Assembly: GCA_018830445.1 (NCBI GenBank)
Contig: JAHJSN010000192.1
Location: forward strand, 1-64,000
Origin: Alphaproteobacteria bacterium
Lineage (GTDB): Bacteria; Pseudomonadota; Alphaproteobacteria; Rhizobiales; Hyphomicrobiaceae
DNA length: 64,000 nt
Direction: 5' to 3'
In this document: piece after piece, positions 1 to 64,000 of the stretch
Layout of the letters: each line of letters begins with the position of its first letter
How positions within the stretch are numbered: position 1 is the stretch's first letter
Notes under the pieces: generated by a model
Database searches by the model: none
What the model was told of the DNA's origin: nothing
Seen by the model: only the letters and a program-made list of their open reading frames with translations
Program-made: the position numbers and the translations under genes

Positions 1-126
1 CGCAAAGAGCTGATGGCCCACATCGACGCCTTCATCGCCGCCTACAACGTCGATGCCAAGCCGTTCGTGTGGACCAAGTCCGAGGTTCATCAGAAACGCC
101 TCAAGCCCTGTTTCGCGGATCAGTGA
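1..126 (+). CDS. IS630-family transposase, C-terminal fragment (5' end outside window)
   Basis: Frame 1 reads RKELMAHIDAFIAAYNVDAKPFVWTKSEVHQKRLKPCFADQ*, typical of IS630 transposase C-termini (YN..AKPF.WTK). Confidence 0.8.
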   Translation, partial: RKELMAHIDAFIAAYNVDAKPFVWTKSEVHQKRLKPCFADQ

Positions 127-135
127 TTCTGGGTA

Positions 136-305
136 CTAGTGGTGCGCACCTAACGTTTGGTCCCCACTTGCGGCTTGGCTCGATGCCAAACGTTTGATGC
201 AAAAGCTACACTAGAATCATAAGTGTTGCTCGTGTTCCTTATGGCTCCGACACTTGGTCGATAGCGTGCTGCAACGGGAACCAGGTGTCGGGGCCGGAAC
301 ACTAG
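136..305 (+). repeat. Double-hairpin element, family AB, copy 1
   Basis: CTAG-bounded; hairpin A (AACGTTTGG/CCAAACGTT) and hairpin B (CCGACACTTGG/CCAGGTGTCGG); shares its right CTAG with the next element. Confidence 0.85.
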
Positions 306-446
306 TGCTCCGACTCTGACATATGGTTCCCTGCCGGGAACCTGAATGTCAGCCCGGAAAACTAGGCAACCTTTTGATTGTGTTCTGGATTCACAAACAT
401 TTGACGACCTCCACCCGGGAATCAAATGTTTGATCCAGAACACTAG
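302..446 (+). repeat. Double-hairpin element, family CD, copy 1 (145 bp CTAG to CTAG)
   Basis: Hairpin C (CTGACA..GGTTCCC/GGGAACC..TGTCAG) and hairpin D (GTGTTCTGGAT..CAAACATTTGA/TCAAATGTTTGATCCAGAACAC); near-identical copies at 37986 and 45261. Confidence 0.88.
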
Positions 447-453
447 TGGACTA

Positions 454-1845
454 TTAAAATCCGCCGCCGGTGCGGAACCCGCCGCCACCGCTGCTACGGC
501 TGCCACCCCATCCGCCGCCGAACGGCGGAAAGCCGGCGCGCTTGCGGAACGGGTCTGCCGGACGCCCGCGCCATTGATGCCGTCGCTGCGAGCGCGCCCA
601 GTAGTCGGCACCGGTGATGACACCCTTGATGAGTGCTTCCAACGCATCTTCGGCAATGTCGTCGAGTTCGAATTCGGAAGCGTCGTCGTCGTAATAGTTA
701 CGCCGGAACTTGGCGGCGATCTCGATCAGTTCCTTCCGCTTTGCGCTGACCTTGTCGAGATCCTTGCGCCGCTCATCCAGCGTTCGTTCCAGGTCGGTCG
801 TCTTGCGGTCGACCTCGCCGATGCGCGACACGATCCTGTCGTCGGTCGGCTCCACCGTGCGCCGCGCCAGCATGATGAGCTGCTGGTAGCTTTCCTGCTG
901 TAGAAACCCCGCCGACATGGCGACTGCTTCCTGGAAAGACTGGTCGAGCCCCTCGGCATATCGGTTGAGTTGCAGGCTTATCTCAGAAATTTCCGCCTCG
1001 ACGGCTTCGAGCGTCTTGTTGTTGACGGCCTGCCGGGTTCTCGCATCGGCCAGCGCACCGGTCAGGTCGATCCCGGCGATCTCGTTGATGCGCTTGGCCT
1101 CGAGCGCCTGCACCCTGGCTCCGGCGTCGGCCACGTTATCGGCGAGCAGGTCCACGTGTTCACGCAGGCGGTCGGGAATTTCATTGAGGATCGCGTAGTT
1201 TGCGCGAGCCTCCGAATATCCGACAAGGCGGGCTATCCAATCGTCGCCGATGCGAATGAGCCAATGCGGCCGGTATTCATTTGACCGGTACTTGCGGTCC
1301 CAAAGGTACATGAACAGAGGATCGCCTTGGTAGGCTTCGCCCTTGCGGCGGCGGTCCTCCTCGGCAAGTCGCGTCTTTTCTTCGGCCTGCTTGTGCATCG
1401 CGACCGCGTCATCGCGGGCTTTTGCCAGCGCGGCATAGTCCGCGTTTCCGGCAAGGCCGCTGCGCGCCTTGGCCGCCGCCTCGTCGAGTTGCTTTTCCAG
1501 AGCCGTGATTATTTTGCGCAGGCTTTCGGCCTCGCCGTTTAGGTGATCGCGCTTGCGGTTGGCGTCTTGCGCGCGCTGCTTGAGACCGTCGATGGTTGCC
1601 TGCCGCGCCTTCAGGAGGATTTCGATTCTGTGGTCGAGCGCATCGGCTTCGTCGATGACTCCGTCCGAGACCGCGCCGCGCGCGCGCACCTCGGCGAGTT
1701 CCCGGAAGGCCGATGTGCGCTGCTCGATGAGCCGCACGCGGTGATCGTTGAGGCCCTCGACGTCCTTCAGAAGCTGATGCTCCCGTTTGCGAAGGTCCTC
1801 GATCGAGCGCTCGATCTCGGCAAGCGTCTTCTGGCCTGACACCAT
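454..1845 (-). CDS. Coiled-coil protein with Gly-rich C-terminal tail, unknown function
   Basis: ORF with likely start MVSGQKTLAEIERS overlapping upstream stop (ATGA); long heptad-rich region; tail GGGWGGSRSSGGGGFRTGGGF. Confidence 0.75.
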   Translation of the reverse strand: MVSGQKTLAEIERSIEDLRKREHQLLKDVEGLNDHRVRLIEQRTSAFRELAEVRARGAVSDGVIDEADALDHRIEILLKARQATIDGLKQRAQDANRKRDHLNGEAESLRKIITALEKQLDEAAAKARSGLAGNADYAALAKARDDAVAMHKQAEEKTRLAEEDRRRKGEAYQGDPLFMYLWDRKYRSNEYRPHWLIRIGDDWIARLVGYSEARANYAILNEIPDRLREHVDLLADNVADAGARVQALEAKRINEIAGIDLTGALADARTRQAVNNKTLEAVEAEISEISLQLNRYAEGLDQSFQEAVAMSAGFLQQESYQQLIMLARRTVEPTDDRIVSRIGEVDRKTTDLERTLDERRKDLDKVSAKRKELIEIAAKFRRNYYDDDASEFELDDIAEDALEALIKGVITGADYWARSQRRHQWRGRPADPFRKRAGFPPFGGGWGGSRSSGGGGFRTGGGF

Positions 1846-2849
1846 CACTTCCACCTCGTGATCGCGCCGCCCTGCGTGGCGATGGTCCAGTCGGGCTCTA
1901 GACGGCCCCGTTCCTTGCGCCCGACGATGTTGTTCTGGATGATGCCGTCGTCGTCCTTGTCGTCCTTGACGGTGGTCAGGACGGACCGGTCGACGCGCAC
2001 TGCCCAGGTGGACACGCGTTCGGATTTTCCGGTCTCCTCGTTGGTGATCGATTGCTGGATCACCTTGCCATCCGGCGCGATGGCTTCGACCACGAGGTAG
2101 AAGTTGTAGGTATCGGGGTTGGCATCGGGAATGCGCCACAGCCCGGAGACTTCCCCGGCACGGTTGACGATCCGGATCTGGTATGTCGCGCGAAGTTTCT
2201 CAAGCGTCTCCTTGAGTTCGGCTTCGGCCTTTCGCGCGCCGGCGAGATCGCCGGCGGCGGCGGCGTTGGCCCCAGAGAGCGCAAGCGCCTCCGCCTGCGT
2301 GCCGATGAGCGGGTCGCCTGCTTCGCTGGCGACACTTGCCGCCAACGCCTTGACGCGTGCCGGCAATTCGACGAGCGCGCGCTGCTCGGCCTGTGCCCGC
2401 ACTAGTTTCGGACGTTCGTAGACGGCGTAGTTGACTGCGAAGAATGCGGCAATGGCGATCAGCGCCCCGGCAACATAGCGCCCCCAGCTCCAACGCGACA
2501 CGTAGGCCCGCGCCAGTCTGGTCGAGAGCGCATCGGGGTTCGGCGGCTTGTAGGCGAAGCGGTCCTCCTCCAGCGCCTTGACACCTTCTTCGAGGATGCG
2601 GTCTGGAACATCGATCCCCTGGCCTCTGTAGATTTCACGCAGCCGGTCGATCAGGTCCTTGCGGCGTGCGTCGTCATTGAGTTCGCGTTCGACGAGATTG
2701 CGGTCGTGACGCAGCGTATCGACGACATCCATGGCGATCATGATGTCGTTCAGCGGCGCTCTTGCCGGGTTCGATCCGCCCGCCGCGCGCGCACTGGCTT
2801 CGCCGCTGACGGACGCCGGTGAATTCGCGATGTCGCCGTCGCTGGTCAT
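1845..2849 (-). CDS. DUF6384-like membrane protein
   Basis: ORF; MDVVDTLRHDRNLVERELNDDARRKDLIDRLREIYRGQGIDVPDRILEEGVKALEEDRF then one TM segment; family name recalled, not searched. Confidence 0.65.
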   Translation of the reverse strand: MTSDGDIANSPASVSGEASARAAGGSNPARAPLNDIMIAMDVVDTLRHDRNLVERELNDDARRKDLIDRLREIYRGQGIDVPDRILEEGVKALEEDRFAYKPPNPDALSTRLARAYVSRWSWGRYVAGALIAIAAFFAVNYAVYERPKLVRAQAEQRALVELPARVKALAASVASEAGDPLIGTQAEALALSGANAAAAGDLAGARKAEAELKETLEKLRATYQIRIVNRAGEVSGLWRIPDANPDTYNFYLVVEAIAPDGKVIQQSITNEETGKSERVSTWAVRVDRSVLTTVKDDKDDDGIIQNNIVGRKERGRLEPDWTIATQGGAITRWK

Positions 2850-2860
2850 GGGGATGATGG

Positions 2861-4027
2861 TCAGGATTCGATCAGCGTTTCGCCTTCGGCCGCAAGCCGC
2901 GCCAGCCGCTTCTTGCCGTCCTCGACAGCTTCGCGGATCTCTTCGGAGTTGCGCGTCGCCAGGATGCGCATTTCGTTGATGATCTCGCGTGTGCGGATCT
3001 GGAAATTGACCACCGAGTCGACCAGCATCTTGACCGATTCAGCTTTGACCGTCGGCCCATAGCCGGCCTTGATGGCGGCTTCCTGGACCTTGTCGCCGAT
3101 TTCGGACAGCGTTTCGAGGCTCTTGTCGATGCCCTCTTTCATGGCTTCCAGAGTGCGCGTCGATTCATGCAGTCCGAACAGACCGGTGAAGGAAGCCTTC
3201 AGCGCCGTCAGCACCGCTTCGTTGGTGGAGAAGAACGACACCGCCTGCTGGTAGACGCGCTCCTTGGCGCTCGTCGTCTGCGTCAGCCGCGACATCACCA
3301 CTTCGGACGTGTTGTAACCGATGGTCAGGTTGTCGGCGAGGTCCTTGGCGATCTGGTAGCGCTTCTCCTCGTCCTGCAGCGCGCGGATCTTCCCGTCGCG
3401 GTCCATTTCCAGTTCTGCGCGCCGGGCGATGTCGTCGCCCTTGTAAGCGGCAACCGTCTTCGACGCCTTTTCCAGTTCCTTCTTGACCGCGCCGAGCTGC
3501 TTTTCCGCCGACTGCAGGATCTTCAACGCCAGCACCTGCGCTTGTTTGTAGGCGCCGCGGAAATCGTTGTAGGCATTGAGTATCCGCCCCTCGCGGACGA
3601 TCTGGTCCTTGGCGTCCTTGGCGACCTGGAGATAGGTGTGGCGGATCTCGTCGAAGCGTTCGGAGATGTCACCGCGGCGCACCTTCATCCATACGTTGGC
3701 AACCCGCTCGAAGGTATTGATCTTACCGTCTTCCATCTGGTCGACAAGGCGCTTGGAGTCGTCGCGGATCGAGTTGAAGGCCAGTACGATGTCTTCGTAG
3801 CGCTCGCCAATGTTCATCGCCGAGATTTCGTTGCGCACGATTTCGTTGAACAGCGAGGTCTGTTGCAGGGTTTTGGCGATCACTGCGACGTTGTCGGGAT
3901 CGAGGTCGTAGATCTCCTCCAGGAGACCGGCGATCGGCGTGTCCTCGGTCGTCTTTGTATCGAGGCCCAGTTCCCGGACCTGTTTCAAAGCCTTGTCGAG
4001 CTGTTTCATGGCAGTTGCCTTGCCCAT
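2861..4027 (-). CDS. Coiled-coil protein, first gene of 3-gene operon, unknown function
   Basis: 388 aa ORF MGKATAMKQLDKALKQVRELGLDTK..., tightly spaced with the two downstream genes. Confidence 0.7.
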   Translation of the reverse strand: MGKATAMKQLDKALKQVRELGLDTKTTEDTPIAGLLEEIYDLDPDNVAVIAKTLQQTSLFNEIVRNEISAMNIGERYEDIVLAFNSIRDDSKRLVDQMEDGKINTFERVANVWMKVRRGDISERFDEIRHTYLQVAKDAKDQIVREGRILNAYNDFRGAYKQAQVLALKILQSAEKQLGAVKKELEKASKTVAAYKGDDIARRAELEMDRDGKIRALQDEEKRYQIAKDLADNLTIGYNTSEVVMSRLTQTTSAKERVYQQAVSFFSTNEAVLTALKASFTGLFGLHESTRTLEAMKEGIDKSLETLSEIGDKVQEAAIKAGYGPTVKAESVKMLVDSVVNFQIRTREIINEMRILATRNSEEIREAVEDGKKRLARLAAEGETLIES

Positions 4028-4255
4028 CGTCGTCTTCTCCTGAAGCTATTGCGGCGAAGTTGGGGATCCGCTCCGAAAAAGCAATACGACGGAGCCGATG
4101 GCGATGGCAACGCGCGCCATCGAAATCGGTGAAGCAAGATAGTTCGCCCGCACAGAGCGGAACGGTCGCGACTTTTACAGGACTTGACCCGCAAGCCCGC
4201 CCGCCCCATGAACAAAGCGAATAACAGCCCAACCGACAGGCCCGTTTCACCGGAC

Positions 4256-5083
4256 ATGACGCACATTTCCCGCATCGACCGACGTTTCGCAGTGCTGAAA
4301 GAGCACGATCGTGCAGCCTTGGTGACCTTCATCACCGCCGGCGACCCCGATCTCGACACCTCCCGCACGATTCTGAAGGGCCTGCCCGAGGCTGGCGCCG
4401 ACATCATCGAGCTTGGCATGCCGTTCTCCGATCCGATGGCTGACGGCCCGGCCATCCAGGCTTCCTCCCAGCGCGCGCTGAAGGCCGGCCAGACCATGCG
4501 CCAGACCCTCGAATTGGTCGCCGATTTCCGCCGCAATGATCCCGATACGCCGATTGTCTTGATGGGCTACTACAACCCGATCTATGTCTATCCGGGCGAA
4601 AAATTCCTCGATGATGCGGTCGCCGCGGGGGTCGACGGGTTGATCGTCGTCGACGTTCCGCCGGAAGCAGATGATGAATTATGCCTGCCGGCAATCGAGC
4701 GCGGGCTCAACTTCATCCGTCTGGCGACGCCGACAACCGACGACAAGCGCCTGCCGGCCGTGCTGGCGAATACGTCGGGTTTCGTCTATTACGTCTCGAT
4801 CACCGGGATTACGGGGGCTGCGGCTCCCGATATCGAGGACGTCCACCGTCAGGTGAAGCGCATCAAGGGCGCCACCGAACTGCCCGTTGCCGTCGGCTTC
4901 GGCGTTCGCACCGGCGAGCAGGCACGCGAGATTTCCAAGGGTGCGGATGGCGTCGTGGTCGGCTCCGCCCTGGTAACTGCGATCGCCGAAACTCTGGGTC
5001 CGGAAGGCGAAGCCACTGGTAGAACGGCCGCTGCCGTCCTAGATCTAGTCAAGGACCTGGCAACTGCACTGCGCGGCGAATGA
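4256..5083 (+). CDS. trpA: Tryptophan synthase alpha chain
   Basis: [39 protein letters not shown] motifs; start at [11 protein letters not shown]. Confidence 0.95.
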
Positions 5084-5183
5084 CCGCTTGCCCGAGGTTT
5101 CGCGCAAAGTCCGCATTCGGGTTGTGCTAGTGTGCACTGCAACGTTAACCAACTGAGGCACCCCGCTACCGGGGCGAGACAGA

Positions 5184-6317
5184 GTGAACTGGATCAACAA
5201 CTTCGTTCGTCCGAAGATTCGCGGATTTCTCACCACCAAGCGAGAGGTCCCAGATAATCTTTGGCGCACTTGTCCGGTTTCCGGCCAGTTGGTCTTCCAC
5301 AAGGACCTGGAAGCCAACCAGTTCGTGTTTCCGGGGTCGGATTATCATGAGCGCATGAGCGCTACCGATCGCCTCAAGTCGCTGTTCGACGACGGCGCCT
5401 ATGAGGTGGTCAAGGTGCCAACCGTTGCCGTCGATCCCTTGAAGTTCCGGGATGGCCGCCGTTACACCGACCGGCTGCGCGATGCAAAGGCCAATACCGA
5501 GCTGGACGACGCGATTCTTGTCGGCGAAGGCACGCTGGATGGCTTAGCCTGTGTCGCCTCCGTTCAGGATTTCCGCTTCATGGCCGGTTCACTCGGCATG
5601 GCAGCCGGAGAGGCGATCATCGCCGGCATGCTGCGAGCGGTTGAAAAGCAATCGCCGTTCATTCTGTTCGCTGCTTCCGGTGGTGCGCGGATGCAGGAAG
5701 GCATTCTATCGCTGATGCAGATGCCGCGCACGACGATTGCCGTGCAGCGCCTGCGCGAGGCGAGGTTGCCCTTTATTGTGGTCCTGACCAATCCGACCAG
5801 CGGCGGCGTTACGGCCTCCTACGCCATGCTCGGGGACGTTCACATCGCCGAGCCCGGCGCGCTCATCTGCTTTGCCGGTCCACGTGTGATCCAGCAGACG
5901 ATCCGCGAGCAGCTGCCCGAAGGTTTCCAACGCTCCGAGTACCTGGTTGAGCATGGCATGGTCGATATGGTGGTCCATCGCCACAAGCTCCGCGAAACGC
6001 TATCGCGGCTGACCCGCGTGTTGTCAGGTGGCCGCGCGGCTGCCGCGGTTGAAAAACCGGCCACCGAAAACGCTGCAACGAAGCCGCCAACTGCAACCGC
6101 GAAGATCAATGGTTCCGAGCACGCCGTGCCCAAACCCGAGACTGGCGGCGGCGGCCCGGCAAATGCGACCGCCCCGCCTGCCAATGGCGCGGCAAAGGAA
6201 AAGAACGCCGCAGCCATTTCGGTCAAGATAGATGAGGCAGCATCCAAGACCGACAAGGGGACGCAAGCCGCGTCGCAGCCGACCAAGGGGACTCCGCCAC
6301 CACCCGCCAAAGTGTAG
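5184..6317 (+). CDS. accD: Acetyl-CoA carboxylase carboxyltransferase subunit beta
   Basis: [31 protein letters not shown]..., [24 protein letters not shown]; Ala/Pro/Thr-rich C-terminal tail. Confidence 0.95.
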
Positions 6318-6445
6318 TGCTTGTAGGCCATCTGAAAGATAATAGTTTGTGTCTACTGGTAGGCGGACCCGGAAACGGGTGACAGGCCCGCTCGCTTATC
6401 CCAGAATGCGCCCTCAAAATCCAAGGGAACCGGACCTGAGCTGAG

Positions 6446-7789
6446 ATGCGGGACACGCCCACCAGCAGTGAACTCCTCAAGGAGTTGAAACAGCTGCACC
6501 CGAAATTGATCGATTTGTCGCTTGGACGTATCGAGCGGCTGCTGGCCAAGCTCGGCAATCCTCATAAAAGGCTGCCGCCGGTGATCCACATTGCCGGCAC
6601 CAACGGCAAGGGTTCTACGACGGCCTTCCTGCGCGCCATTCTCGAAGCCGCTGGTGCCCGCGTCCATGTCTACACCTCGCCGCATCTGGTCCGCTTCCAC
6701 GAGCGGATCATGCTCGCCGGTCAGGACGGCACCGCCCACCCGATCGGCGAAGATGCCCTGGTGGATGTTTTGACACGCACCCAGGCCGTCAATGACGGGG
6801 ACGACATCACCCAGTTCGAAATCACCACCGCCGCGGCATTTCTCGCCTTCTGCGAAACGCCAGCCGACGCGCTGCTGCTGGAAGTCGGTCTTGGCGGCCG
6901 GCTTGATGCCACCAACGTCGTAGCCGAGCCCGCGCTGTGCGTGATCACACCCATCTCGATCGATCATGCCGATAAACTTGGCGCGACGCTGACGGAGATC
7001 GCAGGGGAGAAGGCGGGGATACTGAAAGCCGGTGTCCCGGCAATCGTGTCGCGCCAGCCCGATGAGGCCGGGGACGTTCTGGACCGCGTCGCCGAAAGTC
7101 TTGGCGTACCGATACAAGTCTGGGGACGCGACTTCGATGCTTACGAGCAGAGCGGACGGCTTGTGGTGCAGTGCGCAGAGCGGGTCGTGGATCTGCCGAT
7201 GCCGGTACTGGTGGGCCCGCACCAGCTCGTCAATGCGGGGACTGCGGTCGTCGCAGCGATGCAACTCGAACCGAGCTTCGCAATCGATGAGCACGCCCTG
7301 GAGACCGGATTGTCGACGGCCCAGTGGCCGGCGCGCATGCAGCGCCTGTCCGGCGGGCCGCTGTTCGACATCCTCTCCTATGGCAGCGAACTCTGGCTCG
7401 ATGGCGGGCACAACCCAGCCGCAGCCGAAGTGCTGGCGCAGACGGCTGCGGATCTTGAAGAGCGGAGCCCCCGTCCTCTCTACCTGATTGTCGGGATGAT
7501 GGGCTTGAAGGATGTCGACGGGTTTCTCGCCCGCTTCGAAGGGCTCGCCCGCTCGGTCCACGCCGTGCCGATCCCAGGCGCGAACGAGGCGCCGTTGCAG
7601 CCTGCCGCGATTGTCGAAGCCGCCAGGGCGCACGGTATTGCCGCCGAACCAGCCGACGACGTCGAGGCGGCGTTGCTGTCGATCGAGCGCCAGCATGCCG
7701 GGCCAAAGCGCGTGCTGATCTGCGGGTCGCTATATCTGGCGGGACACGTTCTGGCGCTTCAGGCGGGCGTCGAGGCCCAGCCGAATTGA
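6446..7789 (+). CDS. folC: Bifunctional folylpolyglutamate/dihydrofolate synthase
   Basis: HIAGTNGKGSTTAFL P-loop; LEVGLGGRLDATNVV. Confidence 0.95.
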   Translation: MRDTPTSSELLKELKQLHPKLIDLSLGRIERLLAKLGNPHKRLPPVIHIAGTNGKGSTTAFLRAILEAAGARVHVYTSPHLVRFHERIMLAGQDGTAHPIGEDALVDVLTRTQAVNDGDDITQFEITTAAAFLAFCETPADALLLEVGLGGRLDATNVVAEPALCVITPISIDHADKLGATLTEIAGEKAGILKAGVPAIVSRQPDEAGDVLDRVAESLGVPIQVWGRDFDAYEQSGRLVVQCAERVVDLPMPVLVGPHQLVNAGTAVVAAMQLEPSFAIDEHALETGLSTAQWPARMQRLSGGPLFDILSYGSELWLDGGHNPAAAEVLAQTAADLEERSPRPLYLIVGMMGLKDVDGFLARFEGLARSVHAVPIPGANEAPLQPAAIVEAARAHGIAAEPADDVEAALLSIERQHAGPKRVLICGSLYLAGHVLALQAGVEAQPN

Positions 7790-7790
7790 T

Positions 7791-8573
7791 CTAATCCCCT
7801 GCGCCGCCGCGCCCGCCATCTCCATCCCGCTGGTGGCGTGAGGCGGGCCGCGCGATCTGCCCGGGCGCAACCTTTATGATCTCCTGGAGCACCGGCGATT
7901 TTTTGGGCTTGGCGATCGGGGCGACGAGTTCCTTGGCCGCTTCGACGATAATGACGCCGGCAAATCCCGGCATCAAACGGGCGCCGATCCGCTCCCAGGC
8001 GACCGCCGAACTGAGTAGCATGTCCCTGCTGAACGGCGGAGCATAGAGAGCTTCGGTCCAGTCGATCGGTTCGAACATCGCGTCGCGAAGCATGCCTTCA
8101 AGCTGCGAGCGGCTGTAGGGGCGACCGTAACCGAATGGCGTCCGGTCGGTACGCGCCCATATGCCCCGCCGGTTGGGAACGACCATCATCAGCCGCCCCT
8201 CCGGCGCCAGCGTCCGCCAGACTTCGCGCAACACCGGCTGCACGCGTTCGGCGGTTTCAAGGCCGTGCACCACCAGCATGCGGTCGACTGAATTGTCGGG
8301 CAGCGGCAGGTGTTCGTCGTCGATCAGAACCGACTGTTTTGCCCCTTCGCGCGGCCACACCAGCGCACCCTGGCGCGACGGCATCAAGGCACCGCAGCGG
8401 ACGACCTGCGACCGGTAGGCCCCAAGGTAGGGGACGGCGTAGCCAAGGCCCATCAGCGTTCCGCCTGGGATCCGTCGCCAGCGAGACTGGATACGGCTCG
8501 ATACAAGCCGCCGCACGACCGCCCCGAGCCGGCTGGCATAAAAATCACGGAGGTCGGCCACATCGATATGCAT
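7791..8573 (-). CDS. SAM-dependent methyltransferase
   Basis: MHIDVADLRDFYASRLG...; DNSVDRMLVVHGLE and LREVWRTLAPEGRLMMVVPN methyltransferase motifs. Confidence 0.85.
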   Translation of the reverse strand: MHIDVADLRDFYASRLGAVVRRLVSSRIQSRWRRIPGGTLMGLGYAVPYLGAYRSQVVRCGALMPSRQGALVWPREGAKQSVLIDDEHLPLPDNSVDRMLVVHGLETAERVQPVLREVWRTLAPEGRLMMVVPNRRGIWARTDRTPFGYGRPYSRSQLEGMLRDAMFEPIDWTEALYAPPFSRDMLLSSAVAWERIGARLMPGFAGVIIVEAAKELVAPIAKPKKSPVLQEIIKVAPGQIARPASRHQRDGDGGRGGAGD

Positions 8574-8772
8574 GGTCGTCCTGACGTTGTTTGTTGCGCG
8601 CGCAGATGAGAATCGCCAGATTCCGGTCGCAATCTTCGCGGGATGGGGCTTTTTTCGCAAGAGGACGCCACCATCGCGCCGCCCAGCACCTTGACGGCGG
8701 CGGCCCGACAGGGCAAGCGGGCAGCCATGCGACATTGAAGTCGGTTCGGTCAATCGCGATCAGGAGAACGCC

Positions 8773-9540
8773 ATGCCCCTGGAAATTCACCAGTTTCCCG
8801 CACGCAGCGACAACTACGGCGTGCTTGTCCACGATACCGAAACCGGCATGACGGCTTCGATCGACGCACCTGAAGCCTCGGCCATCAAGGCGGCGCTGGC
8901 AGCCAAGGGATGGCAGCTCACCCACATTTTCACAACGCACCATCATCATGACCACACCGAAGGAAATGATGTCCTCAAGGCCGAGACGAATTGCGAGATC
9001 ATCGGGCCGCGCGGCGAAGCTGCCAAAATTCCCGGCATCGGCCGGCAGGTCGGTGAAGGCGACAGCTTCCGGTTCGGCAATTTCGAGGTGAAGGTTCTGG
9101 AGACGCCGGGCCATACGCTCGGTCACATCAGCTATTTTCTTCCGGACGCCAAGGTCGCGTTCGTCGGCGATACGATGTTCGCGATGGGCTGCGGGCGAGT
9201 GTTCGAGGGAACCCACCAGATGATGTGGAATTCGCTCAACAAGCTGCGTCAATTGCCGCCCGATACGACGGTCTATGCGGGGCACGAATATACCCAGTCG
9301 AATGCGCGCTTTGCGCTGACAATCGAACCAGGCAATGCCGATTTGCAGGCGCGCGCGGCTGAAGTCGACGATCTGCGCGCCAACGGCCAGCCGACGCTGC
9401 CGACGACGATCGCCAGAGAACTTGCGACCAATCCATTCCTGCGGGCATGCGAGCCGGACCTCAAGCAGGCTCTTGGCATGGCCGGCGCGGAAGACTGGCA
9501 GGTGTTCGGCGAGATCCGAACGCGCAAGGACAACGCCTAA
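8773..9540 (+). CDS. gloB: Hydroxyacylglutathione hydrolase (glyoxalase II)
   Basis: TTHHHHDHTEGN metallo-beta-lactamase motif, GHTLGHISY, C-terminal substrate domain. Confidence 0.95.
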   Translation: MPLEIHQFPARSDNYGVLVHDTETGMTASIDAPEASAIKAALAAKGWQLTHIFTTHHHHDHTEGNDVLKAETNCEIIGPRGEAAKIPGIGRQVGEGDSFRFGNFEVKVLETPGHTLGHISYFLPDAKVAFVGDTMFAMGCGRVFEGTHQMMWNSLNKLRQLPPDTTVYAGHEYTQSNARFALTIEPGNADLQARAAEVDDLRANGQPTLPTTIARELATNPFLRACEPDLKQALGMAGAEDWQVFGEIRTRKDNA

Positions 9541-9569
9541 GGCAACACAGTCGAATGGTTGGATGACCG

Positions 9570-10040
9570 ATGCCGGCAAATTCCGTGAAGCAGCAGCCAA
9601 CGGCCGACCGACTGATCGATATGTTGCAATTGTCCCCCCATCCTGAGGGCGGCTATTTCAAGGAAACATTCCGGGATTCGGCCTGCGTCGATGCAGCCGG
9701 CCGCGCCGCGTCGACTGCGATCTACTTCCTCTTGAGGGCCGGTCAGGTTTCGCGCTGGCACCGCCTCGATGCCACCGAGATGTGGCACTGGTATGCGGGT
9801 TCTGCCCTTGAATTGAGGTTTACCGTTGCGGGTTCTCGAGAGCGCATTGCAACGGTGCGGCTTGGTAATAGCCTGTTGGCCGGCGAGGCCCCCCAGGCGA
9901 TCGTCCCGCCGGGGTGTTGGCAGCAGGCGAGAAGCCTTGGCGACTACACGCTTGTGGGATGCACAATGGCGCCCGGCTTTGTGTACGAGGGATTTGAACT
10001 GGCGCCGGAAGGCTTTGCGCCAGTCGCCAGCGATTCGTGA
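9570..10040 (+). CDS. Cupin superfamily (DUF985-type) protein
   Basis: HPEGGYFKETFRD, TAIYFLL, WHRLDATEMWHWYAG. Confidence 0.85.
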   Translation: MPANSVKQQPTADRLIDMLQLSPHPEGGYFKETFRDSACVDAAGRAASTAIYFLLRAGQVSRWHRLDATEMWHWYAGSALELRFTVAGSRERIATVRLGNSLLAGEAPQAIVPPGCWQQARSLGDYTLVGCTMAPGFVYEGFELAPEGFAPVASDS

Positions 10041-10393
10041 CCACTTTTAGGTGCGCGGGCGGCAATTCCCGCCGCCGGGCAATTGTCAGCGGTCCACGGC
10101 AGAAGGTTTTCCACCGCTTCCTCCCACCGCAAACGACGTCTAAGACATTGAAAATAATGCAATAATATTGGGGCGCCGATTCGGTCGTTGAGCGTGGCGC
10201 GATGCGGCTTGTCGCTGCGCCCCGACTCGCTCAACACTCGCATTCGGATGCGTTTGGCTTTTCGATTTCCGGGTGGGATTGCAGGCGGGTGCGGGTCTTC
10301 GACAGACAGGCACTTTGGCTGCGTGCCCAGGGATGGCAAGCCACGGCGAAAAACATATCGAGACTACGATTGAGTTGAGCGGGGGCATTACGA

Positions 10394-12451
10394 ATGAAGC
10401 GGTCGTCCGAAGGATCTTTGTTGAGCACGGTGTTCGTCGACTACGACAACATCTACCTTTCGCTCAAACGCAAGAACGAGGAAGCCGCCAAGCGCTTCGC
10501 CAAGGATGCCGGCCTGTGGCTGGCTGAAATTGCTTCCGGAAGGCTCATCACGCCGACCAACAGCCCGGTTCTGGACATGCCCCGGCGCATCGTCATGAAC
10601 CGCTGCTACGGCAATCCCGTGCCGCGCCGCAATACCCACGACAATTCGACGGACATGAACTCGTTTCCATTCGTGCGCCACCATTACCTGCGCGCCGGGT
10701 TCGAGGTCATCGACTGCCCGCCGCTGACCGCGCAGTTGAAGAACTCCGCCGACATCCGCATGGTCATGGACGTGCGCGATTATCTGCTGCACGACACCTA
10801 CTTCGACGAGTTCATCATCCTTTCGGGCGATGCCGATTTCACGCCGGTTCTGCATCGCTTGCGCCAGCACGCTCGCCGCACGGTGATCTACTCCAACGAT
10901 CACACCGCGACGCCGTATACAGCCATCAGCGACGGTGAAGTACGAGAATCCGATCTCATCGCCGCGCTGCTCGAAGGCCGCGCGCCAGCCGCGGTGACCG
11001 ATGAGCAGTCGTCGCGCAAGGGCCTGCCCAATCCGCAGAGCATGGATCAGGCGCGCAAGGCGATTATTTCCGATGTGCTCGGCCACGTCCGCGCCGAAAG
11101 CCAGCCTCTGCTCCTTGAGGTGCTGGCCGATCGCGCGGTACGCACGCTGGGGCATGAGAAAACCGTCGGGACCGGATGGGGTGGCGCCGGCAGCTTCCGC
11201 GATCTGCTCGTCAACGAACTGCCCGATGGCGTCGAGGTGACCGAGCACCCTCCCCACTACGTGTTCGACACGACGCGCCAGGGAGCACCTGCGGACGACA
11301 AGGGTGGGCCGCACGCTCCGCAGCCGCCCCGCGAAACCGTGGATCGATTTGCAACCGCGTTCGGCGAGATTCGCCCGGAGCCGCTTATTCCGGCTCGCGA
11401 GAGCGTGCCGGCGGCACACCAATCGGCGCGTGGCACAGGCTCAGCGCCGATGCCGAACGAAGCCGTATACGAAGAGCGTCAGCCCGCTGCGCGTCACGAG
11501 CAACCGGCGGCACCTGCCCATGACGAACGCTTCGCTTCGCGCGAAACTGATTACACTCCGCAGCCTCATGCACGCCAGCCGCAGCCTCAGCCTCAGCCGC
11601 AACCTCAGCCGAAGCCGCAGCCTCAGATCCAGCCTCGGGAGCAGCATCACCTGACTGCGCCGATGCCGGCCCAGCAGTCTTCCTATCCCGACGCTGGCCA
11701 GCAGCGGCAGATGATCCCCGTCGCGCAACGCCCGCAGCAGGCACCGGTGCGCACCGAAGCACCCACTGCTGCTCAACCGCGTTCGGCAAACCAGGAAACG
11801 GCGCAGCGTCCTGCCGACAACAACGCAAGCGCGATCCAGAAATCCATCGCTCGTATTCATGAAGCCTGTCAGGCACCGCCGATTTCGCCGCCCGAATACC
11901 GCGTGCTTTTTGACGTGATGGCCGAAGAGATCAACGCCAACGGCCTGACGGGCACGCAGACGCTGGTCAACATCTGCCAGCGCGCCAAGGATGTTGGCGT
12001 CGAAATCCGCAAGGACGATGCCCGCTTCATCCTCGAAGTTGTCAGTGAGGCAGACCCGTGGTTCGAACAGGGCGCGTCACCCAACCTGTTCTCGAGCCGC
12101 TTCCGCAACTTCGTCATTGCGCGCTGCAAGAGCCAGGGGCTGCAACTTTCTGCAACCGAACTCGACCTGATCGAAGCATGGTTCACCGGTGTTGCGCCGC
12201 GCGTTGCTGTAGGCAAGGAACCCGCTTCCGACCAATTGCGCGCGCCCTCGGCACCGACGGGACATGCCTCCGCAGAGGGCCCGTCGCCGCAGGGTCATGC
12301 TGGCGAGGGGCGTCAGCAGGACTGGTTCGCAGGCGAACAAGCGATGCGGCCTCAGCCGGCGGCTGCCGGTGATGATGCCCCCGATTTCGGCCGTTATGCG
12401 GAGTCGGACGACGACTTCCCCCGCGTCCTGCGCAACCGCAACCGGGCGTGA
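10394..12451 (+). CDS. NYN domain (LabA/DUF88-type) protein with C-terminal OST-HTH-like region
   Basis: TVFVDYDNIYLSLKRKN, LSGDADFTPVLHRLRQHARRT; Q/P-rich linker. Confidence 0.88.
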   Translation: MKRSSEGSLLSTVFVDYDNIYLSLKRKNEEAAKRFAKDAGLWLAEIASGRLITPTNSPVLDMPRRIVMNRCYGNPVPRRNTHDNSTDMNSFPFVRHHYLRAGFEVIDCPPLTAQLKNSADIRMVMDVRDYLLHDTYFDEFIILSGDADFTPVLHRLRQHARRTVIYSNDHTATPYTAISDGEVRESDLIAALLEGRAPAAVTDEQSSRKGLPNPQSMDQARKAIISDVLGHVRAESQPLLLEVLADRAVRTLGHEKTVGTGWGGAGSFRDLLVNELPDGVEVTEHPPHYVFDTTRQGAPADDKGGPHAPQPPRETVDRFATAFGEIRPEPLIPARESVPAAHQSARGTGSAPMPNEAVYEERQPAARHEQPAAPAHDERFASRETDYTPQPHARQPQPQPQPQPQPKPQPQIQPREQHHLTAPMPAQQSSYPDAGQQRQMIPVAQRPQQAPVRTEAPTAAQPRSANQETAQRPADNNASAIQKSIARIHEACQAPPISPPEYRVLFDVMAEEINANGLTGTQTLVNICQRAKDVGVEIRKDDARFILEVVSEADPWFEQGASPNLFSSRFRNFVIARCKSQGLQLSATELDLIEAWFTGVAPRVAVGKEPASDQLRAPSAPTGHASAEGPSPQGHAGEGRQQDWFAGEQAMRPQPAAAGDDAPDFGRYAESDDDFPRVLRNRNRA

Positions 12452-12483
12452 GCCAAGCAGTCATCTAAAAGAACTCATGAAAC

Positions 12484-12517
12484 AAAAGGCGCTCCGCTGA
12501 ACACGGGGCGCCTTTTT
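12484..12517 (+). terminator. Rho-independent terminator downstream of NYN gene (possibly bidirectional)
   Basis: AAAAGGCGCTCCG-ctgaaca-CGGGGCGCCTTTTT. Confidence 0.8.
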
Positions 12518-12694
12518 CAGAACTGCGGCACAATTAATTAGCTCACTGCACGACGCCTTGCCCGCGGACTGCGCCTAACCCGACAGAAGATTTTCATGCG
12601 CGGATGGCGCGCGGGTCGACACGACAATAACCTGTCCGAATGGCGCCTGCTTATGTTGAGCAAAGGAAGTGTTGGCACCAAGACGGTGCCGAAA

Positions 12695-13675
12695 TCAAGA
12701 ACAGCTGCCACCGCCGAGCACGCAGAACTTCGAGCAATGCCGGTGGCAGAGCTTCACCGCGCCGCGCTCGAACATGCCGCCGTCGGCTGCTGCCGCGGCT
12801 TCGAGCGTCGGTCCCATCTCGAAGGCTTCGTCGAAGGGAAGAAGCGTGCAGGGCAGCACGACGGGTATTTCGGCACCCCTGCGTTTCACCACCATGCGCG
12901 AGGTGGCGCACATCATATCGCTTGGCTTGAGATTGAGTATGCCCCAGCAGGCCGTCGTAATCTCGGGCGTATCGTCGGTCGCCGTCATTTCCGGAAACAG
13001 TACGAGTTGCTTCGGGTTGTCGGCATCGATTTTCCAGCCGTGTTCGGCAATGAGCGCACGATAGGCTTCGCGTCCCTCGCTTTCGTTTTCGTAAAGGCTG
13101 ATGCGGCCTGCGATCGCCAGACGGAAACCGTTCTCCGACAGCCACGAAATTCCTTCGAGCGCCTTCTCGAAAGACCCCGCCCCGCGCTCATCGTCGTGCT
13201 GCGCGCGGGCGTGGTGGTCGAGACTGACGCGCATGGTAAGCTTTGCTCCGAGCCGGTCTTTCAGATCGAGCAGACGTTGCTTGGGGCGGGGCCGCTGCAT
13301 CGGCTGCATCGCGTTGGTCAACACCAGCACTTCGAAGCCGCGTCGCAGCGCGTCTTCGAGCATGTCGGGGAATTCGGGATTGAGGAACGGCTCCCCCCCG
13401 GTGAAGCCGATTTCCCGCGTGCCGGCCTTTTCGGCTTCATCGAAGAACCGCCCGGCTTCTTCCGCCGTGATGTAGACGAGCGCGTCGTTCGTCGGGCTGG
13501 AGAGGATGTAGCAGTTGCCGCATTCGATGTTGCAAAGCGTGCCCGTGTTGATCCACAGCGTGTCGAGCTTCGTCAGCCAGACTTTGGCCCGCGGCTCGCC
13601 TTTCGCGGTCCGGTCGGGGTCGAAAAATCTGGCTGGTGCAGCGTCGGGCAGGATTGGTTCGGCGATGGTGGTCAA
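12695..13675 (-). CDS. Radical SAM domain protein
   Basis: CNIECGNC cluster motif, FTGGEPFLNPEF. Confidence 0.9.
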   Translation of the reverse strand: MTTIAEPILPDAAPARFFDPDRTAKGEPRAKVWLTKLDTLWINTGTLCNIECGNCYILSSPTNDALVYITAEEAGRFFDEAEKAGTREIGFTGGEPFLNPEFPDMLEDALRRGFEVLVLTNAMQPMQRPRPKQRLLDLKDRLGAKLTMRVSLDHHARAQHDDERGAGSFEKALEGISWLSENGFRLAIAGRISLYENESEGREAYRALIAEHGWKIDADNPKQLVLFPEMTATDDTPEITTACWGILNLKPSDMMCATSRMVVKRRGAEIPVVLPCTLLPFDEAFEMGPTLEAAAAADGGMFERGAVKLCHRHCSKFCVLGGGSCS

Positions 13676-13887
13676 GTCTGTTGGTCCTCGATTGCGGCCG
13701 GGATCGGCGCCAGGTCGCGCGTTCGCCTCTGCCCGAAGCTGGGAAAGCGTAGCGCCGTCGAAGAATTCGGTATCACGGGGGGCTGCGAACGCGAACTCAC
13801 AAAGGTTTTATGACTGCTTGATTGGATGAAACCAAGACCACTTCCGCACCGGCTTCCGGCGTGCTAGTCCTTCCTGCCCCAACCAAG

Positions 13888-13961
13888 GCGGGTGTAGCTC
13901 AATGGTAGAGCAGGAGCTTCCCAAGCTCACGACGAGGGTTCGATTCCCTTCACCCGCTCCA
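13888..13961 (+). tRNA. tRNA-Gly (anticodon CCC)
   Basis: GCGGGTGTAGCTCAATGGTAGAGCAGGAGCTTCCCAAGCTCACGACGAGGGTTCGATTCCCTTCACCCGCTCCA; cloverleaf with loop TTCCCAA. Confidence 0.95.
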
Positions 13962-14096
13962 CTTTTGCGCTCACGGGCCGCGGGCCCTCCGCGGGGGCGG
14001 CGCTTGCGCCGGGTCGCCTTGCTCCCTGATCGCCGTTGGCGATGGAGGAGTTCAAACAAACTCCGTCTGCCCGCTCCACGGCAATTGAGACGACTT

Positions 14097-14327
14097 ATGG
14101 GCGAGTCATTCGTCCTGACCTCCGAGATCACGTGTCCGCAGTGCGGTCACAAGGCGCTCGAGTTGATGCCGACGGACGCCTGCGTTGGCTTCCATCCCTG
14201 CAAAGGGAGCGGGGCAATGCTTCGCCCTGCAAAGGGGGATTGTTGCGTTTTCTGCACATATGGCACTGTTCCCTGCCCGCCTATCCAAGCCGATAATGCC
14301 TGCTGCAAGCCGACGCGACAGGATTAG
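14097..14327 (+). CDS. GDCCVxC domain-containing small protein
   Basis: MGESFVLTSEITCPQCGHKALELMPTDACVGFHPCKGSGAMLRPAKGDCCVFCTYGTVPCPPIQ. Confidence 0.85.
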   Translation: MGESFVLTSEITCPQCGHKALELMPTDACVGFHPCKGSGAMLRPAKGDCCVFCTYGTVPCPPIQADNACCKPTRQD

Positions 14328-14648
14328 ATTTTCGCCTGACCCCGGTTCAAGCGAGAAGCCGGCGATGATGGATTTGACCGGTCGCAATTCCGATCTATCG
14401 CAAAAACCTGCATTGTCTGTTGCATGGATGCGTCGGCACGCCCGCGGCGCACAAGCTGTGTGTTGTCATGCCGCTGGCGCACCGATAGTGCGAAATCACT
14501 GTAAAGTCGTACTGTGGGGCGATCGCTTTAGAGCGAAAATCAGGGCGGCTTCTCAATTGAACGGATCATTCGTTCCACCAGTTGCCAGTCGAGATATTGC
14601 CCTGGAGATCAGGCTCGCCTCTGCGCGTTCGATTGGGAGGGGAAATCA

Positions 14649-15245
14649 TTGCACCGGGCCGCCAATGCGACTGAAGCTGGCCCATCGGCGGGGCTTGACC
14701 GCATCAAATTCCGTGTCCAGGAGCGGCCGGATCGCCCGCGTTTTGCATTCCTGATTGCCAACTGGGAATATCGCGGCTCCGCTGCGCTAATCAATCCAAA
14801 AAGCGATATCGATGCCGTCCAGGAGGCGCTCGGAGATCTCGACTTTGAAATCTATCGATACGACAACCTGAACGTTGGCAGCACATTCGAATACCTCGGG
14901 CAGTTCGTGCAGAAGGCAACCGCGGCGGCAGCCGACAACGGTTCGGGTTGCGACATCATGATCTACTATTCGGGCCACGGCATCCAGCTCGCCCAGGGAA
15001 GCCTTATTCGCAACTATATCGTCCCGGTCAGTTTCGATCCGCTCGATCCGGAAAGTTCAGCTGAAGCGGACCTTGTATGCGTCCAGGATGTCCTCAAGTA
15101 TCTCGATTTCGCCACCTACCGGTTCGTGTTTCTCGACGCCTGCCGCGACGACGGCGGCAACGGCGCCAGCAGCGGTTTACTTCCCGAGGATTGTCGCCCC
15201 GGCGCCGATCGATCCGCCGCGCCGTGGAGCGCCGAGCGAACCTGA
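14649..15245 (+). CDS. Caspase-like peptidase (C14) domain; N-terminal part of a frameshifted giant multidomain protein
   Basis: TTG start after GGGAGGGG; FAFLIANWEYRG, YYSGHG (His) and FLDACRDD (Cys); stops at 15245 while the downstream frame stays open. Confidence 0.82.
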   Translation: MHRAANATEAGPSAGLDRIKFRVQERPDRPRFAFLIANWEYRGSAALINPKSDIDAVQEALGDLDFEIYRYDNLNVGSTFEYLGQFVQKATAAAADNGSGCDIMIYYSGHGIQLAQGSLIRNYIVPVSFDPLDPESSAEADLVCVQDVLKYLDFATYRFVFLDACRDDGGNGASSGLLPEDCRPGADRSAAPWSAERT

Positions 15246-18200
15246 TCCCGATCTGGATTTCTCCGGCGTACCCGATCACGACGACGATCTGACAGCCTTC
15301 GAGGAACTGGGCCGCCGTGAAATTGCCGAGGGGCCGGCCCGCCGGGGCCCTTCGGTAAGATGGGCCGCCAATGAGGACGCACCCGACTATGCGCATTCGC
15401 TTGCCGCCGAGGCGGCGGGAATTACACCGCGAAGCCGGTTCGAACTGACACCTGCGGTTCTCGAACTGCTCATCAAGGCGAACTCGTTCCAGCCCGAAGG
15501 GCAGGCGGACACGTTTGTGTTCGCCTTGCGCGGCGGCCTGCTGACCAAGGGAAGCACCTTTGAGAACGTGAATTCCGTCGAAATCGAGGACACGCGGCCC
15601 AACCACGAGGATTTCCGCTGCACCATCGGCTTCTACAATCGGCAGGCGAAGACGCTCAACGCCTACATGTCTTCAACCGTCCCCACCGCCCGATATATGC
15701 GCGGCTACTATAGCGGCGGCAGCAGCGTGAACATGCTTCCGACCGGCTGCTATATTTTCCGCAAGAATGCCCATAAGGGCGGCACGATCAAACCGGCCAT
15801 GCGCCTCACCGATCCCGACAAGCTGACACAGGATGGCTGGGTTACGGTCCTGCGCACCCGAAACGATCTCACGTTCAAGCACGACGATATCTGGGATCGC
15901 TGCCAGCCGTTCGACAATGTGCATTGTGCATATTCGAACTCCTGGTTTTCGTCGGCGGGTTGCCTGACCGTGCAAGGTCCGGCAACCGGCGGCGCATGGC
16001 TCAAGTTCCAGAACGTAATGCGCAATTGGCCCTGGGACGGGCGCATCGATGTGATGCTGCTGACGGGCCGTGACGCCGCGCTGGCCGCGGAGATCCTGCG
16101 TCGCGGGCTGGAGAACGATGACAAGGTTATCGACGCCAGCCTGCGGCGCCTGCGGGTCGGCTCGCACGGGCCAAGGGTCAGCGCTCTGCAAAAGAAGCTG
16201 GGCTTTTCTGGCGACAGCGCGTATTTCGGCTCCAGCACGCGCGCCAGGCTCGCTCAGGTGGAGAAGGAGAAGGGCGTCAACTCCGATGGAACGTATTGCC
16301 CGCGCGACGATGCCCTGTTCGATTGGGGTGTGTTTGCCGTGGACGAGGGAACCGGCACGGGTCAAGGCGACAGCACGGGGACGGAAACCAACAGCGGGTC
16401 TCAGAACGGTACAGGGACGGGGACCGGCTTCGAGGGCATCGATCCCGACAGCCTCACGCTTCAGTCGGACGCTGCCGGTGCCCAGGTCCTCGAAGGCGGC
16501 AAGCGCATAACCGTACCTGGCGAGGGCGAATGGACGGTCGGTCCGACGCTCGGCATGGTGACGTTCAAGCCGCTGGAATCATTCATCGGCGAACCTCACC
16601 CCGTCCGCTATACGGCCGCCGACAAATACGGCCAGACCGCGAGTGCCGAGATAAGGGTGACCGTCAAGTCGTCGAACAAGGGCCCGAATGTCGTTGACGA
16701 CAGTGCGACCACCATGAGCGGGCGGGCCGTCGATGTCGCGGTGTTGCGCAACGATTCTGATCCCGACGGGGCGATCGATCCGGCGACACTTCGCTTTGCG
16801 CAGATCCCCCAGGGCGCTCAGCTTGCCGGCGAACGCTACCTGTCGATCCCTGGTCAGGGCGTCTTCATTATCACGGAGAAGGCCGAAATCCGTTTCGAGC
16901 CGGTGGCCGGCTTCGTCGGGACGGTGAAGGCGACCTACAAAGTGGCCGATGACAAGGGAGCCTATCGCGACGGCACCGTGACGGTCGTCGTCAACCCGCA
17001 CATAGAACCGCCGAAATTCACCGGCGACGTCGGCGACACCATTTCCGGTGAACCGGTAACTATCGACGTCTTCAAGAACGACACCTTCGGGAAAGTCGTC
17101 GGCGGGTCGTCGCAGGGCGGGACCGGCACGGGTACGGCAGGGACCGGCGGGGCCGCAACCGGGGCTGGAATCGACATGGGAACAGGTACCGGAACAGGGA
17201 GTGGCACAGGAACAGGGAGTGGCACAGGAACAGGTTCGACTGGCGGCCAAAGCCCGGCGACCGGGACCGGCAAGCCACTCCACGTCGCCGCACCTTTGAC
17301 GGAAGCCGATCTGGGTACGTTCGCGCCGGGTTCCACGGCTGAGAAATACCGCCGCGCGCTGGCCGAGCATGGCAACCGAATTCTCGCCGAATACGGCATC
17401 AATTCGAATCCGCTGCGCCTGGCTCATTTCATGGCCCAGATCGGGCACGAGTCGGGTGGCTTCACGATCGACCGCGAGTCGCTCAACTACACGACGGCTC
17501 GCCGGCTGATGGAGGTCTGGCCGACGAGGTTCAGGTCGGTCGGGGAGGCAACGCCCTACCGGCGCAATGAAGAAAAGCTCGCCAACAAGGTCTATTTCGG
17601 CCGCATGGGCAATACGCGTCCAGGCGACGGCTTTCTCAATCGCGGCCGTGGCCTCATCCAGATCACGGGCCGCGACGCCTATCAGGAATACGGCCGCAAG
17701 ATCGGCATCGATCTTGAGAACAATCCCGACCTCGCCATGGATCCGGTGATGGCAATCAGGATCGCGGCGTGTTTCTGGCAGGACCGGAAACTCAATCAGC
17801 GCGCCGACGAGCATAACATCGAGCAGATCACCTACCGCATCAACGGCGGCCATAACGGATTGGCAAGCCGCAAGGAGTGGTTCGCAGGCAAGGCCTGGCC
17901 GATCTGGGGAGACGGCGGTGCCCCGCGGCCTCGGGTCAAATCCGCCGGACTGCAACTCGGCGATCAGGGACCCGACGTCGGCAAGCTTCAGACCAAGCTG
18001 ATCGAGGCCGGCTACCTGACAGGCACGGTCGACAGCAAATTCGGCCCTAATACCGAACGCTCGCTACTGCGTTTCCAGGTCGAGTCCGGCCTCAATGCCG
18101 ATGGTGTCGTCACCGATGCGGTCTGGACGGCACTCGATGAAGCCGCCGGTTCCGGTCGCCGCCGCCGCGGTCTCAAGTCAGGCAGGCGCGGAGCACCCGC

Positions 18201-20016
18201 TGGTGGACGCCGTGCCCCCGGAGAGCGTCCTGGCGGCGGCGTGCCGGGTGGCATCGACGTCCATGATGTCGTCCAGCTCATTTCCGTGTTGGCAGGGCTC
18301 GGCGCCCTAGCCTACTTCATTGTCAGCTACACCAGACAGCACGGCGCCTCGGCTACTGCGATACTCGTCTTGATCGCCGCGGCCGTCGCCTTCGCCATAG
18401 CGACCTATCTTGAGCGCCAGAAAGATCAGCGCCTGAGCGAAGAAGCCCTCGGACCAGACCCGCAAGCGGAAGGCCGGCGCTCAATGGATCGGCGAACCTT
18501 GGCCATCGAGGAGGAGTTGGAGGCGATTGACGAAGCGTCGTTCGAGGAAGCCGATCGCGCGCTGCGCCGCATGGGGTTCGACGAGCGTCATTTCGCACCA
18601 GAGGAACCCGCCCGCTACGCGCCAGGGTTGCCGGAAGAGATGCCCGCGGACGAATCGTCGGCTGGCAGCGAGACATTGCTGCTGAACCCTGAAGGTCCCG
18701 CCACCAACGTACCGGCATCCGTCGCTTCGTCGATCCGGCCATTCCAGCTCGCCTCGAGCAACGCCCAATGCGCCCTCATCATGATGTTCGGTGGCGACAA
18801 CGATCTCACCGCGCAGGTCGACAGAGATCTGGCCGAGATGGCGGCGGGCAATTCCGGCAACGGTGTTGTCTCGGTTCTGGCCCTGGCCGACCAGGAAAAC
18901 ATGCCGGCGAGCATCATCGAGATAACGCCGGCGGGCGAGCGGCGGACCGTCGAACAGCTGGGCGAGATCGATACCGGCGATCCGGAAACGCTTGCCAACT
19001 TCCTCGCGCGCGCACTGGTCAGCTATCCGAACGGGACCAGGAAGGCGATCGGCTTCTGGGATCACGGCACCGGTGTCTTCGACGAGGCCGACGATGCCGA
19101 GGTGTTGCTCAAGCGCGGCGCCAACAGGCGGTCCGGCCGCCTGCGTCCGAAGCGCAGATTGTTCATGCGGGCCGAGCGCCGCGCAGCTCTCGAATCGAAG
19201 CCGCGTACCCGCGCGATGCTGCACGACTCGACAGGAGGCGTTCTCACCAACATCGAGGCAGGCCTCATGCTCAAGGCTGCATTTGGCCGTGCTGGGGTCG
19301 CGCCGCCTGTAGAGCTCATGTTCTCCGATACCTGCCTCAACGGGATGATCGAGGTCTTGGAGGAACTGGGCCCCTACGCCCGCTGCCTCGTCGCGTCTGC
19401 AGACACCGAACCCGGATTGGGCTGGGATTACTCGGCCTGGATTTCGCGCACGTGCGCGCGTCCTCCGCGTGAGGATTTCGAATTGTGGGCGCGACAGGCA
19501 GTCGACGCATTCGGCGAAAGCTACCTGGGGCAGACGCGCCAATATCCGTGCACATTGGCCGCCTTCCGCTCGGAGAACGATATCACCGAGCGCTTCGCCG
19601 AACTCGTTGAGTTTGTAAGGCCGGGCGGCGGTGGATCGGCGGGCGGACTGGGCATGCAGGAATGGTCGCTGATGACGGTCGCCCGACAACGCACGCAGGA
19701 CTATGACAACCGAGACAGTTGCGATCTTCAGGATTTTGCCAACCAGCTTGCCAATCTGGCGCGACGTCAGGGAATGTCGGAACTGATGAACCGCGCCCGG
19801 AATCTGGAACGCGCCGTGGCCGACGCCAGGATTTCGAGCGTCGCACTCGGCGATATGGTGTCTGCCTCCCAGGGGTTGGCATTCTGGTTCCCGAGCGGCA
19901 AGAACTCCTACAGCCTGGACATCGACACCTATCGCCGTCTTCAGTTCAGCAAGCTCACAGGTTGGGCAGACTATCTCGACGAAATGTATGGCTTCGGTTC
20001 GGTGCCGACGGCCTGA
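15073..20016 (+). CDS. Giant multidomain protein: uncharacterised domain, peptidoglycan-binding, cadherin-like repeats, GH19 hydrolase, peptidoglycan-binding, 2 TM, clostripain (C11) peptidase
   Basis: ORF of 1647 codons; LRVGSHGPRVSALQKKLGF; DDSATTMSGRAVDVAVLRNDSDPDG; FMAQIGHESGGF and NRGRGLIQITGRDAYQEYG; GDQGPDVGKLQTKLIEAGY; GFWDHGTG and FSDTCLNGMIEVLEEL. Confidence 0.85.
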   Translation: MYASRMSSSISISPPTGSCFSTPAATTAATAPAAVYFPRIVAPAPIDPPRRGAPSEPDPDLDFSGVPDHDDDLTAFEELGRREIAEGPARRGPSVRWAANEDAPDYAHSLAAEAAGITPRSRFELTPAVLELLIKANSFQPEGQADTFVFALRGGLLTKGSTFENVNSVEIEDTRPNHEDFRCTIGFYNRQAKTLNAYMSSTVPTARYMRGYYSGGSSVNMLPTGCYIFRKNAHKGGTIKPAMRLTDPDKLTQDGWVTVLRTRNDLTFKHDDIWDRCQPFDNVHCAYSNSWFSSAGCLTVQGPATGGAWLKFQNVMRNWPWDGRIDVMLLTGRDAALAAEILRRGLENDDKVIDASLRRLRVGSHGPRVSALQKKLGFSGDSAYFGSSTRARLAQVEKEKGVNSDGTYCPRDDALFDWGVFAVDEGTGTGQGDSTGTETNSGSQNGTGTGTGFEGIDPDSLTLQSDAAGAQVLEGGKRITVPGEGEWTVGPTLGMVTFKPLESFIGEPHPVRYTAADKYGQTASAEIRVTVKSSNKGPNVVDDSATTMSGRAVDVAVLRNDSDPDGAIDPATLRFAQIPQGAQLAGERYLSIPGQGVFIITEKAEIRFEPVAGFVGTVKATYKVADDKGAYRDGTVTVVVNPHIEPPKFTGDVGDTISGEPVTIDVFKNDTFGKVVGGSSQGGTGTGTAGTGGAATGAGIDMGTGTGTGSGTGTGSGTGTGSTGGQSPATGTGKPLHVAAPLTEADLGTFAPGSTAEKYRRALAEHGNRILAEYGINSNPLRLAHFMAQIGHESGGFTIDRESLNYTTARRLMEVWPTRFRSVGEATPYRRNEEKLANKVYFGRMGNTRPGDGFLNRGRGLIQITGRDAYQEYGRKIGIDLENNPDLAMDPVMAIRIAACFWQDRKLNQRADEHNIEQITYRINGGHNGLASRKEWFAGKAWPIWGDGGAPRPRVKSAGLQLGDQGPDVGKLQTKLIEAGYLTGTVDSKFGPNTERSLLRFQVESGLNADGVVTDAVWTALDEAAGSGRRRRGLKSGRRGAPAGGRRAPGERPGGGVPGGIDVHDVVQLISVLAGLGALAYFIVSYTRQHGASATAILVLIAAAVAFAIATYLERQKDQRLSEEALGPDPQAEGRRSMDRRTLAIEEELEAIDEASFEEADRALRRMGFDERHFAPEEPARYAPGLPEEMPADESSAGSETLLLNPEGPATNVPASVASSIRPFQLASSNAQCALIMMFGGDNDLTAQVDRDLAEMAAGNSGNGVVSVLALADQENMPASIIEITPAGERRTVEQLGEIDTGDPETLANFLARALVSYPNGTRKAIGFWDHGTGVFDEADDAEVLLKRGANRRSGRLRPKRRLFMRAERRAALESKPRTRAMLHDSTGGVLTNIEAGLMLKAAFGRAGVAPPVELMFSDTCLNGMIEVLEELGPYARCLVASADTEPGLGWDYSAWISRTCARPPREDFELWARQAVDAFGESYLGQTRQYPCTLAAFRSENDITERFAELVEFVRPGGGGSAGGLGMQEWSLMTVARQRTQDYDNRDSCDLQDFANQLANLARRQGMSELMNRARNLERAVADARISSVALGDMVSASQGLAFWFPSGKNSYSLDIDTYRRLQFSKLTGWADYLDEMYGFGSVPTA
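17178..17240 (+). repeat. In-frame tandem repeat, 18-bp unit GGAACAGGGAGTGGCACA, encoding a G/T/S linker
   Basis: ggaacagggagtggcacaggaacagggagtggcacaggaacagg in the sequence. Confidence 0.85.
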
Positions 20017-20080
20017 ACCAGACTTCGACTTCGCAGGCGAGCGGGCGCGCGGGCCCCGGCGCGTCCGGATTCCCATTGGC

Positions 20081-21745
20081 TCAGCCGACCGCCTTCAGGC
20101 GCGCCGCCACTTTGCTGGAAGCCGCTCCGAGAGCGAACGTCCTGCCGTTCGAATTCGGCCAGTACTTGACGAAAGTGGGGTGATCGACGGCGGTTTCCTG
20201 GGTCAGCGCCTCCGCCTCCAGCCAATGGTATTGGCTTGCAGCCGACCGAACTTCCTGACTGCTGACGCGTATCATCAGGTGATGTGGCGACAGTCCTTCC
20301 GGGTGATCGAGGCCGCAGGCTTCTATCGTCTCCTTCAGGGCACCGAGCGTGTTGGCGTGAAAGTTTGCGGCGCGCTTGTATTTTTCGGGAACCGACAGCG
20401 CGTCGTAGCGCCCAGGATCCTGGGTCGCGACACCCGTCGGGCAGCGGTCGGTATGACACGAACGCGCCTGAATGCAGCCCAGCGAGAACATGAAGGGCCG
20501 CGCCATATGGCAGATATCGGCGCCGAGTGCGAGTGCCCGCGCCATATCGAAGGCGCTGACGATCTTGCCGGATGCAATGATCTTGACCTTGTCACGAATG
20601 CCGATCCCGACAAGCGTATTATGCACCAGCATGAGCCCTTCGCGCAGCGGCGCGCCGATGTGATCGCTGAATTCGACGGGCGCGGCACCTGTTCCGCCTT
20701 CAGCCCCGTCAACGGCCACGAAGTCCGGCGCGATCCCCGTGTCGAGAACCGCCTTCGCAATGCTGAACCACTCCCATGGATGCCCGATACAGAGCTTGAT
20801 GCCGACCGGTTTGCCTGCGGAGCGCTCGCGCAGCAACTGCACGAACTCGAGTAGTTCGATCGGTGTGTCGAATGCGCTATGCCGGCTCGGGCTGATGCAT
20901 GGCGAACCCATCGCAACATTGCGAGTTGCCGAAATTTCCCTGGTCACCTTTCCCGCAGGCAGGATACCGCCGTGGCCCGGTTTGGCCCCTTGGGAAAGCT
21001 TTATCTCGATCATCTTGACCTGCTCGCCGGTTGCGTTTTCCGCAAATAGGCCGACGTCGAATTGTCCCGCCAGGCTTCGGCAACCGAAGTAGCCCGTGCC
21101 GATCTGCCAGATGAGATCGCCGCCGTGCTTGCGGTGCGAAGCGGAAATCGATCCTTCACCGGTATTCTGCGCGAACCCGCCGGTCTTTGCTGCACGGTTG
21201 AGTGCTTCGATCGCAGGCGGTGACAGCGCCCCATAAGACATGCCGGAAATGTTAAGCACAGAACTCGTGTAGGGCTGCGCGCATGACGACCCCCCGATGG
21301 TCGCCCGGAAGTCTCCGCTTGGAAGGTGGGTGGGCGCCATCGAATGGTTGATCCACTCGTGTCCAATCCTCTGCGTGTCGCACAGCGTCCCGAACGGAAC
21401 GACGCTTTCCAGTCCTTTGGAGCGACGGTAAACGAGTGCGCGCTGATCGCGCGAATAGGGAACCTGTTCGCAGTCACCCTCGATCAGATACTGCCGGATC
21501 TCGGGGCGGAAGTGTTCGAACAGGTAACGTATTCTTCCGACGAGCGGATAGTTTTTCAAAACCGACTTCTTGTTCTGCCATAGGTCGTACAGGCCGACAG
21601 CGGAAAGGCCGATACCGATGACTGCCAGCAGCGATCCTGCCAGTGGCTTCTGATAACTCAGGATAATCCCGACAACGGGAAGAAATAGAACGCCCACCAG
21701 CGGATAATAGCGCTTGCTCAACATCGATCGACTCCACCACGACAT
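20081..21745 (-). CDS. FMN-binding glutamate synthase family protein
   Basis: N-terminal TMs; SGMSYGALS, GGFAQNTGEGSIS, AVDGAEGGTGAAP, CHTDRCPTGVATQDP. Confidence 0.9.
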   Translation of the reverse strand: MSWWSRSMLSKRYYPLVGVLFLPVVGIILSYQKPLAGSLLAVIGIGLSAVGLYDLWQNKKSVLKNYPLVGRIRYLFEHFRPEIRQYLIEGDCEQVPYSRDQRALVYRRSKGLESVVPFGTLCDTQRIGHEWINHSMAPTHLPSGDFRATIGGSSCAQPYTSSVLNISGMSYGALSPPAIEALNRAAKTGGFAQNTGEGSISASHRKHGGDLIWQIGTGYFGCRSLAGQFDVGLFAENATGEQVKMIEIKLSQGAKPGHGGILPAGKVTREISATRNVAMGSPCISPSRHSAFDTPIELLEFVQLLRERSAGKPVGIKLCIGHPWEWFSIAKAVLDTGIAPDFVAVDGAEGGTGAAPVEFSDHIGAPLREGLMLVHNTLVGIGIRDKVKIIASGKIVSAFDMARALALGADICHMARPFMFSLGCIQARSCHTDRCPTGVATQDPGRYDALSVPEKYKRAANFHANTLGALKETIEACGLDHPEGLSPHHLMIRVSSQEVRSAASQYHWLEAEALTQETAVDHPTFVKYWPNSNGRTFALGAASSKVAARLKAVG

Positions 21746-21972
21746 GGAAGAAGTCCTCCCTTGCCGAGTGTCCGGCCGGGTAGGTTTCAAAATTGCGGGA
21801 ACATGTCGGATTGGCCGATGGCAGGAAACGACGTCATGTCTGTGCGCGGGCGGTCGCCATGCGCAATCCTACCGGCCGCCAGTCTACGCGTCAGCGGGCC
21901 AATATATGGTTAACGCGCGACAGAACCGGTCCGCAACGGCCCGATCGGCCCTGCCTGCCGGCGTTAGCGGTT

Positions 21973-22620
21973 TCAACTCCAGTATTTCGGCCAGCCATAG
22001 TGGTCGTGCAGGAAGGCTTCGTACTCGCGGCTGATTTCCGAATCGATATCGTAAGGCGGGCAATTCTTTACGCCCACCTCGGTCACGTCGGTTGTGACGA
22101 CCTGATCCTCCCAGTCGATCCGATCGACGGCAAGTGGCGACAGGAGGACCAGCTTGCCCGGTAGCCAGTGCCCGGTATCGACGATGAGATAGCGCACCGA
22201 CCAGTTCGTGGTCTCGATCAGCAAGCCGTGGACATAACCGATCTTGCCGTCCTCGCATGTCACTTCGAAGGAAGCGATCTGTCTAGCGCTGCGTAACACC
22301 AGACCATTGCTCGGCAGCTCCGCTGCTCCAGCGGACGTGTCACCCTTTGCCGATGCGGTAGCGAACATCGCCTGCCCGCCGCTTTCCTCGATAGTGGATC
22401 GCGTCATTTTCAGAACGATGGTTTCTTCGGGAAATCTCAGTTCGCCGATATCGTGCGGCTCGACCATGATCAGATTGTCGCCGAACATTCCGTCGGTATC
22501 GATGAGGATGAAGCGGACTTTCCAGCTTCGGTCGTCGAAATAGAAATCGCGGACCGTGCCGACATCCCCATCGGCAGCCTTGACCTCGTATCTGAGAAGT
22601 TCGGTAGAGCAGCGCAGCAT
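21973..22620 (-). CDS. PRC-barrel domain-containing protein
   Basis: Two PRC-barrel-like repeats: VGTVRDFYFDDRSWKVRFILIDT and IGYVHGLLIETTNWSVRYLIVDT. Confidence 0.85.
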   Translation of the reverse strand: MLRCSTELLRYEVKAADGDVGTVRDFYFDDRSWKVRFILIDTDGMFGDNLIMVEPHDIGELRFPEETIVLKMTRSTIEESGGQAMFATASAKGDTSAGAAELPSNGLVLRSARQIASFEVTCEDGKIGYVHGLLIETTNWSVRYLIVDTGHWLPGKLVLLSPLAVDRIDWEDQVVTTDVTEVGVKNCPPYDIDSEISREYEAFLHDHYGWPKYWS

Positions 22621-23074
22621 GATGAGGGCCTTTCTCCGAAGAGGGCTAAGATCGACCGCCTGCCGGGATGGAAGCCGACACGCCGGGTCTGCCAGTGTCT
22701 GTCATTTCAAAATCACAATTGTCAGCAGGGGCGCCATGACCAAGCGCAAAGCCGAGATGCGGTAAGGAGAGTTTGCCAGATCTCACGACCTTGGCCCCAT
22801 TCCATGCGCGGCAATTCCAGGGTGGCTCGCAAAGCCCGGGGATTGGGTTTCCGGCCGCATAGGCATCACACTTCGGGGGTCACAGCCGCAAGGAAGGCGG
22901 CGCGCGGCGGCAGCCTGCTTTGCCGGAGACGAGCAAGGTAAGCTAAGTTGGACCGGCGCGGCGTGCAGGTCGCATCGAAACCATCTCAGGGCATCTTGCG
23001 GAGGAAGGAAAAACGCGCCGATTGCACGGGCTCCGGGCCACGTGGGAAAGGCGGGCTGGACCGGTTCGTGAATG

Positions 23075-23172
23075 AAAAACCCCGCGGAACCGGTGGGTGG
23101 GAGAAAGTCCGGGTCCGCGGGGTATCAGGATTTCCAGCGCGGATTGAGGGTGGGTTCGCACCGCGCTGGTCA
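23075..23172 (-). ncRNA. Candidate small RNA: 5' hairpin + C/U-rich loop + intrinsic terminator
   Basis: Minus strand CCAGCGCGG..CCGCGCTGG hairpin, then ACCCCGCGGACCCGGACTTTCTCCCACCCACCGGTTCCGCGGGGTTTTT; no ORF. Confidence 0.45.
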
Positions 23173-23259
23173 ATGTGTCAAAGTTGACGCCACGTTTATG
23201 GCATCAATCCATTTTTATACGGTTGCACCAACCTATAGAGAAGTTGGTTGTCCGCAACA

Positions 23260-23428
23260 CTAGTGGCCTGTCTCGCCTAAATCGGTGTGCAGGCCGCAAC
23301 CGCTGACGATTTCGGCGAGACATGAAGGCCACTAGCGAAAACAATGGCTTAGTGTGGCGTTCAGCGCGCCTCAATTGACAACTCCTGTGCGGCACCAACA
23401 GGTCAATTAAGGCGCGACGCCACACTAG
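23260..23428 (+). repeat. Double-hairpin element, family EF (169 bp CTAG to CTAG)
   Basis: E: GTGGCC-TGTCTCGCC-t-AAATCG/CGATTT-c-GGCGAGACA-tgaa-GGCCAC; F: GTGTGGCGT-tcag-CGCGCCT-c-AATTGAC/GTCAATT-a-AGGCGCG-ACGCCACAC. Confidence 0.85.
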
Positions 23429-24468
23429 TGGAACATGCCGATCAGGGTCGACGGTCTACCGCCAATCCCCGATTTGAAGCGGCTGACGCCTTCGGCACTT
23501 TCTTCGTTTAACCCGCCAAGGTCGAAATCCCGCACGCCCCTTGCTTTCAGCTCCAGCATCGCCCGCCAAAGCAATCGATGGTGCGCACCGTGATGCCTGC
23601 CGGCTCCGGACGTCCAGCCAATCTGGTAGGTTGCGGCAATTCCATGGATCAGTACCAGCACTGACGCAATCACCCTTCCCTCAAGCTTCGCGTGGAGCAG
23701 CAGGACTTCCCCGCGCGGCGCCATGAATGCGATAATTGCCGCCATCAACTTGGAACTCGGCGCCGAATACCGCCTGGTCCGCCTGTCCTCCTCGTGCCGG
23801 ACGAGCAGGAAGTCCAAGCCACGAAGCCTGTCGTCCCGCTCCAGCGCAATGGCTGACCGCTCGGACTTGGACAGAATATTCCGCCACTTTCCCTTGAGCC
23901 CGGCGCGCAGGCTTGCTTCATCGGCGGCAAGATCGAGCCACACGGTCTTGTAGAACTGCGTCGTGGTGCTCGGCTTCATCCCCGCGTGTTCCAATACGGT
24001 CTTGCTCAGTTCGGAATTCTCGATTTCAGGAAGTATCCGCCTTTTGCGTCCCAGGCGCCGTGGAAACTGGCAGGCGAAACTGGTTAGGAAATTTTCGATG
24101 TTCTGCGCGCTGCGGCATCCCTCGAACCATAACGGACCGCGGTCGAGGCTGATCGCATGGATGGCATTGCCGAACAGACCGACTTCGCCAAGCTGTAGAA
24201 TTCCTACAGCCGAGCCGGACATGTGAATCACACCGTGCCTGGCCCCGAGCTGCTGCGTGTGACGCAGTGCCTGAGCGTATGGGAAATGTTGCAACAGGGT
24301 CGATCGTCTGACCTGCGCGAACATTTCCTGCCAACGTTCGCGTGAGATTCGGTTCCACTCAATTTCGCATGACTGCATCGAGGGTACTCCAGCGGGTTGG
24401 CGCGGCGCACGTGCGGCGGACCTGCGCATCAATTGGGTGTTGCGCCCTGCTATCGCAGCGGAATTCAT
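23425..24468 (-). CDS. FemAB/GNAT-type acyltransferase
   Basis: QMFAQVRRSTLLQHFPYAQA..., KTVWLDLAADEASLRAGLKGKWRNILSKSER; stop codon formed by element end CAC TAG; upstream M choice uncertain. Confidence 0.75.
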   Translation of the reverse strand: MNSAAIAGRNTQLMRRSAARAPRQPAGVPSMQSCEIEWNRISRERWQEMFAQVRRSTLLQHFPYAQALRHTQQLGARHGVIHMSGSAVGILQLGEVGLFGNAIHAISLDRGPLWFEGCRSAQNIENFLTSFACQFPRRLGRKRRILPEIENSELSKTVLEHAGMKPSTTTQFYKTVWLDLAADEASLRAGLKGKWRNILSKSERSAIALERDDRLRGLDFLLVRHEEDRRTRRYSAPSSKLMAAIIAFMAPRGEVLLLHAKLEGRVIASVLVLIHGIAATYQIGWTSGAGRHHGAHHRLLWRAMLELKARGVRDFDLGGLNEESAEGVSRFKSGIGGRPSTLIGMFH

Positions 24469-24953
24469 GTGCCGTCGCGAAGTTCGCCGCGCAGCAGGCC
24501 GACGGCTGCGATGGTGTGGTTAACCCAATGGCTCTTCCGGTTTCGGTAATCAGCCTCGAGTGCTTCGATTGCCTCCCTGAAACGCTCAGCGGTGCCCTGA
24601 GAAAAAAGCGATTCGACAAGACTGATGCATTCGCCCAGGCGCTCGCGGGTCAACAGCGGGATCTCCGGCTCGCCCTTTGAAGCGTGCAGCCGCTGATGTC
24701 CGCGTGACGCTGGGACGACCTCGAAGCGTCGTTCGAGATCCTGGCGGACAAGATCGATGGCGCTTGCCGCGCGCTCGAAGCCCTCCTGCTTCAATGTCGC
24801 CAGGAAAGCTGCATGCGCGGGGTCAACGCTGGTTTCGACCTCGGGTGAACTAACGCGGCGCGTATTTTTTTGACCCAGACGGTTCAACACCCAGAGCAGC
24901 GGGAAGAAGCTGAAGCAGGTGCCGATGACAAAGACAAGGCCGGTCTCGAACAT
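24465..24953 (-). CDS. Hypothetical membrane-anchored protein
   Basis: MFETGLVFVIGTCFSFFPLLWVLNRLG TM segment; overlaps next gene by a few nt. Confidence 0.6.
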   Translation of the reverse strand: MFETGLVFVIGTCFSFFPLLWVLNRLGQKNTRRVSSPEVETSVDPAHAAFLATLKQEGFERAASAIDLVRQDLERRFEVVPASRGHQRLHASKGEPEIPLLTRERLGECISLVESLFSQGTAERFREAIEALEADYRNRKSHWVNHTIAAVGLLRGELRDGT

Positions 24954-25452
24954 GGTTCGCCTCCAAGGTTCCCGCATGGGCCGCGCTCGCATATCAGCAA
25001 CTGCGCCCTGCTGCGGTGAGAAAAGCGGGCTGGTGTACAGGATCCAACGCTTGGCTTCGGGCGAAGGCCTACAAGCGTTGGTTAATCCAGACCGCAAGGA
25101 TCTCTTCCCCCATCAACCTTGCTTGAAGCTTCCCATTCACGGGTAAGGTGTCATTGGCCATTCTCCCGCTTGCCGGGCGGCTGCTGCCGGCAACGGCATC
25201 AAAGTGGCGCCCGTATCAGATGCTGTGTGGGCCGAGTTTAAGATCCTGCGTTGAAGCTGCGCGGCAGGCAGGTTCGATGGCGGCGCGGCTCGATGAGGCA
25301 TGACTAAATGCAAGTCGAAAAGGAATTCATATAGAGAACCAACCTATATAAAATGTAATAGATAGATCTATGGCAGAAATGGCATAGAGAAAACTGTTTG
25401 GTTTTGCTTGCGTTGACCGAAAAGAAACCTCTGCTACTAATTTTTTTGAAGG

Positions 25453-25472
25453 AAAGCGAACTGATTCGCTTT
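25453..25472 (+). promoter_or_regulatory. 5' UTR hairpin just before the ftcR ribosome-binding site
   Basis: AAAGCGAA-ctga-TTCGCTTT perfect 8-bp stem directly followed by GGGGGG SD. Confidence 0.55.
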
Positions 25473-25485
25473 GGGGGGCGAAATA

Positions 25486-26160
25486 ATGATAATTGTTGTT
25501 GATGAAGTTAAAAGTGGAGAGAGTCGTTACATTTCTTCTCTTATTCGCGAAGGCGTCCCTGCGACCGCACTGACGCCAAGCGATTTCGGCGGCTGGGTTA
25601 CAGGGGCCGATGAGATCGACGTGGATGCGGTCGATGCGGTTCTCCTCGGCGGCTTTGGCGAGCGGAAGGATCTGGCACGCCTGACCAAGCAGCACTCCGC
25701 GGCAGCCGTTATCGCCTATGATGCCAGGACGACCTTGGAAGAGACGCTGGAACTGTTTGCCGCCGGCGTCGATGACGTTGTCTCGGATCCTTGCGATGCC
25801 CGCGAGATACTGGCCCGAGTGGCCGCAATCCTGCGCCGCATGAAATCGCAGAGCACGACATGTGTCGCCGGGATTGAAGTGTTCCGGGACGGACGTGAGC
25901 CGCTTGTCGGGGGCGAGCCCTTGTCGCTCCCGCGCCGCGAACTGCGAATTCTGGAGTACCTTGTCGCCCATGCGGGTCGCCGGGTGACGAAGGCGCAGAT
26001 CTTCAGCTCGGTTTACGGGCTGTTCGAGTCGGACATAGACGACAATGTCGTGGAAAGCCATATCAGCAAATTGAGGAAGCGGCTTCGTCACCGTCTTGGG
26101 TATGACCCGGTCGATACGAAGCGCCATTTGGGATACATGCTGTGCAGGCACCAGGAATGA
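25486..26160 (+). CDS. ftcR: OmpR-type response regulator, flagellar regulator FtcR/Rem-like
   Basis: MIIVVDEVKSGESRYISSLIREGVPATALTPSDFGGW...; C-terminal winged helix; directly upstream of flgE. Confidence 0.82.
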   Translation: MIIVVDEVKSGESRYISSLIREGVPATALTPSDFGGWVTGADEIDVDAVDAVLLGGFGERKDLARLTKQHSAAAVIAYDARTTLEETLELFAAGVDDVVSDPCDAREILARVAAILRRMKSQSTTCVAGIEVFRDGREPLVGGEPLSLPRRELRILEYLVAHAGRRVTKAQIFSSVYGLFESDIDDNVVESHISKLRKRLRHRLGYDPVDTKRHLGYMLCRHQE

Positions 26161-26408
26161 CACGCAGGTCGTGACACGGTTTCTTGGTTGATGCTGGAGT
26201 GAAAATAATTTCGGTTTCTATTTAGCCTTCCGGGATTCATTGAAACCCGCCAAATCCGTCCTTTATGCCTGGCAATGTCACGTCGTATCGCAGGCGATAC
26301 ATTATTTTTTTATTCATTTTTTCCGACTTCCTCCGTGTCGCTCCAGTTAGGCGCAAGCTTGAAACCGGATGCTGCAATCTGAAATGGTTTCAGGGCAAGA
26401 GGACGTCG

Positions 26409-27662
26409 ATGAGCGTTTACAATCTCATGCGAACCGGGTCGTCGGGAATGGCGGCCCAGGGGAATCGACTCGGTACGGTGGCCGACAACATCGCCAACGT
26501 GAACACGGTCGGATACAAGGCAGCTGAGGCGCAGTTCTCCTCGCTGGTGTTGAGCCCCACCAGTTCCGAGTACACATCGGGGGGAGTTGTGACGGATGTG
26601 CGCTACGATATCAGCGCGCAGGGCAATCTCCAGTTCACCAATTCCCTGACCGACCTGGCAGTCAATGGAAATGGCTTCTTTTTCGTCGAAACGCCCGGCG
26701 GCGAAGCCGGGTTGACGCGGGCGGGGTCATTCGTCGCCGATGGCAACGGCAATCTTGTCAACGCGGCGGGCTACCGTCTTATGGGATATCCGGTGCAGCC
26801 CGGTGGCAACACGGTTGTCGCCAACGGCACCGCCGGCCTCGAGCCGGTTTCAATCGTCGGCCAGACCCTTGAGGCAACTCCTTCGACATCCGGGACATTG
26901 CGCGTCAACCTGCCTTCGAACGCCGAGATCGTCGCCCCGGCCAGCTTGCCGTCGCTCAACCTTCTGGGCGGCGAATACAGCGCAAAGTCCTCCCTGGTGG
27001 CATTCGACGGCCTCGGCAATGAAGTGATTGTCGATGCCTACTTCACCAAAACGGCGGCTTCGTCCTGGGAGGTGTCGGTATTCCGTAACTCCGATGCTGA
27101 CCCCCTCACGGTATTCCCTTACGGCTCAGCGCCGCTGGCAACGCAGTCACTGACCTTCGATGCGACCTCGGGGCTGATGACAAGTTCGCCGCTTGTCTCG
27201 TTTGCCATCCCCGGCGGGCTACCCTTTGAGCTTGATCTTGAGGGATCGACGCAGCTGGCTGCCGACTACAGCGTCCTCGACGTGGACGTCGACGGGAACG
27301 CCCCGAGCGGTGTGGCCAATCTCGAATTTACAGAAGACGGATTCGTTTATGCGGTCTTCGAAAACGGCGCCCGCAAGCCGACTTATCGAATTCCGCTCGG
27401 CACCGTCATCAGCCCGGACCGTCTGCTTCCTAAGCCCGGCAACATCTATTGGCTCACCGCCGACTCTGGCGATCTGCAGGTTGGATTCCCATCGGATAGC
27501 AGCTTCGGTTCCATCGTGTCGGGCGCGCTCGAGGGGTCGACCGTCGACCTTGCCAGTGAATTGACAACGATGATCGAAGCGCAACGCAACTACACCGCCA
27601 ATTCGAAAGTCTTCCAGACCGGCTCCGAGTTGCTGGATGTCGTCGTCAACCTCAAGCGCTGA
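26409..27662 (+). CDS. flgE: Flagellar hook protein FlgE
   Basis: MSVYNLMRTGSSGMAAQGNRLGTVADNIANVNTVGYKA; C-terminal LTTMIEAQRNYTANSKVFQT. Confidence 0.93.
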   Translation: MSVYNLMRTGSSGMAAQGNRLGTVADNIANVNTVGYKAAEAQFSSLVLSPTSSEYTSGGVVTDVRYDISAQGNLQFTNSLTDLAVNGNGFFFVETPGGEAGLTRAGSFVADGNGNLVNAAGYRLMGYPVQPGGNTVVANGTAGLEPVSIVGQTLEATPSTSGTLRVNLPSNAEIVAPASLPSLNLLGGEYSAKSSLVAFDGLGNEVIVDAYFTKTAASSWEVSVFRNSDADPLTVFPYGSAPLATQSLTFDATSGLMTSSPLVSFAIPGGLPFELDLEGSTQLAADYSVLDVDVDGNAPSGVANLEFTEDGFVYAVFENGARKPTYRIPLGTVISPDRLLPKPGNIYWLTADSGDLQVGFPSDSSFGSIVSGALEGSTVDLASELTTMIEAQRNYTANSKVFQTGSELLDVVVNLKR

Positions 27663-27701
27663 TCATAAATCGACAGCTAATCGACCCACAGGCACCCTGA
27701 A

Positions 27702-29180
27702 ATGTCACTTTCGCTCAGTTTCGACATTGGCCGCTCCGCGCTGTCGACGACGGCCGAGCAGTCCTCGGTCGTCTCGAGGAATGTCGCAAGCGCCGGTGAC
27801 GCCAGGGCGTCACGCAAGTCTGCTGCCATCGCAACCAGCCTGGGTGGCGGCGTTCGAGTGACGGAAATCCGCCGCGCGGTGGATGTCGCGTTGTTCGAGA
27901 ACCTGACCGGCGCAACATCGGTGCTCAGTGCGCAGGACGCGATTAATCGCGGCCTCCAGGAAATCGAGATGATGATGGGCGGGCCTGCGCTTGACGGTTC
28001 CCCCACCGCGCTGCTTGGAGCGTTGCGCGACGATCTGCAGGCCCTGTCAGCTGCGCCAAATGACGTCGTAAGCGCCAATCAGGCGATCGATTCTGCAAAA
28101 CAGGTGGCGAGCCGGCTCAATCTTCTGGCTGAGACTGTCATCGAGGTCCGCTCCAACGCCGACGCCGAGCTTTCCCGTTCGGTCGATAATCTGAATTCCC
28201 TGCTCGTCAAGTTCGAACGCGTCAACGGCGACATCGTCGCCGGTACGCATCTCAAAAAGGATGTTACCGACCTTCTCGACCAGCGCGATGGACTGCTCGT
28301 TGCGATGTCCGAGGAGATCGAGATCAGGGCCTTGAGCAAGCCGAACAACGATATGGTTCTTTTTGCGGCCGGCGGCGTCACCTTGTTCGAAACCGTTCCG
28401 CGCAGCGTCCAGATGGCTCCGATGCCGGTGCTGCCCGCCGGTGTCAGCGGTTCGGCCGTCTTCATTGACGGCATTCCGGTTACCGATGAGGCTATCCCGG
28501 CCGCCGCCACGGGAGGCAGGATTGCCGGCCTCGCGGCATTGCGCGACAGGATCGCGCCTGAGTTCGGCAGGCAGCTCGATGAGATCGCTCGCGGCCTTGT
28601 CGCGGCTTTTGCCGAAAGCGATCAAAGTGCGATGCCGGTCCTCCCAGATCTGCCCGGCCTGTTCACATATAGCGGTGCGAGCACAGTTCCACCTGCCGGC
28701 AGCGTTCTCGACGGGATCGCGTTGAGCATCCGCGTCAATGCAAACGTCCTCTCGGAGGAAGGCGGAGATCCGCTCCGCTTGCGAGATGGAGGTATCTCCG
28801 ATCCCCTCGAACCTGCCTACGTCTACAACTCGAGCGGAGCCGCCGGTTTCACAGGCCGGCTCAATCAGCTGATCGGCGGGTTCGAGGCGACGATGGCGTT
28901 CGATACGGCCGCTGGCCTGCCGGCCTCGGCGACCCTCATCTCCTACACTTCGGCTTCGGTTGGAAGTTTCCAGCTTCTTCGATCCGAATCGGCAAACGAG
29001 TACGAATACAAGTCCGTTCTCGCCGAACGTTCGCGCGAGGCACTCTCGAAGAGCGCCGGTGTCAATCTCGACGAGGAGATGGCCGAACTTCTGGAACTGG
29101 AACGGTCCTATCAGGCTTCGTCCCGGCTCTTGCAGGTCGTCGATTCGATGTTTGACGCGATGTTCGCAGCGGCGGGGTAA
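27702..29180 (+). CDS. flgK: Flagellar hook-associated protein FlgK
   Basis: Position after flgE; C-terminal NLDEEMAELLELERSYQASSRLLQVVDSMFD. Confidence 0.92.
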   Translation: MSLSLSFDIGRSALSTTAEQSSVVSRNVASAGDARASRKSAAIATSLGGGVRVTEIRRAVDVALFENLTGATSVLSAQDAINRGLQEIEMMMGGPALDGSPTALLGALRDDLQALSAAPNDVVSANQAIDSAKQVASRLNLLAETVIEVRSNADAELSRSVDNLNSLLVKFERVNGDIVAGTHLKKDVTDLLDQRDGLLVAMSEEIEIRALSKPNNDMVLFAAGGVTLFETVPRSVQMAPMPVLPAGVSGSAVFIDGIPVTDEAIPAAATGGRIAGLAALRDRIAPEFGRQLDEIARGLVAAFAESDQSAMPVLPDLPGLFTYSGASTVPPAGSVLDGIALSIRVNANVLSEEGGDPLRLRDGGISDPLEPAYVYNSSGAAGFTGRLNQLIGGFEATMAFDTAAGLPASATLISYTSASVGSFQLLRSESANEYEYKSVLAERSREALSKSAGVNLDEEMAELLELERSYQASSRLLQVVDSMFDAMFAAAG

Positions 29181-29185
29181 AGACA

Positions 29186-30235
29186 ATGAAAACCACCTTC
29201 ATTTCAACCCAGTCCATCGGTGCTGCGACGCGCAACGCCATCGTGCGCTCGCAGGAACGCCTCGCCGAAGCACAGAGCGAACTTAGCACCGGCAGGCATT
29301 TCGACACCGGCTTGGCGCTCGGCGCCGGCACTGCAAACCTTGTCGATCTGCGTCAACAAAATGAACGACTGGCCGGTCTCGAATCTTCCAACGCGCGCCT
29401 TCAATTCCGCGCAGGCGTCGCGCAGGCGGCCTTGGGTTCGCTTGTCGACGGCGCTCAGGAGTTTCTTGAAGAACTGATTGCCGCGCGCCAGGCGCCGTCC
29501 GGCGGAAAGCTGGTCCAAGCCAGCGCCGAAGGCCGGCTCACGGCGATGATCGATCAGCTCAACGTCACTGCCGATGGCGATTTCGTGTTCTCGGGAATGA
29601 ACGCCGCCGAACCGCCGTTCGACGACTACTGGAGCGATCCCCCGCCAGCCAGCCGGTCGTCTGTGTCGGCTGCGTTTCTTGGCGAATTCGGGTTGTCCCA
29701 GGACGATCCGGGAGTAGCGGCGATAACGCCTGCCGGCATCGAGGCGTTCCTTGACGGCAGTTTCGCGAACCTCTTTGCTGATCCGGCCTGGTCGAACGAT
29801 TGGTCGACGGCAACCAGCGAACTGGCGGTCGTGCGTATCAGCCGGTCGGAAGCCATAACGACCTCGCTCAGCGCCAACGAAGGCGCCATTCGCAAACTGG
29901 CGCGGGTCTATTCCGCCGCAGCGGATCTGGGCACCGAAAATATGAGCCAGGCAACGTTCCAGGCGCTGGTCGACAAGCTCGTCACGGTCACCGGCGAGGC
30001 GGTTAACGAACTGGGCGCGATGCAATCGAAACTCGGCCTGAACGAGCAACGGCTGGCCGATGCCAGCGAGCGGGCGAGGCTGCAACGAAACCTGCTTCAG
30101 GAGCGGATCGGAACGCTTGAAAGCGTGGACCCGTTCGAGGCTTCCACCCGCGTGACATCCCTGCTGACGGTGATTGAAACCTCGTACGCGGTCACCGCCA
30201 GAATTCAGAGGCTATCAATCCTCAACTATCTTTGA
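29186..30235 (+). CDS. flgL: Flagellar hook-associated protein FlgL
   Basis: ISTQSIGAATRNAIVRSQERLAEAQSELSTGRHFDTG. Confidence 0.9.
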   Translation: MKTTFISTQSIGAATRNAIVRSQERLAEAQSELSTGRHFDTGLALGAGTANLVDLRQQNERLAGLESSNARLQFRAGVAQAALGSLVDGAQEFLEELIAARQAPSGGKLVQASAEGRLTAMIDQLNVTADGDFVFSGMNAAEPPFDDYWSDPPPASRSSVSAAFLGEFGLSQDDPGVAAITPAGIEAFLDGSFANLFADPAWSNDWSTATSELAVVRISRSEAITTSLSANEGAIRKLARVYSAAADLGTENMSQATFQALVDKLVTVTGEAVNELGAMQSKLGLNEQRLADASERARLQRNLLQERIGTLESVDPFEASTRVTSLLTVIETSYAVTARIQRLSILNYL

Positions 30236-30321
30236 CGACGGGAAATATGACGGCCTTGATCGATCAAACATGGATCGCGTCAGGCATGAAGGCAGGCGAG
30301 TAGGCAATCCAGGAAACAGAC

Positions 30322-30669
30322 ATGTACAAGATCAGCTACGCCGATGTGCTCGACGACAATCCCAGCGACGCGAGGGAGCGCGAGTGCGAGGCGGTCGGCC
30401 GCTCCATCGAGCTCATGCGATGCGCCGAGGCGGCGGGCGTCAACTCCATCGAGTCAACCCAGGCCGTTGCATTCCTCACAAAGCTCTGGTCGATGCTGAT
30501 CGAGGATCTGGGGCGGCAGGACAACGATCTGCCCGATGCTCTGCGAGCGCAACTCATTTCCATCGGGATCTGGCTGATGAAGCAGGCCGAGGCGATAAGG
30601 TCCGGCGGCCAGACCAGCTTCGCCGATATGATCACGGTTTCCGAGGCGATCCGGGATGGGCTCAAATGA
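30322..30669 (+). CDS. flaF: Flagellar biosynthesis regulator FlaF
   Basis: MYKISYADVLDDNPSDARERECEAVGRSIELM. Confidence 0.92.
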   Translation: MYKISYADVLDDNPSDARERECEAVGRSIELMRCAEAAGVNSIESTQAVAFLTKLWSMLIEDLGRQDNDLPDALRAQLISIGIWLMKQAEAIRSGGQTSFADMITVSEAIRDGLK

Positions 30670-31079
30670 AATCCACACTCAAGGTTCATCTGCGCCGCAA
30701 CGAGCGGCTTTTCGCCAATGGAGCGGTACTACGTCCGGATCGCAAGGTGACTATCGAATTTCTCAACGACGTGACGTTCCTGCTGGAATCCCACGTCATG
30801 CAGGAGGATCAGGCGGTCACCTCGTTGCGGCAACTGTATTTCGTGCTGCAGTCGATTCTGATCGATCCGAACAACGCGGCACCGGCGCGCGCAATGTACG
30901 AGAGGAGCTATGTGCTGCTGCACACTCATTTCAGGTCGGAAGTCCTGCTTGCGGGATTGAACGAAGCCGACGAGATGGTTCGTTCCGAGCGGGTCTTCGA
31001 GGCGATGAAGATCATCAGGCGGCTGTTTCCCATCGAGGACGAAATCATGTTCGGCGAAACGTTGTTGGCCGCCGGATGA
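30666..31079 (+). CDS. flbT: Flagellar biosynthesis repressor FlbT
   Basis: MKSTLKVHLRRNERLFANGAVLRPDRKVTIEFLNDVTFLLE. Confidence 0.93.
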   Translation: MKSTLKVHLRRNERLFANGAVLRPDRKVTIEFLNDVTFLLESHVMQEDQAVTSLRQLYFVLQSILIDPNNAAPARAMYERSYVLLHTHFRSEVLLAGLNEADEMVRSERVFEAMKIIRRLFPIEDEIMFGETLLAAG

Positions 31080-31110
31080 TGCAGACCGGCCGGAACAGGA
31101 GATTGGATTG

Positions 31111-31539
31111 ATGGAAATTGGTGGATTGGGCGAAACGCTGACGGCGGTGCGCGGCGAGGCGGCTTCGGGGGGGGCGGCTTCATCCTCGCAATCGACTTCG
31201 TCGCTGGCCTCCGTCGATTATGAGATGTTCCTGAAGCTGCTGATGGCGCAGATGGAGAACCAGGACCCGCTCAACCCGACGGATTCGACCGAATACGTCG
31301 CGCAGTTGGCAACTTTCTCGCAGGTCGAGCAGTCGATCCAGGCAAATGCAAAGCTCGAAAGGATGTTGACGAGCCTGCAGGTCGCCCAGTCTGAAAGCCT
31401 CGTCGGCAGCACGGTGACGTCGGCAGACGGCTTGGTCAGCGGCCTTGTCGAAGCGGTTGAAATTACGGGTGAGGGATTGGTGGCGCTGCTCGGGAGCGGC
31501 GAGCGGGTGACCATCGCCGAGGGAGTAAGAATCTCGTGA
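31111..31539 (+). CDS. flgD: Flagellar hook assembly protein FlgD
   Basis: VDYEMFLKLLMAQMENQDPLNPTDSTEYVAQLATFSQVEQS. Confidence 0.93.
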   Translation: MEIGGLGETLTAVRGEAASGGAASSSQSTSSLASVDYEMFLKLLMAQMENQDPLNPTDSTEYVAQLATFSQVEQSIQANAKLERMLTSLQVAQSESLVGSTVTSADGLVSGLVEAVEITGEGLVALLGSGERVTIAEGVRIS

Positions 31540-31548
31540 TGGCGTGCG

Positions 31549-31815
31549 ATGAATGAGGCCGATGCACTGGATCTTGCACAGGCCGCCATCTGGGCGGTCA
31601 TCGTCGCTTCCAGCCCGGCAGTTATCGCCGCCATTGTCGTCGGCGTCGTGATTGCACTGTTGCAGGCGCTCACTCAGGTGCAGGAGATGACCCTGACGTT
31701 CATCCCGAAGATTATCGCGATCCTGTTCATGTTGATCGTCTCGGCACCCTTCATGGGCGCGGTCGTCTTTTCGTTTGCCCAGATGTGCTTTTCGCGGATC
31801 GAGAACGGTTTCTAG
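31549..31815 (+). CDS. fliQ: Flagellar export protein FliQ
   Basis: 88 aa two-TM ORF; MNEADALDLAQAAIWAVIVASSPAVIAAIVVGVVIALLQALTQVQEMTLTFIPK. Confidence 0.93.
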   Translation: MNEADALDLAQAAIWAVIVASSPAVIAAIVVGVVIALLQALTQVQEMTLTFIPKIIAILFMLIVSAPFMGAVVFSFAQMCFSRIENGF

Positions 31816-31990
31816 GGTTCTCGATGCAACCCTTGAAGCCGGGTGTAGGTCGCGCCATGCGTTAGAGAGTCCAGAAGACGGACGAGGCCTTCCCAGGTGT
31901 TGCGGCGGAGGCGCTTGGGAACCGAGCCTCGCAGACGAAACACGGGTCGACCAGCGCTGAATGGCGCCGGAAGGTTTCGGCCGGTGGTGG

Positions 31991-32004
31991 CGCTGACGTC
32001 AGCG
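31991..32004. promoter_or_regulatory. 14-bp perfect palindrome upstream of flhA
   Basis: CGCTGACGTCAGCG in the 232-bp fliQ-flhA gap. Confidence 0.4.
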
Positions 32005-32047
32005 TTCGGCTCCAGGCCCGGCATCAACTGCAACTGGTCGAGGGGGT

Positions 32048-34150
32048 ATGATGGCAGTCGGCAATATCGAAACGATCCAGATGCAGGCCGGAGACTCCAA
32101 GGGCGGTCGCGACATCGGCTTGGCCATCGTCGTTGTTTTCATCCTTTCGGTCCTTTTCCTGCCGCTTCCAGCCTTTCTCGTCGACGTCGGGCTTGCCTGT
32201 TCGATTGCCCTGTCGGTGTTGATCTTGATGGTTGCCCTGTGGATCCGCAAGCCGCTCGAATTCTCCGCATTTCCAACGATCCTCCTCATCGCAGTCATGT
32301 TGCGGCTCGCCCTCAATATCTCGACGACACGATTGATCCTGTCGGAAGGCGCTGGCGGCTATAACGCTGCGGGTTATGTCATCGGCGGCTTTTCCAACAT
32401 GGTCATGGCCGGCGACTTCGTCATCGGCCTTATTGTTTTCGCGATACTGCTGACCGTGAATTTTCTGGTCATTACCAAGGGCGCAACTCGTATCGCCGAG
32501 GTCGGGGCGCGGTTCACGCTCGATGCCGTGCCCGGCAAACAGATGGCGATCGACGCTGATCTGTCGTCAGGCATGATCGACGAGAAGGAGGCCCGCCGCC
32601 GCCGCGTCGAGCTGGAGCAGGAAAGCGCTTTCTTCGGCGCCATGGACGGGGCATCGAAGTTCGTCCGCGGCGACGCCATCGCGGGCCTCATCATTACCGC
32701 GGTGAATATCGGCGGCGGCATCGTGATCGGAGTGTTTCGCCATGGCATGCCCGCTGCCGAGGCCGCCGATGTCTTTGTCAAGCTTTCTGTCGGCGACGGA
32801 CTCGTCTCGCAGATACCTGCTCTGATCGTGTCGCTGGCGGCCGGCCTTCTCGTTGCCAAGGGTCGGACCGAGGGTTCGGCTGAAGTCGCTATTCTCGATC
32901 AGCTTGGCGGTTATCCGCGCGCTTTGACCGTTTCGGCCGGGTTGATGGCGGTTGTCGCTGTTCTTCCCGGCCTGCCGTTCGTACCTTTTGCCTTGCTCGC
33001 CGGTGTCCTGGCCTATGTTTCGATCGCCGTCATCGGTCAGCGCAGATCCAATGCGGCCGATGCAACTTCGAAAAAGGTCGAAGCCGAACGCGAAGCTGCC
33101 ATCCGTGCCAGTGGCTCCGTGCAGGATGCGCTCGTGGTGCCCGAGGTCGAGGTCTGCTTCGGTATGCACCTTGCCAACGAGATGCTCCAGACGAAGCAGG
33201 AACTGGCAAACCGCGTCGGCAAGATGCGGCGCAAGTTCGCCAAGGAGTATGGCTTCGTTGTTCCTGACATACAGCTCACCGACGACGTTTCCCTGCCGCC
33301 GAAAAGCTATCTCATAAAGATTCACGGTACCGTTGTGTCGAAGCAGGATCTGCGGATAGGTGACGTCTTGGTGATCGTCGGCGACGCCAAGCCGCCGTCG
33401 GTACTGGGAGAGGAAGTGCGCGAGCCGGCATTCGGAATGCGCGCCTTCTGGATACCCGAAGCCTTCGCCAAGGAGGTTCGCCGCGAAGGCTTCTCGCCCG
33501 TCGATGCCCAGTCTGTGCTTCTCACGCATATCAGCGAGGTCATCCGCAACAACCTGGCGCAGCTCCTGTCCTATAAGCACATGCGCAAATTGATGGATGC
33601 GCAGCCGCCTGAATACAAGCGCCTGCTCGACGAGTTCACGCCTGCCCATATCTCCTATTCCGGCATCCAGGGCGTGCTGAAGATGCTTCTCGCAGAGCGC
33701 GTTTCCATCCGAAACCTGAGCCTGATCCTCGAAGCGATTGCCGAGATCGCTCCGCATGCGCGCAGAACCGAACAGATCGTCGAGCATGTCCGCATCAGGA
33801 TCGCTCAGCAGATCTGCGGGGGCGTATCGCGCGACGGCACGCTGAGTATCTTGCGTCTCGGCGGCCAATGGGATCTGGCGTTCCACCAGGCCCTGAAACG
33901 TGGTCCCAACGGGGAAGTCGTCGAGTTCGACATCGATCCGCGCTTGATCGAGGAATTCGGCAACGAAGCCACCAAGGCGATCCGCGCATTGATGGACAAG
34001 GGCGAACAGTTCGTGGTGGTGACCGCGCCCGACGCGCGCCCCTATGTCCGCATGGTCATCGAGCGGATGTTCCCATCCTTGCCCATCCTGTCGAATTCGG
34101 AGATCGCCAAGGGTGTCCAGCTTCGTGCGCTGGGCACGATTGCGAAATGA
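32048..34150 (+). CDS. flhA: Flagellar biosynthesis protein FlhA
   Basis: 700 aa; FIHIPEC family signatures including [26 protein letters not shown]. Confidence 0.95.
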
Positions 34151-34902
34151 TCGCCGAGTTTGCGGGCTACCTGATCCCGACGTTCGTTCTGTTCTGCCGG
34201 ATCGGCGGCTGCATGCTGCTTGTGCCCGGTCTTGCCTCCGCGCAGGTACCCATGCAGGCCCGCTTGTTTGTTTCGCTAGCCTTGTCGCTGGCGCTGGCGC
34301 CATTGATCCTCGATGAGAGCCACAGGTTGCTGGCCGATCAGGGTGGCGAGCGCGTCGTTCAGCTGATTGTGTCGGAAACGGCAATCGGTGTGCTGCTTGG
34401 ATTGAGCGTGCGGGTATTTCTCAGCGCGCTACAGTTCATGACGACGGCAATGGGCATGTACATCGGCCTGGGCACCCTGCCCGGCGCTCCAGTCGATCTC
34501 GACGAGCCGCTCGCCGCGCTTTCGATGTTCATCACGACTTTCGCGACGCTTATGTTCTTTCTTCTCGACCTTCACCTGGAGGTCGTCAAAGGGCTCGTCG
34601 AGGCCTATGAATTCGTCCCGCTCGGTTCGGATTTCGATACGCGCGCGTCGCTTGAAAAAATTACCGGCGCGTTGTCACGAAGTTTCCTGCTGGTATTGCA
34701 GATCGCCGGTCCGTTCCTCGCCTATGGCCTCATCGTCAATCTGCTGTTCGGTCTGGTCAACAAGATGGTGCCGCAGATACCGGCTTATTTCCTGTCGATC
34801 CCGTTCCTGATCGCAGGCGGCCTGCTGATCCTGTATTTCTTGTTGGGGGAGATGATGACCATCTATTTCGCCGTCTTTCGCGACTTCATCGTCGAAGGGT
34901 GA
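34147..34902 (+). CDS. fliR: Flagellar biosynthetic protein FliR
   Basis: [50 protein letters not shown]. Confidence 0.93.
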
Positions 34903-34907
34903 CACAC

Positions 34908-35291
34908 ATGCCTCCACTCAGGCGGCTGCGGCGGCTGGAGCAGCTCTTCGAGTCACTCTACCGCTGCGACCAGTTGCGGGTGATGAAGTTGCACGAGCGC
35001 AAGGCGAAGGTTGCAAGTCGGCAGGAGCGGCTCATCGAGGCGCTCTCCAGCGACAACCCGTGCCTGCAGGGGTTCGTCGATCAATTGCTCGCCGATTCTG
35101 TCCGCCAGAGCGTCGAGCTTTCTGGCATCGAGACCGAGCTTGCCCAAACCGTGAGGGATTCCGCGCCGCGCAAGGCACAGTTGGAACGGGTTCGCCGGCA
35201 GATTTCCGGGGCACTCACCGAATTGGATCGCCAGGCGGAGAAGCACATCATCGATGAAATTTCAAGCCGCAACGCAGCGGACCTGGAATGA
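34908..35291 (+). CDS. FliJ-like coiled-coil protein of flagellar cluster
   Basis: Coiled-coil ORF within operon; 4-nt overlap with next gene. Confidence 0.55.
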   Translation: MPPLRRLRRLEQLFESLYRCDQLRVMKLHERKAKVASRQERLIEALSSDNPCLQGFVDQLLADSVRQSVELSGIETELAQTVRDSAPRKAQLERVRRQISGALTELDRQAEKHIIDEISSRNAADLE

Positions 35292-35887
35292 GCCCCGCCC
35301 GCGCCGACAAGCTTCCTGCAAGCTTACCGCTTCAGATTGTTACGGCTTCAATGGAGGAGCGGAAAATGATTCCAGGCGATCTCATAATGTCCGTGATCGA
35401 GGAACGAGGGCGGCAGCTTGCCTCTTCATTCCCGGTCACGGCAGGCGCAGGAACCAAGCCCGTTGCAGCAGTCTCCACTGTCCGCGAACAAGGCCATGCG
35501 CACGCTGTCGAAGCGAATTGGCAAGCCGAAATCGAACGGGTTGGCGCGACGATGGAGCGATCTGGCGCGGTCAGGCAAGCGGCCCTTGAGCGCGGCGCGG
35601 GGCTGGCTCGCTCCGCGCCAAAGCCGCAGAGCGCCGAAATCATGGTGCAAGGGCTGCTGCTGCAGTCGGTCGTCGAGGTCATGCTTTCCAACCAGGGTGA
35701 GGCCTTGACCGGCAAAGGGACTGCCGGCCGCATGTGGCGCTCGATGCTTGCCGAGCATATCGCCGCCGAAGTTGGATCATCACTCGATTTGCGGCTGTTG
35801 CCTGGCGTGAAGAACACTCAGCGGGAAAACTCCGGGGCCCAGCCTGAGATCGAAAGTGGCGGCGTCAACCCCGCCCGCCAAGCCTGA
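35288..35887 (+). CDS. Rod-binding protein (FlgJ N-domain / CheL-like)
   Basis: GLLLQSVVEVMLSNQGEALTGKGTAGRMWRSMLAEHIAAEV. Confidence 0.7.
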   Translation: MSPARADKLPASLPLQIVTASMEERKMIPGDLIMSVIEERGRQLASSFPVTAGAGTKPVAAVSTVREQGHAHAVEANWQAEIERVGATMERSGAVRQAALERGAGLARSAPKPQSAEIMVQGLLLQSVVEVMLSNQGEALTGKGTAGRMWRSMLAEHIAAEVGSSLDLRLLPGVKNTQRENSGAQPEIESGGVNPARQA

Positions 35888-35889
35888 CG

Positions 35890-36306
35890 GTGAAAGAACA
35901 TGGAGAATTGCAATTGAGAGCGCTGAGAGATGAAGCCAGAGATCGGCTGGTTCCCACAGACCCTATCCCGCAGTTGTTCCTTCGTCTGCAAAGGGCGCTC
36001 GAATTGGAGAACGAGAGCCTAAAAAATAGATCGGCGGACGATGCCGGCGAACACATCGCGCGCAAGAACCAGGCACTGCTTGAGCTGCAGCGGGTGATCT
36101 CGGGCCTCAGTGCGGAGGAACTGAAAATGCGAGCCGCTGACAAGCTGCGGCCGCTGCGGGAGGCGGTGAGGATCAATTCGGAGCTGCTCTCCAGGCAAAT
36201 ATCGGCGGTACGCGAGGTCTCGGAAATTCTCCGCGACGCGATCCACATGTCCGATTCGGACGGAACGTATTCGGCATACCCCGTGACCCGAGGACGGAAG
36301 AAATGA
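35890..36306 (+). CDS. FlgN-like flagellar chaperone candidate
   Basis: Helical 138 aa ORF ELENESLKNRSADDAGEHIARKNQALLELQRV in operon. Confidence 0.5.
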   Translation: MKEHGELQLRALRDEARDRLVPTDPIPQLFLRLQRALELENESLKNRSADDAGEHIARKNQALLELQRVISGLSAEELKMRAADKLRPLREAVRINSELLSRQISAVREVSEILRDAIHMSDSDGTYSAYPVTRGRKK

Positions 36307-36758
36307 TCCAGCAAATCGTGCTCGGGGTGTGGGTCTGCCTGGCAACCCTCGGCGGCATTTATGGCGCGGACATCCTCTTTTCCGCCACCGGTGCGGACGC
36401 CAAGACCGTTCACGTCGGCGGGCTGGCCTATACGACGATCGAATCGATAACGGTTCCGGTTCTTCGGGAGGGCAGCGTCGAAGGATACGTGGTCGCGCAG
36501 TTCGTCTATGGCATCCGGGATACCGGCGACAAGCACATCGCGGAGCGAGTCGGCCCCCACGTTGTCGATAGCGTATTTCGGGTACTCTACGGTCAGGCGG
36601 AGCAGAATGTCAGGCGGCCGGATCTCGATGCCGTCAAGAAGGAAGTTCGCGAGAGGGTCAATGCTTCTCTGGGTGAACAGGTTGTCGAAGAAATACTCAT
36701 CGATAAGCTCAACTACATTTCGAGCGAACAGGTGAGGTGCTCGAAACAGGTGCAATAA
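36303..36758 (+). CDS. Hypothetical membrane-anchored flagellar-cluster protein
   Basis: N-terminal TM/signal anchor; 4-nt overlap with preceding gene. Confidence 0.6.
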   Translation: MIQQIVLGVWVCLATLGGIYGADILFSATGADAKTVHVGGLAYTTIESITVPVLREGSVEGYVVAQFVYGIRDTGDKHIAERVGPHVVDSVFRVLYGQAEQNVRRPDLDAVKKEVRERVNASLGEQVVEEILIDKLNYISSEQVRCSKQVQ

Positions 36759-36838
36759 TTATTCGTCAGCGAATGATTTTGACCGTCCGGTAAATCGCAA
36801 TGGTCGATGGCCGGCCGCCGGGAAGCTTCTAGGAGAAT

Positions 36839-37192
36839 GTGGAAGTGAGCATCGCACTCAAAGGACCCTACAGGCTTACCGCCGATGGCATCAAGGGCGC
36901 GATTCAAACGTCGCGTAAGGGCGTGTTTGCACTCGGCCACCAAGACTTCGACGGGCGCTTCCGGATCGCTCACGTCGGACGCAGCGACGCCGACCTGCAA
37001 ATCGCGTTGCGCGATCTGATCGGGACCAGCGCCATGTTCAAATATCTGGAAACGCCGAGCGACCGTGCATCATTCGAGGCGCACTGCGAACTCTACCATA
37101 AGTTCAAGCCGCCCGGGAATCATCTCCATCCGGATCGCCCGAAGGGGACGAACTGGACGTGCCCTCGCTGCCTGGCCCTGAGGAACCGCTGA
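36839..37192 (+). CDS. Small GIY-YIG-like protein with C-terminal CPxC
   Basis: GVFALGHQDFDGRFRIAHVGRSDADLQIALRDLIGTSAMFKYLETPSDRASFEAHCELYHKF...NWTCPRC. Confidence 0.45.
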   Translation: MEVSIALKGPYRLTADGIKGAIQTSRKGVFALGHQDFDGRFRIAHVGRSDADLQIALRDLIGTSAMFKYLETPSDRASFEAHCELYHKFKPPGNHLHPDRPKGTNWTCPRCLALRNR

Positions 37193-37373
37193 TCAGCTGC
37201 TCCATGATGTCGGCCAAGGCAGCCTGATAGCCGAGGTGCCAATAGGCGCGTTCCGGCGTGTGAGGATCGAGATGGCGCTGGTCGACTTCTGCGTATGGCG
37301 CCGTATCATCGAGCCATTGCAGGATTGCATCTCTGCGCTTCCGGAGCGGGGTTATTTGACTTGTGTGTTCCAT
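37104..37373 (-). CDS. Hypothetical small protein
   Basis: MEHTSQITPLRKRRDAILQWLDDTAPYAEVDQRHLD; converges on and overlaps 36839..37192. Confidence 0.5.
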   Translation of the reverse strand: MEHTSQITPLRKRRDAILQWLDDTAPYAEVDQRHLDPHTPERAYWHLGYQAALADIMEQLISGSSGPGSEGTSSSSPSGDPDGDDSRAA

Positions 37374-37461
37374 GTACCGCAGGTTGCGCCCGCGGCGTTC
37401 GCACACCGTTAAAGATAAAATTGCTGATATTCGGATGGTTAATTGCCGGTGGCTGGGATGC

Positions 37462-37941
37462 CTAAAGTTTTTCGGGTTCGTGGCAGCCGGCGGCGGCTGC
37501 ATCGATGCGTGCGTTGATATCAGCCAGGAGACGGTTCGCAATGCGATCAAGGCTTCGAGGCAACTTGTCTGGATGGAACGCCCGCGCGTAGGCGACGCGG
37601 AGTTGATGCAGAAAATCAGGATCTCTCGAGCGGTGCCCGTCGATTCTGCGCAAGGTTAGTTGCGAGGCTTCGAGTAGCGCCCCCAGTTCGGCAATCGCGC
37701 TGACGGGTTGCACCGCTTCGCAGGGAGCAGCCTCGGTATGGGTGAGGTATGCCCTTAGATGATGGTCAAGGCCGCAAGCGGCCCCGCTTTCCTGGTTGCA
37801 CGGCCCTGTCGCTTCATTGGCAAACAGGCCGCTGGCGCAGTTGATGTCCGGCAACCCCCGGGGGCGGGGATCGATGGGGCCCATCGATTCCAGCCTGCGC
37901 AATACCAACTCGAATGACAACGCCGGCATCGGCACATCCAA
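37462..37941 (-). CDS. Hypothetical protein with J-domain-like HPDK segment
   Basis: DPDFLHQLRVAYARAFHPDKLPRSLDRIANRLLADINARIDAA. Confidence 0.5.
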   Translation of the reverse strand: MDVPMPALSFELVLRRLESMGPIDPRPRGLPDINCASGLFANEATGPCNQESGAACGLDHHLRAYLTHTEAAPCEAVQPVSAIAELGALLEASQLTLRRIDGHRSRDPDFLHQLRVAYARAFHPDKLPRSLDRIANRLLADINARIDAAAAGCHEPEKL

Positions 37942-37985
37942 TATCGCTTCTGGAAACTAAACCACGTCGATCAATTTTGAAAAAT

Positions 37986-38130
37986 CTAGTGTTCTGGATC
38001 AAACATTTGATTCCCGGGCGGAGGTCGTCAAATGTTTGTGAATCCAGAACACAATCAAAAGGTTGCCAAGTGTTCCGGGCTGACATTCAGGTTCCCGGCA
38101 GGGAACCATATGTCAGAGTCGGAACACTAG
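37986..38130 (-). repeat. Double-hairpin element, family CD, copy 2 (inverted, 145 bp)
   Basis: Reverse complement of the 302..446 and 45261..45405 elements; CTAG at both ends. Confidence 0.9.
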
Positions 38131-38211
38131 CAGACCAAAAACTAAGGTTTCGTTGAGGTCATGCAGCCGCAGCGGCGATGTCGTGAAATCGACGGTCGAC
38201 TTCTGCGCGTT

Positions 38212-38382
38212 CTCGTGTAGCGCACCTAACGTTTGGTCCCCACTTGCGGCTTGGCTCGATGCCAAACGTTTGGTGCAAAAGCTACACTAGAATCATAGTG
38301 TTGCTCGTGTTCCTTATGGCTCCGACACTTGGAGGAATAGCGTGCTGCAAGGGGAACCAAGTGTCGGGGCCGGAACACTCGT
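38212..38382 (+). repeat. Double-hairpin element, family AB, copy 2
   Basis: CTCGTGTAGCGCACC...GGAACACTCG; same as 136..305. Confidence 0.9.
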
Positions 38383-38547
38383 GTAGCGCACCTAACGTTT
38401 GGTCCCCACTTGCGGCTTGGCTCGATGCCAAACGTTTGGTGCAAAAGCTACACGAGAATCTTAGTGTTGCTCGTGTTCCTTATGGCTCCGACACTTGGAG
38501 GAATAGCGTGCTGCAAGGGGAACCAAGTGTCGGGGCCGGAACACGAG
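38379..38547 (+). repeat. Double-hairpin element, family AB, copy 3 (tandem, shares CTCG with copy 2)
   Basis: CTCGTGTAGC...GGAACACGAG; both hairpins have perfect CTCG/CGAG ends. Confidence 0.9.
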
Positions 38548-38853
38548 CGGTTATCGAGCCGCTTTCCCGGTACCGGGGCATGCAAGAAGGGCGTTTTCAT
38601 AAACTCTATAGTTTGCAGTTTGCAGTGTAATGATTGGTGAGCTCATGAACATCTTTTCCCCTGCAAACGATGAAGATCAATTGCGCAGGAATGCCGGTGG
38701 CCCGATGCTGGAATCGTGTTCCCGTGAATTTGTTCCTGGTCGGTTTGCGTATGTTGCGCGGAGGCGGCGTTGCATTCTCATGGCCCCCCGCGTTCGACCG
38801 GCTCGGCTGCGAAGCCCGCCGGGTTGACATCGTAAATCCTGATCGGGGGAAGA

Positions 38854-39585
38854 ATGGCTCAGGAATTGATGCGCCGGACGGTGTATGCCGGCCCGCTCTA
38901 CGTCCAGATCAAAAAGCTCTTGCACGAAAACATGTTGTCCGAGAAGTGGTCCGCGGGAACGTTGCTGCCGAACGAATCCGATCTGGCGCGGGCCTATGGC
39001 GTCTCGATCGGCACGATGCGCAAGGCGCTGCAGGAGCTGGAGAGTGCCGGTTGGATTTCGCGCAGGCAAGGTCGCGGCACGTTCGTCATGGATCCGCGTC
39101 ACGCCTCCCGCCGCCGGCTCAACCACTTCTACCTCAACGGCGAGCACTTCTCGCCGGATAGTTTCACCTACCTGTCCTGCACCTTGGAGCGTGCCGGCAG
39201 CGAGGTTGCTTCGGGCCTCGAGTTGCGCAAGGGCGACGAGGTGGTTCGCATAAGGCGCAAGAAGCTCATCAAGGGAATCCTCCGGCTTTACGAAGATCTG
39301 CAGGTTCCGAATTTCGTCGTCGAAGATCTTGCAGCCAGCGACGAGCGTCGACAAAAGGTCTCAGACAGCGATGTCCTCGGCTACAGCGCATTCATCAGGC
39401 GCTGCACCGAGCGCGTTCGCCCCTCGTTGCCCGACGAAGCATGCGCCGACGTACTGGAGATCGAAAAAAACAGACCGATTCTCGTTTGCGACAGGGTCGC
39501 CTATGACGCCGAGATGCGTCCTGTCGAGTGGTCCCGACGGTTTGCGCTTATGGAAAGCGTCGAGTATTGCACGGACGCGCAGTAG
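38854..39585 (+). CDS. GntR-family transcriptional regulator (UTRA domain)
   Basis: LLPNESDLARAYGVSIGTMRKALQELESAGWISRRQGRGTFV wHTH; UTRA-like C-terminus. Confidence 0.9.
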   Translation: MAQELMRRTVYAGPLYVQIKKLLHENMLSEKWSAGTLLPNESDLARAYGVSIGTMRKALQELESAGWISRRQGRGTFVMDPRHASRRRLNHFYLNGEHFSPDSFTYLSCTLERAGSEVASGLELRKGDEVVRIRRKKLIKGILRLYEDLQVPNFVVEDLAASDERRQKVSDSDVLGYSAFIRRCTERVRPSLPDEACADVLEIEKNRPILVCDRVAYDAEMRPVEWSRRFALMESVEYCTDAQ

Positions 39586-39626
39586 ACGGCGTGATTGTCG
39601 CCTCCACAAGCCGCTATTGCCCGGTG

Positions 39627-41000
39627 CTATCCATTCTTGCCGCCGAGGTGATCGGCAACGGCGGCGAATGCGTTGCGATTATCGGTTTCGCCGGTCGGCT
39701 GCTTCAAAGCTTGGTAAAGCTTGGGAACGATCCTTACCGCATCGTCGAGGTCCGTATCCGCGCCTGGCTGATAGGCACCCACCGACCTGAGGTCGCGGCT
39801 ATCCTCGAACCGCGCGACAAGGCCTTTAAGCTTCAGCACAAGCTCGCGTTGCGAAGGCGTCCATGAGACGTGAGCGAGGCGGGAGATCGACGACAACAGG
39901 TTGACGGCGGGATAGCGGCCCTGATCGGCGACCGCCCGGTCCAGAACGATATGCCCATCGAGAATGCCGCGGATCGTGTCGGCGACGGGATCGTTGTGGT
40001 CGTCACCTTCGATCAACACCGAAAAGACGCCGGTGATCGAGCCGCTGTCGGCGTGGCCGGGACCGGATCGTTCCAGCAGGCGCGGCAGGTCTGCGAAAAC
40101 CGAGGGCGGGAAACCGCGCGCAACCGGCGGCTCACCCGCCGCCAGCCCGAATTCGCGCGACGCATACGCGTAACGCGTCAGCGAATCGACGATCAGCAGA
40201 ACATCCTCGCCAGAATCGCGCAGGAATTCGGCGACACACATCGCGGTGTGCGCCGCCAGCCGGCGCATCATTGCGCTCTCCGCGCTTGAAGCAACAATTG
40301 CGACGGTTCGATCTTTCTGGCTGCCCAGGACATCATCGAGGAAATCGCGCACCTCCCGGCCACGCTCTCCGACAAGGGCCAGCACCACGCTGTCAAAACT
40401 GTTGCCCTGTGCGAGCATCGATAGAAGGGAGGACTTGCCGACTCCGGAACCGGCAAAAATTCCAATGCGCTGGCCGCAGCAGATCGGAGTGAACATGTCG
40501 ATCACCCTGACCCCGGTCTTCACCGGCTTTGTGATGCGCTGGAGCGACATCGGATCAGGCGGCGGTCTGTCCCGCGCGTACCCGCACGATCCTTGTTCCA
40601 GTCCGCCGAGCCCGTCGATCGGGTTGGCTAGTGCGTCGAGCGTACGCCCCTTCCAGGACAACGCCGGGCGGATATCCAGCCGCTCTGTCAACCATGCGGT
40701 CTCTCCGAGCTTGATCGAATCGGTCGCCTCGAACGGTTTGATGACCGCGCTGCCGACCTGCATGCGAATGATCTCGCCCATCGTCTGCCGGCTGCCGCAG
40801 CCAACCGTGACGATGTCGCCGAGACGGCCCGAATTCCCAAGGCCCTCGACGAGATAGTGATTGCGCCCGATCTCGGTGACACGACCGCCCAACTGGCTCA
40901 TGTTGGAGGCGCGTGCGGTCGCCACGAGATCGTTGAGGCGGCTCAGCGGTGAATTCTGCTGGCGCACCATCGGATCGTGGGTTTGGCGCCGCTTATCCAT
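39627..41000 (-). CDS. fliI: Flagellum-specific ATP synthase FliI
   Basis: GIFAGSGVGKSSLLSMLAQG Walker A; LIVDSLTRYAYASREFGLAAGEPPVARGFPPSVFADLPRLLERSG. Confidence 0.95.
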   Translation of the reverse strand: MDKRRQTHDPMVRQQNSPLSRLNDLVATARASNMSQLGGRVTEIGRNHYLVEGLGNSGRLGDIVTVGCGSRQTMGEIIRMQVGSAVIKPFEATDSIKLGETAWLTERLDIRPALSWKGRTLDALANPIDGLGGLEQGSCGYARDRPPPDPMSLQRITKPVKTGVRVIDMFTPICCGQRIGIFAGSGVGKSSLLSMLAQGNSFDSVVLALVGERGREVRDFLDDVLGSQKDRTVAIVASSAESAMMRRLAAHTAMCVAEFLRDSGEDVLLIVDSLTRYAYASREFGLAAGEPPVARGFPPSVFADLPRLLERSGPGHADSGSITGVFSVLIEGDDHNDPVADTIRGILDGHIVLDRAVADQGRYPAVNLLSSISRLAHVSWTPSQRELVLKLKGLVARFEDSRDLRSVGAYQPGADTDLDDAVRIVPKLYQALKQPTGETDNRNAFAAVADHLGGKNG

Positions 41001-41718
41001 TCGTGCCGAGCTTGCGAATGGCTTCCTTCAGGGAGTCCTGGAACTGATCGGTTGCCGAAGACGTCGCTTCGAAGTTCCGGGTCAGCGTGATCAGTTTCGT
41101 CATCTCCAACATCGGGTTGACGTTGGACTTCTCGAGAAATCCTTGTTGCACCGAGACACTGTTGAAGGTGACGACCGGGTTGCCGGGTATGTCTGACAGC
41201 AGCGCCGAATTGTCGAAGCGGACCAGCTTGGCTTTTTCATCGAGGGCGAACAGGCCGACCGCGCCGCGGCGAACGCCTTTCTGGGAGATCATCCCATCAG
41301 CGCTGACGGTGATCGGTCCGTCCGAGGGACCCACCTGAATCGGCGCACCGCTGACGTCGAGAACCGGATAGCCGTTGATTGATCGAAGTTGGCCCTCCTG
41401 CGAGACCTGCAACCGGCCGTCGCGCGTATAGGCGGTTCCGGAGGCTGTCTCGACCGCCAGCCAGGCGTCCCCCGACAGGGCAAGATCAAGGGGATTTCCC
41501 GTCTGCACCATGGCGCCGGTCTTGCGCGAAATAAAGGTATTGCCCGATGAGGAAAACGCCACCGGCTCCTTTGCCGCGTTCGAGATCACGCTGTCGAACT
41601 TGATCTCCTCAGCACGAAATCCAGGCGTGTTCACGTTGGCAATGTTGTGCGCGATCGTATCGAGTCTCCGCTGGGCGGCAAGCTGGCCCGATACGGCGAC
41701 ATAAAGGCCGCTTTCCAA
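40993..41718 (-). CDS. flgF: Flagellar basal-body rod protein FlgF
   Basis: MESGLYVAVSGQLAAQRRLDTIAHNIANVNTPGFRAEEIKF. Confidence 0.93.
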   Translation of the reverse strand: MESGLYVAVSGQLAAQRRLDTIAHNIANVNTPGFRAEEIKFDSVISNAAKEPVAFSSSGNTFISRKTGAMVQTGNPLDLALSGDAWLAVETASGTAYTRDGRLQVSQEGQLRSINGYPVLDVSGAPIQVGPSDGPITVSADGMISQKGVRRGAVGLFALDEKAKLVRFDNSALLSDIPGNPVVTFNSVSVQQGFLEKSNVNPMLEMTKLITLTRNFEATSSATDQFQDSLKEAIRKLGTNG

Positions 41719-41723
41719 GGGGG

Positions 41724-42509
41724 CTATCCTCCGTATTTGAGGTTCTGCAGGCTGGCCAGGATGTCGGCGCCGACGCCAACGATTCCAGGTGCTCCCAGAA
41801 TTGCATTCGGGACGGCGACTGTCAGAGGGCGTGATGGATTGGCCATGTCCCAGCGGGCAGTGAACCCTTCGATCAGCTTGTCGAGCTTTTCAGGGTCCTT
41901 GAGATCCTCGATATCGAGGCGGTCGGTGATGAGCTTTGCCTGCCGGTCGATATCGAGGTTCGACATGTTGGCCGGCAGCCCGAGAGCAACCTGCGCCACT
42001 TCGAGGAGCGCACGGTCGGCAAGAATTCCAAACGCGCTGCTGACTTCGGGAGCCTTGCGCTGAAAGTAGAGCGCCAGCCGCACGCCCTGGTTCTGGTTTC
42101 CGGCTTCGATCTCGAAGGCCTGCCTGACATAGCGTTCGACGGTACCCGAGCGCGCTCGCTCGAAGACGGTTGTGGTTTCCCCGTATCTGGAGAAGTTGAA
42201 GGTCTCGACGAACTCGCGGTAGCGGTTGTCGGCAAGGCCGTTGGCAAATGAGTTCCGGTCATCGATACCGCCTTCGAGGACCTTGCGCATGAAGGCCTTG
42301 GCGTAGCTCATTTCCTCAAGCCCGAACGCTTCCATCGCATAATTGAACAGCCGGTCGTTGGCGAGGAAATCGTCGACGGACTTCACTGTCTCGATCTTCT
42401 CCAGGAAATAATCCGACTCCCTTTGCACCGCGGGAGCCGACCTCGTAGTCGAGAGGCTCCGGTCGAGGTCCTGATTGATGAGGCGGTAGCTCGCGATAGT
42501 GGTCAACAT
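41724..42509 (-). CDS. DUF1217 domain-containing flagellar-cluster protein
   Basis: MLTTIASYRLINQDLDRSLSTTRSAPAVQRESDYFLEKIETVKSVDDFLANDRLFNYAMEAFGL. Confidence 0.8.
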   Translation of the reverse strand: MLTTIASYRLINQDLDRSLSTTRSAPAVQRESDYFLEKIETVKSVDDFLANDRLFNYAMEAFGLEEMSYAKAFMRKVLEGGIDDRNSFANGLADNRYREFVETFNFSRYGETTTVFERARSGTVERYVRQAFEIEAGNQNQGVRLALYFQRKAPEVSSAFGILADRALLEVAQVALGLPANMSNLDIDRQAKLITDRLDIEDLKDPEKLDKLIEGFTARWDMANPSRPLTVAVPNAILGAPGIVGVGADILASLQNLKYGG

Positions 42510-42702
42510 TGCGGATGATCCCCTGATGCCGGCCAGCGATGGTGCTGCGCCCGGCTTGTGCCAACCTTGAGCCACCGCAAAACGTCATTGCAACGTTGGC
42601 ACGCATGGCTAACGCGATCGACGGGACCGCGCCATGTCCGCTTGACCGGCCAATCAAGCCTCGCGCAAGCGGATCAGCTTTTGATGTCTACCAAACGACG
42701 GA

Positions 42703-43593
42703 TTGGAGAATGCTGTGACGATTATAATCGGCCTCGTTATCACGCTTGGCTGCGTGCTCGGCGGTTTCGCCGCGATGGGCGGCAAGGTGCTGGTGATCTG
42801 GCAGCCTTATGAGTACGTCATCATTCTGGGGGCCTCGCTCGGAACGTTTGTGGTCGCCAATACGGTCAAGGTGATCATGGATACCGGCAAGGCCATTGTC
42901 GAAGTGTTCGCCGGCAAGGTGCCGAAGAAGGCCGACTTCCTGTCGGTGCTCGGATGCCTGTTTCTGCTGATGCGCGAATTCAGGAGCAAGTCCCGCAGCG
43001 AAGTCGAAGGCCATGTCGAAAACCCCGACGAATCCCCCATTTTCCAGGCGTTTCCCGCACTCCAGAAGAATCCGGAACTGCGCACCTTCATCTGCGACTA
43101 CTTCCGCCTCATCGTGATGGGAAGCGCTCGTCCGCACGAAATCGAAGCGCTCATGGATGAGGAAATCGAAACCGCCAGGGCCGACAAGCTCAAGGCATAT
43201 TCGGCCCTCAGTTCGGTTGCCGAAGGACTGCCCGCGATCGGCATCGTCGCCGCCGTGCTCGGCGTCATCAAGACGATGGGCTCACTCGATCAGCCGCCGC
43301 AGGTTCTCGGCAAGCTTATCGGCGCGGCGCTCGTCGGCACCTTTGCCGGGATCTTTTTCTCCTACTGCATCTTCGCCCCGATCGCCACGCAGATCAAAAT
43401 CGTTCGCGAGAAGAAGATGCGCCAGTTCGTCGTGGTCAAGCAGACGCTGCTCGCTTTCATGAACGGCGCCGTGCCGCAGATCGCCATCGAGTACGGTCGA
43501 AAGACGATCAACTTTGCCGAGCGGCCGTCGATCGATGAGCTCGAGGAGGAAACCACCAACGGAGCCGGCAGCGAAGCCAAGTTGGCTGCCTGA
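42703..43593 (+). CDS. motA: Flagellar motor stator protein MotA
   Basis: IIIGLVITLGCVLGGFAAMGGKVLVIWQPYEYVIILGASLGTFVVAN. Confidence 0.95.
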   Translation: MENAVTIIIGLVITLGCVLGGFAAMGGKVLVIWQPYEYVIILGASLGTFVVANTVKVIMDTGKAIVEVFAGKVPKKADFLSVLGCLFLLMREFRSKSRSEVEGHVENPDESPIFQAFPALQKNPELRTFICDYFRLIVMGSARPHEIEALMDEEIETARADKLKAYSALSSVAEGLPAIGIVAAVLGVIKTMGSLDQPPQVLGKLIGAALVGTFAGIFFSYCIFAPIATQIKIVREKKMRQFVVVKQTLLAFMNGAVPQIAIEYGRKTINFAERPSIDELEEETTNGAGSEAKLAA

Positions 43594-43697
43594 GCAAGCT
43601 GACCGGACTATACAAAGCGTAGCGTCAACTCGGCGCGCGGCTGGCATGATGCGACCGGCGCCCGATCCGAAACCAAGCACAGGAAACCCCAACAGCC

Positions 43698-44060
43698 ATG
43701 TCATCGATGCTCTCTCCTGAAGCCGCCCATTACAGCGATGCCGGCGGAATTGAAGAAGTCGGCGCAGTTGCCGGCAGCCGCAAGGCGATTGGCGCGCCGG
43801 AGGGCATGGGCGTCGTCATGAGCATTGCCGTCGAAGTCGAGATTGTGCTTGGCAGCGTGAAAATGCCCCTATCGAAACTGATGAAGCTCTCGCGCGGCGC
43901 CGTCATCCCCCTCGACAGGAAGGTCGGCGAACCAGTCGACGTCATCGTCAACAACAAGGTCGTGGCACGGGGGGAAGTTGTCATCCTGGACGAGGACCAG
44001 TCACGGTTCGGCGTGTGTCTGACGAGTCTGGCCGGACTCGCCGGCGATGAAGACAAGTGA
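43698..44060 (+). CDS. fliN: Flagellar motor switch protein FliN
   Basis: VEVEIVLGSVKMPLSKLMKLSRGAVIPLDRKVGEPVDVIVNNKVVARGEVVI. Confidence 0.93.
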   Translation: MSSMLSPEAAHYSDAGGIEEVGAVAGSRKAIGAPEGMGVVMSIAVEVEIVLGSVKMPLSKLMKLSRGAVIPLDRKVGEPVDVIVNNKVVARGEVVILDEDQSRFGVCLTSLAGLAGDEDK

Positions 44061-44183
44061 AAAAAATCTCCGTCACGGAAGGTGCCCGCACCGTGGCCGG
44101 TTGAGATGCCGCGGGGCTGAGACGAGCGTTGACGTCCGGCCAATGGGCGCCGGGTCGCCACAGGAAGAGTGTCAAGCTGCACC

Positions 44184-45278
44184 ATGGCCGGATCCGAAGA
44201 CAAAGACTCCAAAAGCGAAGAAGCCACTCCCAAGAAGCTCAACGATGCGCTCGAAGAGGGCAATGCCGCGAGTTCCAGGGAGGCCGGGGTCTTTGCCTCG
44301 CTGCTGGGGATCTATCTGCTTTCGGTATTCTTCGTGGAATTCGGCGCCGGAAAGCTGCTGGAACTGTTGCGCCATTTCCTCGAACATCCAGACGATTGGA
44401 GACTGCTGAGCGGAGAGGATGCACATCAACTGTTCGTATTCACCGCCTTGCAAAGCCTTTGGCTGCTCGTTCCGGTTGCCGCCGTACTGGTGTCGTTCGG
44501 CTTGATCGCCTCCTTCGCCCAGGTCCAGCCCCGTTTTGTCGCCAAGCGGATAACCCCCGACCTTTCGCGCTTGTCGCCGATCAAGGGCTGGAATCGGATT
44601 TTTGGCATAAAAGGGATCGTCGAATTCCTGAAGACGCTGGCGAAGTTCACCATTTTGAGCGTCTCGGGCCTGATCATCGTGCGTCAATACAATACGGAGT
44701 TGACCGGCATGGTGCAGGTATCGCCCGCCGGGCAGCTGACGTTGCTGCACGAGTTGGCGAACGGAATGCTGGTCGGCGTGACGATCGCTTTCCTGCTGAT
44801 CGTTGTCGCCGATATCTTCTGGACCCAGTTTTCGTGGCGCCGCGACCTGCGCATGTCCAAGACCGAGATCAAGGACGAGCAAAAGCAGCTTGAGGGCGAC
44901 CCGATCGTTCGCTCGCGCATGCGCTCGATGATTCGTGATCTTGCCCGCAAGAGGATGATCACCGCGGTCCCGAGAGCAACCATGGTTATTGCGAACCCGA
45001 CTCATTATGCCATCGCGTTGCGCTATGTGAAAGGCGAGACACCGGCACCGAGCGTTCTGGCCAAGGGGAAAGACCGGATCGCTCTGAAGATCAGGGAAAT
45101 CGCCGAACGCGAAGGCATTCCGGTGATCGAGGACAAGGCACTGGCAAGGTCGCTCTACGAAGCTGTCGAAGTCGACCAGTTGATTCCATCTGAATTCTAC
45201 GGTGCGATCGCAAGCCTTGTCCTGACGCTGATGAAGCGAACGGAGCCTGCATTTCCAAAGCTAGTGTTCCGACTCTGA
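44184..45278 (+). CDS. flhB: Flagellar biosynthesis protein FlhB; last residues encoded by inserted CD element
   Basis: VIANPTHYAIALRYVKG autocleavage site; C-terminus ...AFPK-LVFRL* with LVFRL and stop inside the element. Confidence 0.93.
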   Translation: MAGSEDKDSKSEEATPKKLNDALEEGNAASSREAGVFASLLGIYLLSVFFVEFGAGKLLELLRHFLEHPDDWRLLSGEDAHQLFVFTALQSLWLLVPVAAVLVSFGLIASFAQVQPRFVAKRITPDLSRLSPIKGWNRIFGIKGIVEFLKTLAKFTILSVSGLIIVRQYNTELTGMVQVSPAGQLTLLHELANGMLVGVTIAFLLIVVADIFWTQFSWRRDLRMSKTEIKDEQKQLEGDPIVRSRMRSMIRDLARKRMITAVPRATMVIANPTHYAIALRYVKGETPAPSVLAKGKDRIALKIREIAEREGIPVIEDKALARSLYEAVEVDQLIPSEFYGAIASLVLTLMKRTEPAFPKLVFRL

Positions 45279-45405
45279 CATATGGTTCCCTGCCGGGAAC
45301 CTGAATGTCAGCCCGGAACACCAGGTAACCTTTTGATTGTGTTCTGGATTCACAAACATTTGACGACCTCCACCCGGGAATCAAATGTTTGATCCAGAAC
45401 ACTAG
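45261..45405 (+). repeat. Double-hairpin element, family CD, copy 3 (145 bp)
   Basis: CTAGTGTTCCGACTCTGACA...GATCCAGAACACTAG. Confidence 0.92.
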
Positions 45406-45421
45406 TACGGTGAAGCAAAAG

Positions 45422-45844
45422 ATGCGAAAGCAAAGCTGGTTGGCAGGCGGGGCGTGTGAAGAGACGCTGGCGCGCGAATTGTTGCCGGTTGCCAGCGAAT
45501 TGAGGAACTTCGACGTTGCCGATCTCATCGCGTTCAGCCGGTTGGAACGAAGCGAGAGCTTGAAGTCGCTGGTGAATTCCGCGGTGGAGCAATTCTTCAA
45601 GCCGGGAAACATCGAGATACTCGATGCCGGCGATGTCCGCGTGGCATGGGGAAACGCGCCCGAAATCGAGTTCAATTTCAGGTTCGCCAGTTCGCCCTTG
45701 AAACTCTATTTCCGGATGCTTCTCAGTAATTCCTACGGCGCCTTCGATGTCGACTTCATCGAGTGCCCGGCCGATTGGCAGGATGACCCACAGGTGTTCG
45801 CGGTGAAGTTTCGCGAAAGCCTGCAAAAGGCGCGCCTCGCGTAA
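45422..45844 (+). CDS. Conserved hypothetical flagellar-cluster protein
   Basis: MRKQSWLAGGACEETLARELLPVASELRNFDVADLIAF; longer ORF start lies inside the repeat. Confidence 0.6.
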   Translation: MRKQSWLAGGACEETLARELLPVASELRNFDVADLIAFSRLERSESLKSLVNSAVEQFFKPGNIEILDAGDVRVAWGNAPEIEFNFRFASSPLKLYFRMLLSNSYGAFDVDFIECPADWQDDPQVFAVKFRESLQKARLA

Positions 45845-45986
45845 ACCGGCGGTTCGGGGAGGCCGCCGTTGCCGATTTGCCGCGCCGCATTTTCGTACAC
45901 TTGAATGGGCAGCCGATGGTCAGGTTCGGACAAGCGGCAATTCCTAAGATTCAGTGAATTCGAAATTCGTTGAAAGGGAAGCAATC

Positions 45987-46367
45987 GTGTCGGATCTGGC
46001 GATCTTTGCAATCTCAACGCGTCGTATGGAGTGGCTCGCCGCGCGCCAGTCGGCAGTCGCATCCAATATCGCGAATGCCGATACGCCGGGCTACCGCGCT
46101 CGTGACGTGGCCGAGTTTTCATCTTTCATCGACGGTTCGCGGCTCGACGTCGCGACGACGTCGAATGGGCATCTATCGTTCGATACAACCGGACGATTTG
46201 GCGTTCGCGCCGTTAATGCCGCCAGCGGGGAAGCCAAGCACTCCGGCAACACGGTCAGCCTTGAACACGAGATGGTGCGCGCCGGTGAGCTGCAGGGACA
46301 GCACACGCTGGCGGTATCGGTCGTCAGGGCATTCAACCAGATGCTGGCGTCGGCGGTGAGGGGGTAA
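45987..46367 (+). CDS. flgB: Flagellar basal-body rod protein FlgB
   Basis: FAISTRRMEWLAARQSAVASNIANADTPGYRARDV; GTG start. Confidence 0.92.
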   Translation: MSDLAIFAISTRRMEWLAARQSAVASNIANADTPGYRARDVAEFSSFIDGSRLDVATTSNGHLSFDTTGRFGVRAVNAASGEAKHSGNTVSLEHEMVRAGELQGQHTLAVSVVRAFNQMLASAVRG

Positions 46368-46372
46368 TCAGA

Positions 46373-46795
46373 ATGTCTGACGGACTTGGGATGGCGGCTT
46401 CGATTGCCGCTTCCGGGCTGCACGCTCAATCGGTGCGTTTGCGGGTCGTTTCAGAAAACCTTGCCAACGCCCAGTCGACGGCCAAGGCGTCCGGAGGAGA
46501 GCCTTATGCGCGCAAGATCGTAAGCTTCGCCGAGATGATCGACGATGCGAAGGGTGCGGCGCGCGTGCGCGTCTCCGAAATCGGAACCGACAGTTCCCCG
46601 TTTCGCCTGGAGCATGAGCCGGGCCATCCGGCAGCAAACGCCGAGGGCTACGTCCTGTTTCCCAACGTCAACATGATCTCCGAAGTTGCCGACATGCGGG
46701 AGGCGACGCGTTCCTATGAGGCGAACCTGCAGATGGTCCGCCAGGCGCGCGACATGATTTCGGCAACTGTCGACCTGCTGAGGACAAGCCGATGA
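46373..46795 (+). CDS. flgC: Flagellar basal-body rod protein FlgC
   Basis: MAASIAASGLHAQSVRLRVVSENLANAQST; C-terminal ATRSYEANLQMVRQARDMI. Confidence 0.93.
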   Translation: MSDGLGMAASIAASGLHAQSVRLRVVSENLANAQSTAKASGGEPYARKIVSFAEMIDDAKGAARVRVSEIGTDSSPFRLEHEPGHPAANAEGYVLFPNVNMISEVADMREATRSYEANLQMVRQARDMISATVDLLRTSR

Positions 46796-47094
46796 TCGAT
46801 GCCGTCGGACAAATCGCAAGGACGACGGCACTCGACCCTGCCGGCGCGTCCGCTGCAACTGGCGCGACCACCTCCGGAGCCGGCTTCGAGGAGGCGTTGA
46901 CCAGCGCGCTGTCAGACATTTCGGGACAGTTGAAGCACGCCGAGACTGTTTCGATTTCCGGCGTGAAAGGCGAGGCTTCCCAGCTTGAGGTCGTTACCGC
47001 GGTTATGGATGCCGAACAGAAGCTTCAGGCCGCAATCGCCGTCCGCGACAGGGTTGTCCAGGCGTATCTCGAAATCAGCCGAATGCAAATTTAA
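46792..47094 (+). CDS. fliE: Flagellar hook-basal body protein FliE
   Basis: C-terminal EVVTAVMDAEQKLQAAIAVRDRVVQAYLEISRMQI. Confidence 0.92.
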   Translation: MIDAVGQIARTTALDPAGASAATGATTSGAGFEEALTSALSDISGQLKHAETVSISGVKGEASQLEVVTAVMDAEQKLQAAIAVRDRVVQAYLEISRMQI

Positions 47095-47106
47095 GCGAGG
47101 AAAGTC

Positions 47107-47895
47107 ATGAGAGCGTTGGCGATTGCCGCAACTGGTATGAACGCGCAGGAACTCAACGTGGAGGTGATCGCGAACAACATCGCAAACATCAATACGACCG
47201 GCTTCAAGCGCGGACGGGCCGAGTTCACCGATCTATTGTATCAGGCCGAGCGAACGGCCGGTACGGCAAGCAGAGGTACCGACACCGTTGTGCCGGAAGG
47301 ACTGAATGTCGGCCTCGGGGTTCGCGCCGCCGCGGTCCGCAATGTTCACATCCAGGGAACGCTCGCCCAGACCGACAACAAGCTGGATCTTGCGATTGTG
47401 GGTCCAGGCTGGTTCCGGATCGACAGCCCCGATGGTGAAACGCTCTACACCCGCTCTGGTGCATTCAACACCGATTCGGCCGGTCGCATCGTGACGATCG
47501 ATGGTTTCCTCGTGCAGCCGGCGATATCGGTTCCCGAGCAGACCGTGAAGCTGACGATCAGCGAGGACGGCCGGGTGTTCGCGCTGCTCGACGGCCAGAC
47601 CCAGCCGCAGGAGGTCGGCCAGTTCACGCTTGCCACCTTTGCCAATGAAGCAGGCCTCATGCCTCTGGGAAACAACCTCTTCCGCGAAACGGAAGCTTCC
47701 GGCGGGGCCAACGCCGGTGTCGCGGGGGAAGCGGGCTTCGGCAGCATCCGCCAGGGTTATCTGGAGGACTCCAATGTCGATCCCGTAAAGGAGATCACCG
47801 AACTCATTTCCGCGCAGCGGGCCTACGAGATGAACTCGAAGGTCATTCAGGCTGCCGACGACATGCTTGCCACGACGAGCAAGGGAATCCGCTGA
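47107..47895 (+). CDS. flgG: Flagellar basal-body rod protein FlgG
   Basis: [46 protein letters not shown]. Confidence 0.96.
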
Positions 47896-47931
47896 CGGAT
47901 CGCTTCACCAAGCTCGACGGGAGGGACAGCG

Positions 47932-48405
47932 ATGCGTTCCAGGAGTCTAAGTGCCGCCGCTCTCACGTTCGTTGCCGTGATGAGTGGCGCTCGTGTTGCG
48001 TCTGCGGATGTGGTTCACGTCCTTTACCCGGTACCGACCGTGACCATATATGCCGGCGACGCAATACTTTCCGACATGCTGATCGACAAGCGTTTCCGGC
48101 TGAGCCGGCGTGCGGTCGGCTCCTACCTTCGCGGCAGCCACGACATCGTGGGGAAGGTGGCGCGGCGGACTTTGGTCGCTGGGCGTCCGATACCGCGAAA
48201 CGCTCTGCAGACGAGCGAAGTCATTCCCGAGGGGAGCCGTGTGACGCTGGTGTTCGGTGCAAGCGGTTTCACCATCAAGGGAGTGGGCAAGGCGATCGAG
48301 GGCGGCTCCGTCGGCGACACCATAAGCGTCCAGAATATCGACAGCGGACAACTGGTCCGCGGGGTCGTGCAAAAAGACGGCACCGTCGACGTCAGGGGGC
48401 AGTGA
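47932..48405 (+). CDS. flgA: Flagella basal body P-ring formation protein FlgA
   Basis: SAF-domain RTLVAGRPIPRNALQ and VTLVFGASGFTIKGVGKAIEGGSVGDTI. Confidence 0.9.
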   Translation: MRSRSLSAAALTFVAVMSGARVASADVVHVLYPVPTVTIYAGDAILSDMLIDKRFRLSRRAVGSYLRGSHDIVGKVARRTLVAGRPIPRNALQTSEVIPEGSRVTLVFGASGFTIKGVGKAIEGGSVGDTISVQNIDSGQLVRGVVQKDGTVDVRGQ

Positions 48406-49502
48406 TGCGCTTCATTATCCTGCTCGCGCTCCTTGCAATGGGCAGCCATTCCGCGCTTGCGGCCGCTCGGCTCAAGGACGTCACCAACGTCACCGGCATC
48501 CGCTCCAACCAGCTCATCGGATATGGACTTGTCGTCGGCCTGAAAGGGACTGGCGACAGCCTGCGCAACGCGCCATTCACCGAACAATCGCTGCGCTCGA
48601 TGCTGGAGAGGCTCGGTGTCAACATTCGTGACGCAGGCGCGCGAACGAAGAATGCGGCTGCTGTCATGGTGACGGCCGAACTGCCGGCATTCTCGCGTGC
48701 GGGCGGCCGCATCGATGTCACCGTGACCTCGCTGGGCGACGCTTCGTCACTTGCCGGCGGCATGCTGCTGATGACGCCGCTATACGGAGGTGACCAGCAG
48801 ATCTATGCGGTGGCGCAGGGCTCGGTTGCGGTCTCGGGTTTCGAATCGAAGGGCAATGCAGAAAGCCTGACCCATGGCGTCCCGACCGCAGGACGGGTTG
48901 CCAACGGCGCGCTGGTCGAGCGGTCCGCGCCACAAGGTCTGGAGCAGGCAAAGCAGCTCAACCTGGAACTTCGCAATCCAGATTTCGGCACCGCCGTTAA
49001 AATTACCGACGCCATAAACAGCTTCGCCCAGGCCCGCTTCGGCAACCGCCTGGCACGGGAACTCGACATGCGCTCGGTGTCGGTCAGCGTGCCGTCCGGC
49101 ATTTCAACCAGCCGGTTCCTGGCGGAAATCGGCGAACTGCTGGTCGAGCCGGACCTGCCGGCGCGCGTTGTGATCGACGAGCGCACCGGCACCATCGTGA
49201 TCGGGCGGGATGTGCGGATTTCAACGGTGGCCGTGACGCATGGCAACCTGACGGTACGCGTCACCGAGACGCCGGTCGTTTCCCAGCCGTTGCCGTTCTC
49301 CGAGGGTCAGACCGTGGCGACGTCGGAAACGGCGGTCAATGCCGAGCAGGAAAACGGCACTTTGACGATCGTGCGCGGCGCGGATCTTCATTCTCTTGTC
49401 AACGGCCTCAACAGAATGGGGCTGAAGCCGCCGGGTATCATCGCGATCCTGCAGGCAATGAAGTCGTCCGGGGCTCTGCAGGCCGAACTCGTCGTCCAGT
49501 GA
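48405..49502 (+). CDS. flgI: Flagellar P-ring protein FlgI
   Basis: ARLKDVTNVTGIRSNQLIGYGLVVGLKGTGDSLRNAPFTEQSLRSMLERLGVN. Confidence 0.95.
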   Translation: MRFIILLALLAMGSHSALAAARLKDVTNVTGIRSNQLIGYGLVVGLKGTGDSLRNAPFTEQSLRSMLERLGVNIRDAGARTKNAAAVMVTAELPAFSRAGGRIDVTVTSLGDASSLAGGMLLMTPLYGGDQQIYAVAQGSVAVSGFESKGNAESLTHGVPTAGRVANGALVERSAPQGLEQAKQLNLELRNPDFGTAVKITDAINSFAQARFGNRLARELDMRSVSVSVPSGISTSRFLAEIGELLVEPDLPARVVIDERTGTIVIGRDVRISTVAVTHGNLTVRVTETPVVSQPLPFSEGQTVATSETAVNAEQENGTLTIVRGADLHSLVNGLNRMGLKPPGIIAILQAMKSSGALQAELVVQ

Positions 49503-49545
49503 GTATGAAATCGAATAGAGAAGAGACGGGGCGCCAGCGGCGGGA

Positions 49546-50073
49546 TTGATCATGACAGCCAAGCTACCAAAGATGAGTGCCGCGGTTGTTTCCGTGTTCT
49601 GCCTGTCCGTTTCGGCGTACGCAGCGTTGGCGGGCCCCGAGCACACCTTCGTCGGTGGGGATCGCGAGCCCCAGACTCTCGCCGAACGCTACTGCACCAA
49701 TGTCGCCGACAAGGCGGCCGACCTTCGCATGGCAATGCAGCTGCGGCAGCTCAACGAGCTGTCCGAAGACGTTGACAAGCGCGCTGCGAGCCTCGAGCGC
49801 AAACTCGTCGAGTTGAAGGAATGGGTGCAAAAGCGCGACGAGTTTGTCCGGCGCGGCACCGACGCGCTGGTCAAGATCTTCGCGACCATGCGCCCCGACT
49901 CGGCCTCCCAGCAACTGATCGCGGTAGACGAAAGGACCGCGGCGGCAATCCTCATGAAATTGAAACCGCGAAAAGCTAGTTCCATCCTGAATGAAATGGA
50001 TCCGGAACGGGCTGCGCGTCTGGCGGCAACCATCGCGGGAGCTGCAAGAATCGGTAAGGGCGGAAAGATATGA
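49546..50073 (+). CDS. motE: MotE-like MotC chaperone
   Basis: Signal peptide; MKLKPRKASSILNEMDPERAARLAATIAGAA. Confidence 0.8.
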   Translation: MIMTAKLPKMSAAVVSVFCLSVSAYAALAGPEHTFVGGDREPQTLAERYCTNVADKAADLRMAMQLRQLNELSEDVDKRAASLERKLVELKEWVQKRDEFVRRGTDALVKIFATMRPDSASQQLIAVDERTAAAILMKLKPRKASSILNEMDPERAARLAATIAGAARIGKGGKI

Positions 50074-50792
50074 AGCCGCCCGTGGTTCCGTTGCCGTTGC
50101 TGTTGCTGGCGATACTGTCAGGCTGCGCGATAAACCCGCGCGAAATCGGCAGAGAGCCCGAGATGAGCCCGGTCGGCGCCGGTGTCAATCAGCCCGTCAT
50201 CGCCATTCCGACCGATACGACCGTCCAGGCCGGCAGCTACCAAAGCCAGTCCTTCTGGCGGGACAGTTCCGCCGATCTTTTCAAGGACCCACGGGCGCGG
50301 CGCATCGGCGACGTGCTCAAGGTCAAGATCCAGATTGCGGACAAGGCGGCACTCGACAATTCCTCCGAACGTTCCCGCGACGCCAAGCACGATCTTGGCT
50401 TGAACTTCGACCACGACGTCAACTGGCGCGGCTGGTCGTCATCGGGGTCCGGAACGCTCGGGTCCGGCATTACCGCCAATACGGAATCGGAAGGAAAGGG
50501 AGCGATCGAACGCTCCGAGAAGATCAATCTGGTGGTTGCCGCAGTGGTGACTGACGTTCTCCCCAACGGCGGACTGATCATCAACGGTTCGCAAGAGGTG
50601 CGGGTCAACTACGAACTGCGTGTATTGAGCGTTTCCGGTCTGGTCGATCCGCGGGATATTTCATCCGACAACGCGGTCTCCTATGAGCGGATCGCCGAAG
50701 CGAGGATTTCCTATGGCGGACGGGGACGATTGATGGAGGTCCAGCAGCCGGGATGGGGTCATCAAATTCTGGATGCGGTCAGTCCCTTCTGA
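50070..50792 (+). CDS. flgH: Flagellar L-ring protein FlgH
   Basis: Lipobox LSGCA; SLWR-like SFWRDSSADLFKDPRARRIGDVLKVKIQIADKA. Confidence 0.93.
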   Translation: MKPPVVPLPLLLLAILSGCAINPREIGREPEMSPVGAGVNQPVIAIPTDTTVQAGSYQSQSFWRDSSADLFKDPRARRIGDVLKVKIQIADKAALDNSSERSRDAKHDLGLNFDHDVNWRGWSSSGSGTLGSGITANTESEGKGAIERSEKINLVVAAVVTDVLPNGGLIINGSQEVRVNYELRVLSVSGLVDPRDISSDNAVSYERIAEARISYGGRGRLMEVQQPGWGHQILDAVSPF

Positions 50793-50883
50793 GATGGAAG
50801 CGATGCCGCAGGCCGGCGACGCGGATTTTCGGATTCCCGAGAATTCAGCACGGCTGGGTTACGATTGAAGAGGCCGGGAGATA

Positions 50884-51504
50884 ATGGCAGCAGGCGGTAA
50901 ATCGGAAAGCGGCAAGAAGGGGGGCGGCGGCGGTGCGCTCATTCCCTTCGTTCTTCTCACGGTTCTGGGCGTCGGCCTTGGCATCGGCTTCAAGGTCTAC
51001 TTCCTTGCGCCGCCGGTACCGGCAAAAGAGGCGGCCGCACCTGTCGAAAATGCCGCGAAGCCGCCGACGTCGCCAGCGGCCCATGAGACGGGCGAAACCC
51101 ATCAGAGCGCCAGCGGTCGCGGGCCAAGCAATCCGCATGGCAGCGACGCAGGCCATGGTTCCGCAACTAGCGGCGTCAATCACGGCAAGGGCGAAGCAGT
51201 CTCCGCCGGACACCCGTTCCTCATCGCCCCAGATCCTGTCGTGACCACTCTGGCAGGTGGGCCGCCATCATGGATAAGGCTCGAAGTGGCGCTCGTCTTC
51301 AACCAACAGCCCAAAGCTGACATGAAGGTGCTAATGGCGGACGTCACCAACGATTTTGTCACCTACCTGCGGACGGTCAAGGCGGTCGACATCGAAGGCG
51401 CTGAAGGCCTCGAATACCTTAGCGACGACCTGGCCGACATCGCCCGCACCCGCACCCACGGGGCCGCAGACCGGCTCGTCATCAAGGGGCTCGTCGTCGA
51501 ATGA
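50884..51504 (+). CDS. fliL: Flagellar basal body-associated protein FliL
   Basis: N-terminal TM, FliL-like C-terminus LRLEVALVFNQQPKADMKVLMADVTNDFVTYLRTV. Confidence 0.85.
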   Translation: MAAGGKSESGKKGGGGGALIPFVLLTVLGVGLGIGFKVYFLAPPVPAKEAAAPVENAAKPPTSPAAHETGETHQSASGRGPSNPHGSDAGHGSATSGVNHGKGEAVSAGHPFLIAPDPVVTTLAGGPPSWIRLEVALVFNQQPKADMKVLMADVTNDFVTYLRTVKAVDIEGAEGLEYLSDDLADIARTRTHGAADRLVIKGLVVE

Positions 51505-52238
51505 TGAGGCTGATCGTCTTCATTGGAATCGTGACGGTTGCAGGCATAACTCCGGCTGCTGCCCAACTGCCCGATCTCGGCGGGCTGATCCCAACGGGCG
51601 CGCCAAGCGCCAGCGGTCGCATCGTCCAGCTCCTGGCGCTGCTGACGGTGTTGTCGGTCGCTCCGGGGCTGCTCATCATGGTGACGTGCTTCACGCGTTT
51701 CATCATCGCGCTGTCGTTCCTTCGCATCGGCATCGGGCTGCAGACGACTCCTGGCAACCTGGTACTTGTCAGCCTGGCGCTGTTCCTGACCTTCTACGTG
51801 ATGGGGCCGACCTTCGATGAAAGCTGGCAGACAGGCGTCAAGCCGCTGATCGAGGAGAAGATCACCGAGGCGGAGGCTTTCGAAAGGATAGCTGCCCCTT
51901 TCAAGAAGTTCATGACGCACCATGTACGCGAAAAGGACGTTCGCCTTTTCGAGGAGCTTGCCGGCGTAAACCCCGCCGATCGGGTCGGCAACGAACCCGA
52001 ACTGCGGGTGCTTTTGCCGGCGTTCATGATCTCGGAGTTGCGGCGCGGCTTCGAAATCGGCTTCCTGATCGTGCTGCCGTTCCTTGTGATCGATCTCATC
52101 GTCGCGACCCTGACGATGTCGATGGGCATGATGATGTTGCCGCCGACCGCGATCTCACTTCCCTTCAAGGTGCTGTTTTTTGTTCTTCTCGATGGCTGGT
52201 ACCTGTTGGTTGGAAGTCTCGTCAGGTCCTACTCCTGA
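51501..52238 (+). CDS. fliP: Flagellar biosynthetic protein FliP
   Basis: MVTCFTRFIIALSFLRIGIGLQTTPGNLVLVSLALFLTFYVMGP; ATLTMSMGMMMLPPTAISLPFK. Confidence 0.95.
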   Translation: MMRLIVFIGIVTVAGITPAAAQLPDLGGLIPTGAPSASGRIVQLLALLTVLSVAPGLLIMVTCFTRFIIALSFLRIGIGLQTTPGNLVLVSLALFLTFYVMGPTFDESWQTGVKPLIEEKITEAEAFERIAAPFKKFMTHHVREKDVRLFEELAGVNPADRVGNEPELRVLLPAFMISELRRGFEIGFLIVLPFLVIDLIVATLTMSMGMMMLPPTAISLPFKVLFFVLLDGWYLLVGSLVRSYS

Positions 52239-52252
52239 CCGTAAAAATTCGT

Positions 52253-52274
52253 AGTTTACCGGAAGTAAACTTTT
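52253..52274. promoter_or_regulatory. Inverted repeat between fliP and flagellin (terminator-like or operator)
   Basis: AGTTTAC-cggaa-GTAAACT then TTT. Confidence 0.5.
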
Positions 52275-52335
52275 AAGCGCCTATTCTCCCGCCACATAGC
52301 GGATTGGATTCCCAAAGGCATGATGCCGCTCCGCT

Positions 52336-52354
52336 ATACCGGCTGAACCGGTAT
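52336..52354 (+). promoter_or_regulatory. Perfect inverted repeat in flagellin leader
   Basis: ATACCGG-ctgaa-CCGGTAT 42 nt upstream of flagellin ATG. Confidence 0.5.
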
Positions 52355-52395
52355 GTCCCCCTCAAGTCTTCAATCTTTCCGTAGGGACATTCTCG

Positions 52396-53439
52396 ATGAA
52401 CAGCATAAATACGAACGTTGCGGCGATGACCGCGCTCCAATCGCTCAACCAGACGAACAAGAATCTTCTGGAAACTCAACAGAGGATTTCAACGGGTCTT
52501 CGCGTGAATAGTGCGCAGGACGACGCCGCATACTTCTCAATGGCAACGACTATGCGCTCGGACAGCCGCTCGCTGTCGACCGTCAACGATGCACTGGGCC
52601 TTGGAGCCGCGACTGTCGACGTCGCCTACACTGCCGTCACCAGCGCTATTGAAGTCGCCGACGAAATGAAGGCGAAACTCGTGGCCGCTCGCGAGCCCGG
52701 TGTTGACCGATCCAAGGTGCAGAGCGAGATCGACGCGCTCCAGGATCAGCTGCGCTCGATCGCCGGCTCAGCCTCTTTCACGGGTGAGAACTTTCTTTCA
52801 GTAGACAATGGCCAGGATGCTGGCGGCACCTACACATACACCGACACCGAAGAGGTTGTCGCTTCCTTCACTCGGTCCGGCAACGCCGTTTCCGTTGGTA
52901 CGATTTCGATCGACGTATCGAGCACCTACCTGTTCAACTCGAACACCGACGGCCAGGGCGGCGCAGCCGGCAGCGGCTCTGCGACCGCCGGTCAACTCGG
53001 CATCCTCGGCTCGCAGCGCTATACCGCGGCAGAGGCGGCAGCCTCTACTGAAGCAACCGCTGTCGCCGGGGGCATCGTTGCCGGAGCCGATACGGGTTCG
53101 ATCGTCGTTGCTTCCCACGATGGCACGTCCGAAATCGATGTCAGCACCGCAAGCGATACCGAGATCGACGACTTCATTTCCGCTGTCGATCGCGCCATCC
53201 AGGATATGACGACTTCGGCGAGCGATCTTGGTTCGGCCAAGAAGCGTATCGATCTGCAGCAGGATTTCGTCGGCGCGTTGATGGATTCGATCGACCGTGG
53301 GATCGGGGCGCTTGTCGACGCGGACATGAACGAAGAGTCGACGCGTCTGCAGGCTCTGCAGGTTCAACAGCAGCTTGGCATCCAGTCGCTTTCGATCGCC
53401 AACTCGTCGGCCCAGAACATCCTGTCGCTGTTCCGCTAA
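52396..53439 (+). CDS. Flagellin
   Basis: MNSINTNVAAMTALQSLNQTNKNLLETQQRISTGLRVNSAQDDAAYFSMATTMRSD. Confidence 0.96.
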   Translation: MNSINTNVAAMTALQSLNQTNKNLLETQQRISTGLRVNSAQDDAAYFSMATTMRSDSRSLSTVNDALGLGAATVDVAYTAVTSAIEVADEMKAKLVAAREPGVDRSKVQSEIDALQDQLRSIAGSASFTGENFLSVDNGQDAGGTYTYTDTEEVVASFTRSGNAVSVGTISIDVSSTYLFNSNTDGQGGAAGSGSATAGQLGILGSQRYTAAEAAASTEATAVAGGIVAGADTGSIVVASHDGTSEIDVSTASDTEIDDFISAVDRAIQDMTTSASDLGSAKKRIDLQQDFVGALMDSIDRGIGALVDADMNEESTRLQALQVQQQLGIQSLSIANSSAQNILSLFR

Positions 53440-53473
53440 GCCTCGACGAGGGTTAGCCACTACAACGCAAATA

Positions 53474-53499
53474 GGTCACGTCCGCCCACGGGCGTGACC
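53474..53499 (+). terminator. Stem-loop downstream of flagellin gene
   Basis: GGTCACG-t-CCG-ccca-CGG-g-CGTGACC; no clear U tract. Confidence 0.45.
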
Positions 53500-53585
53500 C
53501 ATAACGCATTATGATTTGCCAAGATCATTCTCGCACAAGCTTGATCGACGATTTTAGGCTCCGATGTAAATAGGAGCTTTGATGC

Positions 53586-55223
53586 GTGACTTCCGCGATA
53601 GGGCAAGAGCAGCTTTCCCTGCTTTTCAGCAGCTTGCAGCAATTGGGCGCTCGCCGGCTCGGTGCGCTGGGCGCCGTCGGCCTGGCCGTCGTTCTGGCGG
53701 TGGGGATCGGCACCTATTATCTCAGCCGTCCGCCGATGGAGGTTCTCTACAGTGGACTGGAGAGCCAGGATGTCGGTCGCATCTCGGCGGCGCTTGAACG
53801 CGCAGGCGTGACCTTCGATGTGAGCGCCGAGGGCAAGAGCATCTTCGTTGCGTACGGCAACACCGCCCGGGCACGCATGCTTCTGGCCCAGCAAGGATTG
53901 CCGAGTGGCGCTTCGAGCGGCTATGAGCTGTTTGACCAGCTGGGATCGATGGGCCTGACCTCGTTCATGCAGGAGGTCACGCGTGTCAGGGCGCTTGAGG
54001 GCGAGATCTCACGAACCGTCCAGTCGATGGAAGGCATCCAGGCCGCCCGCGTACATCTCGTGCTGCCCGATCCAGGTTCGTTCCGCCGAAAGCAGCGGCC
54101 CCCATCCGCGTCAGTCGTCGTCAGGTTGGTCGGCGCGCCGGGTGCGTTTCACGGCACGCCGGCTATTCGCCACCTCGTTGCAGCCGCCGTTCCGGGCATG
54201 ACGCTGGAGCAGGTTTCGGTCCTGAGCACTGAAGGATCGGTGCTTGCCGCCGCCGGAGACGATTCCTCCGCCGCGCCACAGAACATGCTCGAACTCGAAA
54301 AAAGCATGAGCGATCAGATCGAAGAGGCTGCCGGGCACACGCTGGCGCCGTTTCTTGGGTTGGGGAACTACCGCGTCAGCGTTTCAATTCGACTCAACAC
54401 CGACAAGAAGCAGACCAGCGAGCAGACCTTCGACCCCGAATCGCGTGTCGAGCGGTCGGTCAAAGTCGTACGCGAGGAAGGCAAAACCGAAAACCGCGCG
54501 TCGAATTCGGCAGTCGGAGTCGAGGAGAACATACCCGTCGAGGAAGGGGATGCCACGACCGGGGATCAGAGCCGACGGCAGGAGGAACGCCGCGAGGAGT
54601 TGACCAACTATGAATTGAATTCCCGCCGCGTCGAAACTGAAAGCAACGGCTACCGAGTCGAGGCAATGACCATGGCGGTTCTCGTCAACCGCAAACGGCT
54701 GATCGAAAGCCTGGGTGGTTCGCCGGCCGAAGCCGAGATCACCCAGAGGCTGGATGAACTCTCCAAGATCGTATCGGCCGCCACCGGATTGAAGGACGAG
54801 CGTGGCGACCGGATCGAAGTGTCTGCTATCGATTTCCTTGCCGATGGCGACGGCCTGCAGCCGATTGCGGGCCTCTCGATCCTCGATCACCTGCTGCGCA
54901 ACATTCCAACGATCATCAATGCCTTCGCGGTGCTTGCGGTGATTGCGGTTGTGCTGCAGTTCGGGCTGAAGCCGGCCTTGCAGGCCATCGCCCAGTCGCC
55001 GCCGCCGATCGCGCTGGAATCCGCAGACGGCAGCCCCCAGGCTGCCGCGCTCCCCAACGGTGTCCAGGGAGAGGCGTTGACGGGCGATCTCGCGCGGCTC
55101 CGCGGCCCGGAGTCGAGTGCCAGGATGACGCCGAGAGTCCGGCTCGAGAAGTTGGTTGAAATCGAGGAAGAGCAGATCGTCGAAGTGCTCAAGCAATGGA
55201 TCAGGAAAGGAGTCGCGAGATGA
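53586..55223 (+). CDS. fliF: Flagellar M-ring protein FliF
   Basis: MEVLYSGLESQDVGRISAALERAGVTFDVSAEGKSIFV; GTG start. Confidence 0.95.
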   Translation: MTSAIGQEQLSLLFSSLQQLGARRLGALGAVGLAVVLAVGIGTYYLSRPPMEVLYSGLESQDVGRISAALERAGVTFDVSAEGKSIFVAYGNTARARMLLAQQGLPSGASSGYELFDQLGSMGLTSFMQEVTRVRALEGEISRTVQSMEGIQAARVHLVLPDPGSFRRKQRPPSASVVVRLVGAPGAFHGTPAIRHLVAAAVPGMTLEQVSVLSTEGSVLAAAGDDSSAAPQNMLELEKSMSDQIEEAAGHTLAPFLGLGNYRVSVSIRLNTDKKQTSEQTFDPESRVERSVKVVREEGKTENRASNSAVGVEENIPVEEGDATTGDQSRRQEERREELTNYELNSRRVETESNGYRVEAMTMAVLVNRKRLIESLGGSPAEAEITQRLDELSKIVSAATGLKDERGDRIEVSAIDFLADGDGLQPIAGLSILDHLLRNIPTIINAFAVLAVIAVVLQFGLKPALQAIAQSPPPIALESADGSPQAAALPNGVQGEALTGDLARLRGPESSARMTPRVRLEKLVEIEEEQIVEVLKQWIRKGVAR

Positions 55224-55849
55224 GATTTACGCCGGCCTTCATGGTTCTGGAGGAACTCGACTCTGCTGGGGAAGTGGGCCGGGCTCTCGGGTGGGGGATC
55301 AGTGCCGAAGTGCAGAAACCTGTGCAACGCAGGGTCAAGGTTCTCACCGAGAATGATCTGAAGCAGGCCTACGATGAGGGCCAGGAAGCTGGATACCTGA
55401 CCGCGACGGCCGAGTTCGAAGTCGTCCTCGCTCAGCGCGACGCGGAGGCGCGCGCCAGGCTTGCCGAAGTCGAGCAGGAGTTCGCGCAGAATTGTGGTGC
55501 GAGACTCGCCGAAGACCTGACAACCGCAATCCAGGAAATTCGCAAGGAACTGGCTGACGAGGCGGCAAAGTCGGTATTGCCGTTGATCGATAGCCGCCTG
55601 CGGGCGATTGCGGTCGAAGATCTCGCCGAATGCATAATGGAAGTGGGAAACGGCGGTGGCGTTGGCGAATTGCGCCTCAAGGGGCCCTCTGCATTGATCG
55701 GCGCGATGGAACAGCAGCTGCCTGAGGGGTGGAACGTCACCGCGACGGTGGATGAGGGCGCGGTCGAACTGACTGCCCAGATCGACTCCAGCCTGTTCCG
55801 GACCCAGATAGAAAACTGGGTGAAGCGCGTTGAGGAGGCTGCGCCATGA
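55220..55849 (+). CDS. FliH-like flagellar export regulator
   Basis: DLKQAYDEGQEAGYLTATAEFE...; translationally coupled to fliF. Confidence 0.65.
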   Translation: MRFTPAFMVLEELDSAGEVGRALGWGISAEVQKPVQRRVKVLTENDLKQAYDEGQEAGYLTATAEFEVVLAQRDAEARARLAEVEQEFAQNCGARLAEDLTTAIQEIRKELADEAAKSVLPLIDSRLRAIAVEDLAECIMEVGNGGGVGELRLKGPSALIGAMEQQLPEGWNVTATVDEGAVELTAQIDSSLFRTQIENWVKRVEEAAP

Positions 55850-57066
55850 GCGAGGACGTCGCCGCCAGCGAAATCATTATCGTTCGCCGCAGGGGGCATG
55901 GTCACGACGACGGCCACGGAAGCACGGCGTGGAAGATTGCGTTTGCCGATTTCATGACCGCGATGATGGCGCTCTTTCTCGTTTTGTGGCTGACGAATGC
56001 CACCGACATGGCGACCAAGAAGCAGATCGCGACGTATTTCAATCCGATCGAACTTACCGACATCCAACCGCTGGAAAAAGGTATCCGCGCTGCCGACGGC
56101 GAGGTGATCGTCGACAGGGAAATCGACGAGGTTGGACAACAGGGAAGTTCCAAGGGGGCGGGCGAACAACCCGGCACGCTGGACGGTGGCCCGGAAAAGA
56201 TAAACCGGCCGCTGTTTTCGGATCCCTATGACGTGATCCGGAAGCTGTCCGAAAAGGTTGGTTCGGACGGAGCCGGACTGTCTGCCCAGGCGGACGCCAA
56301 CGGTGGCGGGCCGGCGGTCGAAAAGGGCGACGCCTACCGTGATCCTTTTGACCCGGCTTTCCGCAGCGAAACGCTGGCGATGGCCCGAAGTGAATCCAAG
56401 GGCGCTTCGAAGACCACCGGCAGCGAACCTCATCTTTCGCGCGAAGAGACGCCGAAACAGTCTGGAGTCGAAGTCAACGGCGATCGGCTGCCCCACAAGT
56501 CTTCGACCGGCGCGGCCGAACCTGTCGCCGGCAACGACACTGAACAAGCTGAGCGGCCGGACAAGGCTGAAGAACTCGAGCAACAGCAGCGTGCAGCGGT
56601 GAAGCGGGACGCAAAGTTGGTCGCCGCCGAGTTGAAGAAGGAGTTTGCGAACGTTGAAGCGAGCGAACTTCCCAGCGTCGAGGTGTCGGTCGTGCCCGAA
56701 GGCATATTGATCAGCCTCACCGACCATTCCGAGTTTGAAATGTTTTCGAGTGCCTCTGCCCGGCCGGGTGCGCGGCTCACCGAGCTGATTGGCAAGATCG
56801 GCGTCATCCTGAAGTCGATGGAAGGTGCCATCGTGGTTGGCGGGCACACCGATGCGCGTCCCTTCAGAACGGCGGGCAATGACAACTGGCAGCTTTCCAT
56901 CGCACGCGCCTATGCTGCCTATGACGCGCTGGCGGCAGCAGGCATCGAACAGCAACGCTTCGAGCGGATCGAGGGCTACGCGGACCGCAAGCTCAGAGAC
57001 GAGGCAGATCCCAACGCGGCGGTCAACCGCCGGATTGAAGTGCTGCTGCGCAAGAGGCTCGAATGA
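55846..57066 (+). CDS. motB: Flagellar motor stator protein MotB
   Basis: WKIAFADFMTAMMALFLVLWLTNATD; OmpA-like VVGGHTDARPF. Confidence 0.95.
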   Translation: MSEDVAASEIIIVRRRGHGHDDGHGSTAWKIAFADFMTAMMALFLVLWLTNATDMATKKQIATYFNPIELTDIQPLEKGIRAADGEVIVDREIDEVGQQGSSKGAGEQPGTLDGGPEKINRPLFSDPYDVIRKLSEKVGSDGAGLSAQADANGGGPAVEKGDAYRDPFDPAFRSETLAMARSESKGASKTTGSEPHLSREETPKQSGVEVNGDRLPHKSSTGAAEPVAGNDTEQAERPDKAEELEQQQRAAVKRDAKLVAAELKKEFANVEASELPSVEVSVVPEGILISLTDHSEFEMFSSASARPGARLTELIGKIGVILKSMEGAIVVGGHTDARPFRTAGNDNWQLSIARAYAAYDALAAAGIEQQRFERIEGYADRKLRDEADPNAAVNRRIEVLLRKRLE

Positions 57067-58325
57067 TTTCATATCCCGGCGCGGTTACCAGCCCCCTGCC
57101 CCTGCTCCGGTCACGGTCACGATATGTCGGCCTCCTGCTCGCAATGGGCGGCGCCTGGGCACTGCCGGCCATCGCTGCTGACGCCGCAGCAGCCACCGAA
57201 CCGCACGTCCTGGTCCGACAACTGGTTGGCGAACAGGCACGCATCATTCAGGGTGACCGCAACGCCTTCGACGGTTTTCAGAAGAAGGTTGTCGCAGTGA
57301 GTCGCGCACTGCAGGATGCCGACACGACGGTCTGGATCGATAACGAGAAAAACACACGCGCCGCTATCAAGCTGGTGTTGAGTGGAGGTCCGCCCGGAAT
57401 TCTGAAAAAACTGCTTGCCGCGCATGCGATTGGCGAGCCCTTCGAGTTGCTCGCGAAAGCAACCGTGGCCTTCGCGGAAGGCCGAAAGCCGCAAGCCTAT
57501 GCCTACTTTCAGAAGATCGACCATCGCAAGCTGAGCCCTAGCCTTGGGGGACACGTCGCCTTGGTCAAGGCGCTCGTTGGCGGCGCCGGCCGGAGCGAGG
57601 AAGCATATTCGCTGCTCGACGACGCCTGCCTGCTTTCCCCCGGCACCATCGTCGAGGAAGCGGCCCTTCGCCGCCATGCACCGGCCGCCGCATCTGCCGG
57701 TAGGCTGGAGCGGTTCGAGGCCTTGGCGCTGCGCTACTTCCGGCGGTTCCCCAATTCGCTTTATGGCGACGGCCTGTTGTCCGAATTGGCAGTCACGCTC
57801 GCCCGGCAAGACTACGGCGCAACGCCAAAACGAGTCCGTGCCTTCGAGCGCATTCTTTCGCAGCTCACGACGAAGAAGCAGCAGACATTATTGTCCGAGG
57901 TCTTGAAGGAAAGCTTGGCGCTCGGCCACATCGTGACGGCCAGATTTTCTCTCACAAAACAGCAGTTGCTGCCGGTCGATATCGCCGCGGGGTCGGCTGA
58001 AAATCGTTTGTATGAAGCCGCAACCCTCATACTGAGCGACGACTTCGATGCCGGTGTGGCAGCTCTGGAGCGCATCGACACGACCCGATTGCAAAGGCCG
58101 GAACTGCAACTGGCGGAAGCAGCGGGCCGACTGGTCACCGCAATATCGAAAGTGGCGGTAGCGCCAGATGGAAAAATTGCCAAACACACGGGACAGGTCG
58201 CCGGCGATTCGCCGGCCGCACCCGAAAGCGCAGGAGCTGAAGCCGATATTGCACCAGATGCCCATATCGCCAGCCGCCGAATCATCGACGCGGTCGATAG
58301 CTTCCTGGCGGAGATTGATTCATGA
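57063..58325 (+). CDS. motC: MotC, periplasmic motor protein
   Basis: Signal sequence; LVRQLVGEQARIIQGDRNAFDGFQKKVVAV; between motB and fliK as in rhizobia. Confidence 0.85.
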   Translation: MISYPGAVTSPLPLLRSRSRYVGLLLAMGGAWALPAIAADAAAATEPHVLVRQLVGEQARIIQGDRNAFDGFQKKVVAVSRALQDADTTVWIDNEKNTRAAIKLVLSGGPPGILKKLLAAHAIGEPFELLAKATVAFAEGRKPQAYAYFQKIDHRKLSPSLGGHVALVKALVGGAGRSEEAYSLLDDACLLSPGTIVEEAALRRHAPAAASAGRLERFEALALRYFRRFPNSLYGDGLLSELAVTLARQDYGATPKRVRAFERILSQLTTKKQQTLLSEVLKESLALGHIVTARFSLTKQQLLPVDIAAGSAENRLYEAATLILSDDFDAGVAALERIDTTRLQRPELQLAEAAGRLVTAISKVAVAPDGKIAKHTGQVAGDSPAAPESAGAEADIAPDAHIASRRIIDAVDSFLAEIDS

Positions 58326-59869
58326 GTCTTGACGAACCGCTGCGCAATAATACCACGCCACGCACCTCGAATGCCGCTGGGACCAGGACACAACCAACCT
58401 CGGCAGCGAAGGCTGAAAGCATCGTCGGCGACGATTTCGCAACAACCGTGGAACGAGCCGCAAGGCAACTTCAGCAACCCGGTGAGAACTCCGCGCGCGT
58501 TCGCGGCGACACCGGCCCTCAACCACGCGACGCAAGCGGCATGACAACGGGCAGCCCGCGCGCGCATGCGCAGGGCACGATGTCGGAGTTGTCGAGTGCA
58601 CCCGACGAGAGTGCAGATGAACTCACGCAAACGCTGGCCGCAGCGCTCCCTGAAGATCTTGCGGCCACGGTCGCTGCGGACTCATACCCGGGCCGATCGC
58701 GTCAACCCTTGTCGATGGGCGGGATGTTGGCGGTTGGAAATAGTGATGCGAGCCTGTTGATCGGCGGCAGGCCAGTTTCGGAAACAGTCGCGCCAACTAC
58801 GGCTGGCGCCGACTTGAATGCGAGTTCGCAAGAAACTGCCAGGCTGCGGCCGCCAACTGATTTTCCGGCGTCTGCAAGCCGCCTTCCGTCCGCTGCCGTG
58901 GCCCGATCCGAGCAGGAAATGTCCGCCCCGCTTCCGACCAACCCTGCTGCCGGCAACGCACTCCAGGATATCGTCCGCGATACCGTCCAGAGATGGACTG
59001 AGAGGCCATCTGCGAAACTGGCTAGCCCGCAAGAGTATCTGGAACTCAAGGTACTCCACCGTGAAAAGCACCTGCCGGTGAGGCCGCTTGCCGGGCCGGG
59101 CGGTGGAACCGATCCTGCGCAACAGCCGGAGGAAGAAAATCAGCCGGCCGAACCAGGGCCGATGTTGGCGACCCGCCGGTCGGCTGGGAGGGCGACGACA
59201 GCTGCAAGTCTCCTCCAGCCAAGTAATCCGCAAAGTGATCGGACCGGCGCCGCTGCGACTGCAATGGGCGGCGGCGAACCTGTTGTCGGAGCAGATCTGG
59301 GGCAAAGTGAAGACTTCGTCCAGCAAATCGCCAGGAGAATTCTGAGTGAAGTCGCGACCTCAGCCAGGGTGGGCAGGGTAGGACCAAGCTCACCAGCCCA
59401 GCTCAATGCACCGGTTGGAGGCAACGTTATCCGAATTCTCGAAGTGGCCCTCGAACCGGCATCCCTGGGTGCTCTGAAGGTAAGGTTGTCACTGCGCGGG
59501 CAGGAGCTGTCGGTCAGCCTATCGGCGGACACGCAGTCTGCACTCGACGCCATCAACAACGACCGCGAAAGCCTCGAAGCCGCACTCAAGGGGGCGGGTT
59601 ATGCGCTCGATGAGTTGAAAATCCAGCGGGCTGACCAGGAGTTTTCGCGAACGCCCGCGCAAGCCCAGGACCAGGGTCTGCGCGGTGATGGCGGAAACAA
59701 GGATTGGACGACGGGGCGCGGAGGCGGACACGCCGGCACGTCCGGATCTGCGCAGGGAGGATCAGGCGATGAGGGAACCGCTCCGGAAAGAAATAGCGAC
59801 AACGAACACGGTGCGAACACACGGGACGTTCGTACTGGCTTATCTGGTACCCGCTCTGTTGTCGTTTAG
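58322..59869 (+). CDS. fliK: Flagellar hook-length control protein FliK (rhizobial MotD)
   Basis: C-terminal ILEVALEPASLGALKVRLSLRGQELSVSLSADTQSALDAINNDRESLEAALKGAGY. Confidence 0.85.
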   Translation: MSLDEPLRNNTTPRTSNAAGTRTQPTSAAKAESIVGDDFATTVERAARQLQQPGENSARVRGDTGPQPRDASGMTTGSPRAHAQGTMSELSSAPDESADELTQTLAAALPEDLAATVAADSYPGRSRQPLSMGGMLAVGNSDASLLIGGRPVSETVAPTTAGADLNASSQETARLRPPTDFPASASRLPSAAVARSEQEMSAPLPTNPAAGNALQDIVRDTVQRWTERPSAKLASPQEYLELKVLHREKHLPVRPLAGPGGGTDPAQQPEEENQPAEPGPMLATRRSAGRATTAASLLQPSNPQSDRTGAAATAMGGGEPVVGADLGQSEDFVQQIARRILSEVATSARVGRVGPSSPAQLNAPVGGNVIRILEVALEPASLGALKVRLSLRGQELSVSLSADTQSALDAINNDRESLEAALKGAGYALDELKIQRADQEFSRTPAQAQDQGLRGDGGNKDWTTGRGGGHAGTSGSAQGGSGDEGTAPERNSDNEHGANTRDVRTGLSGTRSVVV

Positions 59870-60497
59870 CCTGTGTTGGCAATCCACGCCGGCGGCAGCC
59901 GGCGATTGTGAAAACGAGATCAACAAGGCAGCGCAAAAACACGGGGTTCCCGTCGAGGTGCTTCAGGCGGTCGGCGAAACCGAGACCGGCCGCGGCGACG
60001 GGTTGCGCGCGAACGCACTCAATGTCGCCGGTCGCTCGCATTACGACTTGACCCCTGAAGAGGCGAAACGAATTTTTGCCGATGCGAGCCGGCGGGGTAT
60101 CAAGCTGATTGATGTCGGCTGCATGCAGATCAACCATCACTACCATAAGCAGCATTTCACCTCGGTTTCCGACATGTTGGAGCCCGCGCGCAACGTCGAC
60201 TACGCCGCGCGGTTCTTGCGGGAGCTCTATCAGGAGGAGAACAACTGGACGGTTGCCGTCGCGCGCTACCACGCCGGAAAGCGCAACCAGCCGGCGCAGA
60301 GGAGATACGTCTGCGCGGTAATCGGGAAGCTCATCGCGGCCGGCAAGGCAGCCTGGACCAACGCGGCGCGGACGTTCTGCGGAGAGCATCAAAAGACCAT
60401 TTCCGGAAACCAGTCCATCGCGCAGGGGAAAGTCCGGGCGGCTGACAATGGCTGGACGGCAAGTGTCCGGGATGCACGGACCGCAACCGGCGAATGA
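59769..60497 (+). CDS. Lytic transglycosylase SLT domain protein
   Basis: Signal peptide; VLQAVGETETGRGDGLRANALNVAG, VGCMQINHHYHKQHF, ARYHAGKRN. Confidence 0.85.
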   Translation: MREPLRKEIATTNTVRTHGTFVLAYLVPALLSFSLCWQSTPAAAGDCENEINKAAQKHGVPVEVLQAVGETETGRGDGLRANALNVAGRSHYDLTPEEAKRIFADASRRGIKLIDVGCMQINHHYHKQHFTSVSDMLEPARNVDYAARFLRELYQEENNWTVAVARYHAGKRNQPAQRRYVCAVIGKLIAAGKAAWTNAARTFCGEHQKTISGNQSIAQGKVRAADNGWTASVRDARTATGE

Positions 60498-60595
60498 AGA
60501 CGATGCGCAAGGTCTGGGAAAGTTCCTCGGGCTAGCAACTGACCTGATTATTCTGGCCGGCGACGGGTTGTGGCTCAACTGGTATTGGGGCAGTG

Positions 60596-61615
60596 ATGGC
60601 TTCCGAAGACACCATGTCCGACTTAGACCGCAGAGGGCGTCTGACGGGTCTGGAAAAGGCAACGATTCTGCTGCTCGCGATGGGCAAGCCGCTTGCGGAC
60701 CGTATCGTGAAGAAGTTCGACAGCGAAGACCTGAAGCGCGTCGCAAGTTCTGCTTCGAACCTTGGTACGATAGAGCGGCCGCTACTCGACCGGATCGTTG
60801 ACGATCTGGTCGAACAGCTCGAAGTCGGCACCGACCTGGTTGCCTCTTCGAGCCAGGCAGAGGAGCTGATTTCCGGCGTCGTCTCGGAAGAGGACGCGGC
60901 TCAGATCATGGAAGCCGTCAACGGCTCATCCAGCAAGACGGTCTGGCCACGCCTTTCGCGGACACCGGAATCGAGCGTCTCGAAATTCCTCATGCAGGAA
61001 CACCCCCAGACCGTCGCCTACGTTTTGTCGAAGGTGGCACCCGATCTGGCGGCTTCCATCGTTGGCCAAATGCCCGCCGATCTGCGCAATAGCGTCATGC
61101 GGCGCATGCTGGCGCTGAAGCCCTTGACCGAGGAAGCAGCCGGTCTGCTCGAAGAGATCCTGGCCGAAAACCTGTTGTCCGGGGTTACCTCGGATGGCGA
61201 TTCGAACCTCCAGTCCAAGTTGGCTGCGGTGCTCAACAAGCTCGAAAAGCCGCAGATGGATGAGGCGCTCAGGAGTATCGAAGCGGCAAACCCGAAAGAG
61301 GCCAAGGTTGTCCGGGGTCTGCTGTTCGTCTTCGACGACATCGTCAAGCTTGCTCCCGACGCGCGCGCCAAACTGTTCGATGAAGTCCCCACCGAAGTCA
61401 CAGTGATGGCGCTGAAGGAGGCCGAGCCGGAGGTCATCGAGGCGGCCTTGAGCGGTGTCTCCTCGCGGGGCAGGAGGATGATCGAGCAGGAGTTGTCAGG
61501 TGGCGCCCCTGCATCGAAGAAAGACATTCAGAAGGCGCAGCGGTGGATTGCCGATCTGGTGCTCGACATGGCCGATCGCGGCCTGATCGAATTGCAGCGC
61601 GCCGACGGCGAGTAA
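60596..61615 (+). CDS. fliG: Flagellar motor switch protein FliG
   Basis: LMQEHPQTVAYVLSKVAPDLAASIVGQMPADLRNSVMRRM; C-terminal QRWIADLVLDMADRGLIEL. Confidence 0.92.
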   Translation: MASEDTMSDLDRRGRLTGLEKATILLLAMGKPLADRIVKKFDSEDLKRVASSASNLGTIERPLLDRIVDDLVEQLEVGTDLVASSSQAEELISGVVSEEDAAQIMEAVNGSSSKTVWPRLSRTPESSVSKFLMQEHPQTVAYVLSKVAPDLAASIVGQMPADLRNSVMRRMLALKPLTEEAAGLLEEILAENLLSGVTSDGDSNLQSKLAAVLNKLEKPQMDEALRSIEAANPKEAKVVRGLLFVFDDIVKLAPDARAKLFDEVPTEVTVMALKEAEPEVIEAALSGVSSRGRRMIEQELSGGAPASKKDIQKAQRWIADLVLDMADRGLIELQRADGE

Positions 61616-61685
61616 CTGACCGCCGATTTTCGCTGTTTTCTGTGGCTCCGCCGGGCCTTCAGTACGAACCAATGGAGTGGACGCA

Positions 61686-62594
61686 ATGTCGCAAGCACCT
61701 GCCGGCGGTCGCGAAGCAATCGAAAGGCTGTTTCGGCATCCCGAACTCTCGATGGAGCGCTTGCCGGTCCTGAAGGATGCGATGACGAGCCTCACTTCGG
61801 ATTGCGCCGAAGGGTTGCGAGCGCTGTGCCCGCACCCTGCGGCGTTCGCCATCGAACGAACAACGCTGTGCCATGCGTCGGAGGTTCTGGAACAAAACCA
61901 GCATGGTATCGCCTACGTCTTCCATGCAGCAGGCTGGGATTCCCGGATCGTCATCGGGTTCGGGCGCGCCGCGGTCTTCCTGCTTGTCGAGAGCGTCTTC
62001 GGAGGCGACGGCAACGAACAATCAGAAGCGCCAGAGCGTCCCTTCTCGAAGTTGGAACAGCGCCTGGTCCAGAAGGTCGCCGATCTGGCAGCCCAGTCGT
62101 TAAATCGGTTCCTCGACGGGACCGCGCCGATCGGCCTTTCCCTGGAACGGGTCGAGGCAGCAATATCGCCTGGAATGTTCGGGCCGGCTGATCCGGCTGT
62201 CGCTGTCTTCGAGATGGATCTCCAGCTACAGGAGCGCACTGCGGGGATGTTCGTCATGCTGCCCCAGTCGAGCATCCATGCCTTGCGCTCGAAACTTGAG
62301 CGACGCGACGGCAATCCGTCGTTGTCCGTCGACGAGGAGTGGGCCGGCCGTTTAAGGAGTGGTGTCGAAAACACCACGGTTTCGCTTCGCGCGGCCATTC
62401 ACGGGTACAATTCCACGCTCGGCGAGGTTGCCGCCCTCCAGGTGGGGTCGGTCATCGAGTTGCCGCTTGACGCGCATAATTCCGTTGTGGCGACCTGCAA
62501 TGGCGCGGAGATATTCGCCGCTCGCCTGGTGCAATCGAAGGGGCATTACGCGCTTTCGATATCCGCGTTCATCAACCGGAACGGGGCAGATTGA
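61686..62594 (+). CDS. fliM: Flagellar motor switch protein FliM
   Basis: FliM/CheC-like GFGRAAVFLLVESVFGGDG and SPOA-like C-terminus. Confidence 0.85.
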   Translation: MSQAPAGGREAIERLFRHPELSMERLPVLKDAMTSLTSDCAEGLRALCPHPAAFAIERTTLCHASEVLEQNQHGIAYVFHAAGWDSRIVIGFGRAAVFLLVESVFGGDGNEQSEAPERPFSKLEQRLVQKVADLAAQSLNRFLDGTAPIGLSLERVEAAISPGMFGPADPAVAVFEMDLQLQERTAGMFVMLPQSSIHALRSKLERRDGNPSLSVDEEWAGRLRSGVENTTVSLRAAIHGYNSTLGEVAALQVGSVIELPLDAHNSVVATCNGAEIFAARLVQSKGHYALSISAFINRNGAD

Positions 62595-62639
62595 TGTCCG
62601 GCCGGCAGCCGAATCCGGTATGGCAGCTCGATGTCATGG

Positions 62640-63401
62640 TCAGGAGCTGAGCTTTGCGGATGATATGCGGTTTGCTGCGGAAACCTGGACGACGTACTTG
62701 GCGTGGCGCAGATCAAGGTGTTTGACGCAGTATTCCACGGGCACTCCGTTCTCATCGAAGGCCGTACGATCGACTCTGAGTATCGGTGCGCCCTGGCGGC
62801 AGCCGAGGGTTTCGGCGGTGTCTTGGTCGGCGATCGCCATTTCGATCGATTCATTGACCCATTCGACACTGGTCCTGGCGCGATGCCCATAGAGTTCGAA
62901 CAGAGTCGGCGCGGTCAATGGACCTTCTTCAAGTTGCGTGAACAGCCATTGCGGAATTGCAATCCGCTCGCAGTACGCGCAAGCCTCGTTGTCTTCGGCT
63001 GCTCTCAGGATGATCTGGACCGATTCGCCATCGACGAGCCGGAGGCTCTTGCGTTCCGCCAGTGTGGCGACGGCACTGAAACAGTCCTCGACGCGAAGCC
63101 TTTGACGCGGTCCGCTTTCGGCGACGACTTCGCCGACCGGCAAGCGGCGGAGTTTTTCGCAAGGGGCTTCGACAAAGGTTCCCCGCCCGCGCTGACGCCT
63201 GAGTAAGCCCTCGTCGACAAGCATCGAGAGGGCCTTGCGCATCGTGCCGACACTGACGCTGAACGAGCGCGCCATGTCGAGCTCGCTTGGTAACGGCGTG
63301 CCAGGGCTCCATGCGCTGCCCTCTATCTGCTGCCGGATCATGTCCCGGACCTGGAGATATATGGGTCCAACAAACTGGGCCGGTTTTGTTGCCTTGATCA
63401 T
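62640..63401 (-). CDS. GntR-family transcriptional regulator (UTRA domain)
   Basis: PLPSELDMARSFSVSVGTMRKALSMLVDEGLLRRQRGRGTFVEAP; UTRA C-terminus RVDRTAFDENGVPVEYC. Confidence 0.9.
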   Translation of the reverse strand: MIKATKPAQFVGPIYLQVRDMIRQQIEGSAWSPGTPLPSELDMARSFSVSVGTMRKALSMLVDEGLLRRQRGRGTFVEAPCEKLRRLPVGEVVAESGPRQRLRVEDCFSAVATLAERKSLRLVDGESVQIILRAAEDNEACAYCERIAIPQWLFTQLEEGPLTAPTLFELYGHRARTSVEWVNESIEMAIADQDTAETLGCRQGAPILRVDRTAFDENGVPVEYCVKHLDLRHAKYVVQVSAANRISSAKLSS

Positions 63402-63692
63402 CGCCACTCCGGCATGTGAGCCATTCAATCGAGGGATACCCGAGGCGTCCCGGCAACCGTGCGGATTGCTGTCTGAAAAGAGCGGCCGCACGCGCCGGTA
63501 ACCGGAAATCAGGGAATCGCAACTCTACCTAGGGTAGCAATAATGTCGATATTTGCAACACAGGGCGGAGGTGCTCCACCGGTTAGTGGAATGTCGAGAA
63601 CCTCCGCACGCCGGTGCGTTCAGGGTGATGCTGTGCGCCGGCGCATCCTGTCCATATACAACTGCCGGCTGCATCAACAGCTGAATTCCGCT

Positions 63693-63989
63693 CTAGCGGA
63701 GGATCCTCTGCAATCGAATGAGCGAGTTGAAATAGTCCGCGCCCATCTGCTCGTGGGTGAGATGGTCGACGGCTCGAAAACCAGTCTCCAGGAAAGCGAT
63801 TCCGTATTCCTTGCCGCTTTGCCAGGCGACCGTGCCTGGAAGCTGCGTGCCGTCGATGAGGGTCAAGAGAACAGGCTCCGCCAGCCTGGGTGCCAGCCCG
63901 GTGCGCAGAAACAACCCGGCGCCGCCATTCGAAATGTTCCTCAGTTCAGCCCCCGATTGCATGCCCTGGACCTTGAGGATGGCGAGCAT
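63693..63989 (-). CDS. PilZ-domain-like protein (may extend past window edge)
   Basis: AELRNISNGGAGLFLR ... GTVAWQSGKEYGIAFLE. Confidence 0.7.
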   Translation of the reverse strand: MLAILKVQGMQSGAELRNISNGGAGLFLRTGLAPRLAEPVLLTLIDGTQLPGTVAWQSGKEYGIAFLETGFRAVDHLTHEQMGADYFNSLIRLQRILR

Positions 63990-64000
63990 ATCGGTGGTGA

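Follow-up and report, generated by a model that had tools for sequence, protein, structure and literature searches.

The window, a stretch of 64,000 nucleotides from an alphaproteobacterial contig, raises the question of whether a caspase-like (C14) peptidase, a GH19 peptidoglycan hydrolase and a clostripain-family (C11) peptidase are encoded there as one giant protein. A sequence-only reading had proposed such a chain of ~1790 aa as a one-protein lysis module, and all the motifs that it listed (C14, cadherin repeats, GH19, PG-binding, two TMs and C11) were found where it had placed them. The joining of these parts was rejected, since the C14 segment is read in frame 0 as far as a stop codon at 15245 and the remainder in frame 1. 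The locus thus comprises two overlapping plus-strand ORFs, one of 198 aa (14649–15245) and one of 1647 aa (15073–20016). The former, which begins at a TTG codon preceded by GGGAGGGG, follows directly after a plus-strand tRNA-Gly(CCC) gene (13888–13961).

The shorter ORF encodes the p20 half of a caspase-like protein. Pfam matched Peptidase_C14 (PF00656; E 5.7e-16) at 14739–15194, covering positions 2–138 of the 233-position profile only. The His–Cys dyad (YYSGHG and DACRD) is present, as it is in relatives, but the p10 half, which completes the C14 active site, is absent from the window copy and present in the relatives from genomes G008 and G004. The nearest solved structures were those of MALT1 paracaspase, with a weak match; the best NCBIfam match, "caspase, EACC1-associated type", fell below the cut-off, and PADLOC returned only a weak "caspase" profile match.

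The longer plus-strand ORF, with 1647 codons counted from TTG15073, is the remnant of a gene referred to hereafter as gene 3. Its first conserved part is an uncharacterised region, domain X (15241–16344), which carries a weak PG-binding repeat at its end (~16156–16311) and is followed by CshA/Big_9/cadherin-like repeats detected with Pfam (16390–16986) and by a Gly/Thr-rich linker recognised by reading the sequence (17077–17247), in place of which relatives have Pro/Ala-rich linkers. The GH19 domain (17248–17922) has its catalytic Glu, in GHESGG, at ~17449, which was invariant among the aligned relatives. It matched PF00182 (E 1.8e-7), the endolysin family phrog_181 (E 6e-66) and solved endolysins (E 6e-28), with at most 52% identity to phage endolysin-like sequences. 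By these matches it is clearly of the phage-endolysin type, and cleavage of peptidoglycan is predicted. Downstream lie a PG_binding_1 domain (17965–18135; Pfam, E 1e-17), two predicted TM helices (18268–18324 and 18346–18402) and the C11 peptidase (18763–20013; PF03415, E 1.9e-23), with His at ~19063 (WDHGTG) and Cys at ~19333 (SDTCLNG), both motifs being invariant in the four sequences aligned.

The intact arrangement was found in the congeneric genome G008 (L029/L053), in which three genes encode a caspase, a small membrane protein (gene 2) and gene 3. The caspase, of 526–557 aa, contains a complete C14 domain (profile positions 1–232 of 233) and C-terminal TM helices; the gene 2 product has ~205–210 aa in congeneric genomes (211 aa in G008); and gene 3, of ~1680 aa, has the N-terminus MSDPTDFETAVDLS and encodes, in order, domain X, PG-binding, Ig/cadherin repeats, GH19, PG-binding, TM hairpin and C11. 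From X through C11, its identity with the window ORF is ~45–56% by domain. The same gene order occurs in G004, split across two contigs (L043 and L006). GH19 and C11 share one chain in three genomes, and C11 is the next gene in three others, namely G035 and G011 (L030, L031) and a Devosia MAG contig (L055); in G035 and G011, gene 2 precedes the X–GH19 gene. Relatives therefore bear out the GH19–C11 fusion, and with it the earlier claim of a muralytic enzyme tied to clan CD proteases. They do not share the caspase as part of that chain, as it is a separate gene in all intact relatives, is truncated and out of frame here, and is joined as proposed only in the window's own assembly, an outcome that the earlier reading had itself named as refuting it.

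Members of the gene 2 family (L053:4486–5118, L043:4288–4854 and L054:4039–4569) are small multi-TM proteins with the N-terminal motif YMSRL(I/V)KL(L/V)PAEA. They matched no Pfam or PHROGs family, nor any NCBIfam family in the search on L053, and a holin assignment was dropped as neither Pfam nor PHROGs matched. A search for the C11 subfamily across 85,488 species genomes, limited by its peptide patterns, returned eight loci, five of them with an X/GH19 gene. Only ~6 genomes carry the cassette, five of which are MAGs. Judged from these sequences, the conserved protease/lysin cassette is real and the three-gene form is sparse in Rhizobiales. The C11 homologues of Myxococcus (L059) and another alphaproteobacterium (L056) were discarded as carriers, as blastp found no X, GH19 or C14 at those loci and the neighbours scanned were metabolic or unrelated. 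A plasmid search gave matches at the GH19 level only. Separately, G004 encodes another caspase that ends in this multi-TM domain (L044:1881–3365); neither gene 2 nor an X–GH19 gene was found in the 6-kb segment examined, and proteins of the caspase-TM type may thus have different partners.

With regard to genomic setting, a radical SAM gene to the left of tRNA-Gly(CCC) is kept in congeners, with an NYN gene in some genomes, whereas the gene order to the right differs among them; the cassette therefore occupies a variable segment beside the tRNA. In G008, the cassette lies on contig C115 and the radical SAM gene on C39. A defence island was sought in the window and ruled out at this locus, the neighbours being housekeeping or flagellar genes, which counts against the lysis-module reading given below. 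Elsewhere in the same genome, C14 occurs at the end of a 1523-aa protein (L038:1380–5948) and as a p20-only domain fused to a PG-binding domain (L039:4581–5951; 457 aa).

The window copy was then compared with the intact cassette across the junction between the two homologies (15168–15240, plus strand), which accounts for a locus ~2.0 kb shorter than that of G008. In the caspase alignment, homology ends at ~15167, right past the catalytic Cys, with divergence after FLDACRDDGG, and homology of the long ORF with its relatives starts at ~15241. Relative to L053, the caspase C-terminal half, gene 2 and the first ~48 codons of gene 3 are gone, and neither the caspase C-terminal half nor gene 2 was found across the whole assembly of the window's genome. 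No ATG, GTG or TTG was found in the long-ORF frame between 15088 and 15517, and the only candidate starts, TTG15073 and ATG15088, sit in caspase sequence, which leaves no plausible native start. Because of the divergence after FLDACRDDGG and the assembly-wide absence of ~2.0 kb, we regard the locus as derived by deletion from the three-gene cassette, or as that cassette collapsed in assembly, and this copy is probably non-functional or mis-assembled. We consider it an even call that the window contains such a broken or mis-assembled copy of a cassette that, when intact, acts as a stress- or infection-triggered lysis or suicide module. That the strain in fact keeps an intact three-gene cassette, with ~2 kb collapsed during assembly, is a serious possibility that we lean against: the assembly is fragmented (213 contigs), the halves on either side are intact ORFs without decay and the cassette is otherwise conserved around the missing segment, but this segment appears nowhere else in an assembly that is 97% complete, and within the window no repeat adjoins the junction.

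Domain X received no name from Pfam, PHROGs or NCBIfam except for its C-terminal PG-binding repeat. Its conserved motifs are STVP, N-[IVLM]-H and S-x-G-C, with the conserved His at ~15922 and the Cys of FSSAGC at ~15961 in the window; in one TIR-nSTAND1 protein this Cys is replaced by Ser. A low-confidence predicted model (pTM 0.62) gave PG-binding-domain matches in Foldseek, none of them significant. YkuD/L,D-transpeptidase and DUF5675 were tried as identities; the likeness was confined to an H...SxGC-type motif and found no support from hhalign, Pfam or, with this model, Foldseek. As a lead only, an L,D-transpeptidase-like enzyme or a murein peptidase of the cysteine type would fit the H...GC pattern. 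A phage origin of domain X was set aside, no relatives being found in IMG/VR. Nearly all relatives of domain X are joined to a muramidase-like domain, which is GH19, Phage_lysozyme or an SLT or other lysozyme-like domain, the last of these assigned in distant members by reading the sequence. Several are also fused or adjacent to TPR-S plus Trypsin_2, S8 subtilase plus Trypsin_2, or TIR-nSTAND1, and these partners, together with phage lysozyme, place domain X among protease-driven conflict systems. The suggested link to conflict and cell death thus stands insofar as the homologues group with such systems, and falls as a property of a single protein. Two loci illustrate the range of partners: in G022, tandem genes encode TIR-nSTAND1–TPR–domain X (with the Cys-to-Ser change) and lysozyme–X–TPR-S–Trypsin_2 (L035:2629–12293), and in G251 a lysozyme–domain X gene overlaps a gene for S8 subtilase plus Trypsin_2 (L172:3924–8896), which resembles System 3 of Kaur et al.

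We infer from the intact cassette what its trigger would be, which protease would cleave what, how GH19 would reach the periplasm and what role the cassette would play in defence. The TM hairpin implies that X/GH19 and C11 share one side of the membrane. The two-TM topology had been read as placing the protease ends on one side; the argument changes, in that the hairpin sets GH19 and C11 together. As the intact orthologues have no signal peptide (MSDPTDFET... and MSSPDFDAPP...), this side is most simply the cytoplasm, which would keep the lysin separated from its substrate by the membrane. A cue within the cell or at its membrane would be sensed by the membrane-bound caspase together with gene 2; the same two, one with its TM domain and the other as a small TM protein, would act as trigger and might also be what breaches the membrane. 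Against this reading, the cassette contains no NTPase or other sensor. The low-complexity linkers ahead of GH19, Gly/Thr-rich here and Pro/Ala-rich in relatives, are possible cleavage sites, at which the caspase and/or C11 (probably a zymogen, as we assume from its family) might cut the tether between the GH19/X half and the membrane hairpin. C11 would also process the anchor, and the freed lysin would attack the wall after membrane breach. We offer, tentatively and with more doubt than conviction, the idea of an undescribed cassette for self-lysis or defence, a peptidoglycan-lytic counterpart of Canu or gasdermin systems, whose membrane caspase (aided by a small TM partner) and C11 together control a membrane-tethered, phage-derived GH19 lysin and a second murein-targeting domain, X.

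That the large protein is a secreted or cell-wall enzyme, acting in remodelling of the wall or in antagonism between bacteria, with C11 serving for processing and self-lysis playing no part, is unlikely. In favour, PG-binding domains, adhesin-like Ig/CshA repeats and a Gly/Thr linker are characteristic of proteins that are exported, but the intact orthologues lack a signal peptide, a caspase adjoins and the domain X family is linked with proteins of the TIR-nSTAND1, TPR-S and trypsin kinds. Least credible by far is a genuine single C14–X–GH19–C11 polypeptide made by programmed frameshifting or masked by a sequencing indel, for although the two ORFs overlap on the same strand, each half is otherwise open and C14–FGE–GH19–PGB exists in one chain elsewhere, the p10 half found in all intact relatives is missing, their C14 stands apart as a gene of its own with TM helices, one further gene intervening, gene 3 has no start and the fused form is known only from this locus. 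The chain just mentioned, of G045 (L049:5136–8222), is a 1029-aa protein with a probable signal peptide, a full C14, an FGE-sulfatase domain, GH19 and PG-binding; it is a true single C14+GH19 chain, independent of the cassette.

Among known systems, Hachiman/AVAST and Canu provide experimental precedents for protease-unlocked effectors, a caspase and a partner activating a pro-nuclease in Canu (PMC12799240). Like CanABC (PMC12799240), the cassette has a caspase, a small partner gene and a downstream pro-effector with linkers and Ig-like folds, whereas the place of the MBL nuclease is taken by a predicted murein hydrolase that has a C11 of its own, and the caspase has multiple TM helices. No nuclease domain was found in the cassette proteins scanned, so the pairing of caspase and MBL pro-nuclease that marks Canu is lacking. 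System 3 of Kaur et al. 2020 (PMC7159879) groups alphaproteobacterial NucA/trypsin/S8 systems whose effectors are lysozyme-like and papain-like peptidoglycan peptidases; it likewise couples peptidases to peptidoglycan-cleaving effectors in Alphaproteobacteria, and a domain X–lysozyme protein adjoins an S8 plus trypsin protein in L172, but the cassette uses C14 and C11 rather than trypsin/S8, and NucA and EAD1 were not found. System 4, a two-gene EACC1–caspase membrane system (PMC7159879), also sets a caspase near the membrane with a small TM protein; in the cassette, however, gene 2 has no EACC1 match, the gene order is reversed and the effector is not fused to the caspase. Metacaspase–Amidase_2 fusions combine a caspase homologue and a peptidoglycan hydrolase in one chain (Asplund-Samuelsson 2012, PMC3501461), and differ from the cassette in being single-chain, in using an amidase rather than GH19 and in lacking C11. 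LypABC of Caulobacter, a protease-driven, immune-like system that causes lysis (PMC13236601), shares with the proposed cassette protease-driven lysis in an alphaproteobacterium, but is built from trypsin, CARD and an NLR-like ATPase, with no GH19, caspase or C11. A further GH19 arrangement was observed on a Paracoccus plasmid (L197, NZ_CP067227.1), where a GH19–PG-binding–trypsin fusion lies beside another trypsin gene and phage-tail, baseplate and PASTA genes, possibly a contractile injection locus.

The window locus shows that a partial deletion or misassembly can imitate a spectacular multi-domain fusion. When intact, the cassette appears to be a new form of the protease-gated conflict systems already known. 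Bacterial caspase and trypsin systems unleash nucleases and pore-formers; if the proposed mechanism is true, a phage-derived lysin that proteases control and the membrane retains would bring in wall destruction as a further end-point, and domain X, previously unnamed, would join the protease–effector network.
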